A stretch of DNA of 64,000 nucleotides. Source: Maribacter sp. Lineage in GTDB: Bacteria; Bacteroidota; Bacteroidia; Flavobacteriales; Flavobacteriaceae. The notes beneath the pieces are model-generated. The model had not been told where the DNA came from. It saw only the letters and a program-made list of their open reading frames with translations, and did not search any database. Positions 1-64,000 of this stretch are shown here, in pieces (position 1 is the first letter of the stretch; every line of letters starts with the position of its first letter). Made by a program: the position numbers and the translations under genes. The stretch covers positions 1 to 64,000 of the forward strand of contig PDPR01000012.1 of NCBI GenBank assembly GCA_002749285.1, given 5' to 3'.

Positions 1-781
1 TGCATTGGACAATCCGGGCACTGACGACCAGACGTTGAGCCTTTCCGGCACGGATCTGGCCATCGAGGGCGGCAACACCGTCGACATAAGTTCAATCGAC
101 ACCGATGACCAGACCTTGACCCTTACGGGCAACACCCTGGAGATCGCCGACGGGAACTCCGTTGACCTCTCAAGTATCGATACGGATGACCAAAAAATTG
201 ATGCATTCACCTTTGACCTATCAACAAATGAGCTGGAAATTTCCTTGGAGGATGATGCCGTTGCACCTGTAACAGTCGACTTGAGTCCATTGGACAATCC
301 AGGCACTGACGACCAGAATTCCGATGAAGTCAATAATGTAGCATCTTCAATTGATTTAAATGGGGATTTAACAGTAAATGCTTCTGATATCATTGATGTT
401 GATGGTGATGGTTCTGTTGATGCAACAGTGCAGGATGTTATTGAGGCAATAACCCCAATCACTTCCAAAGCGGCTAGAATATTCTACCCTCCTTCGATAG
501 CTATAGATGCATCATCGATAGTGACAGGGGCAACCATTGATTTGTATCAGCAATATCTAGATCAATATGGTATGACTTTGCCCTCCTCCGCAAAGAGTTC
601 GAGTGCACCTGCTGTAATACCAACGTATACCAGAGCTGAACTCTATTACTATGTTACGTATTACGATCCGGCAGTGTTCAGTGGTGTAACCATTAGTGAT
701 ACAGGTATAATGACCTATAATATCCATGCATCCCCAATGGATTATAATTCATTGATCAATGTTGTGTTCGTGGTTAAATAA
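1..781 (+). CDS. C-terminal part of a large repetitive surface/adhesin-like protein (5' end outside window)
   Basis: Frame is open to the left edge; tandem 27-aa units TDDQTLSLSGTDLAIEGGNTVDISSID / TDDQTLTLTGNTLEIADGNSVDLSSID; followed by T9SS-associated genes. Confidence 0.7.
   Translation, partial: ALDNPGTDDQTLSLSGTDLAIEGGNTVDISSIDTDDQTLTLTGNTLEIADGNSVDLSSIDTDDQKIDAFTFDLSTNELEISLEDDAVAPVTVDLSPLDNPGTDDQNSDEVNNVASSIDLNGDLTVNASDIIDVDGDGSVDATVQDVIEAITPITSKAARIFYPPSIAIDASSIVTGATIDLYQQYLDQYGMTLPSSAKSSSAPAVIPTYTRAELYYYVTYYDPAVFSGVTISDTGIMTYNIHASPMDYNSLINVVFVVK
20..181 (+). repeat. Two tandem 81-bp (27-aa) coding repeats plus start of a third
   Basis: TDDQ...SSID units at 20-100 and 101-181, third TDDQ at 182. 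The 27-nt segment ttggacaatccRggcactgacgaccag recurs at 5-31 and 290-316 with 1 mismatch. Confidence 0.8.
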
Positions 782-799
782 TTAATATCCCATATCGAT

Positions 800-2812
800 T
801 TGATGACTATACCTACATATAAAAAACTATTCCTCAGTATTGTTTTTACACTACTGGGTGTAGTTGTATCGAATGCACAGTTTGTGTTACAAGCACCCAA
901 TAGTACGGATGAACATAATTATCGATGGTATGAGGCTTCCGATACATCTACTGTATTGGGGACTGATTTCTTCTATGAGGTGACAACACCTGGTGTTTAT
1001 TTTGCAACCTATGATGGTACCCTTTGTGGTTCCAATGCTTCAGGTTACTTTATTGTCACCAATTGTAACTCTCCCGATAATGAGGTCACTTTGGATATTT
1101 CCGCCAATGTGGATTTGTCTTCTGGCGCGGCCCTGAGTTGGAACCCCGCCGTAACAGGGGATCAAACCCATCCTACCGTGCTATCAACAAAGGATGTTGT
1201 CCGATATAAGGCGACGGTGACAAAGGCAGGGAATAGTTTTGATCTCCCCAATTTTACGGTAGTATGCCTTGATCAAGCTGCAAACTTGATTGATGACGTA
1301 GTGACAATAGATGAAGATGTTCCTTCGGTAGTGGATTTCTATTCCAATGATTCTGATTTGCCTACTACTGGGGCTTTGATGTTGACCAATCCTACGAATG
1401 GGGCTATAGCTGTTGATGATAATGGTACGCCAAATGATCCATCGGATGATATAGTGACTTATACACCAAACACTGATTATAATGGAACGGATTCTTTTGA
1501 TTACACCGTTTGTAATTCTTCAGGGGATTGTAGTACGGCAACAGTTACTGTTAATGTATTGCCTATAGTGGATGCAATTGATGATATGGTGTCAACGGAA
1601 GAAGGTGTGGCAATCGATATTGATGTTTTGAACAACGATAATGACATTCCGGTAATAGGAACATTCACCAGTACGGATTCGGCCAATGGGGTTGTGGCCC
1701 ATAATGATAATGGAACGCCAAACAATCCATCGGATGATAGTATGACCTATACGCCCGATCCTGGCTTTATAGGTAGTGATACTTTTACCTATACCTTATG
1801 TGATGGAACTTCGAATTGTAGTACGGCCACTGTGACCATAGTTGTTTCAAATGCATTGGATTTGGATTCTGATGGAGATGGTATCGTTGATGTTTTTGAG
1901 GACTTGGACCTTGATGGTGATGGTGACCCATCAACAGACCCAACCGATAGTGATGGGGATGGTATTGCGGATTATTTGGATATCGATAGTGATAATGATG
2001 GTATTCCGGATAATGTTGAGGCACAGACCACGGAAGGTTATGTTTCGCCAAGTTTGGTTGATGCCAATGCTAACGGATTGGATGATGCTTATGAGGTAAA
2101 TTCATTAGGATTGTTCCCCGTGGATAGTGATGGGGATAGCTTACCGGATTATTTGGATGATGATAGTGATAATGATAATGTTCCCGATGCTATCGAGGCT
2201 CATGATTTTAATCATGATGGTATTGCCGATGTAGTATTGATTGGTTCTGATAAGGATAATGATGGATTGGACGATAGCTTTGAAGGGGAAATCGTTATTG
2301 ATATAGATGTAAATGATAGTATCGATGATCCACTTCATGATCTACCAAATACAGACGGTGATAATGAATTGGACTATAGGGATACTAACGATGATGATGA
2401 TGCGATAATGACCATTGATGAGGATATGAACGGTGATGGTGATTATTCCAATGACGATAACAACAACAATGGAATACCTGATTACCTTGAGCCAAATGTT
2501 CCCGAGGAAAAAGTGGAGGTATTTAATGTCCTAACCCCGAATGGTGATGGTGTTCATGATGTCTTGGTTATAGGAGGATTGCAAAATTATCCTGATAATT
2601 CCCTCAGGATCTACAATAGATGGGGTGTCCTGGTCTATACCACAAGGGCATATAATACCAATGGGAATGTTTTTGATGGTACGTCCGAAGGAAGGGTTAC
2701 GGTTGAAAAAGATAACAAACTGCCAGTAGGAACTTACTTCTATATCCTTGATTATGTAAATGAAACCGGCAAGAACATTACACTTTCAGGGTACATTTAT
2801 GTTAACAGATAA
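800..2812 (+). CDS. T9SS type B (CHU_C / gliding-motility-associated) C-terminal domain protein with Ig/cadherin-like repeats and TSP3-like calcium-binding repeats
   Basis: Signal peptide; two tandem-95-like modules (GTPND/NPSDD..TYTP...GSDTFTYT); DSDGDGI repeats; C-terminus [20 protein letters not shown]...[12 protein letters not shown]...GTYFYILDY...GYIYVNR. Confidence 0.9.
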
Positions 2813-3771
2813 TGATTATGGCGAATAATATAAAAGGTATTGTAAAGGTGACAGGACTATTGGGTCTACTAGGGTTTATCCTTTTGTTCTTGTCGGCAGA
2901 AGTGCAGGCCCAACAAGATGCCCAATATACACAGTACATGTACAATACGGTAAGTGTTAATCCAGGGTATACGGGCTCCAGGGGGCATTTGAGTTTGGCT
3001 GCATTGCATAGGTCGCAGTGGGTGGGACTTGATGGGGCACCGAAGACACAGACTTTGAATATGCATTCCCCTGTGGGTTATAGAGGGGTAGGTATGGGGG
3101 TTTCTATTGTAAATGATGAAATAGGGCCAACTTCTGAAACATATTTGGATCTTGACTTTTCATATACGGTAAAAACCTCGGACGAAGGTAAGTTGGGTTT
3201 TGGTCTAAAAGCCACTGCCCATTTGTTGGATATACGCTTTTCAGAGCTTAATCAATTTGCGCCAGATCAAACTTTGCAACAGGATGTGGATAATAAGTTT
3301 TCCCCGAATTTTGGGGCAGGCGTATACTATCATACAGATAAGTTTTATGCAGGGTTGTCGGTTCCAAGATTTTTACAGACATCACATTTTGATAATTCCT
3401 CTTTGTCCACAGCTAAAGAACAAATGAATTTTTATTTGATTACAGGTTATGTCTTTGATCTGAACCCGAATTTGAAATTTAAGCCTACCTTACTTTCGAA
3501 AATGGTTCAAGGAGCACCTTTACAGCTGGATCTTTCTGCCAATTTCCTACTTAATGACAAGTTGATTCTTGGTGGGGCCTATCGGTGGGATGCCGCTTTT
3601 AGTGGTATGGCCGGTTTTTACCTGAGTGAATCATTCCTGATAGGAATAGCCTATGACCGTGAGATTACCGAATTGGGCAACGCTGCCTTTAACGATGGGT
3701 CCTTTGAGATAATCTTGAGGTATGATTTTATAAGCTCCAAAGGACATGTGAAATCACCTCGGTTCTTCTGA
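2812..3771 (+). CDS. PorP/SprF family type IX secretion system membrane protein
   Basis: AQQDAQYTQYMYNTVSVNPGYTGSRGHLSLAALHRSQWVGLDGAPKTQTLN motif; start overlaps upstream stop (TAATG). Confidence 0.93.
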   Translation: MIMANNIKGIVKVTGLLGLLGFILLFLSAEVQAQQDAQYTQYMYNTVSVNPGYTGSRGHLSLAALHRSQWVGLDGAPKTQTLNMHSPVGYRGVGMGVSIVNDEIGPTSETYLDLDFSYTVKTSDEGKLGFGLKATAHLLDIRFSELNQFAPDQTLQQDVDNKFSPNFGAGVYYHTDKFYAGLSVPRFLQTSHFDNSSLSTAKEQMNFYLITGYVFDLNPNLKFKPTLLSKMVQGAPLQLDLSANFLLNDKLILGGAYRWDAAFSGMAGFYLSESFLIGIAYDREITELGNAAFNDGSFEIILRYDFISSKGHVKSPRFF

Positions 3772-3844
3772 TCAATTGCAGGACATCCGTATTTTTTATA
3801 TCTAGCTTCACTTAAAAGTTGGGCAAAGGTCTTATTTTTACAGA

Positions 3845-4387
3845 ATGAAGGAAAAGGAGGAAGAAGTCATTCTTGTAAATACCAAAGACGAGCAAATTGG
3901 CACAATGCCCAAAATGGAAGCGCATGAAAAGGCACGATTGCATAGGGCGTTTTCTGTGTTTATCATGAATGATAAAGGGGAGACCATGCTGCAACAAAGG
4001 GCGGCTCACAAGTATCATTCCCCTTCACTCTGGACAAATACCTGTTGCAGCCATCAAAGAGTGGGTGAGACCAATATTGAGGCTGGCCAAAGAAGGTTAC
4101 AGGAAGAAATGGGATTCACCACTGGCCTAAAAGAACTGTTTTCCTTTATTTATAAGGCACCTTTCGAGAATGGCCTTACCGAGCACGAATTGGACCATGT
4201 AATGATGGGTTCCTATAATGGAGGGCCTAAAATAAACCCAGAGGAAGTTGCGGATTTCAAATGGATGAAGCCAAAGGACATCCAAGAGGATATCGCAGAA
4301 AACCCGGAACATTATACGGTCTGGTTTAAAATTATCTTTGAAAGATTCCTTGATCATTTAACACACAACATGAACCATGAAAGTTAA
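3845..4387 (+). CDS. idi: Isopentenyl-diphosphate delta-isomerase
   Basis: Nudix-type IDI sequence ...MLQQRAAHKYHSPSLWTNTCCSHQRVGET...RRLQEEMGF. Confidence 0.93.
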   Translation: MKEKEEEVILVNTKDEQIGTMPKMEAHEKARLHRAFSVFIMNDKGETMLQQRAAHKYHSPSLWTNTCCSHQRVGETNIEAGQRRLQEEMGFTTGLKELFSFIYKAPFENGLTEHELDHVMMGSYNGGPKINPEEVADFKWMKPKDIQEDIAENPEHYTVWFKIIFERFLDHLTHNMNHES

Positions 4388-4787
4388 GGTAAGCAGAAAA
4401 GCTCATTTCAATGCGGCACACCGCTTATATCGACCAGATTGGGACGATGCCAAGAATAGTTTGGTCTTTGGAAAATGCAACAACCCCAATTATCATGGCC
4501 ATAATTATGATTTGGTCGTAAGTGTTTATGGTGAGATTGATAGGGAAACGGGTTTTGTGATGGATATGAAACGCCTAAAGGCCCTGATCATCGATAAAAT
4601 AGAAAATGTGTTGGATCATAAGAACCTGAATGTTGAAGTTCCGGAATTCAGGCATTTGAATCCGACCGCTGAGAATATAGCTGTGTTTATATGGAACAAG
4701 TTAAGACCGCATATTGATGCTTCCAAGGAATTGGAGGTTGTACTTTATGAGACACCGAGGAATTTTGTAACCTATTCAGGGGAATAA
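4377..4787 (+). CDS. queD: 6-carboxytetrahydropterin synthase / 6-pyruvoyl-tetrahydropterin synthase family
   Basis: FNAAHRL...GKCNNPNYHGHNYDLVVSVYGEIDRETGFVMDMKRLK...LDHKNLN; overlaps idi by 11 nt. Confidence 0.85.
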   Translation: MKVKVSRKAHFNAAHRLYRPDWDDAKNSLVFGKCNNPNYHGHNYDLVVSVYGEIDRETGFVMDMKRLKALIIDKIENVLDHKNLNVEVPEFRHLNPTAENIAVFIWNKLRPHIDASKELEVVLYETPRNFVTYSGE

Positions 4788-4810
4788 TCAAGAATCAAAT
4801 TATATATGCC

Positions 4811-5779
4811 ATGAATCTATATCCGTTTAAGTTCCAACCTATATTAAAGGAGCGTATTTGGGGAGGGACCAAGTTAAAAGAAGTATTGGGAAAACCCATA
4901 GAAAGTGAAATAACAGGTGAGAGTTGGGAGCTTTCCGCTGTGCAAGGTGATATTTCCACAGTGGCCAATGGTCCATTGGAAGGGATATCTTTACAGGAAA
5001 TCATCGATCAGGCTCCAGAAGCATTGTTGGGAGAGGATGTCCTTAAACGTTTTGGTAAGGATTTTCCCATATTGGTCAAATTTATCGATGCCAAACAAGA
5101 CCTTTCCATACAATTGCATCCAAATGATGAATTGGCAAAAAAACGGCACGATTCCTTTGGTAAGACAGAGATGTGGTATGTTATGGATGCGGATCCAGGA
5201 GCAAACCTCATCGTTGGTTTTAACAAGGATGTGACCAAAGAGGAGTACTCAAAAAGTCTGGAAAACGATACTTTGTTGGATCTGCTCAACTACGAACAGG
5301 TCAAGGAAGGGGATACCTTTTTTATCAATACCGGTAAGATACATGCTATAGGGGCAGGAGTGTTATTGGCTGAAATCCAACAAACATCGGATATTACCTA
5401 TCGTGTTTTTGATTTTAATAGAAGGGATAAAAATGGGAATCTGAGGGAATTGCATACCGATCTGGCCTTGGATGCTATGGATTATACTAAAAAAGATGAT
5501 TTTAAAGTCGGCTACGAAACAAAGAAGGATACCGTTAATACCATGGTCGATTGTCCTTATTTTAAAACCAATTTCATGAACTTGGGTAAAGGTTTGGACC
5601 TTGATGTTTCCAATAGGTCTTCATTTACCATTTTGATGTGTGTTGGGGGTTCGGCGGAGATCGGTACCGATAAGGGGGCTGTGGATATCCAAAAAGGGGA
5701 AACGGTTTTAGTCCCTGCGAATTCGGCGAACATTTCAATAAATACGGACAATGTTAGATTATTGGAAGTTACCGTTTAG
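4811..5779 (+). CDS. manA: Mannose-6-phosphate isomerase, class I
   Basis: KPILKERIWGGTKL...ESWELSA...VKFIDAKQDLSIQLHPND...GKTEMWYV. Confidence 0.9.
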   Translation: MNLYPFKFQPILKERIWGGTKLKEVLGKPIESEITGESWELSAVQGDISTVANGPLEGISLQEIIDQAPEALLGEDVLKRFGKDFPILVKFIDAKQDLSIQLHPNDELAKKRHDSFGKTEMWYVMDADPGANLIVGFNKDVTKEEYSKSLENDTLLDLLNYEQVKEGDTFFINTGKIHAIGAGVLLAEIQQTSDITYRVFDFNRRDKNGNLRELHTDLALDAMDYTKKDDFKVGYETKKDTVNTMVDCPYFKTNFMNLGKGLDLDVSNRSSFTILMCVGGSAEIGTDKGAVDIQKGETVLVPANSANISINTDNVRLLEVTV

Positions 5780-5823
5780 GTTAAATAAAATTGTTTCGGT
5801 AAAGGAGTAGCGACTAAAAACAG

Positions 5824-5831
5824 TATTTTTG
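5824..5831 (+). promoter_or_regulatory. -7 element TATTTTTG of a Bacteroidota-type promoter
   Basis: Matches TAnnTTTG; 17 nt gap to ATG at 5849. Confidence 0.5.
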
Positions 5832-5848
5832 CAAAAAACAAATAGAAA

Positions 5849-6118
5849 ATGGCAAGTATTAGAGATTTAAAAAAAGATATAAATTTTGTTTTGGGGGATA
5901 TTATTGAAGCGGTGTATATCGTTGAGGCTGCCAATGGTAGATCAAACTCCAAGGAAGGCGCTAGGATTATTGACAATGCTATCGAGACCTTTGATGAATT
6001 GATCGTAAAAGTAAATGATAAGAGTGTTGGGAATAGAAAAGCCCATTTAAATGCGGTTCGTCAAGAATTGGAGAAAAAGGCCACTGCCTTGGTCGGTGAA
6101 TTGAACAAGCTACAATAG
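5849..6118 (+). CDS. Small conserved-looking hypothetical protein (89 aa)
   Basis: ORF with upstream TATTTTTG and downstream terminator; alpha-helical composition; family not recognised. Confidence 0.75.
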   Translation: MASIRDLKKDINFVLGDIIEAVYIVEAANGRSNSKEGARIIDNAIETFDELIVKVNDKSVGNRKAHLNAVRQELEKKATALVGELNKLQ

Positions 6119-6136
6119 GTCCATACAATATTTGGT

Positions 6137-6170
6137 AAAAAAACATCCCGCCTTGGCGGGATGTTTTTTT
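6137..6170. terminator. Bidirectional rho-independent terminator between convergent genes
   Basis: AAAAAAACATCCCGCC TT GGCGGGATGTTTTTTT. Confidence 0.9.
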
Positions 6171-6877
6171 TACTTCTTCTTTTTCCTGGCCTCTAAAAAA
6201 TTCTGGAGCGCTTTTCCATATTTTGATGCAGCCACTTCAGGAGTCAGTGAGTTGTTGATGGAGTCCAGGTACTTTATATTGGCATCGGACACTTCCGTTA
6301 AGGCAATATAGGGTGCTATATATGAATCTTTATTGTTCAAGGCGTAGTTCAGGGCAAATGCATAGCCCCTTTGGATATTCCTACGTGAGATCCCTTCAAT
6401 GGAATCGATTTGTTCGGCGGTCAGGGAAATTTCCTTATTTGCGGTTTCTTGAAATATCTCAAAGTTACGTTTGTTGAACCTTGACATGGTCTTACGGTAT
6501 TCCTCTAATTTTTTTTGTGTTTCCGAACCTTCGATTTTGGCATTGGAGTCAAAGGTGTCCCATTTGGTGTTTATGGTAATGTTGCCGGGTTCGCCAAAAA
6601 AACTGATCCTATCGTTAATGTCATTATGGTCATCCTTGTCCAGGTACAAATAGAAGATCTCCGGACTTTCAAGTTTTGTTTTGAATGTAAAACGACCATC
6701 ACCATCCACTTGCAACGAATCTATGGTTATCAAAGTGGAATCGGGAATATGTTGTAGATAAATAGTACCTTTCTTAAGGCCTTTCACATTTCCGGTCACG
6801 AACATGGTATTGGTGGTGTCTTCGCTACAAGAGATCGATAATAGGGCCATACAACCCAAAAAGAGAAAATATTTCAT
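6170..6877 (-). CDS. DUF4369-type lipoprotein
   Basis: Lipobox LLSISCSE; VTGNVKGLKKGTIYLQHIPDSTLITIDSLQVDGDGRFTFK typical of DUF4369. Confidence 0.8.
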   Translation of the reverse strand: MKYFLFLGCMALLSISCSEDTTNTMFVTGNVKGLKKGTIYLQHIPDSTLITIDSLQVDGDGRFTFKTKLESPEIFYLYLDKDDHNDINDRISFFGEPGNITINTKWDTFDSNAKIEGSETQKKLEEYRKTMSRFNKRNFEIFQETANKEISLTAEQIDSIEGISRRNIQRGYAFALNYALNNKDSYIAPYIALTEVSDANIKYLDSINNSLTPEVAASKYGKALQNFLEARKKKK

Positions 6878-7006
6878 TTGTACGGAATTTCATAGGCGAT
6901 TACTTTCACCTAACTGTGGTCAAGGGGCAAATATCAATAATTTTTTTGGTTTTGAACAAGCATATTTGCCCAAAAGGTATATTATTTTGTCCACTTAAGG
7001 TAGACT

Positions 7007-8269
7007 TTAGACATTGGCGGCGATTTCCATAAGAAGTCCGCAAAGATAAGCCCCGGCAGTACCTACCACATAACCTAGTACAGCCAATAATATACCAACG
7101 GATGTTAGCGAAGGGTGGAATTCCGCAGCGACAATAGGGGCGGAGGCAGCACCTCCCACATTAGCTTGGCTTCCCACGGCGAGAAAGAAAAACGGGGCTT
7201 TGATCAGCTTGGCCACTAGAATAAGCAGGCCTGCATGGATAGATATCCAGATAACCCCGATGGCTATAAGCCCTGGGTTCTCCATGAACCTTCCCAAATC
7301 CATTTTCATGCCTATGGTGGCCACAAGTATGTAAATAAATACACTGCCGATTTTACTGGCTCCGGCACCTTCGTAATTCTTGGCCTTGGTGAAGGATAGT
7401 AAAATACCTGCCGTAGTGGCGAATACGACCATCCATAAAAATTTTGAACCTAAGGATGAAAGAGCTTTATCCTTGTTACGTATGACCTCAAAAGTGTTTT
7501 CTAAAAATACCGAAAAATGCTCTGCCAATAAATGGGATAACCCAACAGCAAAGAAAGCCAAACATAACATCATCATATAATCGTATAGGGTAGTTACCCT
7601 GGTTATCTTTTCGGTATGTGCCGAAACTTTTGCCTTTAAGGTCTCGATTGAGGAATTGTCGGCCTTTAGCCATTTATCTATTTTGTCGGATTTGCCCACT
7701 CCCAATAATATAATGGCCATCCAGATATTGGCAACAACAATATCTATAAGGACCATATCCCCGAATTTTTCCGGATTGAACTGAAACACTTCCAGCATGG
7801 CCGCTTGGTTGGCGCCCCCCCCGATCCAACTGCCGGCAATAGTGGCCAAGCCACGCCAAACAGCATCAAAGCCTAGACCACCTACGGTTTCAGGGGAAAA
7901 AACAGATACGATCAAAATAGCGATAGGCCCCCCGATGACAATACCTGCAGTACCCGTTAAAAACATGACCAGTGCCTTTGAACCGAGGTTCAGGATGGCT
8001 TTTAGGTCAATGCTCAACGTCATTAAGACCAGTGCTGCGGGTAGTAGGTAGCGGCTGGCTATATAATATAAATTCGAGTGTTCTTCAGAGACAATACCTG
8101 TGCTGGTAAGGATTGTAGGCAGCAGGTAACACATCAAAAGAGATGGAACGACCGTATAGAATTTTTTCCAGAACCCTTTTTTCAAGGAGGATGTATAGAA
8201 AACGAAACCTAGACAAAGGCATAATAGCCCAAAAGTAATAGTGTCTTCAGTAAGTGGGAGTTGGTGCAT
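7007..8269 (-). CDS. DUF819 family membrane protein
   Basis: Polytopic; GSWIGGGANQAAMLEVF...GSQANVGGAASAPIVAAEFHPSLTSVGILLAVLGYVVGTAGAYL. Confidence 0.85.
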   Translation of the reverse strand: MHQLPLTEDTITFGLLCLCLGFVFYTSSLKKGFWKKFYTVVPSLLMCYLLPTILTSTGIVSEEHSNLYYIASRYLLPAALVLMTLSIDLKAILNLGSKALVMFLTGTAGIVIGGPIAILIVSVFSPETVGGLGFDAVWRGLATIAGSWIGGGANQAAMLEVFQFNPEKFGDMVLIDIVVANIWMAIILLGVGKSDKIDKWLKADNSSIETLKAKVSAHTEKITRVTTLYDYMMMLCLAFFAVGLSHLLAEHFSVFLENTFEVIRNKDKALSSLGSKFLWMVVFATTAGILLSFTKAKNYEGAGASKIGSVFIYILVATIGMKMDLGRFMENPGLIAIGVIWISIHAGLLILVAKLIKAPFFFLAVGSQANVGGAASAPIVAAEFHPSLTSVGILLAVLGYVVGTAGAYLCGLLMEIAANV

Positions 8270-8303
8270 TGTTGGTTGAATAAGATGTTGGGTTCAAATA
8301 TAG

Positions 8304-9107
8304 TTAAATCTTGAAATTTTGGTTAAGAAAATGGGCTACGCCATTTTGGGTGTTCTCCAGTGCTGTATGGTTGGCAATTACTTTCACCTCTTCCCGGGCA
8401 TTGCCCATGGCCACACCACAATCAACTAGCTGTAGCATTTCCATATCATTGTAATTATCCCCAAAAGCCATGATGTCCTTAAGTGTATGGGGGCTTTTTA
8501 CCAATAATTTTATGGCCGATAGTTTTGAAACGGCTTTAGGACCAACCTCTATCAAAGTGTCGTTGGAACGATATATGTTCATGATATGGGAATAATCCGT
8601 GATGAGTTCGGGTTCTATACGTTCAATGGTCTCAAAGGTGCCCATTAACATTATCTTATGGGCGCCGACCTTTCGTTTTTTCCAGTCCAGTAGCGTTTCT
8701 GGATTTTTTTGGTATACGGGTATTGTCTTGGTATTATCGATTTCCTTGGTTACCCGCTCCGAATTTTCCTCAACAAACCATTCATCCCTATAGTACAGCC
8801 CTAATTTTATACCATGCTTGTTGCTGAGGCCATATAGTGATTCTATGGTGTCAATGTCAATAATGGAGGAGTGTATTTCTTCTTGCCCATCGAGTACCAG
8901 TGCACCATTGTAACATATAATAGGCTCATGCTCAATGCCTAGGTCCTTTTGTATATATCGCATTGATTTAGGCATTCTGGTCGAGACCAGAATGATTTTT
9001 GTAGTAGGTCTTATCCGATCGATCTCTGAAATGGTAAAATCGGAAACGTCACTTTTTGTGGATAGTAGGGTACCATCCAAATCGCAACATAAAATCTTAT
9101 AGTTCAT
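8304..9107 (-). CDS. Cof-type HAD-IIB family hydrolase
   Basis: MNYKILCCDLDGTLL...ICYNGALV...GDNYNDMEMLQLVDCGVAMGNA. Start placed at internal Met (track ORF begins 9131). Confidence 0.88.
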   Translation of the reverse strand: MNYKILCCDLDGTLLSTKSDVSDFTISEIDRIRPTTKIILVSTRMPKSMRYIQKDLGIEHEPIICYNGALVLDGQEEIHSSIIDIDTIESLYGLSNKHGIKLGLYYRDEWFVEENSERVTKEIDNTKTIPVYQKNPETLLDWKKRKVGAHKIMLMGTFETIERIEPELITDYSHIMNIYRSNDTLIEVGPKAVSKLSAIKLLVKSPHTLKDIMAFGDNYNDMEMLQLVDCGVAMGNAREEVKVIANHTALENTQNGVAHFLNQNFKI

Positions 9108-9271
9108 TCCATATAGTTGGCTAGGAGGCAAAACCCCGAATTTATTGATTATCCTCTTGGGGCCAAAATAGTGATTTATTAATTAAGGATGACTTTTGTT
9201 TTCGGATTCCATGTCATGGACAAGGGCTTGATATTATCCCTAAAGAAACCTTTACGTATGCAGAGCGCTTA

Positions 9272-11518
9272 TTATCCCGTACGGAATTTTTTGATTTTCT
9301 TTTTCTTTGGGTTTTTAAAGAGACGTTTAAAAAAGCCATCACGCTTAATGGGTTCACAATCCAATATCCGTAAAATAGAGGGGTCGGTTTCGGGAAAATG
9401 GGCTTTGGTTATTGCATTGAACCCAACATTGTGATTCAGTTTCTGGTACCATAGTGCGAATAGGGGAAGCGCGGCATTTGCCCCTTGCCCAAGGCTAGTG
9501 TTTTTAAAGCCGATTTCATGGTTGTCAAGACCGACCCAACTTACATGCACCAATCTTGGTGTAATGGCAACGAACCAAGCATCCTTATTGTTTTGGGTGG
9601 TGCCGGTTTTACCGGCTATATCATTCTTTAAGTTATAGGTTGTACGAATACGGGATGCGGTACCCCCATCAACTGTGGATTTCATCATCTCGAGCATTAT
9701 TCCAGCTGTTTTCTTCGAAAGAGCACTTGCATTTGTCTTTTTAGGTGTGGAATGGACTAAGATAGAGTCGTTCTGGTCTGTTATGGTTTTTATGAAAAAA
9801 GGATCTACCCTTTTGCCATCATTTGCGAAACAGGTATAGACAGCAGCTAGTTCACTAACATAAAGTTCCCCTGTGCCCAAGGCCAGTGATGGCTGTTCGG
9901 GAAGTTCTGAATATACCCCCATTTTTTGGGCCTGTCCTATGACTTTGTCTATGCCGGTTTTCTCCAGAACCTTTACGGCCACTGTATTTACCGAATGGCT
10001 CAAGGCCATTTCCATTGAATAATTGAGGTAGGCCTCATCCTTATTGTCCGAGTTGCTCGGGGACCATCCCTTTAAGTTTTTATACGCTATTTCTTGGGCG
10101 GGAAAATAGGTGCATGGTGGTATACCGGCTTCAAGTGCTGCCGTATACACAATTGGCTTGAAAGTAGAGCCTACCTGTCTTTTGCTTTGTGCTATATGGT
10201 CATATTTGAAATGCTTGTAGTCGATACCTCCAATCCATGTTTTTACGGCCCCTGTTCTTGGGTCAATGGATAATGAACCGGTATTGAGGAATTTCATATA
10301 GTGCCTTACACTATCTATTGTGCTGGCTTTTACTGGTTTTTCTCCAGACCAATCGCCCAATGTCATTGTTCTCTTCTTTTTAAGGGAATCCATGATCCTT
10401 GTGTCGCCCCATCCTAGTTCCTTTAGTTTTTGGAAGGGTCTAGTTCTTTTGACCAACTTGTTTATAAGCTTTTTGTTCTTTAGCCAAGGGGCATTTTGTC
10501 CGTAACTTTTCTCGAATTTTTTTTGAAGGGAGGCCATGTGGTGGCGCATGGTTTCTTCTGCCAGTTGTTGCATTTTCGAATCCAACGTTGTGTAAACCTT
10601 TAAACCTGAGGTGTATATATTGTAGTTCTTGCCGTTTTTGTTCTGAACCTCGCACCATTTACGCAGTTTTTTCCGTACCTCTTCCCTGAAATAGGGGGCC
10701 AGGCCTTTGTCGTGTTCAAATTCGCGATAATCAAGTTTTAGGGGAATGGCAATAAGACTGTCTTTTTGATCGGAATCGAGAAAACCGTTGTTCATCATAG
10801 ACCGCAATACAAGATTTCTCCTTTCGATACTTTTTTCAGGGAATAATTTTGGATTATAGCTATGGGTGGCCTTAAGTGTACCAATTAGGGTTGCCGCTTC
10901 CTCTATGGTCAGTCCGCTTGTAGATGTGTTGAAGAACTTGAGTGCCGCACTTTCAATACCAAAGGTGTTGCCCCCAAAGGATACCGTGTTTAGATAATGT
11001 GTCAGTATTTCATCCTTTGTAAAGAGGCTTTCCAATCGTTGGGCAATGATCATCTCCTTTATCTTGTCCACTACTAGGTTCGTTCGATTACGGTCCTTAC
11101 GTGGATATAGGTTCTTGGCCAATTGTTGTGTTAAGGTACTGCCTCCCCCTGAAGACCGGTCTTGCATCAAGATCGTTTTTATGGCTACGCGAATAAGGCT
11201 TTGGTAATCAATGCCTGAATGTTCATAAAAGCGTTCATCCTCAATAGAGGTCAATGCATTGCGTAAATGTTCTGGGATGTTTTCGAATGGAATGGGCTGC
11301 TGGTCGTTCAAATAGTATTTCCCGATCAGCACACTATCTGAAGTGTAAACCTCTGAAGCCCTATTGTAATGAAAGGTGGAAAGTTCATTTTTACTGGGCA
11401 ATTTACCCCATAAGCCAATGCGTACACCCAAAATAAATAGGAACGATAGTAGAATAATTACCAGAAGCAACTTTAGGGTAAATCGGGCAAAACCGTATTT
11501 TCTTTTTTTCTTGACCAA
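9272..11518 (-). CDS. Bifunctional penicillin-binding protein 1A (transglycosylase/transpeptidase)
   Basis: EDERFYEHSGID...GGSTLTQQLAKNLY; KRQVGSTFKPIVYTAALE; SVNTVAVKV; AGKTGTTQNNKDAWFV. Confidence 0.95.
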   Translation of the reverse strand: MVKKKRKYGFARFTLKLLLVIILLSFLFILGVRIGLWGKLPSKNELSTFHYNRASEVYTSDSVLIGKYYLNDQQPIPFENIPEHLRNALTSIEDERFYEHSGIDYQSLIRVAIKTILMQDRSSGGGSTLTQQLAKNLYPRKDRNRTNLVVDKIKEMIIAQRLESLFTKDEILTHYLNTVSFGGNTFGIESAALKFFNTSTSGLTIEEAATLIGTLKATHSYNPKLFPEKSIERRNLVLRSMMNNGFLDSDQKDSLIAIPLKLDYREFEHDKGLAPYFREEVRKKLRKWCEVQNKNGKNYNIYTSGLKVYTTLDSKMQQLAEETMRHHMASLQKKFEKSYGQNAPWLKNKKLINKLVKRTRPFQKLKELGWGDTRIMDSLKKKRTMTLGDWSGEKPVKASTIDSVRHYMKFLNTGSLSIDPRTGAVKTWIGGIDYKHFKYDHIAQSKRQVGSTFKPIVYTAALEAGIPPCTYFPAQEIAYKNLKGWSPSNSDNKDEAYLNYSMEMALSHSVNTVAVKVLEKTGIDKVIGQAQKMGVYSELPEQPSLALGTGELYVSELAAVYTCFANDGKRVDPFFIKTITDQNDSILVHSTPKKTNASALSKKTAGIMLEMMKSTVDGGTASRIRTTYNLKNDIAGKTGTTQNNKDAWFVAITPRLVHVSWVGLDNHEIGFKNTSLGQGANAALPLFALWYQKLNHNVGFNAITKAHFPETDPSILRILDCEPIKRDGFFKRLFKNPKKKKIKKFRTG

Positions 11519-11634
11519 ATCGGTGGATTTTTTTAAACGGGTTCAGGATGCAATATCAAACTAAAAAATGAAAATGGACCAAGGGTTAACAATAGATTAA
11601 AATGCTTTTTCTACTTTTGGAACAAATAAATAGC

Positions 11635-12408
11635 ATGAAAAAGATAGTTCTTCTGATACTCTTGGCAAGTCATATGTCATTCGGGAATACACCATTTTGG
11701 TCAAAAACAGGTCATAGGGTCATAGGGGAAATAGCCCAAAGGGAGTTGTCAAGAAAGGCAAAACGGGCTATAGATAAATTATTGGATGGAAAAAGCCTGT
11801 CCTCTGTCTCCAATTTCGCCGATGAAATAAAATTCGATAGCCGATATAGGGAGTTCAGTGCCTGGCACTATGTGAATATTCCTCCAGAAAAGGATTATAA
11901 AGACATTGAACCGAGTAAATATGGTGATTTGGTAACGGGTATTCGTAAGTGTGTCGAAATTGTGGGTGACGAAAAGAACCCTAAGGAAGATCGTGTGTTT
12001 TATTTGAAAATGTTGGTGCATTTGATAGGGGACCTTCATCAGCCCATGCATGTTGGCCGGGAAGAGGATAAGGGAGGCAATGATATACAGGTACAATGGT
12101 TCGGTAGGGGCAGTAATTTACATAGGGTATGGGATTCGAATATGATCGATGACTATAGGTTGAGTTTTTCCGAATTGGCAAATTCCCTCCCTGATCTAAA
12201 CAAGAAAGCAATAAAGAAAATACAGGAGGGGGAGGTTCTTGATTGGGTAAGGGAATCACAGAAAATCGCAGATAAATTATATCGTTCCGTTGAGGTCGGT
12301 GAGAACCTTTCCTATCGTTATAGCTATGTTTGGTGGGGAACGGTCGAGTCCCAGCTCAATAAGGGAGGGTTACGTTTGGCAAAAGTACTGAACGGGATTT
12401 TTAAGTAG
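11635..12408 (+). CDS. S1/P1-type nuclease
   Basis: FWSKTGHRVIGEIAQ...WHYVNIP...LVHLIGDLHQPMHVGREEDKGGNDIQVQWFGRGSNLHRVWDSNMID. Confidence 0.93.
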   Translation: MKKIVLLILLASHMSFGNTPFWSKTGHRVIGEIAQRELSRKAKRAIDKLLDGKSLSSVSNFADEIKFDSRYREFSAWHYVNIPPEKDYKDIEPSKYGDLVTGIRKCVEIVGDEKNPKEDRVFYLKMLVHLIGDLHQPMHVGREEDKGGNDIQVQWFGRGSNLHRVWDSNMIDDYRLSFSELANSLPDLNKKAIKKIQEGEVLDWVRESQKIADKLYRSVEVGENLSYRYSYVWWGTVESQLNKGGLRLAKVLNGIFK

Positions 12409-12601
12409 TATTGGCATCAAGGAATTTATTCTGATAGGGTTTGCCATCTGTATTTGTTTCCCCCGTCCTGAAAAAAAGGGGTTTGGTCGAAAAATAATAT
12501 TTTGTTGTACAATATGGGGTTATACCTATGTAGTTCCGCATGAGGAAATTAGCACAGTTACCCGATTGCTAAAGGCAGTGCCCGACTTTGAAAAAGGGTG
12601 T

Positions 12602-12630
12602 AAAAAAACCGGTTGGATACAGGTTTTTTT
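12602..12630. terminator. Possible weak terminator between convergent genes
   Basis: AAAAAAACC ... GGTTTTTTT, short G+C stem. Confidence 0.35.
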
Positions 12631-13219
12631 ATTTCAATATCCTAAAGGTCAAGTTAATTCGCCCACCAATCGGTTTTATGGTCTTTGGCACCTGATGCTG
12701 CCAATATTGTTGGGTCTTTCCTTTCATCAGCAATAGACTCCCATGTCCCAAAAGTAATTTGTGTTTTAAGGATTTGTCTTTCTTGTGCCGTAAATGGAAA
12801 ATACGTTCTTGCCCTAGACTTATTGAGGCGATGACCGGATTTCGCCCTAGTTCCTTTTCGTCGTCGGAATGCCAACCGTTACTATCGCGCCCATCTCTAT
12901 AGAAATTCAATAAACAGGCATTGAAATCGATTTGTGTCAGTTCCTTCAATAAGGTGTTGGTCTCCCATAATTTTTCCGTAAATGGTTTGGGCCGCATTAC
13001 GATGTTTGAATAGGAGTACTCTTTACCCTCGCTGCCATATAATGCGGTTAATCTTGGTTGGGGGTAGACCTTCCCAAATATCTTAATGTCATCTTGTTGC
13101 CATGGTACGGTATTCTTAAAATGATCAAAAAGAATCGTTGCCCGCTGCGAATCGATGAATTGTGGGTAATACGTAATATCCCCATCGATGAGGTTCAAGG
13201 GAAAGGGTGGTGTCGACAT
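12629..13219 (-). CDS. alkB: Alpha-ketoglutarate-dependent dioxygenase AlkB family
   Basis: CLLNFYRDGRDSNGWHSDDEKELGRNPVIASISLGQERIFHLRHK...LLLMKGKTQQYWQHQVPKT...RINLTFR. Confidence 0.92.
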   Translation of the reverse strand: MSTPPFPLNLIDGDITYYPQFIDSQRATILFDHFKNTVPWQQDDIKIFGKVYPQPRLTALYGSEGKEYSYSNIVMRPKPFTEKLWETNTLLKELTQIDFNACLLNFYRDGRDSNGWHSDDEKELGRNPVIASISLGQERIFHLRHKKDKSLKHKLLLGHGSLLLMKGKTQQYWQHQVPKTIKPIGGRINLTFRILK

Positions 13220-14097
13220 TATTGAAAGACTGCCTTTAATTGGTTCCGGTATGCTGAAGGGTTTTGCCCCGTGAATGTCTTGAATGATTTATTGAAATGT
13301 GAAAAATTATTGAATCCACATTCAAAGCACACCTCGGTGATGCTCATTGGTTGTTCGGCCAGGAGTTTGGAAGCATGTACCAAACGATATTCATTCACAA
13401 ATTGAACAAAGGTCTTATTGGTTATCTTTTTAAAGTACCTACAGAAGGAGGGCGCGGTCATGTTCAACATATCCGAGATTTCCTTAAGGGTGATTTCTTC
13501 CTTGAAATTATTCTTTACATAGTTGAATACAACATTGATCCGGTCATTGTCCTTGATGTCGGCCTCAAGTGAAAAACCGTGTGCATTCAATATCCTGAAT
13601 TCCTTGGTGCTTCCTAGTCCGTGAAGGATATCCAATATTGAAATCAATCGTTCAAAACTGGATTTGTGTTCCAAGGCTTCCATCTTCCCCCCTAGATATT
13701 GTTTTGTCTCCCCGAAAAAAACCACCCCCCCCTTTGCGATTTCAAATAGGTCTTGGATTTTCTTCATTTCCGGGACCTTAAAGAAATCCCCTCCCAAAAA
13801 ATCCTCCTTCATCTGTATTACGGTTTCCTTTCTGTTCCCTGTTAACTTATCGGTAAACCCGCAATGGGGCAAATTGCCAGGGACCATTATCAATGTGCCA
13901 TTGGTATAATAGGAAAGGTTGCTGCCAATCTGTCTTTTGCCCGCCCCTCCATTTACATATACCAATTCCATTTCAGGATGGTAGTGCCACTTATTGTTTT
14001 TGTTGTTTGTTTCGGCATCGAATTTTTGATACATAAAAGAATGCCCAAAATTGGGTTCAATGGCCTCGAAAGTAGGTTTCTGTTTTAGCATGTCCAT
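13219..14097 (-). CDS. AraC family transcriptional regulator (cupin + HTH_18)
   Basis: C-terminal HTH ITLKEISDMLNMTAPSFCRYFKKITNKTFVQFVNEYRLVHASKLL...SITEVCFECGFNNFSHFNKSFKTFTGQNPSAYR. Confidence 0.93.
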   Translation of the reverse strand: MDMLKQKPTFEAIEPNFGHSFMYQKFDAETNNKNNKWHYHPEMELVYVNGGAGKRQIGSNLSYYTNGTLIMVPGNLPHCGFTDKLTGNRKETVIQMKEDFLGGDFFKVPEMKKIQDLFEIAKGGVVFFGETKQYLGGKMEALEHKSSFERLISILDILHGLGSTKEFRILNAHGFSLEADIKDNDRINVVFNYVKNNFKEEITLKEISDMLNMTAPSFCRYFKKITNKTFVQFVNEYRLVHASKLLAEQPMSITEVCFECGFNNFSHFNKSFKTFTGQNPSAYRNQLKAVFQ

Positions 14098-14318
14098 TTA
14101 TTTCCGAATGCAAAGTTACTAAGGCTTTAAACGATTCGACTTTGTAAAATTGCCCCAATTATATGCAAAATTACCATTTAACAATTGATTAACATGCAAG
14201 ATTGTTAAAATAACATATAAATCGGAAAATCTTGATGTAGTCAGGGAGGTGGAACGGTTGTAGTTTTGTCCTGTTGGTTTTTATAAAAAGAAGATTAACC
14301 TTTAAAAACAAAAATATC

Positions 14319-14906
14319 ATGAAAGCAATTAAAAAAATTATACCAAGCGTAGCCTTTTTATTTATTACGGCCCTTGGCATGGCCAATGGGATGGATTTGA
14401 GAATCGTCCCTAACAATGAAGACAAATCCTTGGTTTTCCAATATGAAAACCTGACCACTAATGCATCACTTAAATTCATTGATGGACAGGATAATGTGAT
14501 TTTCACTGAGAAGTTGAAGGATAAATCATTGTACACAAAAAGATTTGACCTTAATAGCCTATCCACAGGCACATATTTTCTTATTGTGGAAGATGCTATA
14601 AAGGAGGTGGAGTATTCCATTACCATAGATGATACAAATATTTCCATTGCGAGTAAGTCAGTGAAGAGCAAACCTGTTTTCAGGACAACTGGTGATATGG
14701 TATATGTTAGCCTGTTGAACCTGAAAAAGGACAAGGTTGGGATCAAGGTTTATGATGATAATGAGAGGGTGGTATTTGATGAAGTATTCCAAGATGATGA
14801 TATTGTTGGGAAGGTATTCAATTTCAAGAAGGCCTATAAAGGATATTATGTTATCAAAGTACAAAAGAACGACGAAGTATATCACGAAAGAATTAATGTT
14901 GATTAA
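14319..14906 (+). CDS. Secreted protein with two tandem beta-sandwich (CTD-like) modules, function unknown
   Basis: Signal peptide MKAIKKIIPSVAFLFITALGMANG; two similar ...LDLNSLSTGTYFLIVED / FNFKKAYKGYYVIKVQK modules. Confidence 0.75.
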   Translation: MKAIKKIIPSVAFLFITALGMANGMDLRIVPNNEDKSLVFQYENLTTNASLKFIDGQDNVIFTEKLKDKSLYTKRFDLNSLSTGTYFLIVEDAIKEVEYSITIDDTNISIASKSVKSKPVFRTTGDMVYVSLLNLKKDKVGIKVYDDNERVVFDEVFQDDDIVGKVFNFKKAYKGYYVIKVQKNDEVYHERINVD

Positions 14907-14930
14907 GTTAGTTTAGTTTCGTTTAGGAGG

Positions 14931-14958
14931 AAAAAGAGGACATTGGTCCTCTTTTTTT
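14931..14958 (+). terminator. Rho-independent terminator
   Basis: AAAGAGGAC ATTG GTCCTCTTTTTTT. Confidence 0.85.
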
Positions 14959-15312
14959 GAATCCGGACCTAATCTAGGCCTAATGCATAAGGGTAGATTA
15001 AAGGGGTTTTGTAAGGTTTGCCACTACTTGGCATTGTTGGATGCACCCAAGGAAAAGTGCCTGTCACGTGTAATGGTTTGGATACAATATTTCCTTGGGG
15101 AGGGTAAAAGCTTTACATCAAGAAATATCCCGGCTAGGCCGTTAATTAACGGCCACCAATAATTTATGTTTTGCAGGTATTGGGACATTGTTGGGAGGTG
15201 GGTTCTGGACTTTGGGAATGTATGGGTACAGCAATGATATATATTGTGGCCATACTATAGGGTACTACCGGATGTCATGTTTGGCATAACTGGTTTTTAG
15301 GGCATCGAATGC

Positions 15313-15729
15313 CTACATATAGAACATATTGATCAATATGGATTCATCTTCGGATAACGTAAAAACCGATTTTTTATAACTAGGTATCCCTTTGTGGTTG
15401 TTAGAGTTGCCTACCCCTTCCTTGGGCATTCCGATCCAGTTGGTCTTAAGTTCACCATTATCATCTTCATCATGAAAAACCATAATCGCATATTCCCCAT
15501 TGGGTAGATCCAGATCAATATGGGCTTCGCCGTCTTTTATAGTTGCCCGGCCTTTTTCCATAGCCTTGTCCGTATCACTGGGGAAACCTACCTTATCTGA
15601 AAATACCGTATAAAGTATCTTGCCTTTTTCAGACCGTATACCTTTTACCTTGATGTTGAGATGCGCATCTTGGCAAAAAGAGAAGCACCCCAAAAGGAGT
15701 GCTATCCCTATTAATGTCATATTCTTCAT
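15313..15729 (-). CDS. DUF2141 domain-containing secreted protein
   Basis: LNIKVKGIRSEKGKILYTVFSDKVGFPSD...LPNGEYAIMVFHDEDDNGELKTNWIGMPKEGVGNSNN. Confidence 0.88.
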   Translation of the reverse strand: MKNMTLIGIALLLGCFSFCQDAHLNIKVKGIRSEKGKILYTVFSDKVGFPSDTDKAMEKGRATIKDGEAHIDLDLPNGEYAIMVFHDEDDNGELKTNWIGMPKEGVGNSNNHKGIPSYKKSVFTLSEDESILINMFYM

Positions 15730-15762
15730 CTTTCGACGTTGGTTTGGCCAAATGTAGCCAAA

Positions 15763-17649
15763 CTATTTGACCATTCCGTAACTCCTCTTTATAAAATTGG
15801 TCAATTCCTCACCTTTAAGCAAGCCTTTGGATAACCTTGCCAGGTCCAATGATTGGTTGATCAAACGTTCACGTTTCTTGGCAGTCCTGGTATTTAATAT
15901 CTCACCGACAAGCTCGTGGTTGGTGTTCACGACTAGATTGTACATCTCGGGCATATTGCCCATTCCGAACATACCACCGCCACCGGTTTGCTGCATTTCC
16001 TTCATTCTTCGCATAAACTCGGGTTCTGTAATTACGAAAGGGGCGGCATCACTGTCCATGGCTTCCAATTGGATGGTGTATCCCTTGTCGGTAATGACCT
16101 CTTCCAATTTGGATTTTAGACTTTCTTTCTCTTCGTCGGAAAGTTTAGAGATCTGGGTGTCTTCTTTTTTGATCAGATTGTCCAGATGGTCGGCATCAAC
16201 ACGGGCAAAAGAGATGTTCTCTTTTGAGGTCTCCAATTTTTGCATCAAGTGCGGGATTATTGGGGAGTCCATCAACAGCACCTCATATCCTTTGGTTTTA
16301 GCTGCCTCAATATAGCTATGTTGTGTTTCTTTGTCAGAGGCGTATAGAACAACCAATTTATCATCCTTGTCCGTTTGGTTATCCTTAAGGGCCTCCTTCA
16401 TTTCGTCAAAAGTGTAGAACTTGCCATCAACCGTAGGGTAAAGGGCGAATTTGTCAGCTTTTTCAAAAAATTTCTCTTCGGAAAGCATACCGTATTCGAT
16501 AACGATTTTGATGTCGTTCCATTTCGACTCGAATTCCTCCCGATCATTTTTGAAGAGGGAAGTCAGCTTATCGGCTACTTTTCTGGTGATATAGGATGAT
16601 ATTTTCTTAACGGCACCATCGGCCTGTAGATAGGAACGTGATACGTTCAGGGGAATATCGGGCGAATCGATAACACCACGTAACATGGTCAGGAACTCAG
16701 GCACGATACCTTCGACATTATCGGTAACGAAGACTTGGTTCTGATACAGTTGTATCTTGTCCCTCTGTACACTAAGGTCATTTGTCAATTTCGGGAAATA
16801 TAGGATTCCTGTAAGGTTGAAGGGGTAATCCACATTTAGATGTATATGGAACAAGGGCTCCTCGAATTGCATGGGATAAAGCTCCCTATAGAAACTCTTA
16901 TAATCCCCATCCTTTAAGTCGGAGGGTTGTTTGGTCCATGCCGGTGTAGGGTTGTTGATGAAGTTGTCAACCTCTTTGGTTGGGGCAGGGTCTTCTTCCT
17001 TGGCTCCTTCTGGTTTAGGGAGTGTTTCCGTCTTTGTTCCGAATCTGATCGGAATAGGCATGAACTTATTGTATTTGGTCAACAGCTCGGTGATTCTCCC
17101 ATTTTCTAGGAACTCAGTTGAATCATCGGCAATATGGAGTATGATTTCCGTTCCCCGATCTTCTTTTTTGCTCTTTTGTATTGAAAATTCGGGAGAGCCA
17201 TCACACGACCAATGGACAGCGGGTTCATCCTTAAGGCTCTTGGTAATGATCTCTACTTTGTCAGCTACCATAAAAGCGGAGTAAAAACCAAGGCCAAAGT
17301 GTCCTATTATACCGGCATCCTTACCTGTATCCTTGTATTTGTCCAAAAATTCCTCTGCGCCTGAAAAGGCAACCTCATTAATATATTTCTTTATTTCCTC
17401 TTCGGTCATCCCGATTCCCTGGTCGATAATATGAAGCTTTTTGCCCTCTTTGTCAACTTTGATGTCAATGATGGGGTTTCCGTACTCCTCCTTGGTTTCC
17501 CCAATAGATGAGAGGTGTTTTAATTTCAGGGTCGCATCTGTGGCATTTGAAATAAGTTCACGAAGGAATATCTCATGGTCACTGTACAAAAACTTTTTTA
17601 TTAAAGGGAATATGTTGTCTACCGAAACATTGATCTTGCCTTTTGCCAT
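15763..17649 (-). CDS. htpG: Molecular chaperone HtpG (Hsp90)
   Basis: KINVSVDNIFPLIKKFLYSDHEIFLRELISNATDATLKL...GIIGHFGLGFYSAFMVADKV. Start placed at MAKGKINV (track ORF begins 17721). Confidence 0.95.
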   Translation of the reverse strand: MAKGKINVSVDNIFPLIKKFLYSDHEIFLRELISNATDATLKLKHLSSIGETKEEYGNPIIDIKVDKEGKKLHIIDQGIGMTEEEIKKYINEVAFSGAEEFLDKYKDTGKDAGIIGHFGLGFYSAFMVADKVEIITKSLKDEPAVHWSCDGSPEFSIQKSKKEDRGTEIILHIADDSTEFLENGRITELLTKYNKFMPIPIRFGTKTETLPKPEGAKEEDPAPTKEVDNFINNPTPAWTKQPSDLKDGDYKSFYRELYPMQFEEPLFHIHLNVDYPFNLTGILYFPKLTNDLSVQRDKIQLYQNQVFVTDNVEGIVPEFLTMLRGVIDSPDIPLNVSRSYLQADGAVKKISSYITRKVADKLTSLFKNDREEFESKWNDIKIVIEYGMLSEEKFFEKADKFALYPTVDGKFYTFDEMKEALKDNQTDKDDKLVVLYASDKETQHSYIEAAKTKGYEVLLMDSPIIPHLMQKLETSKENISFARVDADHLDNLIKKEDTQISKLSDEEKESLKSKLEEVITDKGYTIQLEAMDSDAAPFVITEPEFMRRMKEMQQTGGGGMFGMGNMPEMYNLVVNTNHELVGEILNTRTAKKRERLINQSLDLARLSKGLLKGEELTNFIKRSYGMVK

Positions 17650-17993
17650 TTTCTTAAATTTAAAATTAAATTGATAGTAGTGCACTGTCAAAAAAAATAC
17701 CACAATGCCCAACAGTGACAAACTGGCATAAATTGGAAAAGTGCGTTTGTCCGTCCAATAAATTTTTACCTAAAGTTCTGGTCGATTTCCAATGCTGAAG
17801 GAATTAATCTACGGGAGGAGGGTTCGAAAACCACACTATATGGGAATAATTTTTTGGGAATACTTAGGGTAAACAACATATTTTTTTGTTATTTAGGCCC
17901 TACCTTGATCTTTTCGCCTAAAGTTGGGCAATTGTCACCTTGTAGATTGATAGGTGGTCTAGGTCTATCGTACGAACTAAAACCGATTATAAA

Positions 17994-19001
17994 ATGTATA
18001 ATTCTAAAATTGCAGGTCTTGGATATTTTGTGCCTGGAAATGTTGTGACCAATGATGATTTGGCGAAGTTGATGGATACCAGTGATGAATGGATCCAAGA
18101 GCGGACCGGAATAAAGGAACGGAGATATGTTACCAAAGGGGAGGATACTACACTTTCGTTGGGGGTCAAGGCGGCAAAAATCGCCATAGAGAGAGCGGGT
18201 ATAGATAAAAATGACATTGATTTCATTGTTTTTGCGACCCTTAGTCCGGATTATTATTTTCCTGGGACAGGGGTTATGGTCCAGCGGGAATTAGGGATAA
18301 AGACTATCGGGGCCTTGGATGTACGAAACCAATGCTCGGGTTTTGTATATGCCATTTCCGTGGCTGATCAATTCATTAAAACGGGAATGTACAAGAATGT
18401 GTTGGTCATTGGTGCGGAAGTTCATTCAGGCGGTCTTGATTTCAGTACACGTGGCAGGGGGGTGTCCGTCATTTTTGGTGATGGTGCCGGAGCGGCGGTT
18501 CTTTCAAGGGAAGAGGACAATACAAAAGGAATACTTTCAACACATTTACATTCTGAAGGGGAGCATGCCGAAGAACTTTCCTTGGTTGCGCCAGGTATGG
18601 GTAAAAGATGGGTTACGGATATTGTCAAGGATAATGACCCGGAAGATGACTCGTACTATCCCTATATGAACGGGCAATTCGTTTTCAAGAATGCCGTGCT
18701 ACGTTTTAGTGAGGTCATTATGGAAGGCCTGAAAACCAATGGGCTTACCCAGGATGATATAGATCTATTGATACCACATCAGGCTAATTTGAGAATCTCA
18801 CAATTTATCCAAAGAAAATTTGGATTGAATGATGATCGGATTTTCAATAACATCATGAAGTATGGTAATACGACGGCCGCATCGATACCGATCGCCTTGA
18901 CGGAAGCATGGGAGCAAGGGAAGGTGAAAGAGAATGATCTAGTGGTGCTCTCGGCCTTTGGGAGTGGTTTTACCTGGGGCAGTGCTATAATACGATGGTA
19001 G
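17994..19001 (+). CDS. fabH: 3-oxoacyl-[ACP] synthase III (FabH)
   Basis: GLGYFVPGNVVTNDDLAKLMDTSDEWIQERTGIKERRYV...DVRNQCSGFVYAI...LLIPHQANLRI...GNTTAASIPIAL...GSGFTWGSAII. Confidence 0.93.
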   Translation: MYNSKIAGLGYFVPGNVVTNDDLAKLMDTSDEWIQERTGIKERRYVTKGEDTTLSLGVKAAKIAIERAGIDKNDIDFIVFATLSPDYYFPGTGVMVQRELGIKTIGALDVRNQCSGFVYAISVADQFIKTGMYKNVLVIGAEVHSGGLDFSTRGRGVSVIFGDGAGAAVLSREEDNTKGILSTHLHSEGEHAEELSLVAPGMGKRWVTDIVKDNDPEDDSYYPYMNGQFVFKNAVLRFSEVIMEGLKTNGLTQDDIDLLIPHQANLRISQFIQRKFGLNDDRIFNNIMKYGNTTAASIPIALTEAWEQGKVKENDLVVLSAFGSGFTWGSAIIRW

Positions 19002-19028
19002 GATTTTAGTTCTCCAATTGGATATAGG

Positions 19029-19056
19029 ACCCTGACATATTTAGTCAGGGTTTTTT
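19029..19056 (+). terminator. Rho-independent terminator after fabH
   Basis: CCCTGAC ATATTTA GTCAGGG TTTTTT. Confidence 0.85.
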
Positions 19057-19105
19057 CTTGCCCAGGCTTTGTTGGGCCGACCAACTATCACTCCAATAAG
19101 TTAAG

Positions 19106-19220
19106 TTTTAATCGCAGGGCAATGGCCAGAAGGTGTTTGGTTCCCCGGGGCTTGCCCCGAAATAATAAAAGTTTTTTCGGAAGAATGCCTCGTCGTACCC
19201 TCGGGTCGAGGTTGTTTTTA
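19106..19220 (+). repeat. Dispersed intergenic repeat family, copy A
   Basis: TTTTAATCGCAGGGCAATGGCCAGAAGG...CGGGGCTTGCCCCG...GTTTTTTCGGAAGAATGCCTCGTCGTACCCTCGGGTCGAGGTTGTT; aligns with copies B-D. Confidence 0.85.
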
Positions 19221-19233
19221 TTTAATAGGGAAT

Positions 19234-19260
19234 GCCTTTGCAACCCCAAGGCTTTTTTTT
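19234..19260 (+). terminator. Terminator-like hairpin downstream of repeat copy A
   Basis: GCCTT TGCAACCCC AAGGC TTTTTTTT. Confidence 0.55.
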
Positions 19261-19592
19261 GGGGTGTCATGTAAAGGTGTCATGATATATGAAGGGAAGG
19301 GTAAATGGCCCTTGTTATGTTGAATGTGTTAAATGACACCGATTTCAACCTTCTTTTGTAAGCGTGGGTAGGGTCCGTCTTGATCGGAAATTGTTCCGAG
19401 GGCTATAAATACAAAGCCCCAGTGTTTCCACCAGGGCTTCTTTCGCTGATATGCTATACTAAACACTAACCATTAACTATAAACATATAGCTTCATCAAC
19501 GACCTTGTATTTCGTGCAGTATGGAAATGTATTATTGGTCAGACGTGCTTTTGTCAAAAAAAAGCAACATCCGCTAAAAACATTTTTAACTT

Positions 19593-19706
19593 ATGAAAGG
19601 TACTCTTTTAGAGGCTTCTTTAAAAACCGGTCCTTACTGCAACATTGCGGTAAAATGTCCATTGGGCAAGGATATTGCCGTCAAAGCATACAGTTTGTAC
19701 AAGTAG
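19593..19706 (+). CDS. Candidate 37-aa small ORF
   Basis: ATG..TAG: MKGTLLEASLKTGPYCNIAVKCPLGKDIAVKAYSLYK; below the track length cutoff; no homology known to me. Confidence 0.3.
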   Translation: MKGTLLEASLKTGPYCNIAVKCPLGKDIAVKAYSLYK

Positions 19707-19972
19707 GGGTGATTCATAATGTTGCAAATTAACACCAATTTAAATGATATCCAAAATATACATATCTAAATCAAGGAGACAAAAGTATGTTGTATTGAGG
19801 TTATTATTGCCCTACGACCATAGGGTGATTGTTGGGCCAGGAGGGGAAAACCCTGCATTCGATGTGTTGTTCGATAGAAATGCGTTAAAGTTGTAAGGGA
19901 CTATAATTTTGGCAACTAATCGTATTCGCGCCATAACCACAGACCCTTTCAGATAGGGGAGATTGAACCGTT

Positions 19973-21433
19973 CTATTGTTTTTTCCGAATAAAGAACAGT
20001 CCAATAAAAGTAATAAGACCGTTTAAAGGCAATAATTCATACCCGAAAACATAACCATTTAAACCTTCAGTGGGCATTTTCCCCAAAATATAGCAGATTG
20101 ATACGGAAACCAAGGCCACGATCCATACATACTTGTCCTTGATTTTATAATTGGTGAAAATACCAAATGCGAATAATCCCAGTAAGGGGCCATAAGTATA
20201 TGAGGCTACTTGCAATAATCCGTCGATAACATTGGTGTCCAGGATGTATTTAAAGGCGATGACCACAAGAATCAATAACAGGCTCATGCCGATATGGGTC
20301 ATTTTCCGTATTTTCTTTTGGCGGTTTTTCGGTTTTTTGCCAATGCCTAGGAAGTCAACACAGAAAGACGTGGTCAAAGAGGTCAAGGCACTATCCGCAC
20401 TACTATAGGCAGCTGCAATCAGACCAAGGATAAAGGTAATGCCCACAATCATTCCAAGGCCACTGTTCAGGGCTATTTCCGGGAATAAAAGATCGGGTTT
20501 GGTCTTGCCGTCCATCATGGGAATGGCAATTTGGGCCTTGTCGGCATAAATGAACAATAGAGCCCCTAACAACATAAAGATAAAAGTGACGACTACCAGT
20601 ACCAAACTAAAGCTTACCATGTTCTTTTGCGAATCTTTCAATGTTTTACAGGTCAGGTTTTTTTGCATCATATCCTGATCCAACCCAGTCATACAGATCG
20701 TTATGAACATTCCACCTAAAAACGATTTTACCAAATGGTTCTTGTCCATGAAATCATTCAGGAATAACGTTTTGCTGTATTTTTCGAGTTCAGGGGAGTA
20801 CAAAAAATCGATAAAGCCCCAATCCAATTGCTGTAAGATGAAGTAGATGGACAGTCCCACGGAGACCAACATGAACAAAGTTTGTAGGGTGTCGGTCCAG
20901 ACAATCGTCTTTATACCCCCTCTAAAGGTGTAGATCCAAATGAGCAGAACGGAAAGGGTTACGGTGAGTTCAAAAGGGACATCCCATGTGTCGAAAACAA
21001 ATTGCTGTAAAACAATGGCGACCAGGAATAGTCTGAATGCAGCCCCTAAAACACGGGAAATAAAAAATGAAATGGCACCTACCTTATAACTTACAAGGCC
21101 AAACCGATTGTCAAGGTATTGGTAAATGGAAGTGACATTTTGCCTGTAATATATAGGCAAGAGTACATAGGCAACCACCAAATATCCCAGCGAATATCCA
21201 AAGACTACTTGCATATAGCTGAACTCGGAGGATTTTACCCAGCCTGGCACCGAAATAAAGGTGACACCCGAGAGTGATGCGCCGATCATGCCGAAGGCCA
21301 CCAAGTACCACGGTGATTGTTTTCCCGCCTTGAAAAAATCGATATTCGAATCATTTTTCCCCGTAAAATGGGAAATTAACAAAAGCACGATAAAGTAGGC
21401 TCCGATCAGAAGTAGAATGTGGGTAGCTGTCAT
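19973..21433 (-). CDS. Sodium:solute symporter family transporter
   Basis: [34 protein letters not shown]...[14 protein letters not shown]...[18 protein letters not shown]. Confidence 0.92.
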
Positions 21434-21478
21434 ATAAATTAATTTCTAGCGAAAAACATAAAAAGCAAAAATAGTGTG

Positions 21479-21486
21479 TAATTTTG
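21479..21486 (+). promoter_or_regulatory. -7 element TAATTTTG directly upstream of recR
   Basis: TAATTTTG-tcgtt-ATG (gap 5). Confidence 0.55.
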
Positions 21487-21491
21487 TCGTT

Positions 21492-22112
21492 ATGGATTTT
21501 TCATCAAAACTTTTGGAGAACGCTGTGCATGAAATGTCTCAATTGCCAGGTATTGGAAAGCGCACGGCATTAAGGTTGGTCCTCCATCTTTTGAAGCAAC
21601 CCAGTAGCCAGACCATGCGTTTTGCCTCTGCGTTGGAAAATTTTCGGAATTCGGTCAAGTTCTGTTCCCAATGCCATAATATTTCCGATGTTGGGATTTG
21701 TGGAATCTGTGAGGATCCAAAGCGCGATGAAAGTTTGGTCTGTGTCGTAGAGGATATAAGGGACGTTATGGCCATTGAGAATACAGGCCAATTCAATGGG
21801 CGCTACCATGTGCTGGGCGGGAAGATTTCCCCTATGGAAGGTGTTGGGCCCCAGGAACTGACCATTACATCATTGGTCAATAAAGCCAAGGAAGGGAGGA
21901 TATGCGAGTTGATATTCGCCTTGAGCTCAACGATGGAAGGTGATACGACCAATTTTTATATTTATAAACAGTTGGAAGGGCTGCAGATCAAGACATCGAC
22001 CATTGCCCGTGGTATTTCGGTAGGTGATGAACTGGAATATGCCGATGAGGTTACCTTGGGGCGCAGTATTTTAAATAGGATTCCTTTTGAGAATTCATTG
22101 AAAACAAGTTAG
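21492..22112 (+). CDS. recR: Recombination mediator RecR
   Basis: [17 protein letters not shown]...[63 protein letters not shown]. Confidence 0.95.
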
Positions 22113-22195
22113 CAGTGCAATTAATATAGCAGTTTGCTTTATTTTTTGTTTATTATTGTAAATAATCTATTTGGAACAGAGTGTAAATTAGCAAT

Positions 22196-23545
22196 ATGTC
22201 AAGATTTGAGTTGAAATTACCACGTATGGGGGAGAGTGTTGCCGAAGCAACATTGACATCCTGGTCAAAGGAAGTGGGTGATACGATAGAAATGGATGAA
22301 TCCGTTTTTGAAATAGCCACTGACAAGGTAGATTCTGAAGTGCCAAGTGAAGTCGATGGTGTGCTGGTTGAAAAACTATTTGATGTGGATGATGTCGTAA
22401 AAGTCGGGGAGATAGTTGCCATAATAGAGACCGGGGATGATGGGGATGATTCTGGGGAATCCGCCGATACAAAGGAAGAAGGGACAGGGGTTTCCCCAAA
22501 AGTTGTTGGGGAAATTACGCAAACTATAGAGAGAGCCAAGGTAACGGCATCGAGTACTAAGCGGGCCGAGGGTTCTTCGGACCGGTTTTATTCCCCTTTG
22601 GTCAAGAATATTGCAAAACAAGAAGGTATTTCATTATCTGAATTGAATGCCATAGAGGGTACAGGTCTGGAAGGCAGGGTCACGAAAGGTGATGTTCTGG
22701 CATTTGTCGGTTCTAGGAAAACCCCTGTAATGGTTCCATTGGAACCTAAGGGAGAAAAACAACAGCCACAGGTCGCGGAAACACCTCCCCGACCGAAGGT
22801 TGAAAAACAGGCACCGGTGCAGGTTGCCTCAGCAGATGGGGAAGAGGTGATAGAAATGTCACGTATGGGCAAATTCATTGCCAAGCATATGGTGGAAAGT
22901 GTTTCCACTTCTGCCCATGTACAGAGTTTTATTGAGGTCGATGTTACCAATATCGTAAATTGGAGAAACAAGGTCAAGGGTGCATTTTATGAAACAGAAG
23001 GGGAGAAATTGACATTCACCCCCATTTTTATGGAAGCGATAGCCAAGGCCTTAAAGAAATACCCGATGATGAATATCTCTGTTGATGGGGATACGGTGAT
23101 AAAGAAAAAAAACATCAATATAGGTATGGCGGCAGCCTTGCCCGATGGGAACCTTATCGTCCCGGTCATCAAGAATGCCGACCAGTTGAACCTTGTGGGT
23201 ATGACCAAAGTCGTGAATGATCTTGCAGGGCGTTCCAGGAGCAATCAACTAAAACCAGAGGAAGTGAAAGGGGGTACATATACTGTTACCAATGTAGGTA
23301 CTTTTGGTAGTGTCTTTGGTACGCCTATCATTAATCAGCCCCAAGTGGGTATAATGGCATTGGGGGCTATTCGAAAAGTTCCTGCGGTCATCGAGACCAG
23401 TGAAGGTGATTTTATTGGTGTCCGTAGTAAAATGTACTTGTCCCATAGTTATGACCATAGGGTCGTAAATGGTGCCTTAGGTAGTATGTTCGCCAAGGCG
23501 GTAGCTGATTATCTTGAGGCTTGGGATGTAAATCGGGATATTTGA
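22196..23545 (+). CDS. 2-oxo acid dehydrogenase E2 (dihydrolipoyl acyltransferase)
   Basis: Lipoyl domain ending in VFEIATDKVDSEVPSEVDG, E3-binding domain, C-terminal YLSHSYDHRVVNGA. Confidence 0.93.
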   Translation: MSRFELKLPRMGESVAEATLTSWSKEVGDTIEMDESVFEIATDKVDSEVPSEVDGVLVEKLFDVDDVVKVGEIVAIIETGDDGDDSGESADTKEEGTGVSPKVVGEITQTIERAKVTASSTKRAEGSSDRFYSPLVKNIAKQEGISLSELNAIEGTGLEGRVTKGDVLAFVGSRKTPVMVPLEPKGEKQQPQVAETPPRPKVEKQAPVQVASADGEEVIEMSRMGKFIAKHMVESVSTSAHVQSFIEVDVTNIVNWRNKVKGAFYETEGEKLTFTPIFMEAIAKALKKYPMMNISVDGDTVIKKKNINIGMAAALPDGNLIVPVIKNADQLNLVGMTKVVNDLAGRSRSNQLKPEEVKGGTYTVTNVGTFGSVFGTPIINQPQVGIMALGAIRKVPAVIETSEGDFIGVRSKMYLSHSYDHRVVNGALGSMFAKAVADYLEAWDVNRDI

Positions 23546-23797
23546 TATAGTATCTTTTTTAAAAATAGCCAATAAAAATGAATAGCCTTTAGGGGGCTGG
23601 GCTCCAATAAATGGAACCGACTGGTTGGTTGTTTTGGATCTGTCTTTAGGGCGGTGGTTTTCCATGTGTTTGGATGGTGTTGGTTATTATCGGGGATACA
23701 GGGTCGTCGGTTGCCCTCCTTGTAAGCTGTGTTCCTCTGCCCACAAAACATGTTGTAATTAAGTAGTCTATTCATTCGGTTAAAGTTTTCTAAAACT

Positions 23798-23805
23798 TAT
23801 CTTTG
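23798..23805 (+). promoter_or_regulatory. -7 element TATCTTTG upstream of exonuclease gene
   Basis: TAnnTTTG match, gap 16 to ATG at 23822. Confidence 0.45.
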
Positions 23806-23821
23806 CCCAAATTTTAGAAGT

Positions 23822-24598
23822 ATGGAGCTAAAACTGACACGACCGATTTGCTTTTTTGATCTGGAGACCACGGGAACCAATGTTGCCCGTGATAGGATTG
23901 TAGAGATATCCATTTTAAAAGTTTACCCCAATGGCAATAAGGAAAGCAAGACCTGGTTGGTGAATCCAGAAATGAAGATTCCTGAAGAGGTTGTTGAAAT
24001 ACATGGGATTTCAAATGAAAAAGTGGCCAATGAGCCTACTTTTAAGGAATTATCCAAGGAAGTTTACCATATGATCAGGGATTGTGATTTGGGGGGCTTT
24101 AACTCCAACCGTTTCGATATACCTTTATTGGCAGAGGAAATGCTTAGGGCCGAGGTTGATTTTGACATGAAGAACATGGCCTCTGTAGATGTACAGACTA
24201 TTTTCCATAAAATGGAAAAAAGAACCTTGGAAGCAGCTTATAGGTTTTATTGCGAAAAAGACCTGACCGGTGCGCATAGTGCCGAGGCAGATACTTTGGC
24301 AACCTATGAGGTACTCTTGTCACAGTTGGACAGGTATCCCGAACTAGAGAATAATATCAAAAAATTGGCTGAATTCTCAACCCATAAGAGGACTGTCGAT
24401 TTTGCAGGATTCATCGTATTGGATGAGGAGGGGGAGGAAGCGTTCGCATTTGGAAAGCACAAAGGAAAAAAGGTTCTGGACGTCCTTGACAAAGAGCCTG
24501 GTTATTTTGGATGGATATTGAATGCCGATTTTCCTTTATATACCAAAAAGGTTTTGACGCAGATCAAATTGAGTAGGTTGAACAATAAGTTGGGTTGA
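23822..24598 (+). CDS. 3'-5' exonuclease (DnaQ/DEDDh family)
   Basis: ICFFDLETTGTNVARDRIVEISILKV...GFNSNRFDIPLLAEE...GAHSAEADTLATYEVL. Confidence 0.9.
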   Translation: MELKLTRPICFFDLETTGTNVARDRIVEISILKVYPNGNKESKTWLVNPEMKIPEEVVEIHGISNEKVANEPTFKELSKEVYHMIRDCDLGGFNSNRFDIPLLAEEMLRAEVDFDMKNMASVDVQTIFHKMEKRTLEAAYRFYCEKDLTGAHSAEADTLATYEVLLSQLDRYPELENNIKKLAEFSTHKRTVDFAGFIVLDEEGEEAFAFGKHKGKKVLDVLDKEPGYFGWILNADFPLYTKKVLTQIKLSRLNNKLG

Positions 24599-25513
24599 AT
24601 GAGATTTGCCATATTTCTGTTTTTCCTTTTGTTGGCCTTAAGTTCGAGTGGTCAGGAGGTTCTTTTCGAAGGTTATATCCTGGACCATAAGACCAAAGAG
24701 CCCATCCCTTACGTGAATCTTAGTTTTTTGAATACTTTAAAGGGTACTTCAACAGATGAGGATGGCCATTTCCTTATTGATCTCCCCACTTCCTTTTTAG
24801 GGAAACAAGTGCATATTTCCTCCCTGGGCTATAAGGATACTATCGTTGTTGCCAATAAGATATTCAAGGTCAAGCACTTTGATATGGTCGAGGAATCCTA
24901 TGAATTGGATGAGGTGGTGGTCTCCCGATCATTGGGCGATTCCTATGTTCTTAACCCGATCAGTAGCTATAGCCTTACCAGTGGTTTCTCGTCTTCTTCC
25001 ACTCCTTGGGTTTTGGCCCTGTATTTTCCGAATATAGGGAGGCAAAAAAAGTATTTGGAAAAGGTGACCGTCTTCTTTCAAAAGAACAATAGGTTCAAAA
25101 GACCCAATTCGAAATTTCGATTGAGGATCTATGATGTTGAACCAGAGACCAAAAAGCCTAAAAAGGATATTCTGAGAAAAAGCATTGTATTGGAATCCAA
25201 TATCGAGGAGGATTTTGTTTCCATAGACTTAAGGGCCCTCAATCTGAAAATTCCAAAATCAGGCATATATGTTGGTTTGGAATGGCTATTTGTGCCCTAC
25301 AATTGGTATAGGAACACTGTAGAGCATCCCATTACAAAAAAGAAGGTAACGGAAGATAGATTTGCCCCAACCTTTGGTGCTGTCTATAATAAAAACCATA
25401 ATTTCAAGGTTATGGTCTATGGAATGGGGGAGTGGACCGATTTTGGGGTAAAGTCAAGGGACAATACCCAAAACCTTATCCCGGCAATAAGTGTGAAGTT
25501 AACGAAAGAATAA
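24599..25513 (+). CDS. Carboxypeptidase-like regulatory domain (CarboxypepD_reg-like) protein
   Basis: EGYILDHKTKEPIPYVNLSFLNTLKGTSTDEDGHFLIDLP...VHISSLGYKDT. Confidence 0.85.
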   Translation: MRFAIFLFFLLLALSSSGQEVLFEGYILDHKTKEPIPYVNLSFLNTLKGTSTDEDGHFLIDLPTSFLGKQVHISSLGYKDTIVVANKIFKVKHFDMVEESYELDEVVVSRSLGDSYVLNPISSYSLTSGFSSSSTPWVLALYFPNIGRQKKYLEKVTVFFQKNNRFKRPNSKFRLRIYDVEPETKKPKKDILRKSIVLESNIEEDFVSIDLRALNLKIPKSGIYVGLEWLFVPYNWYRNTVEHPITKKKVTEDRFAPTFGAVYNKNHNFKVMVYGMGEWTDFGVKSRDNTQNLIPAISVKLTKE

Positions 25514-25520
25514 GACAGGA

Positions 25521-26132
25521 ATGAAGATCGTCTGTATTGGAAGGAATTATGCTGCCCATATTGAGGAATTGGAAAATGAACGCCCTAAAGATCCAGTGAT
25601 ATTTATAAAACCGGATTCTGCCGTTCTGCCCAAAGAACAGGATTTTTATATCCCTGATTTTACCGATAATGTACATTACGAGGTTGAGGTTTTGGTCAAG
25701 ATATGTAAGGTTGGCAAGCATATCGATACACGTTTTGCCTATAAATATTATGAAGAGGTCGGGTTAGGGATCGACTTTACCGCAAGGGATCTTCAGTCCC
25801 GATTAAAGCAAAAAGGGTTGCCTTGGGAAAAGGCCAAAGGGTTCGATGGTTCAGCGGTTATTGGAAAATGGTTGCCGAAAGGTGATTTCGGGAACTTGGG
25901 CAATTTGGATTTCACACTGGAGCGGAACGGACAGCTTGTTCAAAACGGTAATACCAGCATGATGCTTTGGGGGGTTGATGAACTCATCGCCTATGTGTCT
26001 AGATATTTCACCTTGAAGAAAGGGGATGTTTTATTTACGGGCACACCCGCAGGTGTTGGTCAAGTAGCAACAAATGATTATCTTTCGGGTAAGTTGGAAG
26101 GACAAGAACTTTTTTCGTTAAAAATAAAATAA
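25521..26132 (+). CDS. Fumarylacetoacetate hydrolase family protein
   Basis: MKIVCIGRNYAAHIEEL...PVIFIKPDSAV...HYEVEVLVKI...GIDFTARDLQ...KGFDGSAVIG...GDVLFTGTPAGVG. Confidence 0.92.
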   Translation: MKIVCIGRNYAAHIEELENERPKDPVIFIKPDSAVLPKEQDFYIPDFTDNVHYEVEVLVKICKVGKHIDTRFAYKYYEEVGLGIDFTARDLQSRLKQKGLPWEKAKGFDGSAVIGKWLPKGDFGNLGNLDFTLERNGQLVQNGNTSMMLWGVDELIAYVSRYFTLKKGDVLFTGTPAGVGQVATNDYLSGKLEGQELFSLKIK

Positions 26133-26470
26133 TGATATACAATCTTGATAAACTAAATGAGATGGCCGATGGGGAAGAGGAATTCATCAATTCTGTGATA
26201 TCGGTCTTTTTGGAAGAAGTGCCCCAAGACCTTAAAGCCCTGGAAACAGCCTTGGATAGGGAAGACCATGAACAAGTGTATAAGTTGGCCCATAAGATAA
26301 AGCCCAATGTAGATCTTTTGGGAATGGAGCAGACCCGGGCTATTGCACTCGAAATAGAGACCTTGGGGAAAAAAAAGGAGAACATCATCGAGGTTCGAGA
26401 GGTATTCCCTTTGTTGAAAAAGGATGTTCAACAAGTGATTGCGGAACTTAAAAATGACTTTGGGCTATAA
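26132..26470 (+). CDS. Stand-alone Hpt (histidine phosphotransfer) domain protein
   Basis: H-box-like [16 protein letters not shown] in a 112-aa helical protein. Confidence 0.8.
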
Positions 26471-27717
26471 TGTTCGCTGAGATCATCACTATAGGGGATG
26501 AGATTCTTATTGGTCAAATCGTCGATACGAATTCTGTGTTTATTGCTAAGGAGCTCAACAAGATAGGCGTGTCGGTCTATCAGATTACCTCTGTCCAAGA
26601 CGACCGTGAGCATATCCTAAGCGTATTGGCCGAGGCAAGTAAGAGGGTGCAGCTGGTGATTGTTACAGGAGGGTTGGGGCCAACCAAGGATGATATTACC
26701 AAAAATACTTTTTGTGAGTTCTTCAATGATAAGCTGGTGCAGGATGATGCTGTTCTTCGACAGGTAGAGGAACTGTTCGCAAGCTTCACCTCGGAACCCA
26801 TTACAGAGGTTAATCGACAACAGGCCCTAGTGCCTTCGAAAGCAACCGTGCTGCACAACACCAATGGCACCGCACCCGGTATGTGGATGCTATCCGACGG
26901 AGTCGTGTTCGTTTCCCTTCCAGGCGTACCCTTCGAAATGGAAGGGCTCATGACCAATAAGGTAATACCGAAGATAGCCAAGGATTTTAAAAGGCCTTAT
27001 ATACTTCATAGGACATTGGTTACTTATGGAATGGGTGAAAGTGCCTTGGCCGGGAAAATCGAGGAATGGGAAGACAACCTCCCTTCATTTATCAAGTTGG
27101 CCTATTTGCCCAATTTAGGGAAAGTCAGGTTGCGTTTAAGTGCAAAAGGGTATGACAGGCAAACTTTGGTCAATGCCGTTGAAGATCAGATTGGTAAATT
27201 GCAGCCGTTGATCGGCGATATAATATATGGTACCGAGGATGGGGAAACCTTGGAGGAATTGGTAGCGGGATTGTTCACTGCCAAGAAAATGACCTTGGCT
27301 ACGGCGGAAAGTTGTACGGGCGGGAAAATAGCAGAACGTATTACGGCTTTGTCCGGGGCTTCCGCTTATTACAAGGGAAGTGTCGTTAGCTATGCCACCG
27401 AAGCAAAAATCAATGTACTTCAAGTGCCAAAGGTATTGGTAGAAAAACATTCAGTGGTCAGTGCAGAGGTGGCGAGATCAATGGCTTTGAACGTGAAATC
27501 TTTATTGGATACCGATTTTGCAGTAGCCACTACAGGAAATGCCGGGCCAACCAAAGGGGATTCAGATGCTGAGGTCGGAACGGTATATATCGCAGTCGCA
27601 ACACCCGAAGAGGTGATCGTGGATAAGTTCATGTTTGGGAAACAGCGGGCAAGGGTTGTTCAAAAGGCTGTAAATAAGTCTTTTGAGCTACTTCAAAAAG
27701 AAATTGCAAAAATCTGA
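26470..27717 (+). CDS. cinA: CinA family protein (competence/damage-inducible, nicotinamide-nucleotide amidohydrolase)
   Basis: [28 protein letters not shown]...[13 protein letters not shown]...[15 protein letters not shown]. Confidence 0.95.
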
Positions 27718-27787
27718 ACAAGAATTTTGCCCGTCACATAAAAATGATATAAATTTGCAGCCTGTTTAAAATGAAAAATTAGACTCA

Positions 27788-28024
27788 ATGTCAAAAGTTT
27801 GTGAAATTACGGGAAAGAGGGCGATGTTTGGAAACAATGTATCGTTTTCTGTCAATAAGACAAGAAGAAGGTTTAATGTAAACCTTTCCAAAAAGCGCTT
27901 TTACATTCCTGAAGAAGATCGTTGGGTTACGTTAAAGGTATCGGCCAAGGCGTTGAAAAGCATTAATAAGAAAGGTATTTCCGCCGTTTTGAAAGAAGCT
28001 AAAGCACAAGGGTTCGTAAAATAA
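27788..28024 (+). CDS. rpmB: 50S ribosomal protein L28
   Basis: MSKVCEITGKRAMFGNNVSFSVNKTRRRFNVNL. Confidence 0.96.
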   Translation: MSKVCEITGKRAMFGNNVSFSVNKTRRRFNVNLSKKRFYIPEEDRWVTLKVSAKALKSINKKGISAVLKEAKAQGFVK

Positions 28025-28044
28025 TCCTAAAAAGATAGATTATA

Positions 28045-28227
28045 ATGGCAAAAAAAGGAAATAGGGTCCAAGTTATATTGGAGTGTACGGAACATAAAGA
28101 ATCCGGACAACCAGGAACCTCTAGGTATATTACCACGAAAAACAAAAAGAACACTCCTGAAAGGATGGAAATAAAGAAATTCAATCCAATCCTTAAAAGA
28201 ATGACTGTTCATAAAGAAATTAAGTAA
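28045..28227 (+). CDS. rpmG: 50S ribosomal protein L33
   Basis: [60 protein letters not shown]. Confidence 0.96.
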
Positions 28228-28274
28228 TTAAGATATTCCCACTTTAGTGGAAATGTCAAATAACGCATAAGGTA

Positions 28275-28427
28275 ATGGCAAAGAAGACAGTAGCAAGTTT
28301 ACAAACAAGTTCAAAAAGGTTGACCAAGGCGATAAAAATGGTCAAGTCCCCCAAAAGTGGGGCATACACATTTAAAGAGTCCGTTATGGCCCCGGAAGCT
28401 GTCAATGAATGGTTTGCTAAAAAATAG
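28275..28427 (+). CDS. DUF4295 family small protein (50 aa)
   Basis: Hand-translated: MAKKTVASLQTSSKRLTKAIKMVKSPKSGAYTFKESVMAPEAVNEWFAKK; absent from the ORF track because of length; conserved position after rpmG. Confidence 0.9.
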   Translation: MAKKTVASLQTSSKRLTKAIKMVKSPKSGAYTFKESVMAPEAVNEWFAKK

Positions 28428-28449
28428 ATAATTGATTCATTCAATTCGT

Positions 28450-28482
28450 AAAAGCTCCTTTTGAAATAAAGGAGCTTTTTTA
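28450..28482 (+). terminator. Rho-independent terminator
   Basis: AAAAGCTCCTTT TGAAAT AAAGGAGCTTTTTT. Confidence 0.85.
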
Positions 28483-28487
28483 TTTTA

Positions 28488-28495
28488 TATCTTTG
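28488..28495 (+). promoter_or_regulatory. -7 element TATCTTTG upstream of ftsY
   Basis: TAnnTTTG match, gap 20 to ATG at 28516, directly after a terminator. Confidence 0.5.
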
Positions 28496-28515
28496 GCAAA
28501 AATCGTTCAGGTATT

Positions 28516-29472
28516 ATGAGTTTATTCAAAAAGATATTTTCCCCACAGAAGAAGGAGTCCTTGGATAAAGGATTGGAGAAGACCAAGACCTCTTTTTTCT
28601 CAAAGTTAAGCAAGGCTGTTGCCGGAAAGGCCAAGGTCGATGACGACGTGCTCGATAATCTCGAGGAGGTTTTGGTATCTTCCGATGTGGGTGTTGATAC
28701 CACGTTAAAGATCATTGGTCGTATCGAAGCTCGTGTTGCCAAGGATAAATATATGGGTACCGACGAGTTGAATACAATTCTAAGGGAGGAAATTGCAGGA
28801 CTACTTTCGGAGACCCATGTTGGTGAGGAAACCGAATATAGTATCCCAAAAGATAAAAGGCCCTATGTAGTTATGGTTGTCGGTGTCAATGGGGTGGGTA
28901 AAACCACCACCATAGGTAAATTGGCCTATCAATTCAAGAAACAAGGACTCAAAGTAGTTCTGGGTGCCTCCGATACCTTTAGGGCGGCCGCAATAGATCA
29001 ATTACAGGTCTGGGCCGATAGGGTCGATGTGCCTATAGTAAAGCAGAAAATGGGCAGTGATCCCGCTTCTGTCGCTTTTGATACCTTGAGTTCTGCAGTG
29101 ACGCAAGATGCCGATGTGGTGATTATCGATACTGCAGGCAGATTACACAATAAGGTGAATTTAATGAATGAGTTGACCAAGGTAAAACGTGTAATGCAAA
29201 AAGTGGTAGAGGATACCCCACATGATGTTTTATTGGTGTTGGATGGTTCAACCGGTCAGAATGCCTTTGAGCAGGCCAAACAATTCACCAAGGCCACTGA
29301 GGTTACTTCCTTGGCCGTTACCAAATTGGATGGTACGGCTAAAGGCGGAGTGGTCATAGGTATATCCGATCAGTTTCAGATTCCGGTAAAATATATTGGG
29401 GTAGGGGAAGGTATGGAAGATCTTCAAGTGTTCAATAAGTACGAATTTGTAGATTCCTTTTTTAATATTTAA
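28516..29472 (+). CDS. ftsY: Signal recognition particle receptor FtsY
   Basis: VVGVNGVGKTTTIGKLAYQFK...GASDTFRAAAIDQLQVW...IDTAGRLHN...TKLDGTAKGG. Confidence 0.95.
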   Translation: MSLFKKIFSPQKKESLDKGLEKTKTSFFSKLSKAVAGKAKVDDDVLDNLEEVLVSSDVGVDTTLKIIGRIEARVAKDKYMGTDELNTILREEIAGLLSETHVGEETEYSIPKDKRPYVVMVVGVNGVGKTTTIGKLAYQFKKQGLKVVLGASDTFRAAAIDQLQVWADRVDVPIVKQKMGSDPASVAFDTLSSAVTQDADVVIIDTAGRLHNKVNLMNELTKVKRVMQKVVEDTPHDVLLVLDGSTGQNAFEQAKQFTKATEVTSLAVTKLDGTAKGGVVIGISDQFQIPVKYIGVGEGMEDLQVFNKYEFVDSFFNI

Positions 29473-29479
29473 TAATCGG

Positions 29480-29890
29480 TTACTTCCTTATTTTTGTCTA
29501 TACGATAATAGGTTTCGATTGTTGCCTGAATAATCGGATGTCCTGTCGTTTATATCCAATAACCCATTGTCTTTTGTGATACTGGCAGGGTTACCCTTAG
29601 ATTTTTTGGCTGTTGAAAACCAAGTCCATTCCGTATTTTGGTTATGCCCATCGAAGTGTTTTTCAAGGATAATCCTTCCTTATTGGTCACAATGGGGTAA
29701 TCGGTCAGTTCAGTGTTCCAATTTGATTGGATCGTTACTGCTATTTCTTAGGTGCCCCGTTTACATCATTGCGGGGAAATCCGAAATTGTAGGTTTTATG
29801 TTGCATCTGGTTTTGGTTCTGACGCTTGTATTGGGCGAAAAAAACCAAGAATTCGTCTTTAATCACAATAGTTCCTATGTCAAGTTGTAT
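29480..29890 (-). pseudogene. Possible decayed coding remnant (frame-shifted)
   Basis: Minus strand shows protein-like stretches in different frames (IKDEFLVFFAQYKRQNQNQMQHKTYNFGFPRNDVNGAPKK; EIAVTIQSNWNTELTDYPIVTNKEGLSLKN...; HPIIQATIETYYRIDKNKEVTDY*) separated by stops/frameshifts. Confidence 0.25.
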
Positions 29891-29895
29891 TTTTG
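29888..29895 (+). promoter_or_regulatory. -7 element TATTTTTG upstream of rimO
   Basis: TAnnTTTG match, gap 17 to ATG at 29913. Confidence 0.45.
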
Positions 29896-29912
29896 AACCC
29901 CATTAAAAAATT

Positions 29913-31235
29913 ATGCGAACAAAATCACTTAAGAGAAATAAAATCAACGTAGTGACCTTAGGGTGCTCAAAGAATGTGTACGATTCCGAAGTACTCATGG
30001 GGCAATTAAGGGCCAATGACAAGGATGTGGTCCACGAAGAGATGGGGAATATCGTGGTCATCAATACCTGTGGGTTTATTGCCAATGCCAAGGAGGAAAG
30101 TGTGAATACCATTTTGGAATATGTTGGGAAGAAAGAGGCGGGTAAGGTTGATAAGGTTTTTGTGACAGGTTGTTTAAGTGAGCGTTATAAGCCCGATTTG
30201 CAAAAGGAGATTCCCGATGTGGATGAATATTTTGGTACTAGTGAGTTGCCTAACCTGTTAAAGGCCTTGGGGGCTGATTATAAGCATGAATTGATAGGGG
30301 AACGGTTGACCACGACCCCAAAGAACTACGCTTATTTGAAAATAGCCGAAGGATGTGACAGGCCCTGTTCCTTTTGTGCCATTCCATTGATGCGTGGAAA
30401 GCACAAAAGTACACCCATTGAGGAGTTGGTTACGGAATCCCAAAAATTGGCAGCCAAAGGGGTTAAGGAATTGATATTGATCGCCCAGGACTTAACCTAT
30501 TATGGATTGGACCTTTATAGAAAACGAAGTCTGGCAAGGTTATTGGAAGAATTGGTGAAAGTAGAGGGAATCGAATGGATCCGTTTGCATTATGCTTTTC
30601 CAACTGGTTTTCCGATGGATGTACTTGATATCATGAACAAGGAACCTAAGATCTGTAATTATCTGGACATACCCTTACAGCATATTTCCGATAGTATCCT
30701 AAAGAGTATGCGACGTGGGACCACCCAGGAAAAAACCACAAGACTTATAGCGGATTTCAGGAAGTATGTTCCGGATATGGCTATTAGGACTACTTTGATA
30801 GTAGGCTATCCAGGGGAAACCGAGGAAGATTTTGAAACATTGAAAAAATGGGTCGGGGCAATGCGTTTCGAACGCTTGGGTTGTTTTACCTATAGCCATG
30901 AGGAGAATACCCATGCATATAACTTGGTAGATGATGTTCCCGAAGAAGTAAAGCAGGAACGCGCCAATGGGATTATGGAAATCCAATCCCAGATTTCATG
31001 GGAACTGAATCAGGAAAAAATAGGCAAAACGTTCCGATGCATCATCGATCGTAAAGAGGGTAACTATTTTGTGGGTAGAACCGAGTTCGACTCGCCGGAT
31101 GTGGATAATGAAGTGCTTATCGATGCTACTAAATTCTATATGAAGCAAGGGGAATTCGCCCTTGTGAAAATCACGGATGCTGCCGACTTTGACCTTTATG
31201 GGGAACCTGCCCAAACAACAGTAATATCCCAATGA
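29913..31235 (+). CDS. rimO: Ribosomal protein S12 methylthiotransferase RimO
   Basis: NVVTLGCSKNVYDSEVLMGQL...NTCGFI...AEGCDRPCSFCAIPLMRGKHKS; radical-SAM CxxxCxxC. Confidence 0.94.
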   Translation: MRTKSLKRNKINVVTLGCSKNVYDSEVLMGQLRANDKDVVHEEMGNIVVINTCGFIANAKEESVNTILEYVGKKEAGKVDKVFVTGCLSERYKPDLQKEIPDVDEYFGTSELPNLLKALGADYKHELIGERLTTTPKNYAYLKIAEGCDRPCSFCAIPLMRGKHKSTPIEELVTESQKLAAKGVKELILIAQDLTYYGLDLYRKRSLARLLEELVKVEGIEWIRLHYAFPTGFPMDVLDIMNKEPKICNYLDIPLQHISDSILKSMRRGTTQEKTTRLIADFRKYVPDMAIRTTLIVGYPGETEEDFETLKKWVGAMRFERLGCFTYSHEENTHAYNLVDDVPEEVKQERANGIMEIQSQISWELNQEKIGKTFRCIIDRKEGNYFVGRTEFDSPDVDNEVLIDATKFYMKQGEFALVKITDAADFDLYGEPAQTTVISQ

Positions 31236-31250
31236 TAAGTTTAACCTTAA

Positions 31251-31360
31251 TTTAATCGCAGGCAGACCGAAAGGCTTTGGTTTCCTAGGGCTTGCCCCAA
31301 AATGGGAAAAGTTTTTTCGGACGCATACCTCGTATCCTTGGGTCGAGGTTGTTGATTTTA
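31251..31360 (+). repeat. Dispersed intergenic repeat family, copy B
   Basis: TTTAATCGCAGGCAGACCGAAAGGCTTTGGTTTCCTAGGGCTTGCCCCAAAATGGGAAAAGTTTTTTCGGACGCATACCTCGTATCCTTGGGTCGAGGTTGTTGATTTTA. Confidence 0.85.
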
Positions 31361-31436
31361 AATCTTCAATGGTTTAGGCCGTGGGCAATTTAATCCCTAA
31401 TTTTAGGAGAATCAATAACCAACACACACCTTTAGT

Positions 31437-32759
31437 ATGCTATATGTCTTCGCTTTAGTCCTCTCCTTGGTATTTATTATATTGGGAATCGTACGATGGA
31501 AAATCCATCCCTTTTTTGTCCTGCTCATTGCGGCCATTGGTTATGGGTTTGTCACTGGAATGGAAATCTCGGATATATTAACGGCCATCAATGAAGGCTT
31601 TGGTGGACTTATGGGTAAAATCGGACTTATCATTTTTTTTGGGGTCGTTATAGGAACGGTTTTGGAGAAATCCGGTGGTGCAATGGTAATTGCGGAGAGA
31701 ATGATCAATATCATTGGTGAAAAATCGATTCATTTGGCGATGCTGCTCACGGGATATTTAATGTCGATTCCTGTTTTCGCCGATAGTGCCTTTGTCATGA
31801 TGAACTCTTTGAACAAGGCCCTGTCCCAAAGAGCTCAAAAATCATATGCCGGGACATCCGTAGCCTTGGGATTGGGTCTTTTCGCTACCCATGTAATGGT
31901 ACCGCCCACGCCAGGGCCTATTGCCGCAGCAGGAATATTAAAGGCCGATTTGGGCAATGTGATTTTATGGGGTGTTTTGGTTAGTTCCATTGCCTTGGTG
32001 CCAAGCTATTTCTTTGCGACCAGGATTGCCTCCAAGATGGAACTTCCTGTTTTTTTGGAAAATGCCAGGGAAAAAGGATATCGACCCAAACTTTGGGTTT
32101 CACTGTTGTCGATCTTGGTACCTATATTCCTAATCGTATTGAAATCGGTTTTTGATTATCCTGATGCCCATTTAACATCGAACAACCTATATCCTGCAAT
32201 TTCTTTTTTAGGCACCCCCGTTATCGCTTTGTTGATAGGTGTGGCGCTTTCCCTTATGCTTCCAAAGAATCTGGATGGGAAGGTCTATTCGGCTACAGGC
32301 TGGTTTGGAGAGGCCTTGAAGTCCGCTGCCCCGATAATATTGATAACAGGGGCAGGGGGTATATTCGGTAAAATGCTGCAAGGCTCAGGGATTGCGGAAT
32401 TGATTACTGAGAATTTCTCTGATCTGAGTATAGGTCTGTTCCTGCCTTTTTTATTGGCCGCTTGTTTAAAGACCACCCAAGGCTCATCTACGGTGGCATT
32501 GATAACGACAGCATCGATCATAGCGCCGATAATGCCGGCCCTGGGCCTGGATACTACTATGATGGCCACAATGACCGTTTTAGCGATAGGGGCGGGTTCC
32601 TTGGTGGTTTCACATGCCAATGATAGTTTTTTTTGGGTATTTACCCAATTGACAGGTATGGATGTGGAACAAGGGAACAAAACCTTGACATTGGGAACAT
32701 TGATCCTTGGCGTTTCGGCTATTTGTGTTATTTATCTTATCTCGTTTTTTGTCAATTGA
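31437..32759 (+). CDS. GntP family gluconate:H+ symporter-type permease
   Basis: Polytopic; GLGLFATHVMVPPTPGPIAAAGILKADLG...LKTTQGSSTVALITTASIIAPIMP...GSLVVSHANDSFFWVF. Confidence 0.92.
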   Translation: MLYVFALVLSLVFIILGIVRWKIHPFFVLLIAAIGYGFVTGMEISDILTAINEGFGGLMGKIGLIIFFGVVIGTVLEKSGGAMVIAERMINIIGEKSIHLAMLLTGYLMSIPVFADSAFVMMNSLNKALSQRAQKSYAGTSVALGLGLFATHVMVPPTPGPIAAAGILKADLGNVILWGVLVSSIALVPSYFFATRIASKMELPVFLENAREKGYRPKLWVSLLSILVPIFLIVLKSVFDYPDAHLTSNNLYPAISFLGTPVIALLIGVALSLMLPKNLDGKVYSATGWFGEALKSAAPIILITGAGGIFGKMLQGSGIAELITENFSDLSIGLFLPFLLAACLKTTQGSSTVALITTASIIAPIMPALGLDTTMMATMTVLAIGAGSLVVSHANDSFFWVFTQLTGMDVEQGNKTLTLGTLILGVSAICVIYLISFFVN

Positions 32760-32914
32760 TCCAGGCAGTCAACCATAAGGGGAACGTTGGCAAGAAGGAG
32801 CCTTCCATTTTCCCCAGCCTCTGGATAAATATCGTCCACCATGTGAATGATATGGCCAGAACCGTAGGGCCCAACATCGAATGCCAGCGTATTTGCTGTT
32901 TTTTGTTGTGCCAT
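32732..32914 (-). CDS. Small hypothetical ORF (60 aa), possibly a gene remnant
   Basis: MAQQKTANTLAFDVGPYGSGHIIHMVDDIYPEAGENGRLLLANVPLMVDCLDQLTKNEIR; protein-like composition; 3' end antisense to the permease end. Confidence 0.3.
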   Translation of the reverse strand: MAQQKTANTLAFDVGPYGSGHIIHMVDDIYPEAGENGRLLLANVPLMVDCLDQLTKNEIR

Positions 32915-33031
32915 GTTTCAATTCGGTAATTAAAGCAATGGATAGTGCCAATTTTCCGTAACAACCTATTTTTATGGGTTAAGGGTTGCAGTAATTAACG
33001 TATTTTTAGGAACAAGAAAATCCAAGTGTTT

Positions 33032-33039
33032 TATCTTTG
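33032..33039 (+). promoter_or_regulatory. -7 element TATCTTTG upstream of bshC
   Basis: TAnnTTTG match, gap 20 to ATG at 33060. Confidence 0.45.
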
Positions 33040-33059
33040 CCCCTATTTTTAGTGTTTAT

Positions 33060-34664
33060 ATGGATATTGACTTTTTGCCTTTTAAGGATACTGGATATTT
33101 TTCCGATTTAATATGTGACTATATTGATGATAAGGAAGATTTGGGGCCTTTTTATAATCGATATCCGAATATCGGAAACTTTAAGGGGCAACTTGAGGAA
33201 AAGTTGGCCAATTACCCAGAAGGTAATCGGGCGATACTGTCTGATGCGCTCCAAGAACAATATAAGGGGGTTTCGGTTTCCAAGAAGACCAAGGATAATT
33301 TGACACATCTCAAGGAACCCACAACGTTTACCGTTGTCACAGGGCATCAATTGAATTTATTTACGGGCCCCCTCTATTTCCTGTACAAGATAATATCAGC
33401 CATTAACCTGGCCACATCCTTAAAGAAGCAATACCCTGGGTTTTATTTTGTGCCTGTTTATTGGATGGCCACTGAGGACCATGATTTTAAGGAAATCAAT
33501 TATTTTGGTTTCAAGAATAAGAAAATACAATGGAACAGGGATGCTTCCGGTGCGGTAGGCCGACTTGGTACAGAAGGTTTGGAAGAGGTGTATGGGACCT
33601 TTGCCAATGAATTGGGGGGGGGTGGGAATGCGGAAGCCTTAAAGAGCCTTTTTGAAAAAGCATATCTGGAACATACAACCTTGGCCGGTGCAACCCGATA
33701 CCTTGCCAATGAACTTTTTGGGGCATACGGACTCGTAATTGTCGATGGGGATGACAAACGTTTGAAAGAATTATTGGTTCCCTATGCCAAAAAGGATATA
33801 TTCGACAAGGTTTCGTTCAGTGAGGTCACCGAAACAATTTCCCAATTAAGGCAGCTTGCCGGTTCTTATGATATTCAGGTAAATCCTAGGGAGATCAATT
33901 ATTTTTACATAAAGGATACGATTCGGGAGCGTATTGTTGGGGAAAAGGATGGGTTTCATGTCAACAATACCGATATTCGGTTTGGTGGGGAGGCATTGTT
34001 GAAAGAGTTGGAGACTTACCCTGAACGATTTTCACCCAACGTTATCGCCCGACCGTTATATCAAGAGATAATCCTTCCTAATCTGTGTTATATCGGAGGT
34101 GGGGGGGAACTGGCCTATTGGCTCGAATTGAAATCCTGTTTTGAGGCCATGGGGATTACTTTCCCCATTTTATTGCCAAGAAATTCAGCTCTTGTCTTAA
34201 CGGGAAAACAACAAAGGAAATTGGATAAGATGGATCTGTCCGTGAAGGATCTATTTTTAGGACGAAACCATCTTGTCAACAAAAAAATCAGGGAAATCTC
34301 AAATATCGATATTGATTTTTCACCCCAAAGGAAGTTTTTGGAAGAACAGTTCAATACCTTATATGATATAGCCTCACAAACCGATGCTTCTTTTTTGGGA
34401 GCGGTAAAGGCCCAGGAAGTAAAGCAATTGAAGGGCTTGGATGTCTTGGAGGCCCGCTTGCTAAAAGCCCAGAAACGTAGATTGAAGGATGAAACGGAAC
34501 GAATGGTACAAATACAGGACGAACTTTTCCCGGGACAATCGTTGCAAGAAAGAAATCTAAATTTTTCTGAATTATACCTTGAGCATGGGGAAGTGCTGAT
34601 ACCTATGCTGTTAGGAACATTGGATCCATTAAGGCTCGAGTTCACCATACGAACCATTAATTAG
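33060..34664 (+). CDS. bshC: Bacillithiol biosynthesis cysteine-adding enzyme BshC
   Basis: VVTGHQLNLFTGPLYFLYKIISAINLA...FVPVYWMATEDHDFKEINYF...ISPNVIARPLYQE-like segment; YIGGGGELAYWLELK. Confidence 0.93.
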   Translation: MDIDFLPFKDTGYFSDLICDYIDDKEDLGPFYNRYPNIGNFKGQLEEKLANYPEGNRAILSDALQEQYKGVSVSKKTKDNLTHLKEPTTFTVVTGHQLNLFTGPLYFLYKIISAINLATSLKKQYPGFYFVPVYWMATEDHDFKEINYFGFKNKKIQWNRDASGAVGRLGTEGLEEVYGTFANELGGGGNAEALKSLFEKAYLEHTTLAGATRYLANELFGAYGLVIVDGDDKRLKELLVPYAKKDIFDKVSFSEVTETISQLRQLAGSYDIQVNPREINYFYIKDTIRERIVGEKDGFHVNNTDIRFGGEALLKELETYPERFSPNVIARPLYQEIILPNLCYIGGGGELAYWLELKSCFEAMGITFPILLPRNSALVLTGKQQRKLDKMDLSVKDLFLGRNHLVNKKIREISNIDIDFSPQRKFLEEQFNTLYDIASQTDASFLGAVKAQEVKQLKGLDVLEARLLKAQKRRLKDETERMVQIQDELFPGQSLQERNLNFSELYLEHGEVLIPMLLGTLDPLRLEFTIRTIN

Positions 34665-34666
34665 AT

Positions 34667-36073
34667 ATGGTGTTGGGAAATATTTCGGTACATAAGGTCA
34701 ACCATCTTTCCCTTATTTCCTTTTTTGCCATAACATGCATTTCCTTTTTTAAGGTAGCATTGGAACTTGAAGATGCGGAACAGGCTTATTATTCCCAATG
34801 GCTACGTTGGGGCTATGATGATCAACCGCCACTGTTTACTTGGTTGCAATTTGGCATAAATCAGCTGTTAGGTATCCATAAGGTTTCATTTAGCCTGTTT
34901 CGGGGCCTCATTTTTGCAAGTATATTGCTCTTGTTGTATCAATTTGCCCGTAAAATGGTCAAGGATGGTAAAAAGGCGGAATTGGCTATATTCGGATTGG
35001 CCTTGATTCCCGTCTTCATCGATTTCACATTCAGAAGGTTGTCACATACTTCTTTGTTGTGTGCATCTGTCATTGCTTCCTATATGGTTTTACAACGGTT
35101 GGTACATCAAAAAACATGGGGGGATTATGCGCTCTTTGGTCTTGTTGCCGGTATCGGTGCCTTATCCAAATACAATTATGTGTTCTTTTTGGCAGCTTTG
35201 GGATTGACATTGTTTTTTGATGCTTCCATGCGTCGGGTTATCTTCCATAAAAAGATAGCCCTTACTTTATTGTTGGTGGCCGTATTGTTGTTCCCCCATT
35301 TTCATTGGCTTATGGCCCCTGATGGTTATTTGGCAGTGATTCGTGGGAGTATTCGTCTTAAAATGGAAAATGAACCAGGAAATACCATATCCGCTATAGA
35401 TCCGTTGTTTTCCTTACTTTTGAATTTGATTAGGATGATTGCTCCTTTATTGGTAGTGGTCACCTTGGCATTCGTACTGGGGAAAGCCCGATTGGAAAGG
35501 TTGAAAATCGACTGGTTTGTAAAACTAGCCTTGGGCCAATTTGCCGTTTTGGTATTGTTCTTTGTTGTCATGGGTGTGCAAAGAGTAGAGGAACGCTGGT
35601 TACTACCTTTGGTATTACCATTTATAGTGCTGCTTGTTCGTTCTGTTGAGTTCAAATCGGCCAAGAAATGGTCAACCTACGGATTTGCCCTGTTTCTTAC
35701 CGTTATCGGTTTTCAAGTGCTAAGGACCCCGGCTGAAAAGATCTTAGGTATTGGGTCTTCGGTACATTTTGGTTTTGGGCCTTTGAATGATGTGTTGCAA
35801 AAGAATCATGGCAATAAAAAATGGATGTTGCCAAACGTTACATATGGAGGCAATATTAGATTGCTCAACCCCAAAAGGGAAGTCTTCACTAAGGATGATT
35901 TTTCCTTGCCCAAATCAAAACTATGCGATTTTGATGGTATAGAGGTTGTTATAGGAAAGGAACAGGTAAAGGGCAAAAGGGTATTTGATAGTATTTTGGA
36001 TTTTGGAAAAGAACGGAATACTTTGTTTATAATAGATTTTGAAGGGGATATGGATGCTCGTTCAACAAATTAG
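34667..36073 (+). CDS. ArnT-like/GT39-type membrane glycosyltransferase
   Basis: Multi-TM; AYYSQWLRWGYDDQPPLFTWLQFGIN...LFGLVAGIGALSKYNYVF. Confidence 0.8.
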   Translation: MVLGNISVHKVNHLSLISFFAITCISFFKVALELEDAEQAYYSQWLRWGYDDQPPLFTWLQFGINQLLGIHKVSFSLFRGLIFASILLLLYQFARKMVKDGKKAELAIFGLALIPVFIDFTFRRLSHTSLLCASVIASYMVLQRLVHQKTWGDYALFGLVAGIGALSKYNYVFFLAALGLTLFFDASMRRVIFHKKIALTLLLVAVLLFPHFHWLMAPDGYLAVIRGSIRLKMENEPGNTISAIDPLFSLLLNLIRMIAPLLVVVTLAFVLGKARLERLKIDWFVKLALGQFAVLVLFFVVMGVQRVEERWLLPLVLPFIVLLVRSVEFKSAKKWSTYGFALFLTVIGFQVLRTPAEKILGIGSSVHFGFGPLNDVLQKNHGNKKWMLPNVTYGGNIRLLNPKREVFTKDDFSLPKSKLCDFDGIEVVIGKEQVKGKRVFDSILDFGKERNTLFIIDFEGDMDARSTN

Positions 36074-36088
36074 GTTTAAAACTTTTTT

Positions 36089-37471
36089 TTGATGCATAAC
36101 ATAGATATTGAAGTGGTCGAAATGACATTGGATGTCATGAAATACGCTATTGGTCGAATCACAAAAACCACACCCGAATTGGGCAAGCCCCAGAAAGAGG
36201 AGGAACTTCGTAAACTTGTCGGGGAGACGATAACACCCAAAGGTATTGGGGGGGAAAATGCCTTTGGCCTATTCAGGGATGTATTGGTCAAGGCCACTGT
36301 GCCTATAGACCACCCTAGGCATTTGGCCTTTGTTCCGGCAGCCCCTACAAGGGCGGCCATTATGTTCGATCTTGTTACTTCGGCTTCCAGTATACATGGT
36401 GCTTATTGGATGGAAGGTGCAGGAGGTATTTTTTGTGAGAACGAAGCCATGAAATGGTTGGTGTCCCTTACAGGATTGCCCAAAGGGGCTTTTGGTGTCT
36501 TTACCAGTGGAGGCACGGCGGCAAACCTATCGGCCATGGTGACAGCAAGGGAGAATTGGCGTAAAAACCCAAGGAACCGTAATGGGAAAGCCTTGGTTAT
36601 CACATCAGAGGGTGCCCATTCTTCGGTAAAGGCCATGGCAAAAGTTATCGATGCCGATGTGCTTTTGGTAGAGACCGAGGATTTAATGACCGCAGCTATG
36701 TTAAAGGAGAAGATCATGGAACTGGATGCAGGTCAACGTAAGCGGCTGTTTGCCGTAGTGGCGACCGGTGGGACTACGAATGCCGGTGTTATCGATGACC
36801 TTGATGGTGTTGCCCAAGTCTGTGAGCAGGAAAATCTTTGGTTCCATGTAGATGCTGCCTATGGTGGCGGGGCTTTGGCCGCCGATTCCGTTCGCCGTTT
36901 GTTCCAAGGTATTGAAAAAGCGGATAGTATTACCATTGACCCCCATAAATGGCTTTTTTCGCCATATGATTGTGGTGCGGTCATTTATAAAAACCCGGAA
37001 TTGGCCAAAGAAGCGCATGCCCAGGAAGGTTCTTATTTAGAGATCTTTAAGGATGAAGGTGCCCAGGGGTTCAATCCGGCCGATTATCAGATTCAACTGA
37101 CGCGAAGGGTACGGGGACTGCCCCTGTGGTTCTCCTTGGCCATGCATGGCACCGATAAATATAAATGGGCCGTTGAGGAAGGTATAAAATTGGCGAATTT
37201 GGCCGGTGGCCTTATCGAGGAAAATGATGATTTGGAACTGGTACGTGAACCCAGTCTGTCTTGTGTCGTTTTTAGACGTAAGGGCTGGTCTGCGGATGAT
37301 TATAGAAAATGGACTTATAAGAACCACAATGGGGGTTTTGCCTTGGTTACCCCTACAAATTGGAAAACCAAGGGCAAGTCGGAAACCGTGGCACGGTTTT
37401 GTTTTATCAACCCTGATACGACAACTGGGGATATTGTCGCGATTTTACGGTCTATGGAGAAAAAACCTTAG
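36089..37471 (+). CDS. Pyridoxal-dependent (group II) decarboxylase
   Basis: GVFTSGGTAANLSAMVTARENW...VATGGTTNAGVIDDLDGVAQVCEQENLWFHVDAAYGGGAL...SITIDPHKWLFSPYDCGAVIYKN. Confidence 0.92.
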   Translation: MMHNIDIEVVEMTLDVMKYAIGRITKTTPELGKPQKEEELRKLVGETITPKGIGGENAFGLFRDVLVKATVPIDHPRHLAFVPAAPTRAAIMFDLVTSASSIHGAYWMEGAGGIFCENEAMKWLVSLTGLPKGAFGVFTSGGTAANLSAMVTARENWRKNPRNRNGKALVITSEGAHSSVKAMAKVIDADVLLVETEDLMTAAMLKEKIMELDAGQRKRLFAVVATGGTTNAGVIDDLDGVAQVCEQENLWFHVDAAYGGGALAADSVRRLFQGIEKADSITIDPHKWLFSPYDCGAVIYKNPELAKEAHAQEGSYLEIFKDEGAQGFNPADYQIQLTRRVRGLPLWFSLAMHGTDKYKWAVEEGIKLANLAGGLIEENDDLELVREPSLSCVVFRRKGWSADDYRKWTYKNHNGGFALVTPTNWKTKGKSETVARFCFINPDTTTGDIVAILRSMEKKP

Positions 37472-38010
37472 GGGACAAGGTACTCGCTATTCCAGCCTTG
37501 GTCCTTCTTGGAGAACTTTATTTTTATATGCCCCTTGGGATCGAGCTTTAGGCACTCGATTCGAAATGGCTCAATATCCACAATGGAGAAATGGTCACCT
37601 TCCTTTAAATATTCCAAAGAACTGGGATGGCTGATCTTGGTTCCCGGTGCTTCTGTGGTGATATAGACCTTACGGTCCTCATCGTCTATCGTTTCCCACG
37701 CCTTTTGGATCTGGAATTGATCCGAATTAATACTGGCCAAGGCTTCTATACGTAATTGAAGAAGTTTCGTAGGGTTGTAGAATAAAAGACTGACCTTGGG
37801 GTTTTCTATAATATGCAAGACTTTTTTGGAGCGTTTATCCGTGAAAAAGGTCAATTTCAAATCATTGGAGACATTCCTGAGGGCGACGAGTCTTAATCGG
37901 GCGAATTTGTCCACACCCAGACTGGCGATGGTAAAATAATGAAAAGGATGCTTTTTCTCTTTGGCCCCAATTTGTAATTCCGATTTTATTTCGTTAAAAA
38001 TACTTTCCAT
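37468..38010 (-). CDS. Pyridoxamine 5'-phosphate oxidase family protein
   Basis: IASLGVDKFARLRLVALRNVSNDLKLTFFTDKRSKKVLHIIENPKVSLLFYNP. Confidence 0.87.
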   Translation of the reverse strand: MESIFNEIKSELQIGAKEKKHPFHYFTIASLGVDKFARLRLVALRNVSNDLKLTFFTDKRSKKVLHIIENPKVSLLFYNPTKLLQLRIEALASINSDQFQIQKAWETIDDEDRKVYITTEAPGTKISHPSSLEYLKEGDHFSIVDIEPFRIECLKLDPKGHIKIKFSKKDQGWNSEYLVP

Positions 38011-38251
38011 AGGATTGTTATTGCAGTCATAAATATATAAAAAAGCAATTGTAAGTCAACCCCTGAAAATCGAATACTTGGAATCCATGATGTTTTTTAT
38101 ATAGGTTGTGCCTTCATATCCTTTCGGGCTGAAAACATTTTTTTGTAAAAGGGTAGTAGGGTATTTGGGAGGTGGGTTGTTGTGTATATAAATTGCTATG
38201 AATTGGAAAATTCCATTGGATGATCAATTCGTTCATGTGATAGGCTGATTT

Positions 38252-38282
38252 AAAAAGCCTCGATGTAGGGTCGAGGCTTTTT
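38252..38282. terminator. Rho-independent terminator
   Basis: AAAAAGCCTCGA TGTAGGG TCGAGGCTTTTT. Confidence 0.88.
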
Positions 38283-38317
38283 CCTTTTTGTAGGGTTTAC
38301 TTTTGTTAAACCCAATA

Positions 38318-38698
38318 TTATAACCACTTCAGGAAGAAATCCATGATATTCTCCTTGAAATCATAATGTAATTTAATGTAATGTCTCAAATCTTCATATA
38401 GGGAACGTTTTTCATATTGTATCTGCCCGTTTATGTTTTTGTAGTGGTCTGCGCTATGTAGGTTGCCTAATTTGGCACGGCAGCGATGTAAGAGTTTGCC
38501 AATGGCATCGCGTTCGATCAAGATTTTATTCTGAAAGCTTTCCAAATCTAACGAAGACTGTCCACTATTTTCCCTACCAGCAATTTCCTCCAGTTTTTTT
38601 TGGAACATATCCAATTCGGACAAATGGAATTTCAATTCCCTTTTCCAGATTTCTAAATTAAAGGTAAGGTCACTTGAATACACGGCTTCTGTCTGCAT
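38318..38698 (-). CDS. Hypothetical coiled-coil protein
   Basis: MQTEAVYSSDLTFNLEIWKRELKFHLSELDMFQKKLEEIAG... heptad-like composition; start placed at internal Met (track ORF begins 38827). Confidence 0.65.
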   Translation of the reverse strand: MQTEAVYSSDLTFNLEIWKRELKFHLSELDMFQKKLEEIAGRENSGQSSLDLESFQNKILIERDAIGKLLHRCRAKLGNLHSADHYKNINGQIQYEKRSLYEDLRHYIKLHYDFKENIMDFFLKWL

Positions 38699-39059
38699 AC
38701 TGTTTTCGGTTTTACATTTATATTTGACGAATTTATTCTCACTTTTAATTTCTGAACAGGTTTGTTTTAAAGGTCTTAGGTGGCTTTGGCCCAAAATCAT
38801 GGCATCTTGTCCAAGGCCCTGTTGCAAAACGCCCCATCGTACTGTAAATATAAGAATTTTTGTTTAAATCCCCTTTGGGTCAATCGTTAAAAACCACTCT
38901 TGCTCCATAGTGGTCGGGAATTGGGGGGCGCCTCCTTTCGGTGGCCCAGGTAATAAAGTGAATTTGGTTTTGGGGCTTAAGGAGCGGTGCCTGTTTATAA
39001 GTTTTTTGATTCTTGGATAAATATCCCTTCAAGATCCTTTCACAAAATTTGTATTTCAC

Positions 39060-39067
39060 TATTTTTG
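39060..39067 (+). promoter_or_regulatory. -7 element TATTTTTG directly upstream of guaA
   Basis: TATTTTTG-ccc-ATG (gap 3). Confidence 0.55.
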
Positions 39068-39070
39068 CCC

Positions 39071-40603
39071 ATGCAAAATAACGTCCTTATACTCGATTTC
39101 GGTTCCCAGTATACACAACTCATCGCTAGAAGGGTTCGGGAACTGAACATTTTCTGTGAGATAAAACCATATAACAAAGTGCCTGGGGATATGTCTTCCT
39201 ATAAGGCGGTTATCCTTTCAGGCTCGCCCTTTTCGGTGCGTTCCGAGAATGCTCCGCACCCCGACCTTTCAAATATCAAAGGAAAGATGCCCTTGCTTGG
39301 AGTGTGTTACGGAGCCCAATATCTGGCCCATTTCAATGGAGGTAAGGTTGAACTTTCCAGCACAAGGGAATATGGTAGGGCCCGGTTGACAAATATTAAA
39401 AATGACGAGCCTTTTCTTTATGGTATCGTTGATGGTTCCCAGGTTTGGATGAGCCATAGCGATACAATCCGTAAATTGCCCGAAAACGCTGTGGTTTTGG
39501 CCAATACGGAAGGTATTAAAAATGCAGCATATAGAATTGGGGGGGAGGATACTTATGCAATCCAGTTCCACCCAGAGGTATACCATACCAATCAGGGTAA
39601 GATAATATTGGAGAACTTTCTTGTGCATATTGCCGGATTGGAGCAATCCTGGACTCCAGATGCATTCGTTGAAACGACCGTTCTGGAATTGAGGGAGAAA
39701 GTTGGTGCCGATAAGGTGATTCTGGGATTGTCGGGTGGCGTGGATTCAACAGTGGCGGCAGTGCTGTTACATAAGGCCATTGGGAAAAATCTGCATTGTA
39801 TCTTCGTGAACAATGGTTTGTTGCGCAAGAATGAGTTCCAAGAGGTTCTGGACCAGTACGAGGATATGGGGCTTAATGTAAAGGGTGTTGATGCTTCGGC
39901 ACGCTTTTTGGATGCATTGGCCGGGGAGAGCGATCCAGAGAAAAAACGTAAGATCATAGGTAAGGTCTTCATCGATGTTTTTGATGATGAGGCCCATTTG
40001 GTCAAAGACGTAAAGTGGTTGGCGCAAGGTACTATATATCCTGATGTGATAGAATCGGTATCGGCAACAGGAGGCCCTTCGGCAACCATAAAGAGCCATC
40101 ATAATGTTGGGGGATTGCCCGATTATATGAAATTGAAGGTCGTAGAGCCCCTTAAAATGCTATTTAAGGATGAAGTTCGAAGAGTGGGGGCGAGTATGGA
40201 TATTGCAAGTGGGCGATTAGGCCGTCACCCGTTTCCAGGTCCCGGGTTGGCCATTCGTATATTAGGGGATATTACCCGTGAGAAAGTGGCCATATTACAA
40301 GAAGTCGATGCTATTTTCATCGATGGACTAAGGGAATGGGGACTTTATGATAAGGTTTGGCAGGCCGGAGCCATGCTTTTGCCCGTAAATAGTGTAGGGG
40401 TAATGGGGGATGAAAGAACATATGAGAAATGTGTGGCCTTACGAGCCGTTGAGAGCACTGATGGTATGACTGCGGATTGGGTCGATTTACCCCATGGGTT
40501 TTTACAGAAAACGTCTAATGAGATAATAAATAAAGTGCCGGGTGTGAATAGAGTGGTTTATGATATTAGTTCTAAACCTCCCGCTACTATAGAATGGGAA
40601 TAA
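39071..40603 (+). CDS. guaA: GMP synthase (glutamine-hydrolysing)
   Basis: [27 protein letters not shown]...[12 protein letters not shown]...[15 protein letters not shown]...[17 protein letters not shown]. Confidence 0.97.
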
Positions 40604-40605
40604 TT

Positions 40606-42792
40606 ATGAGTCAGTTTTTGAAGAATGGGATCGTATTGTTTCTCCTTGTTTTTATGGGGGGTACGGCAATGGCCCAAAAGTTCACTACCCATGTGGTAAA
40701 AAAAGGTGAGACATTGGAGGGTATCTCCAAACGGTATAAGGTTGCACCGTCCACAATCATATCCTACAATAAGGAAATCCAACAAGATGGGGCTATAAAG
40801 GCAAATACTATTTTGGTGATTCCCAGGGGCAAACCTGCCAAAGATGCCGTGGCGATCGACGAAAAAGAAAAAAACCTGTCGATAAACGAAAAGCCCGTTC
40901 AAGAAGAGCCTATAGGTTTTACGACCCATAAGGTTCGAAAGCGGGAAACATTATACGGTATATCGCAACGGTACCATATTACTGAGGATGATATAAAAAG
41001 ATACAATACAGAGTTGTATTCTTCCCAACTTAAAAAGGGAATGAGGATAAAAATCCCCAAGTACAGGAGGGTAGAGCCAAAGGATGATACGGCCAATGGG
41101 GATGATTATGAAACGTATACCGTGAGGCCAAAAGAGACCCGTTGGAGTATAGCCCATAAGTACGGTATTACAATCGACAGTATGTTGGTGCTGAACCCTG
41201 GGTTGTCGAAGATGACCGATTACCTATCTGAAGGGCAGGAACTTAAAATGCCCAAGCTTTTAGGGAACACTATCGAGGGCCAAGAGACCCAATTGTACCT
41301 TTCCTATACGGTACCTCCAAAAATGAATTTTTACCGTTTGGAGAAACAGTTCAATGTAAAATCGGATGAGATTGTTCGGTTGAATCCGGAGATAGCCGAA
41401 CGTGGTGGCTTAAAAGAGGGAATGGTCATTCGAATTCCCGAGCAAAAGCCAAATACAGGGGAGGTAAATACGGACAACTTTATTTTTTATGAGGTCAAGC
41501 CCAAGCAAACCGAATTTTCATTGACACGAAAATTGGGTGTTACCTATAAAGAGCTTCTGAAATTGAACCCTGATCTAAAAGATGGGTTAAAAGCGGGAAT
41601 GGTATTGAAATTGCCCAAGGATCAAGTAGGTGATCTTGAAGTACGAAATTCCTTGGTTCTCGATAAAATCAACCTTTTGGACAGCATCAATCCATTGAGT
41701 CACCCAAAATTGGTGTTCATCCTACCTTTCCGTCTAAATCAGTTGAATCTAAAGAACAAGGAAGAGGTACGGGAAATCATCGAGAATAGGAATAGTTTAA
41801 AATATAGTCTGGGACTTTACTCGGGAGCCTTGATGGCTATTGATTCGGTTGCTAAACTTGGTATTTCCGTTGATGTTGAAACTTATGATAACCAATTGGA
41901 TCTTTCCAAAACGAAGGAAATACTTTCAAAGGGGAATCTGGCCGATGCCAGTGCGGTTATAGGCCCATTGGACCTTGCTTCCCTAAAGGAAGTCGCCATA
42001 AGGACATCACAGCACAAAGTACCGGTAATAGCACCCATACCTACAGAAAGTGATCTAAGTTTAAGCAACGTGTTCTTCTCCTATACCTCTGATAGTATAT
42101 TGCGTAATAAAATGCTATCCTATGTTGGGGAAAAATTGACGAATGAGAATATTATCGTTATTGCCGATGGGAAGAACCAATCGGAAAAAGCCATGATCTT
42201 GGAAAGATTTCCCATGGCAAAGGTTCTTGAGGTCAAGGAGGAGAAAAAGAATATAGGCATCAACAGGGACAAATTGGCTTCCCTAATGTCAGAAGAGGTT
42301 GAGAATTGGGTTTTTGTTGAAATCGAAAATTTTAAACTGATTGCAAGTGTGGTTTCCATCTTGAATTCTTTTGAGGATTCATTATTGGATATGGATGTTA
42401 GTAAGAAAAAGATAGGGATCCGTATGTTCACGACCAATAAGAACAAGGCATTTGACAATGACATCATTTCAAGTACACATTTGTCGAACCTTCATTTTAC
42501 GTACCCATCGGTTTATCGTGAAGTAGCGAATAGCGCATTTGTAGATGCCTATAGCAAACGTTTTGGCGATGTGCCAAACCGCTATGCTGTACGGGGGTTT
42601 GATTTAACCTATGATCTGCTTTTGAAATTGGCATACAAGAACAATTTGATGGAAGTTTCCAAGATTATCGGCGAAACAGAATATACAGGGAGTAAATTCT
42701 CCTATAAAAAAGATTTTGGCTCTGGTTATTTTAACCAAGCCTCCTACATTATGACCATAGATGGTCTGAGGGTAATCCAAGCAAAAAACTAG
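40606..42792 (+). CDS. LysM-repeat protein with C-terminal periplasmic-binding-protein-like domain
   Basis: Five LysM-like units (e.g. FTTHVVKKGETLEGISKRYKVAPSTIISYNKEI); C-terminal KLVFILPFRLNQL...ASAVIGPLDLASLKEVAIRTSQHKVPVIAPIPTES. Confidence 0.88.
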   Translation: MSQFLKNGIVLFLLVFMGGTAMAQKFTTHVVKKGETLEGISKRYKVAPSTIISYNKEIQQDGAIKANTILVIPRGKPAKDAVAIDEKEKNLSINEKPVQEEPIGFTTHKVRKRETLYGISQRYHITEDDIKRYNTELYSSQLKKGMRIKIPKYRRVEPKDDTANGDDYETYTVRPKETRWSIAHKYGITIDSMLVLNPGLSKMTDYLSEGQELKMPKLLGNTIEGQETQLYLSYTVPPKMNFYRLEKQFNVKSDEIVRLNPEIAERGGLKEGMVIRIPEQKPNTGEVNTDNFIFYEVKPKQTEFSLTRKLGVTYKELLKLNPDLKDGLKAGMVLKLPKDQVGDLEVRNSLVLDKINLLDSINPLSHPKLVFILPFRLNQLNLKNKEEVREIIENRNSLKYSLGLYSGALMAIDSVAKLGISVDVETYDNQLDLSKTKEILSKGNLADASAVIGPLDLASLKEVAIRTSQHKVPVIAPIPTESDLSLSNVFFSYTSDSILRNKMLSYVGEKLTNENIIVIADGKNQSEKAMILERFPMAKVLEVKEEKKNIGINRDKLASLMSEEVENWVFVEIENFKLIASVVSILNSFEDSLLDMDVSKKKIGIRMFTTNKNKAFDNDIISSTHLSNLHFTYPSVYREVANSAFVDAYSKRFGDVPNRYAVRGFDLTYDLLLKLAYKNNLMEVSKIIGETEYTGSKFSYKKDFGSGYFNQASYIMTIDGLRVIQAKN

Positions 42793-42794
42793 AT

Positions 42795-43202
42795 ATGACG
42801 ACCTCCAAAGTAACCTATACAGGAAATTTAAGAACCACTTGTGTTCATTTACGTTCAGGTGATTCATTTATTACGGATGCCCCTGTGGACAATAATGGCC
42901 TGGGACAGGCATTTTCCCCTACCGATACGATAGCGACAGGGTTGGCCAGTTGTATGCTTACCATGATGGGGATCAAGGCAAGGGATTTGGATATTGATTT
43001 GACCAATGCCACAGCTGAGGTAACCAAGCATATGACAGCGGATCCCCGAAGGATCAGTAAGATCAGTGTGGTTTTAAGCTTGCCCTCCTCATTTTCCGAT
43101 AAGCAGCGTAAGATTTTGGAAAATACCGCCAGAACCTGCCCGGTCCTGTACAGCCTACACCCTGAAATCGAAAAAGCGATTTCCTTCAATTGGGTGCTGT
43201 AA
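42795..43202 (+). CDS. OsmC family protein
   Basis: FSPTDTIATGLASCMLTMMGIKARDLDID...NTARTCPVLYSLHPEIEKAISFNW. Confidence 0.9.
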   Translation: MTTSKVTYTGNLRTTCVHLRSGDSFITDAPVDNNGLGQAFSPTDTIATGLASCMLTMMGIKARDLDIDLTNATAEVTKHMTADPRRISKISVVLSLPSSFSDKQRKILENTARTCPVLYSLHPEIEKAISFNWVL

Positions 43203-43441
43203 GTTGTTTTTTCCATAGCAATGGGTATTGGCCATGGCCGGGAATGTGGGGCCATTGCATGGGGTTCTTTGCCCAGATTCGAAAATTTGAATGTGAAGTG
43301 CCGGGAAATAAGCGTGTGGTTAGTGGAACAACCTGTTGGTTTTTGGGCAAGGGAACAAAAGTTCGATCGGGAACAGGTTTTGGGGTGGCAATATTCTTGT
43401 CTTAATGCATCATGTTGTCAACCGCATTTTTTAAATTCATT

Positions 43442-43449
43442 TAGTTTTG
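43442..43449 (+). promoter_or_regulatory. -7 element TAGTTTTG directly upstream of DUF3820 gene
   Basis: TAGTTTTG-cact-ATG (gap 4). Confidence 0.5.
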
Positions 43450-43453
43450 CACT

Positions 43454-43687
43454 ATGGAGGTTAGGCCGGATTATGAAAAACTCATTGAGCTTGCCCATTA
43501 CAGGATGCCTATGGGAAAGTTTAAAGGCCGCTATTTGTTGGATCTGCCAGAGCCTTATTTGGTGTGGTTTCGGCAAAAAGGATTTCCTGAAGGTAAGCTT
43601 GGGAATTTAATGAGGTCTATGTTAGAGGTCAAGATCAACGGATTGGAACCCTTGGTTCGTAAAATTCAGAAAGAATTTCCTGCGTAA
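43454..43687 (+). CDS. DUF3820 family protein
   Basis: YRMPMGKFKGRYLLDLPEPYLVWFRQKGFPEGKLGNLM. Confidence 0.88.
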   Translation: MEVRPDYEKLIELAHYRMPMGKFKGRYLLDLPEPYLVWFRQKGFPEGKLGNLMRSMLEVKINGLEPLVRKIQKEFPA

Positions 43688-45385
<1,698 letters not shown>

Positions 45386-45401
45386 TATGTACATTTGGAC
45401 A

Positions 45402-45409
45402 TATATTTG
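45402..45409 (+). promoter_or_regulatory. -7 element TATATTTG in pyrG-yidC gap
   Basis: TAnnTTTG match, preceded by a second match TACATTTG at 45390-45397; about 97 nt to ATG at 45507. Confidence 0.4.
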
Positions 45410-45506
45410 CAGACTGATTGAACCTGTATGTTGTAAGTGTTTGGACATACAGTGGTATATAGGATGCTATTTACAGAGACAGAGTATTATATTGATAAAT
45501 AATTAA

Positions 45507-47369
45507 ATGGAAGAAAAGAAGTTAGATGTTAATTCTATTATAGGCTTTGTACTGATTTTTGGGATACTTATTTATATGTTTTACCAAAACAAACCGACTC
45601 CCGAAGAACTGGAAGCCCAAAAAGCAAGGCAGGAACAGGTAGAGGCCCAGGAAAAGGAAAAAGGGAAACCATTATTAATTGAGGAAGAGGCACCTATAGC
45701 CATAAACCTTCAGGATTCCACGGCCATTGCCAATTATAAGGGAGCCATGGGGGCTTTTGGTTATACGACGCCTACCGAAGGTGTTACTACCCTGGAGAAT
45801 AAACTGGTCACCCTTAAGATAGATAATAAAGGTGGTGAGATCGTAGAGGCTAAAATGCGGGATTTCGTGACCTTTGATTCCGTTCCGGTATACCTGGTCA
45901 AGGATGGCAATGCTTCTTTTGGGTTGGATTTTACCACATCGGACAATCGTGTGCTCAATACCAGGGACCTCTACTTTGAACCATCGATGAGTGAAAATGG
46001 CGAGAACCAAGTACTTTCCATGAAAGCCAAGGTGGGGCCCGAGAAATATTTGGAGTATCGGTATGAAATGAGGCCAAATGATTATTTGGTCGATTTTACG
46101 ATTCGTTCCCAAGGATTGAATGGGGTTATCAATAGTAGTAAGCCTGTCCAATTGGAATGGAAATTAAAAGGGATCCGCCATTCCAAAAGTATCCAATATG
46201 AAAACAGGTACACACGACTGACGTATGACCATGAAGAAGGGAAAATAAGCAAACTCTCCGAAGGGCAAGATGATGAGGAGACCGAGACCGATGTTAAATG
46301 GTTGTCATATCGCCAACACTTTTTCAGTTCCATCCTAGCGACGAACGAACATTTTAAAAAAGCGGAACTGTCTTCCGTGAACCTAGTGGAGGAGGAAAGT
46401 AGGACATTCGGTTTTACCAAGGTATTTGGTTCCAAGGTACCGTTAGAGATGAGCGGTGGGGAATTGTCCCAAAACATGCATTGGTTTTATGGCCCCACCG
46501 ATGTTGATGTATTAAAACATTATGAGGATTTGGGACTTGATGACTCCATTCCTTTTGGATGGGGGATCTTTGGTTGGATCAATAGGTATGTGTTCACCCC
46601 ATTTTATTCTTTTTTGAGTTCTTTCCTGCCATATGGGATTGCCATCGTGGTAATGACCATTTTGGTCCGTTTGGCCATGTCGCCTGTGACTTATAAATCG
46701 TACCTGTCCCAAGCGAAAATGAAGGTGCTTAAACCAGAGATTACCGAATTGGGCGAAAAGTACAAGGATAATGCCATGAAAAAGCAGCAAGAGACCATGA
46801 AGCTTTATAATAAGGCAGGGGTAAGCCCTATGAGTGGTTGTGTGCCTGCATTCCTGCAAATGCCGATATTCTATGCCTTGTTCATGTTCTTCCCAACATC
46901 CTTTGCATTACGCCAAAAATCATTTTTATGGGCAGATGACCTTTCGTCATTTGATACGATCTACCAATTTCCAGAGGGTTTTTCAATTCCTTTTTATGGG
47001 GACCATATCAGTTTGTTCCCCATATTGGCATCGGTTGCCATCTTCTTCTATATGATGATGACCACAGGTCAGAATATGCCACAACAACCGGGAATGCCCA
47101 ATATGAAATTCATCATGTACTTAATGCCGTTCATGATGTTGTTCTTCTTTAACAACTATGCGAGTGGTTTGAGCCTGTACTATTTTGTATCGAACCTGAT
47201 TACCATAGGTATCATGCTTGTCATCAAGAACTTTATTCTGGACGATGATAAGATACACGCCCAGATTCAGGAGAATAAGCAGAAACCTAAAAAGGAGAAC
47301 AAATTCCAGCGTAAGATGCGTGAAATGATGGAACAGGCCGAAGAACAGAAAAAAACCGGTAAAAGATAA
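45507..47369 (+). CDS. yidC: Membrane protein insertase YidC
   Basis: YGIAIVVMTILVRLAMSPVTYKSYLSQAKMKVLKPEI...GVSPMSGCVPAFLQMPIFYALFMFFPTS. Confidence 0.96.
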   Translation: MEEKKLDVNSIIGFVLIFGILIYMFYQNKPTPEELEAQKARQEQVEAQEKEKGKPLLIEEEAPIAINLQDSTAIANYKGAMGAFGYTTPTEGVTTLENKLVTLKIDNKGGEIVEAKMRDFVTFDSVPVYLVKDGNASFGLDFTTSDNRVLNTRDLYFEPSMSENGENQVLSMKAKVGPEKYLEYRYEMRPNDYLVDFTIRSQGLNGVINSSKPVQLEWKLKGIRHSKSIQYENRYTRLTYDHEEGKISKLSEGQDDEETETDVKWLSYRQHFFSSILATNEHFKKAELSSVNLVEEESRTFGFTKVFGSKVPLEMSGGELSQNMHWFYGPTDVDVLKHYEDLGLDDSIPFGWGIFGWINRYVFTPFYSFLSSFLPYGIAIVVMTILVRLAMSPVTYKSYLSQAKMKVLKPEITELGEKYKDNAMKKQQETMKLYNKAGVSPMSGCVPAFLQMPIFYALFMFFPTSFALRQKSFLWADDLSSFDTIYQFPEGFSIPFYGDHISLFPILASVAIFFYMMMTTGQNMPQQPGMPNMKFIMYLMPFMMLFFFNNYASGLSLYYFVSNLITIGIMLVIKNFILDDDKIHAQIQENKQKPKKENKFQRKMREMMEQAEEQKKTGKR

Positions 47370-47394
47370 TAATCCGGCCGAGATGGTCAAAAAC

Positions 47395-47425
47395 AAAAAG
47401 CCCCGATATAACATCGGGGCTTTTT
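47395..47425. terminator. Rho-independent terminator after yidC
   Basis: AAAAAGCCCCGAT ATAAC ATCGGGGCTTTTT. Confidence 0.88.
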
Positions 47426-47687
47426 GGTGTTTATTGGTTTGGTAAGATTTGGGATTCCAAAGATGCCGTATATTCTTGGTTTGTGGAATAAAAAGTTGTA
47501 AAGCATCGGATTTTGTATGTTAAAGACCCCTGTAATGATGTTTGGTAATTTGCTGGTTTGATCTGAGGGGGTGCACCATGAAAAAACTTCCAAGTCCAAC
47601 TTTCATTTCGATTTGATAAAACCTAAATCGATCCGTTCAATGTCTTGATTATAAAAGTATGTGGATATCTTAAAAAAGTTGGGGTTG

Positions 47688-47770
47688 TTTAATTGTAGGG
47701 CGATAGCCAGAAGGATTTGATTTCGCAAGGCTTGCCCCAAAATAATCTTCATCCTCTTGAAGGATAAGCC
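47688..47770 (+). repeat. Dispersed intergenic repeat family, copy C (short/diverged)
   Basis: TTTAATTGTAGGGCGATAGCCAGAAGGATTTGATTTCGCAAGGCTTGCCCCAAAATAATC... then ATCCTCTTGAAGGAT hairpin in place of CCTCG..CGAGG hairpin. Confidence 0.75.
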
Positions 47771-47820
47771 ATTATTCTGGGAGTAGAGGACCTAATTTCG
47801 TATTTTTGCATTTCTTTTCA

Positions 47821-49017
47821 ATGACTATGGAAAAAGTAGTAATAGGACTTTCTGGTGGAGTGGATTCAAGTGTGGCGGCCTATCTTTTAAAGGAGCAGGG
47901 GTATGGGGTTATTGGCCTATTTATGAAGAATTGGCACGATGATTCCGTCACTATCTCTGAAGAATGTCCATGGTTGGTAGATAGTAACGATGCCTTGATC
48001 GTTGCTGAAAAATTGGGTATTCCTTTTCAAACGGTTGATTTGAGTGAGGAATACAAGGAGCGTATCGTGGATTATATGTTCGACGAATATGAAAAGGGAA
48101 GAACCCCAAATCCTGATGTACTTTGTAACCGTGAAATCAAATTCGACGTTTTCATGAAGATCGCGATGCAATTGGGGGCCGATTATGTGGCAACGGGGCA
48201 TTATTGTCGAAAAGACTCATTTGTAAATGGGGACGGAGTGGAAACCTTTCGGCTTTTATCAGGAATTGACGGTAATAAGGACCAGTCCTATTTTTTATGC
48301 CAACTTTCCCAAGGGCAATTATCAAAGACATTGTTCCCTATAGGGGAACTGACCAAGTCCGAAGTACGTAGGATCGCTGCGGATAATGGTTTGGTCACAG
48401 CGGACAAGAAGGATTCACAAGGCCTTTGCTTTATAGGTAAAGTTCGATTGCCCGATTTCCTACAACAGAAACTGAAACCCAAGAAGGGGGTTATTGTTGA
48501 GGTAGCGGATAATTTTCCCCAATATCGGGAACAGATACCCGATTTCAGCAATAAGGCGGATGAACTTGCCTATTTTTCTAAAAAACCCACCTATGTGGTT
48601 GAGAATGGGAAAGTGGTGGGGGAGCATCAGGGAGCGCATTATTTTACCAAGGGACAACGAAAAGGCTTGGGCGTTGGCGGAACCAAGGAACCATTGTATG
48701 TTATAGATACCGATGTGGATGCCAATGTTATTTATACCGGTCAAGGAAAATCACATCCGGGATTGTATCGTAGGGCCTTATTTGTGTCCAATGATGAACT
48801 GCATTGGGTACGTGTCGATTTGGCCTTGGATACAGGGGGGACTATGGAGGTTATGGCAAGGATACGTTATCGCCAGCCTTTGCAAAAGGCAACATTGTAT
48901 AAGGTGGAAAACGGACTTTATGTGGATTTTAAGGATAAGCAATCCGCTATTACCGAGGGACAATTTGTGGCTTGGTATGTAGGGGATGAGTTGTTGGGCT
49001 CAGGGGTTATTTCTTGA
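47821..49017 (+). CDS. mnmA: tRNA 2-thiouridine(34) synthase MnmA
   Basis: [37 protein letters not shown]...[14 protein letters not shown]...[15 protein letters not shown]...[16 protein letters not shown]. Confidence 0.95.
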
Positions 49018-49070
49018 TAGGGTCTGACTCTCCCAAGTGTAATGTAGCGATTTGAACTTATAATATCACT

Positions 49071-50012
49071 ATGAAAAATAGAATTACCGAACTTTTTGGG
49101 ATAACATATCCGATTATTCAGGCAGGAATGGTATGGGCCAGTGGTTGGCGTTTGGCATCCGCGGTCTCCAATGCGGGTGGTCTGGGACTTATTGGTGCAG
49201 GTAGTATGTATCCCGAAGTTTTACGGGAACATATTCTAAAATGCCAGAAAGCTACCGATAGGCCATTTGGGGTAAATATACCCATGCTGTATCCGGATAT
49301 GGAAAAACTCATGGCACTTATCATGGAATTGGGTGTGAAAATTGTTTTTACCGCTGCAGGAAACCCCAAGACATGGACAGGGCATTTAAAGGCCCATGGT
49401 ATAACCGTGGTACACGTGGTCAGTAGTGTGAAATTCGCATTAAAGGCACAAGAGGCTGGGGTAGATGCCATCGTGGCCGAAGGCTTTGAGGCTGGAGGAC
49501 ATAACGGAAGGGACGAGACCACAACGCTCGTACTGATTCCGGCGGTCAAGGAAAGCATCAATATTCCGGTTATAGCTGCAGGTGGCATTGCCACTGGTAA
49601 AGCGATGTTGGCGAGTATGGTGTTGGGGGCCGAAGGGGTGCAGATAGGAAGTCGTTTTGTGGCCAGTAATGAGGCCTCGTCCCATGAATTGTTCAAGCAG
49701 CGGGTCGTTGGTACAGGGGAAGGGGATACCCAATTGACACTAAAGGAACTGACCCCGGTACGATTGATCAAGAACAAGTTTTATCAAGATGTGGCAAAAG
49801 CTTATGAAAAAGGTGCCAGTAAAGAAGATTTGAAAGAACTATTGGGCAGGGGCCGGGCCAAAAAGGGAATGTTTGAAGGTGATATGGAAGAAGGTGAGTT
49901 GGAAATCGGTCAGGTTTCAGCTTTGATACACGATATAAAGCCCGCCGCAGCGATTGTTGCTGAAATTGTAGGGGAATTCGAGGCATCCAAAAAGAGGGTC
50001 TCCACACTGTAG
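49071..50012 (+). CDS. Nitronate monooxygenase family protein
   Basis: YPIIQAGMVWASGWRLASAVSNAGGLGLIGAGSM...EGFEAGGHNGRDETTTLVLIPAV...PVIAAGGIATGKAMLASMVLGAEGVQIGSRF. Confidence 0.92.
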   Translation: MKNRITELFGITYPIIQAGMVWASGWRLASAVSNAGGLGLIGAGSMYPEVLREHILKCQKATDRPFGVNIPMLYPDMEKLMALIMELGVKIVFTAAGNPKTWTGHLKAHGITVVHVVSSVKFALKAQEAGVDAIVAEGFEAGGHNGRDETTTLVLIPAVKESINIPVIAAGGIATGKAMLASMVLGAEGVQIGSRFVASNEASSHELFKQRVVGTGEGDTQLTLKELTPVRLIKNKFYQDVAKAYEKGASKEDLKELLGRGRAKKGMFEGDMEEGELEIGQVSALIHDIKPAAAIVAEIVGEFEASKKRVSTL

Positions 50013-50035
50013 CGTTGAGGCACTGTATTCATTGA

Positions 50036-50168
50036 ACTCGTTTAAACTTTTCCGGCTTGCCGGAAAATTGCCGTTTTCCGCCCTGTTCTTGTCTTTTTTT
50101 GCCATGCAACTTTTCAACAGGACAAAAAACCACTGATTTCCGCTTAAACCCAAAAAATTTAAACGAGT
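50036..50168. mobile_element. MITE-like element with terminal inverted repeats (no ORF expected)
   Basis: ACTCGTTTAAA (50036-50046) and TTTAAACGAGT (50158-50168) perfect 11-bp TIRs; internal perfect hairpin TTTTCCGGC-TT-GCCGGAAAA (50048-50067); CCTGTT (50082-50087)/AACAGG (50116-50121). Confidence 0.6.
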
Positions 50169-50211
50169 CCATTAAGTAAACATGTAGTGCCCCAAAGCAT
50201 AATTTATAGGG

Positions 50212-50667
50212 TCACAACTTGGTTCGGATCAGGTTCGAGTGTCCTTTGGCGATCATACGGGTCTTATCTGCATTCCAGACTTCGCATTCGGTATTGATAA
50301 TCTGTTTTCCCCTTTTGACGACCTTGGTTTTTGCGATGATGGTATCATTTGCGTTGGCCCGACTAAAATAGTCTACGGAAAGACTTACTGTAGTATATAT
50401 GTGGGTAACCCCTAAAGAGAAGATCGTGGCCCCGATGGCATCGTCAATAATGGCGGCAGTGGTTCCCCCATGAACCATTCCCATGGGGTTGGTCATTTCC
50501 TCGCGCACTAAATACGAAAATTCAAGTTCGCCGGCCTGGGCACTGATCAAGGTAGGGTTCAACCATTGCATCAACGGGGATGGGGATTCAGAGGAATCCT
50601 TGCCTATTTGATCCTTAAGGTATTTTAGGGCTTCGTTCATATAATCGGATTTTATCCAAAGATACAA
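50212..50667 (-). CDS. PaaI/hotdog-fold thioesterase
   Basis: NPMGMVHGGTTAAIIDDAIGATIFSLG...TTVSLSVDYFSRANANDTIIAKTKVVKRGKQIINTECEV. Confidence 0.9.
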   Translation of the reverse strand: MYLWIKSDYMNEALKYLKDQIGKDSSESPSPLMQWLNPTLISAQAGELEFSYLVREEMTNPMGMVHGGTTAAIIDDAIGATIFSLGVTHIYTTVSLSVDYFSRANANDTIIAKTKVVKRGKQIINTECEVWNADKTRMIAKGHSNLIRTKL

Positions 50668-50842
50668 TGTAACATTCGACTTTGGTTTGCATTTTAAACG
50701 GACAATTGTTAAAATACTGCTGTTATGGCCCCTAAAAATGTATCAAGCTATTGATAGGGCATATCTCGAAGGTTTGTTTTTTAAGAGGTGGTATTTTATG
50801 ATATAAGGTTGGCCATGGCCGACACTGGATTTTGTTGGGGAT

Positions 50843-50880
50843 TAAAAAAGGGAGGACATATCATGTCCTCCCTTTTTTAA
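50843..50880. terminator. Bidirectional rho-independent terminator
   Basis: AAAAAAGGGAGGACAT ATC ATGTCCTCCCTTTTTT. Confidence 0.92.
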
Positions 50881-50931
50881 TATCCTTTATGCCTTTTGTA
50901 AAAGAAGGATAGGCTCTGGATATTATTTACC

Positions 50932-51954
50932 CTAATTGTTTTCCAATTGTGCGAAAACTTTTTCAAGTAGGGCCTTGGTAGCTTTTATTCCCTCGTCTTC
51001 CGAAAGTTGATCACCTTCATATTCAATACCTATATACCCTTTGAAACCGGATTCCTTTACGATTTTCATGATCCTGAGATAATCGGAATGTACTTCATTG
51101 CCCTCTTCATCGAATTCATGTGATTTGGCACTTACTCCCTTGGCATAGGGCATAAGCTCTTTCATGCCTGCATATTTATCGTATTCCTTTACGCAACCGT
51201 CAGGGCCACGTTCAATACAGAAATTTCCAAAATCGGGAAGTGTTCCAACATTGTCCATGTTGATTACCCCCATAATACCACTTAGCCATGCGCCATTGGA
51301 GGAATGGCCACCATGGTTTTCAACAATAACGTTGATACCTTTTGAAGCAGCGTATTTTCCTAAGGCCTTTAGTCCGTTCACGGCATTTTTCGCAACTTCC
51401 TCAGGGGTACCTTCGCCAGCGGCATTCACACGAATACTATGGGCCCCAAGGAACTTGGCGATATCTACCCATTTATAATGGTTTTCAACGGCTTCCAATA
51501 ATTTTTCAGGATCATCATCGCCCAAATTGCCTAAGGCATCGCACATGATAAGTCCCACACTTACACCAGCTTCTTCGCATTTTTTCTTGAACTCTTTCCA
51601 ATACTCCATATCATCGACCTTGCCAAAGTAGAAAGTGTTTACCAACTCTATCGATTCTATCCCATAACTGGCGGCCATAGCGGGAAAATCCATGGGATCC
51701 CTACCTTTTAATAGATCATCGGGGGATTCCTTTAGTGTTTTTTTAAAATTGGCCCAGTCGATTTTTCCACCAAAAAAGGTATTGTTCAGGGACCATTGGG
51801 CCAAGGAGATTTTAAAGTCGGGCCCGGTTTCTGCCTTAACTTCAGTGGCTTCGGTCCCTAGAGGTTTCGATTCCTTGTTCTTGCATCCGATGGTTGTTAG
51901 GGATAGGAGGATCGCACAACATGCGAGGGCCAAGGTGTTAGTCTTGTTTTTCAT
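50932..51954 (-). CDS. Sugar phosphate isomerase/epimerase (TIM barrel), lipoprotein signal
   Basis: Lipobox SLTTIGCKNK; ESIELVNTFYFG...GAHSIRVNAAGEG...INVIVENHGGHSSNGAWL...GYIGIEYEGD. Confidence 0.88.
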   Translation of the reverse strand: MKNKTNTLALACCAILLSLTTIGCKNKESKPLGTEATEVKAETGPDFKISLAQWSLNNTFFGGKIDWANFKKTLKESPDDLLKGRDPMDFPAMAASYGIESIELVNTFYFGKVDDMEYWKEFKKKCEEAGVSVGLIMCDALGNLGDDDPEKLLEAVENHYKWVDIAKFLGAHSIRVNAAGEGTPEEVAKNAVNGLKALGKYAASKGINVIVENHGGHSSNGAWLSGIMGVINMDNVGTLPDFGNFCIERGPDGCVKEYDKYAGMKELMPYAKGVSAKSHEFDEEGNEVHSDYLRIMKIVKESGFKGYIGIEYEGDQLSEDEGIKATKALLEKVFAQLENN

Positions 51955-52490
51955 AGAATTATAAGGTATTAGTTTTGATTAGGTTACTTCAAAAGTAATT
52001 CAAGGGGCAAGTTACGAATTTAACTGCCACATGTCAACTCAACGGAATATTTAACTGATTTCCGGGATAAGGATAATGGGTGGCCGATAGTGGTCGATGA
52101 ATAATATGGGCGTCAGGGCCGGGGCGCTTCATGGAGGGCAGGTACACGATGTTTTTTTGTACTTGCCTGGTTTTGGGGTAATTGTAACTGGGGTTGGGTA
52201 TCCCTTGGGGAACAGCCTGTTTTTTGATGGAGATAGGAATGAAAATGTATCCGGGAAATCCATATTTCCCAAATCCAATCAATAGCGTTTTCACTTTTTT
52301 CCGTTGGTTTATAGGATAGAGGTATTGCTAAAGTACCGAAAACAGGCAATCGGTCCGGGGGATTTTTATCTGTAATGTGTTTGCGTACCCCATATCATCA
52401 TGTCACCGTCAAAGGCCATTTGCAGGTATTCCAAATCCGTAATCCCATTTTACCCATCAATTGATATGAAAAATGGCAATATGGATCGGT

Positions 52491-52937
52491 CTATTTTATA
52501 AGAATGGTCGGAACCATTGTTATTTCTGACTTTATGGAATTGGAAATTAAACAGGCCGCTTCGGATTTTTGTAAAATACGTTCCGCTTTCTCCTTTTGCC
52601 CTTCATCACTGATGGTGACCGTTGGTTCCAAGATTATTTCGCTCATAAGGAACTTTCCGTCCAATCGTTCCAACTTCCCTTTAGACCTGCAACTGAAATC
52701 GGTGAACTCTAGTTTGGAGTTTTCTGCTATCGCTAAAAAGGTGGTCATTAGGCAGCTGTTGACCGCAGCCGTGAACAAGTGTTCTGGGGACCATTTTCCC
52801 GGTATGCCTTTTGGGAACCCAGGAGGTGTGGCTACTTCGAGGCAGTTGTTTGTTTCGTAGTTCAATTCAGGGGAACATATAGTGCCTATTCGGTCTTTGT
52901 CCCAGTTGACATTTACATTGAAAAAATGCGGTTCCAT
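52491..52937 (-). CDS. OsmC family protein (second paralog)
   Basis: VATPPGFPKGIPGKWSPEHLFTAAVNSCLMTTFLAIAENSKLE...ERILQKSEAACLISNSIKSEI. Start placed at MEPHFF. Confidence 0.87.
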   Translation of the reverse strand: MEPHFFNVNVNWDKDRIGTICSPELNYETNNCLEVATPPGFPKGIPGKWSPEHLFTAAVNSCLMTTFLAIAENSKLEFTDFSCRSKGKLERLDGKFLMSEIILEPTVTISDEGQKEKAERILQKSEAACLISNSIKSEITMVPTILIK

Positions 52938-53233
52938 ATTTTTTGTTTTAGGGTCGTGATAATAAAGACTATGGTATAATGTCCGCAAGGTAATGTCAAA
53001 AAGTGTTTTTGTCTGTAACATAAGTCACCATGTCCCCAAACGTTTTTATCCTTGTTTTTCAATGTTGTTGGAGGTGTACTTTTGGGGGTGTTTCCATTTT
53101 TACGATGTATTAAATAACCATTATATCGAAAATATGGATCAATATGGCCTTATACGGATTAAAAAGAGGTATTTTGCATATTGATTAACATATGTGCCAT
53201 TCAGCTTGGGGGCATATAGGGAAAATACTTTTT

Positions 53234-53716
53234 ATGAAAAAGGGGATCTTACTTTTTGTAATGTGCTTCGTTTGCAGTATTGCCAAGTCACAGACAATAT
53301 CAAAGGACAAACCTTTGCATTTCGGTGCCGGATTTGTCATTGGGTCTGTGGGGGGCTACGCCTCCCACCATGTTTTCGATGGGAACCCTTATTGGACTTG
53401 GGCAGGTGCCGTAGGGGGTAGTTTGGCTGCGGGAGTGGTAAAAGAGGCCATGGATAAAGCAGATTATGGGGAATGGGACGATAATGATGTTTTGTTCACG
53501 ACCCTTGGTGGAATAGCTTCAGGGTTTGTACTGGATATGTTTTTGAAAAAGAGTAGGAAAAGGCGAAAATATAGACCATGTAATTGTTATGCCGAATCTT
53601 TGGGCGTACCTAAAACCGGGAATTCCGTATATGTCGATATTACAATTTCCGAATCCCATAGTATCACCTCGACCTTGCAAATGCAACGTATTCTTCAGTT
53701 ACCAAGTACGGAATGA
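53234..53716 (+). CDS. Secreted/membrane hypothetical, DUF2279/YfiM-like glycine-rich
   Basis: Signal peptide; SKDKPLHFGAGFVIGSVGGYASHHVF...AGAVGGSLAAGVVKEAMDKADYGEWDDNDVLFTTLGGIASG. Confidence 0.65.
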   Translation: MKKGILLFVMCFVCSIAKSQTISKDKPLHFGAGFVIGSVGGYASHHVFDGNPYWTWAGAVGGSLAAGVVKEAMDKADYGEWDDNDVLFTTLGGIASGFVLDMFLKKSRKRRKYRPCNCYAESLGVPKTGNSVYVDITISESHSITSTLQMQRILQLPSTE

Positions 53717-55048
53717 TCAAAGAAGGCCACGGGATTTGATCTCAAGGTATTTGTTGATGGCATTAATGGTCAGCTCTTCGGGTCTGGTGAGAATGGTCTG
53801 AATGCCATAACGCTGTAATTCTTTTTGCATCAGCTTTTTTTCCAACGAGAATTTTTCTGCAATGGTCTTATGGTATATGGCTTGAAGGTCCTCGGCATCC
53901 GAACCGATAAGTTCTTCCAACTCGGTATTCTCAAAGAAAATAACCACCAAGACATGTTTTTTGGCCATGCCCATTAGATAGGGCAATTGTCTTTTCAATG
54001 CCGAGATATGTTCGAAATTGGTGTATAAAAGCAATAGGCTCCGGTGTGTTACCTTTCGTTTTACATGTGCGTAGAGCAATCCAAAATCGGAGTCTGTATA
54101 TTCGGTGGTAATGTTGTAAAGTTTTTCTAGGATTGTGTTCAAATGGGTTGTTTTCCCAACTGCAGGCACAAAGGTTTCTATTTTTTTTGAAAAGGAGACC
54201 ATTCCTGTCCTGTCATTTTTTTTAAGGGTTACGTTCGAAAACGCAAGGGTGGCATTTATCGCATAATCCAGCAACTTAAGACCATTGAAGGGCATCTTCA
54301 TCACCCTGCCCGTGTCGATGATGGAATAGATGGGTTGTGATTTTTCATCTTGGTACTGGTTTACCATCAACTGGTTTTGTTTTGCAGTGGCTTTCCAGTT
54401 CACGGTACGGATGTCGTCTCCCGCGACGTATTCCTTTATTTGTTCAAACTCCTGGGTATGTCCAATACGGCGTATTTTCTTAAGGCCAAGTTGGGTTAGG
54501 TTGTTGCTTATGGCCAGAAAGTCGTACTGCTGCATTTGAATGACACTTGGGTAAACAGGGACCATTTGGTCTTTTTGGAATATAAAACGTCTTTTAATGA
54601 TCTTCAAGGGAGAGGATGCATAAATATTCAAGTTCCCAAAAACATACTCTCCACGTTCCACAGGGCGTACGGTATATTCAAATTCCTTTTTCCCGTTCTT
54701 CAGCATACTGGTCCTATGTTCAAAGTCGCGCTTCTGGAACTGTTCGGGCAATTCATCGATCAATGAGATGTATGTCTTGAACCGAAAGAACGATTCAAAG
54801 ACGATGGTGATAGGGTTAAGGTCACTGTTCGATAATTTTTTGGGTAAAACCCGTTTGGCATCGATCCCTTTTGGATGGGTATAGAGTAAATATATGTCAA
54901 ATAAGAGTAGGCCCAGCAATACCATGGTCAATACCCAGACAATGGGATAGAGGACGGGTACCCAGAAAGAGAGTATGAAACAGCCCGAGAGGATCGCGAT
55001 ATACCTGAAAAAGGTATTGTGTATGTAGAGTGATCTTAGAAACCGCAT
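53717..55048 (-). CDS. DUF58 domain-containing protein
   Basis: RIGHTQEFEQIKEYVAGDDIRTVNWKATAKQNQLMVNQYQDEKSQPIYSIIDTGRVM. Confidence 0.92.
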   Translation of the reverse strand: MRFLRSLYIHNTFFRYIAILSGCFILSFWVPVLYPIVWVLTMVLLGLLLFDIYLLYTHPKGIDAKRVLPKKLSNSDLNPITIVFESFFRFKTYISLIDELPEQFQKRDFEHRTSMLKNGKKEFEYTVRPVERGEYVFGNLNIYASSPLKIIKRRFIFQKDQMVPVYPSVIQMQQYDFLAISNNLTQLGLKKIRRIGHTQEFEQIKEYVAGDDIRTVNWKATAKQNQLMVNQYQDEKSQPIYSIIDTGRVMKMPFNGLKLLDYAINATLAFSNVTLKKNDRTGMVSFSKKIETFVPAVGKTTHLNTILEKLYNITTEYTDSDFGLLYAHVKRKVTHRSLLLLYTNFEHISALKRQLPYLMGMAKKHVLVVIFFENTELEELIGSDAEDLQAIYHKTIAEKFSLEKKLMQKELQRYGIQTILTRPEELTINAINKYLEIKSRGLL

Positions 55049-55052
55049 AATA

Positions 55053-56051
55053 CTATCTAGGTATTTCCACGGATTCTATGATCATGTTCATTACGCTATC
55101 GGTCGTCATACCTTCCATTTCCCGTTCAGGGGTTAGTATTATCCTATGGTTGAAAATAGGTACCAATGCCTTTTTCACATCTTCCGGTATCACAAAGTCC
55201 CTTCCCTTTATGGCCGCAAAAGCTTTAGCGGTATTAAGGGTGGCTATGGATGCCCTTGGGGACCCACCTAAAAATAAATGGGGATGGTTCCTGGTTTTGG
55301 TCGTGATATCGGCAATGTACTTGATCAACTTTTCTTCGACCACAACATCTTGGATCTTCGATTTAAAATCGGCCAGTTGTTTTGGGGTCAGTACCCCTGA
55401 AATTTTCTCCTGTGGATTTTTTCCTTTCCGTTCGTGGTGTGTCTGGATAATCCTGATTTCCTCTTCGACTGAAGGGTAGTCCACTTTGATCTTAAAGAGA
55501 AACCGGTCCAATTGTGCTTCGGGCAGAACATAGGTGCCTTCCTGTTCAATAGGGTTTTGGGTGGCAAGAATCATAAAAGGGGCGCCCATGGTATAGGTGG
55601 TGCCATCCATGGTCACTTGTCGTTCTTCCATCGTTTCGAACATGGCCGCTTGGGTTTTTGCGGGTGCTCGGTTGATTTCATCGATTAAGATGATATTGGA
55701 GAAAATAGGACCTTTCTTGAATTCGAATTCCGACAATTTAACATTGAATACGGAGGTGCCTAAAATATCACTGGGCATTAGATCCGGGGTAAACTGTATA
55801 CGGGTGAAATCGGTTTTAAGGGTTTTCGCGAAAAGTTTGGCCGTAATCGTCTTGGCGATGCCGGGAACCCCTTCGATCAGTACATGGCCATCAACCAAAA
55901 GGGCGACGATAAGTAGCTCAATGAAATTTTCTTGCCCGATAATGACCTTTGCCAGTTCGGTTTTGATGTTGGCCACCGCATTTTTAAGTTCTTCAAGGGG
56001 GATTCTATTGTCGAAGTTCAGGTCGTTGCTGGTTTGTTCGTTATTTTCCAT
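55053..56051 (-). CDS. MoxR family AAA+ ATPase
   Basis: HVLIEGVPGIAKTITAKLFAKTLKTDFTRIQFTPDLMPSDILG...LIDEINRAPAKTQAAMFETMEERQVT...ATQNPIEQEGTYVLPEAQLDRFLF. Confidence 0.96.
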   Translation of the reverse strand: MENNEQTSNDLNFDNRIPLEELKNAVANIKTELAKVIIGQENFIELLIVALLVDGHVLIEGVPGIAKTITAKLFAKTLKTDFTRIQFTPDLMPSDILGTSVFNVKLSEFEFKKGPIFSNIILIDEINRAPAKTQAAMFETMEERQVTMDGTTYTMGAPFMILATQNPIEQEGTYVLPEAQLDRFLFKIKVDYPSVEEEIRIIQTHHERKGKNPQEKISGVLTPKQLADFKSKIQDVVVEEKLIKYIADITTKTRNHPHLFLGGSPRASIATLNTAKAFAAIKGRDFVIPEDVKKALVPIFNHRIILTPEREMEGMTTDSVMNMIIESVEIPR

Positions 56052-57258
56052 GGGCTTTCACTTTGAATTTTTCAATTTCTGTATTCAATTTTATTAAATC
56101 GGTATTGGTGATTACCGAACTTTTTTTCAATTTCCCCAAATACATGAACAGATCTTTCACCTCCCCATGGGAATGGTTGCTCCGGGCAGCCAAATTATGG
56201 AAGAACATATCATCTTGTTTAATGGTGTCCATGTATAAATGGGAGCGTATGTATTCTAGGAAATAGGCTATTTTATGTTCGGCAATCGATTTTTGGTCGC
56301 CTTTTTCAAAATACATATCGGCAATGGTACGGGTAAAGGCAAGGGTTTGGTTTTTTAAGGGTAAGATAACAGGAATGGCCCTTTGCTTGCGCTTGCCCTC
56401 GAAAATTATATAGACAAGGGTGCCGATCAACACAATATAGTACGCCCATTTGAATTCTTTGTTGTTCAAGAAGACATGCATGGGCGAACTATAGAATGCT
56501 TTTCCCGATTTATGGTAATTGTCCATATAAATGGGTCGATTACCGTCGATATAGGAAAGGAGCCCAGCGGTATAACCCCTATTGTCGTCCTTTAGGATGA
56601 AATAGTTCGTAAAGGCTTTCGGAAAGGCACTGAGGACTATCGTTCCTTCCCCAAACCCCTGCTTAATGGTGTTGAAGTGTCTTTGTGGGCCGGAACTATC
56701 TTTTGTGCCATAATCGACTTGGGCTATTACCGTGGTGTTCAAGGTATCTATCCCACTAAAATAAATGGCATAGTCATCCTTGTCAAAGGTATAGGTGGTG
56801 TCGTTCCTTAGGTTTGGATTCAGTAGTTTATGCAATTGCTTCGGGTTCTCACCAAAATCCGGATATAACCCTGCGGTATCAAAATTCAAGGTGTCCCGTA
56901 ATTGTTCATCAAAACTGCCGGAAGCTATAAGAAGTGTATTTCCTTTTGATGTCCAATCCAGTAAGCTATTGAGTTCGGCCTCTCCAAAAGAAACATCATC
57001 GTTTATAAAGACATAAGTACCTTGGAGCGTATCCGTTGATCGAAGTATTTCGAATGGAGGTCTGTTGGCCTGTTTAAGGTTGGTCTTGTATTTTTTCTCC
57101 ATAAGGTCGTTCAGGACATAGGTTCCGTAAGGGATCTTATGTTGGGCCACAAAGGAATTGAACCAATTGATTTTCTTGGGTGTGTTATATTGGAATAGTA
57201 TAAGGGCGACCAAAGTAACCACTCCGATAATCAAGTATATGGAGTTTTTTTTACGCAT
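56041..57258 (-). CDS. DUF4350 domain-containing membrane protein
   Basis: NTPKKINWFNSFVAQHKIPYGTYVLNDLM...LQGTYVFINDDVSFGEAELNSLLDWTSKGNTLLIASG. Start placed at MRKKNSI. Confidence 0.85.
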   Translation of the reverse strand: MRKKNSIYLIIGVVTLVALILFQYNTPKKINWFNSFVAQHKIPYGTYVLNDLMEKKYKTNLKQANRPPFEILRSTDTLQGTYVFINDDVSFGEAELNSLLDWTSKGNTLLIASGSFDEQLRDTLNFDTAGLYPDFGENPKQLHKLLNPNLRNDTTYTFDKDDYAIYFSGIDTLNTTVIAQVDYGTKDSSGPQRHFNTIKQGFGEGTIVLSAFPKAFTNYFILKDDNRGYTAGLLSYIDGNRPIYMDNYHKSGKAFYSSPMHVFLNNKEFKWAYYIVLIGTLVYIIFEGKRKQRAIPVILPLKNQTLAFTRTIADMYFEKGDQKSIAEHKIAYFLEYIRSHLYMDTIKQDDMFFHNLAARSNHSHGEVKDLFMYLGKLKKSSVITNTDLIKLNTEIEKFKVKAHGK

Positions 57259-58036
57259 AGGTCTCCAAGGTTTTACGAAGGGCCATGAATTTATTTTCGG
57301 CCTTTTGGTATTTGGCCCCATCTATAGGGAAGTCCCCATACCAGATATAATCGTATAGCCATGTGATGACACTGAAAGGCGCTCTCAGTTCTTCCCTTTC
57401 CAATTCACTTATATAGTCATCATTGGTTTTCTGGATTTCCCAAGTGATCAGTTCTTTTTCACTCATTTGCTTAAGAATGGACAAATAGTAGAAACGAATG
57501 GCCAATCGGTAATTCTTTTCGTTCAATGCTTTGTGTATAAGTTGGTCTATATCCTCATTCCTGATAATATGCTCCTCTTCGGATAGGGATACTACGGCCT
57601 CATTGGACTTGGAATAGAATAACGCATTTGAATTCACGCTCAGGAAGAACTTGATCAAGAGGAAAAGAAGAATACCTATAAGAAAATAGGGGATCAACCG
57701 TAACAACAATGAAAAATAGCCAGTGGCCTTTTCAGCTCCGAACAGCCATTCTAAAAAACGTATGAAGAGATTGCCTGCCCAAGTTGTGAAATTGTTCCAC
57801 CAAGTTAGGTCGGTCCCGACGACCTCATAATCAAAATCGGGATTGTCCAAGTAGGGCCCAAGATCTGTTAGGGTAATCTGTTGTACCTGTAATTTCCCAT
57901 TGTCGTATTGTACCAAGGTCGAATCCTGCTGGCCCCAAATAGGAAAGGCCATTAGTACGATAAGAACAATGGGGGGGAACCTTTCAAAGTAGCAAGGTGT
58001 TGTTCCGGGAAGTAAACTTGAACGGGGTCTATCCAC
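57251..58036 (-). CDS. DUF4129 domain-containing membrane protein
   Basis: LIHKALNEKNYRLAIRFYYLSILKQMSEKELITWEIQKTNDDYISEL. Confidence 0.85.
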   Translation of the reverse strand: MDRPRSSLLPGTTPCYFERFPPIVLIVLMAFPIWGQQDSTLVQYDNGKLQVQQITLTDLGPYLDNPDFDYEVVGTDLTWWNNFTTWAGNLFIRFLEWLFGAEKATGYFSLLLRLIPYFLIGILLFLLIKFFLSVNSNALFYSKSNEAVVSLSEEEHIIRNEDIDQLIHKALNEKNYRLAIRFYYLSILKQMSEKELITWEIQKTNDDYISELEREELRAPFSVITWLYDYIWYGDFPIDGAKYQKAENKFMALRKTLETYA

Positions 58037-58066
58037 AGGTGTTTTTTAATTTGTCCTTACCATTGA

Positions 58067-58942
58067 TTATTTTTCGATGTTCCTCCCTAAGTTCTGAATA
58101 CGCTCAAAAGTACCGGTAAAATTTTTCTTTTCATTAAGATTAAAGAATATAAAGGCATTGGCAATAATGGATATAGTGTTCAGAAGCATCTGGGCCAAGG
58201 TGCTTATCATGTACAGGCCTACATACACGGGATCCATGAAACCGGAGTTCATGTCCAAGGCATCCGTCTCGCCGGAAAAAATACCCATGCTTGCAATTTG
58301 GTATATTTGGGCAGGTAGGCTAAAGGCATAACCAGCGACCCCTACGATAATACCCACAACCAACAGTGTGACAAAGGTAATCCACCACTCGTTCTTTACC
58401 AAGGTGAAGCTATAGCCGAAAGAGTCCCCGACATCCTTGTTCATAAAGATCATTATACTAAAGGATAGGGAAAGGGGTACGAACAAGTAGATTCCGGGAA
58501 TAAAACAAAAGAGAAGGCCTATTGCAATAGCTAATGCGGCAATAATCCCCAAGCCGATAAAGCTCCATAACGAACCATAGACCTCCTTTTTGATTTTCTC
58601 AAAGTCAGTCTGTCCTTGAAGCTCTATATAGGATTTTATATAGTGCAATACGGTAGATTGTGATACGGCATATACCAAGATTATGGCTACCAAAAAAACG
58701 AGACCACTGATCAGCATGGTAACACCGCTTACAATTGAGCCGGTACTGGGGCCAAGACCCAATACCGAGCTGAAGGAATAAAGATAAAACCCTACGGCAA
58801 TCAGCATGATCAGTAGATAGGGTGCAACGATCTTTAAATAGGTAGTGGCAAAAGGCTTGAACTGGGTCCTAAGAAAAGCAAAGGTATCCGAGAGAATCTC
58901 ACCTAATTCCCGCTGTTTCTTAAAATGTATATAATCACTCAT
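58067..58942 (-). CDS. Multi-pass membrane protein of unknown function in MoxR cluster
   Basis: Multiple TM segments; overlaps SpoIIM-like gene by 8 nt; FKKQRELGEILSDTFAFLRTQFKPFATTYLKI. Confidence 0.8.
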   Translation of the reverse strand: MSDYIHFKKQRELGEILSDTFAFLRTQFKPFATTYLKIVAPYLLIMLIAVGFYLYSFSSVLGLGPSTGSIVSGVTMLISGLVFLVAIILVYAVSQSTVLHYIKSYIELQGQTDFEKIKKEVYGSLWSFIGLGIIAALAIAIGLLFCFIPGIYLFVPLSLSFSIMIFMNKDVGDSFGYSFTLVKNEWWITFVTLLVVGIIVGVAGYAFSLPAQIYQIASMGIFSGETDALDMNSGFMDPVYVGLYMISTLAQMLLNTISIIANAFIFFNLNEKKNFTGTFERIQNLGRNIEK

Positions 58943-59900
58943 TATGGTTGGGTTTAGAATGTAGTTGGTATGGATATATAACGTAATAAAATAAAATTAG
59001 TGTCAATGAGGTTAAGATAATCAATATGGCCAGCCAATCGGGCATTTCGGTATGTCGGGTGACAAAACCCTCCAAAAACCCCGCAACAATAAAGAAGGGC
59101 ACGGTACTCAACATGATCTTAAGTCCATTGTTGACCCCTCTCTTAAAGGATTCCAATCGGGTGTAGGTGCCTGGGAAAAGCATACCGTTGGCAAGGACCA
59201 GTCCAGCACAGCCCGCTATGATAATGACCGAGATCTCAATGGTCCCATGGATCCAAATGGTACGTGCGGATTCCCACATCAATTCTTTTTCATAAAAGAA
59301 ATATTGGAAACTACCCAGCATGATTCCATTCTGCATCATGATCCATAATGTTCCGATTCCTAGCAAGATCCCATATATAAAGGCCATCATGGCTACCCGA
59401 ATATTATTGATGGTAATGCCCATGAACATATTGAACTCCCCCATTTCCTTATACACGGCCATAGGGTCTCCTTTCCCAATATTGTCCAAGGTCATGTTCA
59501 CATACCCATCCCCTAGGATAGAACGTACAAAATCATCCTCGTTGGCTGCGGAAAAAGCCCCGACCAGTGTAAAGAAAGTGAAGGTAAGGAAGGCTATCAA
59601 AAGCTCTCTTTGATGATAATAAAATAAGGTTGGGAATTCGGTTTTCCAAAATGAGATTATGCGGTTCTTGGGTTCTTTCTTGGTCTTGTATATTTTTTGG
59701 TGGGCCTGGGATGCAAGTGTATTGAGGTAGAGTTCCGTATTGCTGCCGGCATAAAATGTTTTGGCGTAACTCAAATGGTCTGTTATTTCAATGTACAGAT
59801 CGGACAATACATCGGGTGCTATTCTCGTTTTGTTTGACAAGGCATTTTCAAAAGTTGTCCATTTGTCTTTATTTTGTTTAACAAAAGCAGCCTCTCGCAT
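58935..59900 (-). CDS. Stage II sporulation protein M (SpoIIM)-family membrane protein
   Basis: MFMGITINNIRVAMMAFIYGILLGIGTLWIMMQNGIMLGSFQYFF...IWIHGTIEISVIIIAGCAGLVLANGMLFPGTYTRLE. Confidence 0.9.
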   Translation of the reverse strand: MREAAFVKQNKDKWTTFENALSNKTRIAPDVLSDLYIEITDHLSYAKTFYAGSNTELYLNTLASQAHQKIYKTKKEPKNRIISFWKTEFPTLFYYHQRELLIAFLTFTFFTLVGAFSAANEDDFVRSILGDGYVNMTLDNIGKGDPMAVYKEMGEFNMFMGITINNIRVAMMAFIYGILLGIGTLWIMMQNGIMLGSFQYFFYEKELMWESARTIWIHGTIEISVIIIAGCAGLVLANGMLFPGTYTRLESFKRGVNNGLKIMLSTVPFFIVAGFLEGFVTRHTEMPDWLAILIILTSLTLILFYYVIYPYQLHSKPNHNE

Positions 59901-59933
59901 TTAACATCGGATTTTGCCCAAAGGAACTAAAAT

Positions 59934-60650
59934 ATGGAACAATTTCAAATAGAAACGGCCCAAAATATAGGTATAAATCAAAATACCGCCCATTTGGGGG
60001 ACCGTATGTTGGCCTACTTGATCGATAGTTTCGTCATATTGGCCTATACGATATTGATGATTGTGATGCTTGTGGCCATGGACATCGATTTTGGGGATAT
60101 GTGGGCCTTGTATATGCTCATGGGCTTGCCAGCGTTCCTATACTATCTCTTATTGGAAACCTTTATGGATGGGAAAACCATTGGTAAGGGGTTAATGAAG
60201 ATCCGGGTGGTAAAACTGGATGGTTCCAAACCGGGATTTTCCAGTTATTTCGTTCGTTGGATCCTTCGTGTTATAGACGTTTCCCTAACCTCGGGGGGCT
60301 TGGCGGTCTTAATGATCTTGATACGTGGAAACGGTCAACGTATCGGTGATGTTGCGGCTGGTACAACGGTCATAAGCGAAAAGAGACGGGTAGGTTTGAA
60401 AGATACCTTGTTGAGCGAGCTCCCCGAGGATTATGTGCCTAAATATCCCCAGGTTACGGTCTTTGATGATAGGGGGATGCAGACGATCAAGGAATTGTAT
60501 GGTCGGGCAAGAAGGAATGGGGATCATCAGGTTATTCTACTCTTGAGCGATCAGATCAGGAAAGTAGCCCAGATTACCACGGAGGAAGAACCTTTTCATT
60601 TTGTCGATACGGTCATTAAGGATTATAGCTATTATACCCAACAACTTTAA
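59934..60650 (+). CDS. RDD family membrane protein
   Basis: TAHLGDRMLAYLIDSFVILAYTI...DGKTIGKGLMKIRVVKLDGSKPGFSSYFVRWILR...GNGQRIGDVAAGTTVI. Confidence 0.92.
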   Translation: MEQFQIETAQNIGINQNTAHLGDRMLAYLIDSFVILAYTILMIVMLVAMDIDFGDMWALYMLMGLPAFLYYLLLETFMDGKTIGKGLMKIRVVKLDGSKPGFSSYFVRWILRVIDVSLTSGGLAVLMILIRGNGQRIGDVAAGTTVISEKRRVGLKDTLLSELPEDYVPKYPQVTVFDDRGMQTIKELYGRARRNGDHQVILLLSDQIRKVAQITTEEEPFHFVDTVIKDYSYYTQQL

Positions 60651-60747
60651 TCGCAGGGCGATAGCCGTAAAGGGCTTGGTCCCGCCTCGGGAAGGGAAAG
60701 GTTTTTCGAAAGCACACCTCGTATCCTTGGGTAGGGGTCGTTGATTC
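60646..60747 (+). repeat. Dispersed intergenic repeat family, copy D
   Basis: TTTAATCGCAGGGCGATAGCCGTAAAGGGCTTGGTCCCGCCTCGGGAAGGGAAAGGTTTTTCGAAAGCACACCTCGTATCCTTGGGTAGGGGTCGTTGAT; overlaps the RDD gene stop codon. Confidence 0.85.
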
Positions 60748-60839
60748 CCAATGATGTTTCCCATTTATATGGTAGGATCTAGATGTGTGGTCGGGGTAGC
60801 GGTCCAGAGGCTTTTAGGGTCGGGCATACCGCAATTCCT

Positions 60840-60847
60840 TATTTTTG
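60840..60847 (+). promoter_or_regulatory. -7 element TATTTTTG upstream of TRIC-type gene
   Basis: TAnnTTTG match, gap 19 to ATG at 60867; supports the internal start. Confidence 0.5.
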
Positions 60848-60866
60848 GTTTCCAAACGTTGGATAT

Positions 60867-61478
60867 ATGCTCTATTTGACCATTGATATTTTAGGTACAG
60901 CAGCCTTTGCCATTTCCGGGGTATTGGTGGCCATGGAGAAGAAGCTTGATTTGTTCGGGGTGCTTATCATTGCCTTTGTGACTGCTATTGGCGGTGGCAC
61001 CCTTCGTGATGTGCTTATCGGGAATACACCTGTATTTTGGATGACCGAACCCATTTACCTGTTCACGATTTTAGGGTCGGTTATTTTGGCCATATTGTTC
61101 GTGAACCAATTGGAATATTTGAGAAAAACACTTTTTTTGTTCGATACCATTGGTATAGGGTTGTTTACTATGGTCGGTATAGAAAAGGGGCTATCCGTGG
61201 AATTGACACCTGTAATATGCATTATCCTTGGAACCATTACAGCTTCCTTTGGTGGGGTTATAAGGGATACCCTCTGCAATGAGATTCCGGTGATATTCCA
61301 AAAGGAAATCTATGCAACTGCCTGTATTTTTGGGGGGATATCTTATTTTCTATTGGCCTTGTTGCCCATTGATCCGACTTATGCCAATATCACTGCGATT
61401 TTTGTGGTGATCGTATTGCGGCTTTTGGCTGTTAGGTTCCATATTGCCTTACCGAATATATATAAGATACGGAAATAA
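60867..61478 (+). CDS. Trimeric intracellular cation (TRIC) channel family protein
   Basis: LGTAAFAISGVLVAMEKKLDLFGVLIIAFVTAIGGGTLRDVLIGNTPVFWM...GIGLFTMVGIEKGL...TASFGGVIRDTLCNEIPVIF. Confidence 0.92.
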   Translation: MLYLTIDILGTAAFAISGVLVAMEKKLDLFGVLIIAFVTAIGGGTLRDVLIGNTPVFWMTEPIYLFTILGSVILAILFVNQLEYLRKTLFLFDTIGIGLFTMVGIEKGLSVELTPVICIILGTITASFGGVIRDTLCNEIPVIFQKEIYATACIFGGISYFLLALLPIDPTYANITAIFVVIVLRLLAVRFHIALPNIYKIRK

Positions 61479-61571
61479 GCTATTGGGGGAGTATCAAGTG
61501 TCAAAAGCCTGTTCGGTCTGTTTGGCACTAATGGTTTATTCCCAACCCCACTCCTGCACAAAAACAAAAAC

Positions 61572-62303
61572 CTATTTCACCACTTCGGCCTTGGTAATAT
61601 AGATATTCCTTGAGGGCCAATCACCTTTTCCGACAGGTTGTGCATTGATCTTGTCCACAACATCCATTCCTTTAATGACTTTCCCAAAGGGTGTATACTC
61701 CCCATCCAAATGATAGGATCCAGGTTTGGTGACCACAATGAAGAATTCATAGGGTGATGCCAACATATGCGGATTGTTTACTTCACTACTCGGCATTGAA
61801 ATAGTGCCCCGATGATGTTTGTGCCCTTTCTTGGTATCCGGTGGCAATAAGTACCTGCCTATCGCCCTGCGTTTTTTGGAAGTGGCCCTATCATCGGAAT
61901 TTCCACCTTGTATGATGAAATTCTTAACTACACGATGAAATTGGGTGTTGTCGAAATAGCCTTTTGTGGTCAGGTAGATGAAATTCGCTTTATGGTAGGG
62001 CACATTATCATATAACCGCACTGTGAAACTGCCCAAGCTGGTCGAGATCCTTACCTTATCATCTTTAAGGGTCTTATTGTAGTTGTAAAAGAAATCTATG
62101 GCATTTTCCTCCGTCAACACAAAAGGTTCCCCCTCCTTCTCCTCGGGTGCTTCCCCTTGTTGTTGTTCCTCCCCGACCGTTACCGTGTCTTTTGCAACAA
62201 TGGTCTGTTCCCCATTGGATTCGGCTGGGTCGGGCTTCCCCTTACAGCCAACTAAAAATATAAATAGTAATATTGTAGTGTAATTTTTTTTCTTGGATAT
62301 CAT
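61572..62303 (-). CDS. Cyclophilin-type peptidylprolyl isomerase, lipoprotein
   Basis: Lipobox FLVGCKG; YDNVPYHKANFIYLTTKGYFDNTQFHRVVKNFIIQGGN...PYEFFIVVTKPGSYHLDGEYTPFGKVIKGMDVVDKI. Start placed at MISKKKN. Confidence 0.9.
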   Translation of the reverse strand: MISKKKNYTTILLFIFLVGCKGKPDPAESNGEQTIVAKDTVTVGEEQQQGEAPEEKEGEPFVLTEENAIDFFYNYNKTLKDDKVRISTSLGSFTVRLYDNVPYHKANFIYLTTKGYFDNTQFHRVVKNFIIQGGNSDDRATSKKRRAIGRYLLPPDTKKGHKHHRGTISMPSSEVNNPHMLASPYEFFIVVTKPGSYHLDGEYTPFGKVIKGMDVVDKINAQPVGKGDWPSRNIYITKAEVVK

Positions 62304-62943
62304 GGATTTTGAAGATTTTGGCTTACGGGTTTCAAAAATAAAAAATCTGCCCTTACCGGGTAGTGCTTCCCACAATAAAATGGTACCCTTGATACGATTA
62401 AAGCAGTTAGAGGCCGGTCGAACCCTAAAAAAGAACCCTAGGAAGGCTGGGGTCCTGGCCCTTTTTTACCCCAATGGGCAAAGCATGACCAATTTGCTTT
62501 TGATATTGCGCAAAACCTATGAGGGGGTACATTCCAATCAAATAGGGTTTCCTGGGGGCAAGCAGGAGAAGGAAGACTTGGATATCATGCATACGGCATT
62601 GCGAGAGACCCATGAAGAGGTTGGTGTGCCTCCCGAACGTGTCTCCATAGTCCGGCCATTGAGTGAAATCTATATCCCGGCCAGTAATTTTGAGGTTAAG
62701 CCGTTTATGGGGCTCATGGAGAGTCCTGTCCCTTTTGTGCCCCAGAAATCCGAAGTGGAAAGGTTGATTGAGGTATCTCTTGCTGATTTTATGGATGATT
62801 CCAATGTTTCCACACAACATTTGTCGACTTCATATGTGGAAAATATGGAAGTACCTGCCTTTAAATTAAATGGTTATACGGTTTGGGGGGCAACGGCCAT
62901 GATGTTAAATGAGATCAAAGAACTTTTGAAGCAGGTTTTATAA
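62302..62943 (+). CDS. NUDIX hydrolase (CoA pyrophosphatase-like)
   Basis: IGFPGGKQEKEDLDIMHTALRETHEEVGV Nudix box; VLALFYPNGQSMTNLLLILRKTYEGVHSNQ. Confidence 0.92.
   Translation: MDFEDFGLRVSKIKNLPLPGSASHNKMVPLIRLKQLEAGRTLKKNPRKAGVLALFYPNGQSMTNLLLILRKTYEGVHSNQIGFPGGKQEKEDLDIMHTALRETHEEVGVPPERVSIVRPLSEIYIPASNFEVKPFMGLMESPVPFVPQKSEVERLIEVSLADFMDDSNVSTQHLSTSYVENMEVPAFKLNGYTVWGATAMMLNEIKELLKQVL
62333..62340 (-). promoter_or_regulatory. -7 element TATTTTTG (minus strand) for peptidylprolyl isomerase, inside the NUDIX coding sequence
   Basis: Reverse complement of caaaaata; 29 nt upstream of minus-strand ATG at 62303. Confidence 0.4.
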
Positions 62944-62954
62944 TGCTTATTTCG

Positions 62955-62962
62955 TAATTTTG
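62955..62962 (+). promoter_or_regulatory. -7 element TAATTTTG directly upstream of acyltransferase gene
   Basis: TAATTTTG-tccct-ATG (gap 5). Confidence 0.55.
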
Positions 62963-62967
62963 TCCCT

Positions 62968-63783
62968 ATGGGTATATTCAAAAGAAATCCTTTTGGTCAC
63001 ATTCTTTTCATTAAAAGATGGTTAATCCGTATTTTGGGTGTATTCTCCCATCAACGTTATAAAGGTTTCAACACTTTGGAGATAGAGGGTTCTGCAATAA
63101 TCCGGAGCCTGCCCGATACAAATGTGCTTTTTGTCAGTAACCACCAGACATATTTCGCCGATGTCGTTGCCATGTTCCATGTGTTCAACGCCAGTTTAAA
63201 TGGCAGGAACAATACCTTAAAGAATGTAGGTTACCTGTGGAACCCGAAATTGAACGTTTATTATGTGGCGGCAGCGGAGACCATGAAAAAAAGCCTGTTA
63301 ACGAAGATTTTCGCCTATGCGGGATCTATAAGCGTAGAGCGTACCTGGAGGGCCGGGGGCAAGGATGTGAACCGGCAAGTGAAGATGAGCGATATCTCCA
63401 ATATTGGGAAAGCACTGGGTGACGGCTGGGTCATTACTTTCCCCCAAGGGACTACAACACCTTGGAAACCACTGCGGAAAGGTACTGCCCATATCATTAA
63501 AAAATACAGACCGATAGTCGTACCTGTGGTTATTGATGGTTTTAGGCGATCTTTTGATAAGAAAGGACTAAGGATCAAGAAAAAGGGCATTCTTCAGCAT
63601 ATGATCATTAAAGAGCCTTTGGATATCGATTATGAGAACGAATCCTTTGATTCGATCATAGAGAAGCTCGAATACGCCATAGAGCAACACCCATCATTCC
63701 TAAAAGTGATTTCCCAAAAGGACCTTATGGACATGGAAGAAGAGAATGAGCTTCGTAGGTTTCGAAATAGCAAGAAAATCTAG
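62968..63783 (+). CDS. 1-acyl-sn-glycerol-3-phosphate acyltransferase (PlsC-like)
   Basis: VLFVSNHQTYFADVVAMFHVF...AGSISVERTWR...GWVITFPQGTTTPWKPLRKGTAHIIKKYRPIVVPVVIDGF. Confidence 0.9.
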   Translation: MGIFKRNPFGHILFIKRWLIRILGVFSHQRYKGFNTLEIEGSAIIRSLPDTNVLFVSNHQTYFADVVAMFHVFNASLNGRNNTLKNVGYLWNPKLNVYYVAAAETMKKSLLTKIFAYAGSISVERTWRAGGKDVNRQVKMSDISNIGKALGDGWVITFPQGTTTPWKPLRKGTAHIIKKYRPIVVPVVIDGFRRSFDKKGLRIKKKGILQHMIIKEPLDIDYENESFDSIIEKLEYAIEQHPSFLKVISQKDLMDMEEENELRRFRNSKKI

Positions 63784-63992
63784 ACCTCCAATTGTCCTAG
63801 CTCGGTGTAGTTTTTTTTAAGTTTTCTCAATAGTAGGCCGTAGAGCAAAAAGTAGATTCCGCCCATAACAGCTGTTGACACAATACCCATAATCCCTATG
63901 GCGATTATTATGTTTGTTTTTATCTTCTCGGCCGAGAGGGTATCGGCTTTACTCTGGAGTCCACTGAATACCGAAAAAACATCATCGTTCAA
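63780..63992 (-). CDS. Small hypothetical membrane protein (70 aa)
   Basis: MNDDVFSVFSGLQSKADTLSAEKIKTNIIIAIGIMGIVSTAVMGGIYFLLYGLLLRKLKKNYTELGQLEV; one or two TM helices; stop overlaps the plsC-like stop. Confidence 0.7.
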   Translation of the reverse strand: MNDDVFSVFSGLQSKADTLSAEKIKTNIIIAIGIMGIVSTAVMGGIYFLLYGLLLRKLKKNYTELGQLEV

Positions 63993-64000
63993 ATAAACCC

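Follow-up and report, generated by a model that had tools for sequence, protein, structure and literature searches.

The window (the whole stretch of 64,000 nt that was analysed) contains four intergenic copies of a repeat, A to D, and the question raised by the locus is what kind of sequence this is. The original prediction offered a REP/MITE-type element, a 3′-UTR element and a non-coding RNA family, choosing none of them. A mobile element is the right kind of answer, but neither a REP nor a classical MITE, and the 3′-UTR and RNA options are weakened. We place a probability of about 93% on the repeat being a non-autonomous IS200/IS605 (Y1 HUH) element of the PATE type (palindrome-associated transposable element), that is, the left and right ends of a tnpA-only IS brought together without the transposase gene. 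This reading is based on what can be seen in the sequence: the identity of the ends with those of intact ISs, an insertion with its boundaries, covarying hairpins and a bias in orientation.

All four stretches are present near the predicted coordinates and have the same orientation. Their alignment from end to end, also predicted, holds for A and B only. Copy A, like copy B, is full length (19107..19221, + strand; covariance-model match of 111.9 bits, E = 1.6e-27). In copy B the inserted 100 bp (CGCAGG...GTTGAT) occupy 31257..31356 on the + strand as defined by comparison with the empty site, and the covariance-model match extends over 31251–31358 (E = 3.4e-26). Copy C (47688..47766, + strand; E = 8.7e-10) is truncated. 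Its left end is present and the right-end hairpin block is lost, the nhmmer match covering positions 1–59 of the model only. Copy D (60646..60747, + strand; E = 2.3e-20) has a deletion that removes the 5′ half of the left-end hairpin. The window copies are 70–80% identical, so that most of them are probably old.

The similarity is well above chance level. A BLAST search with copy B finds 39 places in its own genome, the best non-self match having E = 2e-22, and the genome-wide search that had been proposed gives many more than four copies. A covariance-model search of the whole assembly returns 54 matches (E = 6e-33 to 4e-5); the model was built on an RNAalifold structure of only 10 pairs, and thus acts mainly as a sequence profile. 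The family therefore has at least 54 copies in this incomplete assembly (2.07 Mb in 21 contigs, 68% complete). Iterated nhmmer on the stretches around the copies gives a stable family of 40. The consensus of the repeat is TTTAATCGCAGGGCGATAGCCAAAAAGGGTTTGATTCCCCGAGGCTTGCCTCGAAATAATAAAAGTTTTTTCGGAAGCATACCTCGTACCCTTGGGTCGAGGTTGTTGATT, and at about 100 bp the unit is too short for a transposase gene. The repeat was not matched in a plasmid collection, a literature search with the right-hairpin sequence gave nothing, and no paper naming this flavobacterial repeat family was found within the limits of the literature library searched.

The boundaries of the element are best defined at copy B, the sole site with resolved junctions. 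Two congeners (G007 and G004, 86% identical over the upstream flank) have an empty site, AAGTTTGTCTTCCTTTACT followed by TTTAAATTATC, where the occupied site reads AAGTTTAACCTTAATTTAAT, the 100 bp ending in GTTGAT, and then TTTAAATCTTC. About 100 bp have thus entered 3′ of TTTAAT (31251..31256, + strand). This target hexamer is also defined by the 5′ profile of 31 copies, in which it reads YYYRAT and conservation ends sharply outside. The 3′ terminus GTTGAT (31351..31356, + strand) is placed by the empty site and by conservation that ends just past it. The last bases of the element, TTGAT, resemble the TTTAAT-like target, and this likeness of target and element end is the arrangement found in IS200/IS605 elements. 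Copy D is missing from the congeners, and its first bases fall on the upstream gene's stop codon (CTTTAA). Since TAA lies within the TTTAAT target, insertion there can spare the reading frame. This start of copy D is at 60646–60651 of the window, and three other copies (L022 at 3992, L032 and L034) begin equally far from the end of the upstream ORF.

A short, non-coding, mobile and multi-copy unit might be a classical MITE that owes its movement to a DDE transposase. In the consensus of 31 copies the 5′ CGCAGGGC and the 3′ GTTGAT are not complementary, so terminal inverted repeats are lacking, and copy B is not flanked by an exact target duplication. The ends match those of Y1 HUH ISs, described below, and a classical MITE is exceedingly improbable.

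There are palindromes near both termini of the repeat. In copy B the left-end hairpin is GGGCTTGCCC with a CTTG loop (31288..31297, + strand), corresponding in place and loop to the left-end hairpin of the intact ISs. The right-end hairpin, ACCTCG-TATCCTTGGGT-CGAGGT (31327..31349, + strand), corresponds to that located directly after tnpA in the intact ISs. Both helices covary. With a structure specified by hand from the hairpins and 36 related sequences taken from many genomes, 90% of the pairs in the end hairpins are standard and 42 cells are double-changed. The mean for shuffled sequences is 15.3, with 0 of 500 shuffles reaching the observed number, a count that is not a probability because the sequences are related; the signal drops at every slide. 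The apex of the right hairpin is ACCC/GGGT in some sequences and GTGC/GCAC or GGGC/GCCC in others. Selection acts on a fold, for which recognition of single-stranded DNA by TnpA would account.

Conserved, covarying hairpins might also be those of a structured RNA family, or of a conserved 3′-UTR or processing element that is part of the upstream gene's transcript and is retained for a regulatory role in the host. In the window all four copies do lie downstream of plus-strand genes, as had been claimed (fabH, rimO and yidC are confirmed, and the gene before D has no NCBIfam match), but this does not extend to the whole genome. There the upstream neighbour, assigned with a simple ORF caller, shares the orientation of the repeat at only 24 of 40 copies, and all four neighbour arrangements occur. 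The mixed gene context, the empty orthologous sites in congeners and the equivalence of the hairpins to those of IS ends all weaken the 3′-UTR and RNA options. Nor does the whole window contain an Rfam match at the gathering threshold (cmscan). The empty sites and the identity of the ends largely refute a regulatory RNA or 3′-UTR element, which is very improbable. A host function is unnecessary to explain the copies.

The shared orientation after plus-strand genes reflects the direction of replication more than gene 3′ ends. In 35 of the 40 own-genome copies the element lies on the locally G-rich (positive-skew) strand (p = 7e-7, although copies close to each other are not wholly independent). 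The same bias is present in the complete genome of a member of another genus of the family (G032), where 17 of 17 first-family copies are oriented according to GC-skew half (one-sided p = 8e-6), as are 19 of 23 partial right-end matches. The skew boundaries in that genome were drawn by eye from 20 sampled stretches, and two copies near 3.2 Mb are close to one of them; dnaA is at 3.29 Mb, close to the switch in skew at which a G-rich leading strand would place the terminus. The orientation of IS608 and ISDra2 mirrors the direction of replication, since their excision and insertion use the lagging-strand template (PMC5371812). By analogy with IS608 and ISDra2 we infer for the repeat a single-strand mechanism, a preference for the lagging-strand template and mobilization in trans; the template strand used in these copies would be assigned by the same analogy. 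A Y1 HUH transposase acting in trans would recognize the hairpin near each end (with CTTG-type loops), and the + strand (as given) would be excised as single-stranded DNA. This would then be inserted 3′ of a TTTAAT-like target, leaving no exact target duplication, and preferentially where the DNA is single-stranded at the replication fork, with the result that orientation would follow replication.

Intact ISs with the same ends occur in other Flavobacteriaceae. In one genome (G067) a 33-base match to the right end starts directly at the end of a 148-aa reading frame, and TTTAATCAATAGAATTCCCCGACGCTTGCGTCG, which has the left-end pattern of the repeat, is located upstream of that gene. The protein belongs to PF01797 (Y1_Tnp, E = 1.8e-33) and has the HVH motif. 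Among solved structures it is closest to IS200-type transposases, with 2xm3 (ISDra2 TnpA; E = 2e-18) at the top and 2a6m (ISHp608 transposase) also matched. Some 15 tnpA copies with readable flanks have one common layout of their ends. The left end comprises TTTAATC, then a short spacer whose last bases are TTCCCCG or TTCCTCG, and a hairpin with a CTTG or CTCTG loop. The right end follows tnpA as ATACCTCG-hairpin-CGAGGT-AGTTCATT, the 3′ part being summarized as GTTSATT. In several of these ISs (L219, L222) the left and right hairpins have nearly the same sequence, as expected if a single enzyme reads both. The left end closest to that of the repeat is TTTAATCTCTTAGGGTTTAATTCCCCGCTGCTTGCAGCG in G178, and the left end of the repeat has one more hairpin, GGCGATAGCC, which none of the intact ISs shows. 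Given the same ends around tnpA, the window repeat is probably a left end and a right end joined without tnpA. The original prediction had named membership of an IS-derived family as an outcome that would tell against it, and a match of the ends to IS200/IS605 elements is what was found.

The association with a Y1 HUH enzyme is shared by REP sequences and REPtrons (PMC6006769), which are also intergenic hairpins, and a multi-copy REP/BIME-type repeat spread by a RAYT (TnpA-REP) would have these properties. In REPs, by definition, the 5′ foot of the hairpin bears the tetranucleotide GTAG or GTGG (PMC6006769), whereas in the consensus of the repeat GTRG is absent from the 5′ foot of both end hairpins. 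In contrast to REPs, the repeat is a unit whose two ends are defined and differ from each other, and it has a target hexamer. Its cognate protein is an IS200-type TnpA that matches those of ISDra2 and IS608, with no RAYT structure matched at E = 1e-3. The absence of terminal inverted repeats, of an exact target duplication and of a GTRG foot in the REP arrangement argues against both a REP and a classical MITE, and spread by a RAYT is highly unlikely.

A decayed cognate tnpA together with its left end is present on contig C20 of the repeat's own genome, and an intact one was not found in that assembly (68% complete). A search of 399 genomes of the family with the G067 protein finds it in 27, and 41 of the 399 have a match to the element. 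Element and cognate tnpA co-occur in 11 genomes (p = 1.4e-5), and in 7 (p = 0.008) once genomes with a known or possible IS end as their match are left out. Other candidates were rejected. An apparent IS on contig C17 with the two halves of the repeat at its ends resembles an autonomous partner, but it has hairpin ends of its own, CCACCTGC...GCAGGTGG, that differ. More probably, a different, decayed IS200 has inserted here into a copy of the repeat. The decayed tnpA of this insertion is at L013 3273–3949 (C17:91272–91948 of the same genome). An intact tnpA on contig C8 has different flanking hairpins. The defining ends of integron attC sites are absent from the repeat.

The repeat has matches in only 6 of 58 genomes (its own and those of relatives). 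A scan of named genomes for the right-end pattern found 31 stretches, mostly in Gelidibacter salicanalis. The G032 genome has 15 near-full copies that are 96–100% identical to the query copy within unrelated flanks, which indicates that the unit of about 100 bp has moved there recently. Comparison with one congener gave no match from which empty sites of these copies might be seen. Despite its near-identical copies this complete genome contains no PF01797 gene, and so the mobilizer has either been lost or comes from outside. Two first-family copies in G032 contain within the loop of the left-end hairpin a palindrome of about 33 bp, CCTTGTGAAATAGTCCTGACGGAATTTCATAGG, or its variants (L140, L141, L144–L153), and a second, related element family also has it in one or two instances. 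This recalls the SMR-A elements of Haloquadratum, whose targets are PATE palindromes (PMC3119063).

PATEs lack terminal inverted repeats, have palindromes near their termini, make no target duplication and are too short for a transposase, and some derive from IS605-type elements by deletion of the core (PMC3119063). The repeat shares all of the PATE features that could be tested here. Like the PATEs of Haloquadratum walsbyi (PMC3119063) it is multi-copy, with ends common to IS200/IS605-type elements; it differs from them in lineage and sequence, in having a tnpA-only IS as its putative parent, and in the additional hairpin of its left end. An ends-only derivative of IS605 is also found in Halanaerobium hydrogeniformans (PMC7290912), but as a single copy of 271 nt that retains part of tnpB, and, unlike the repeat, the elements of that genome have no reported strand preference (PMC7290912). 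The repeat and its partner ISs resemble ISDra2 and IS608 of the IS200/IS605 family in their ends, use of a target, Y1 TnpA with HUH and Tyr motifs, and orientation following replication. The repeat differs from ISDra2 and IS608 in having no transposase gene and in its TTTAAT-like target.

The C-terminus of the cognate transposases may provide a connection to replication. Related TnpAs that reach a natural end mostly finish with QLKLF, QLRLF, QLSLF, QLTLF or QLALY, some with one further residue, and the pattern QL[KRSTA]L[FY] is found in those of L216–L219, L221, L223–L226, L229 and L243. The QLxLF ending looks conserved among TnpAs down to about 55% identity. It resembles QL[SD]LF, the consensus for binding the sliding clamp (DnaN), which is not conserved within TnpA-IS200 members (PMC6006769). 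We suggest, tentatively and at somewhat less than even odds, that this C-terminus binds DnaN, bringing both the IS and its transposase-less derivatives to replication forks and giving rise to the strong replication-linked orientation. If so, these proteins would form a distinct, fork-tethered subfamily of TnpA.

An unexplained dispersed repeat thus becomes a named kind of mobile element, and PATEs of this kind would be multi-copy in several Flavobacteriaceae (54 copies here, 17 in G032 and about 30 exact right-end matches in the scan of named genomes, mostly in Gelidibacter). With the bias in orientation, old copies may be readable as markers of the direction of replication, and the C-terminal QLxLF of the related transposases would allow the way in which IS200/IS605 elements locate replication forks to be tested directly.
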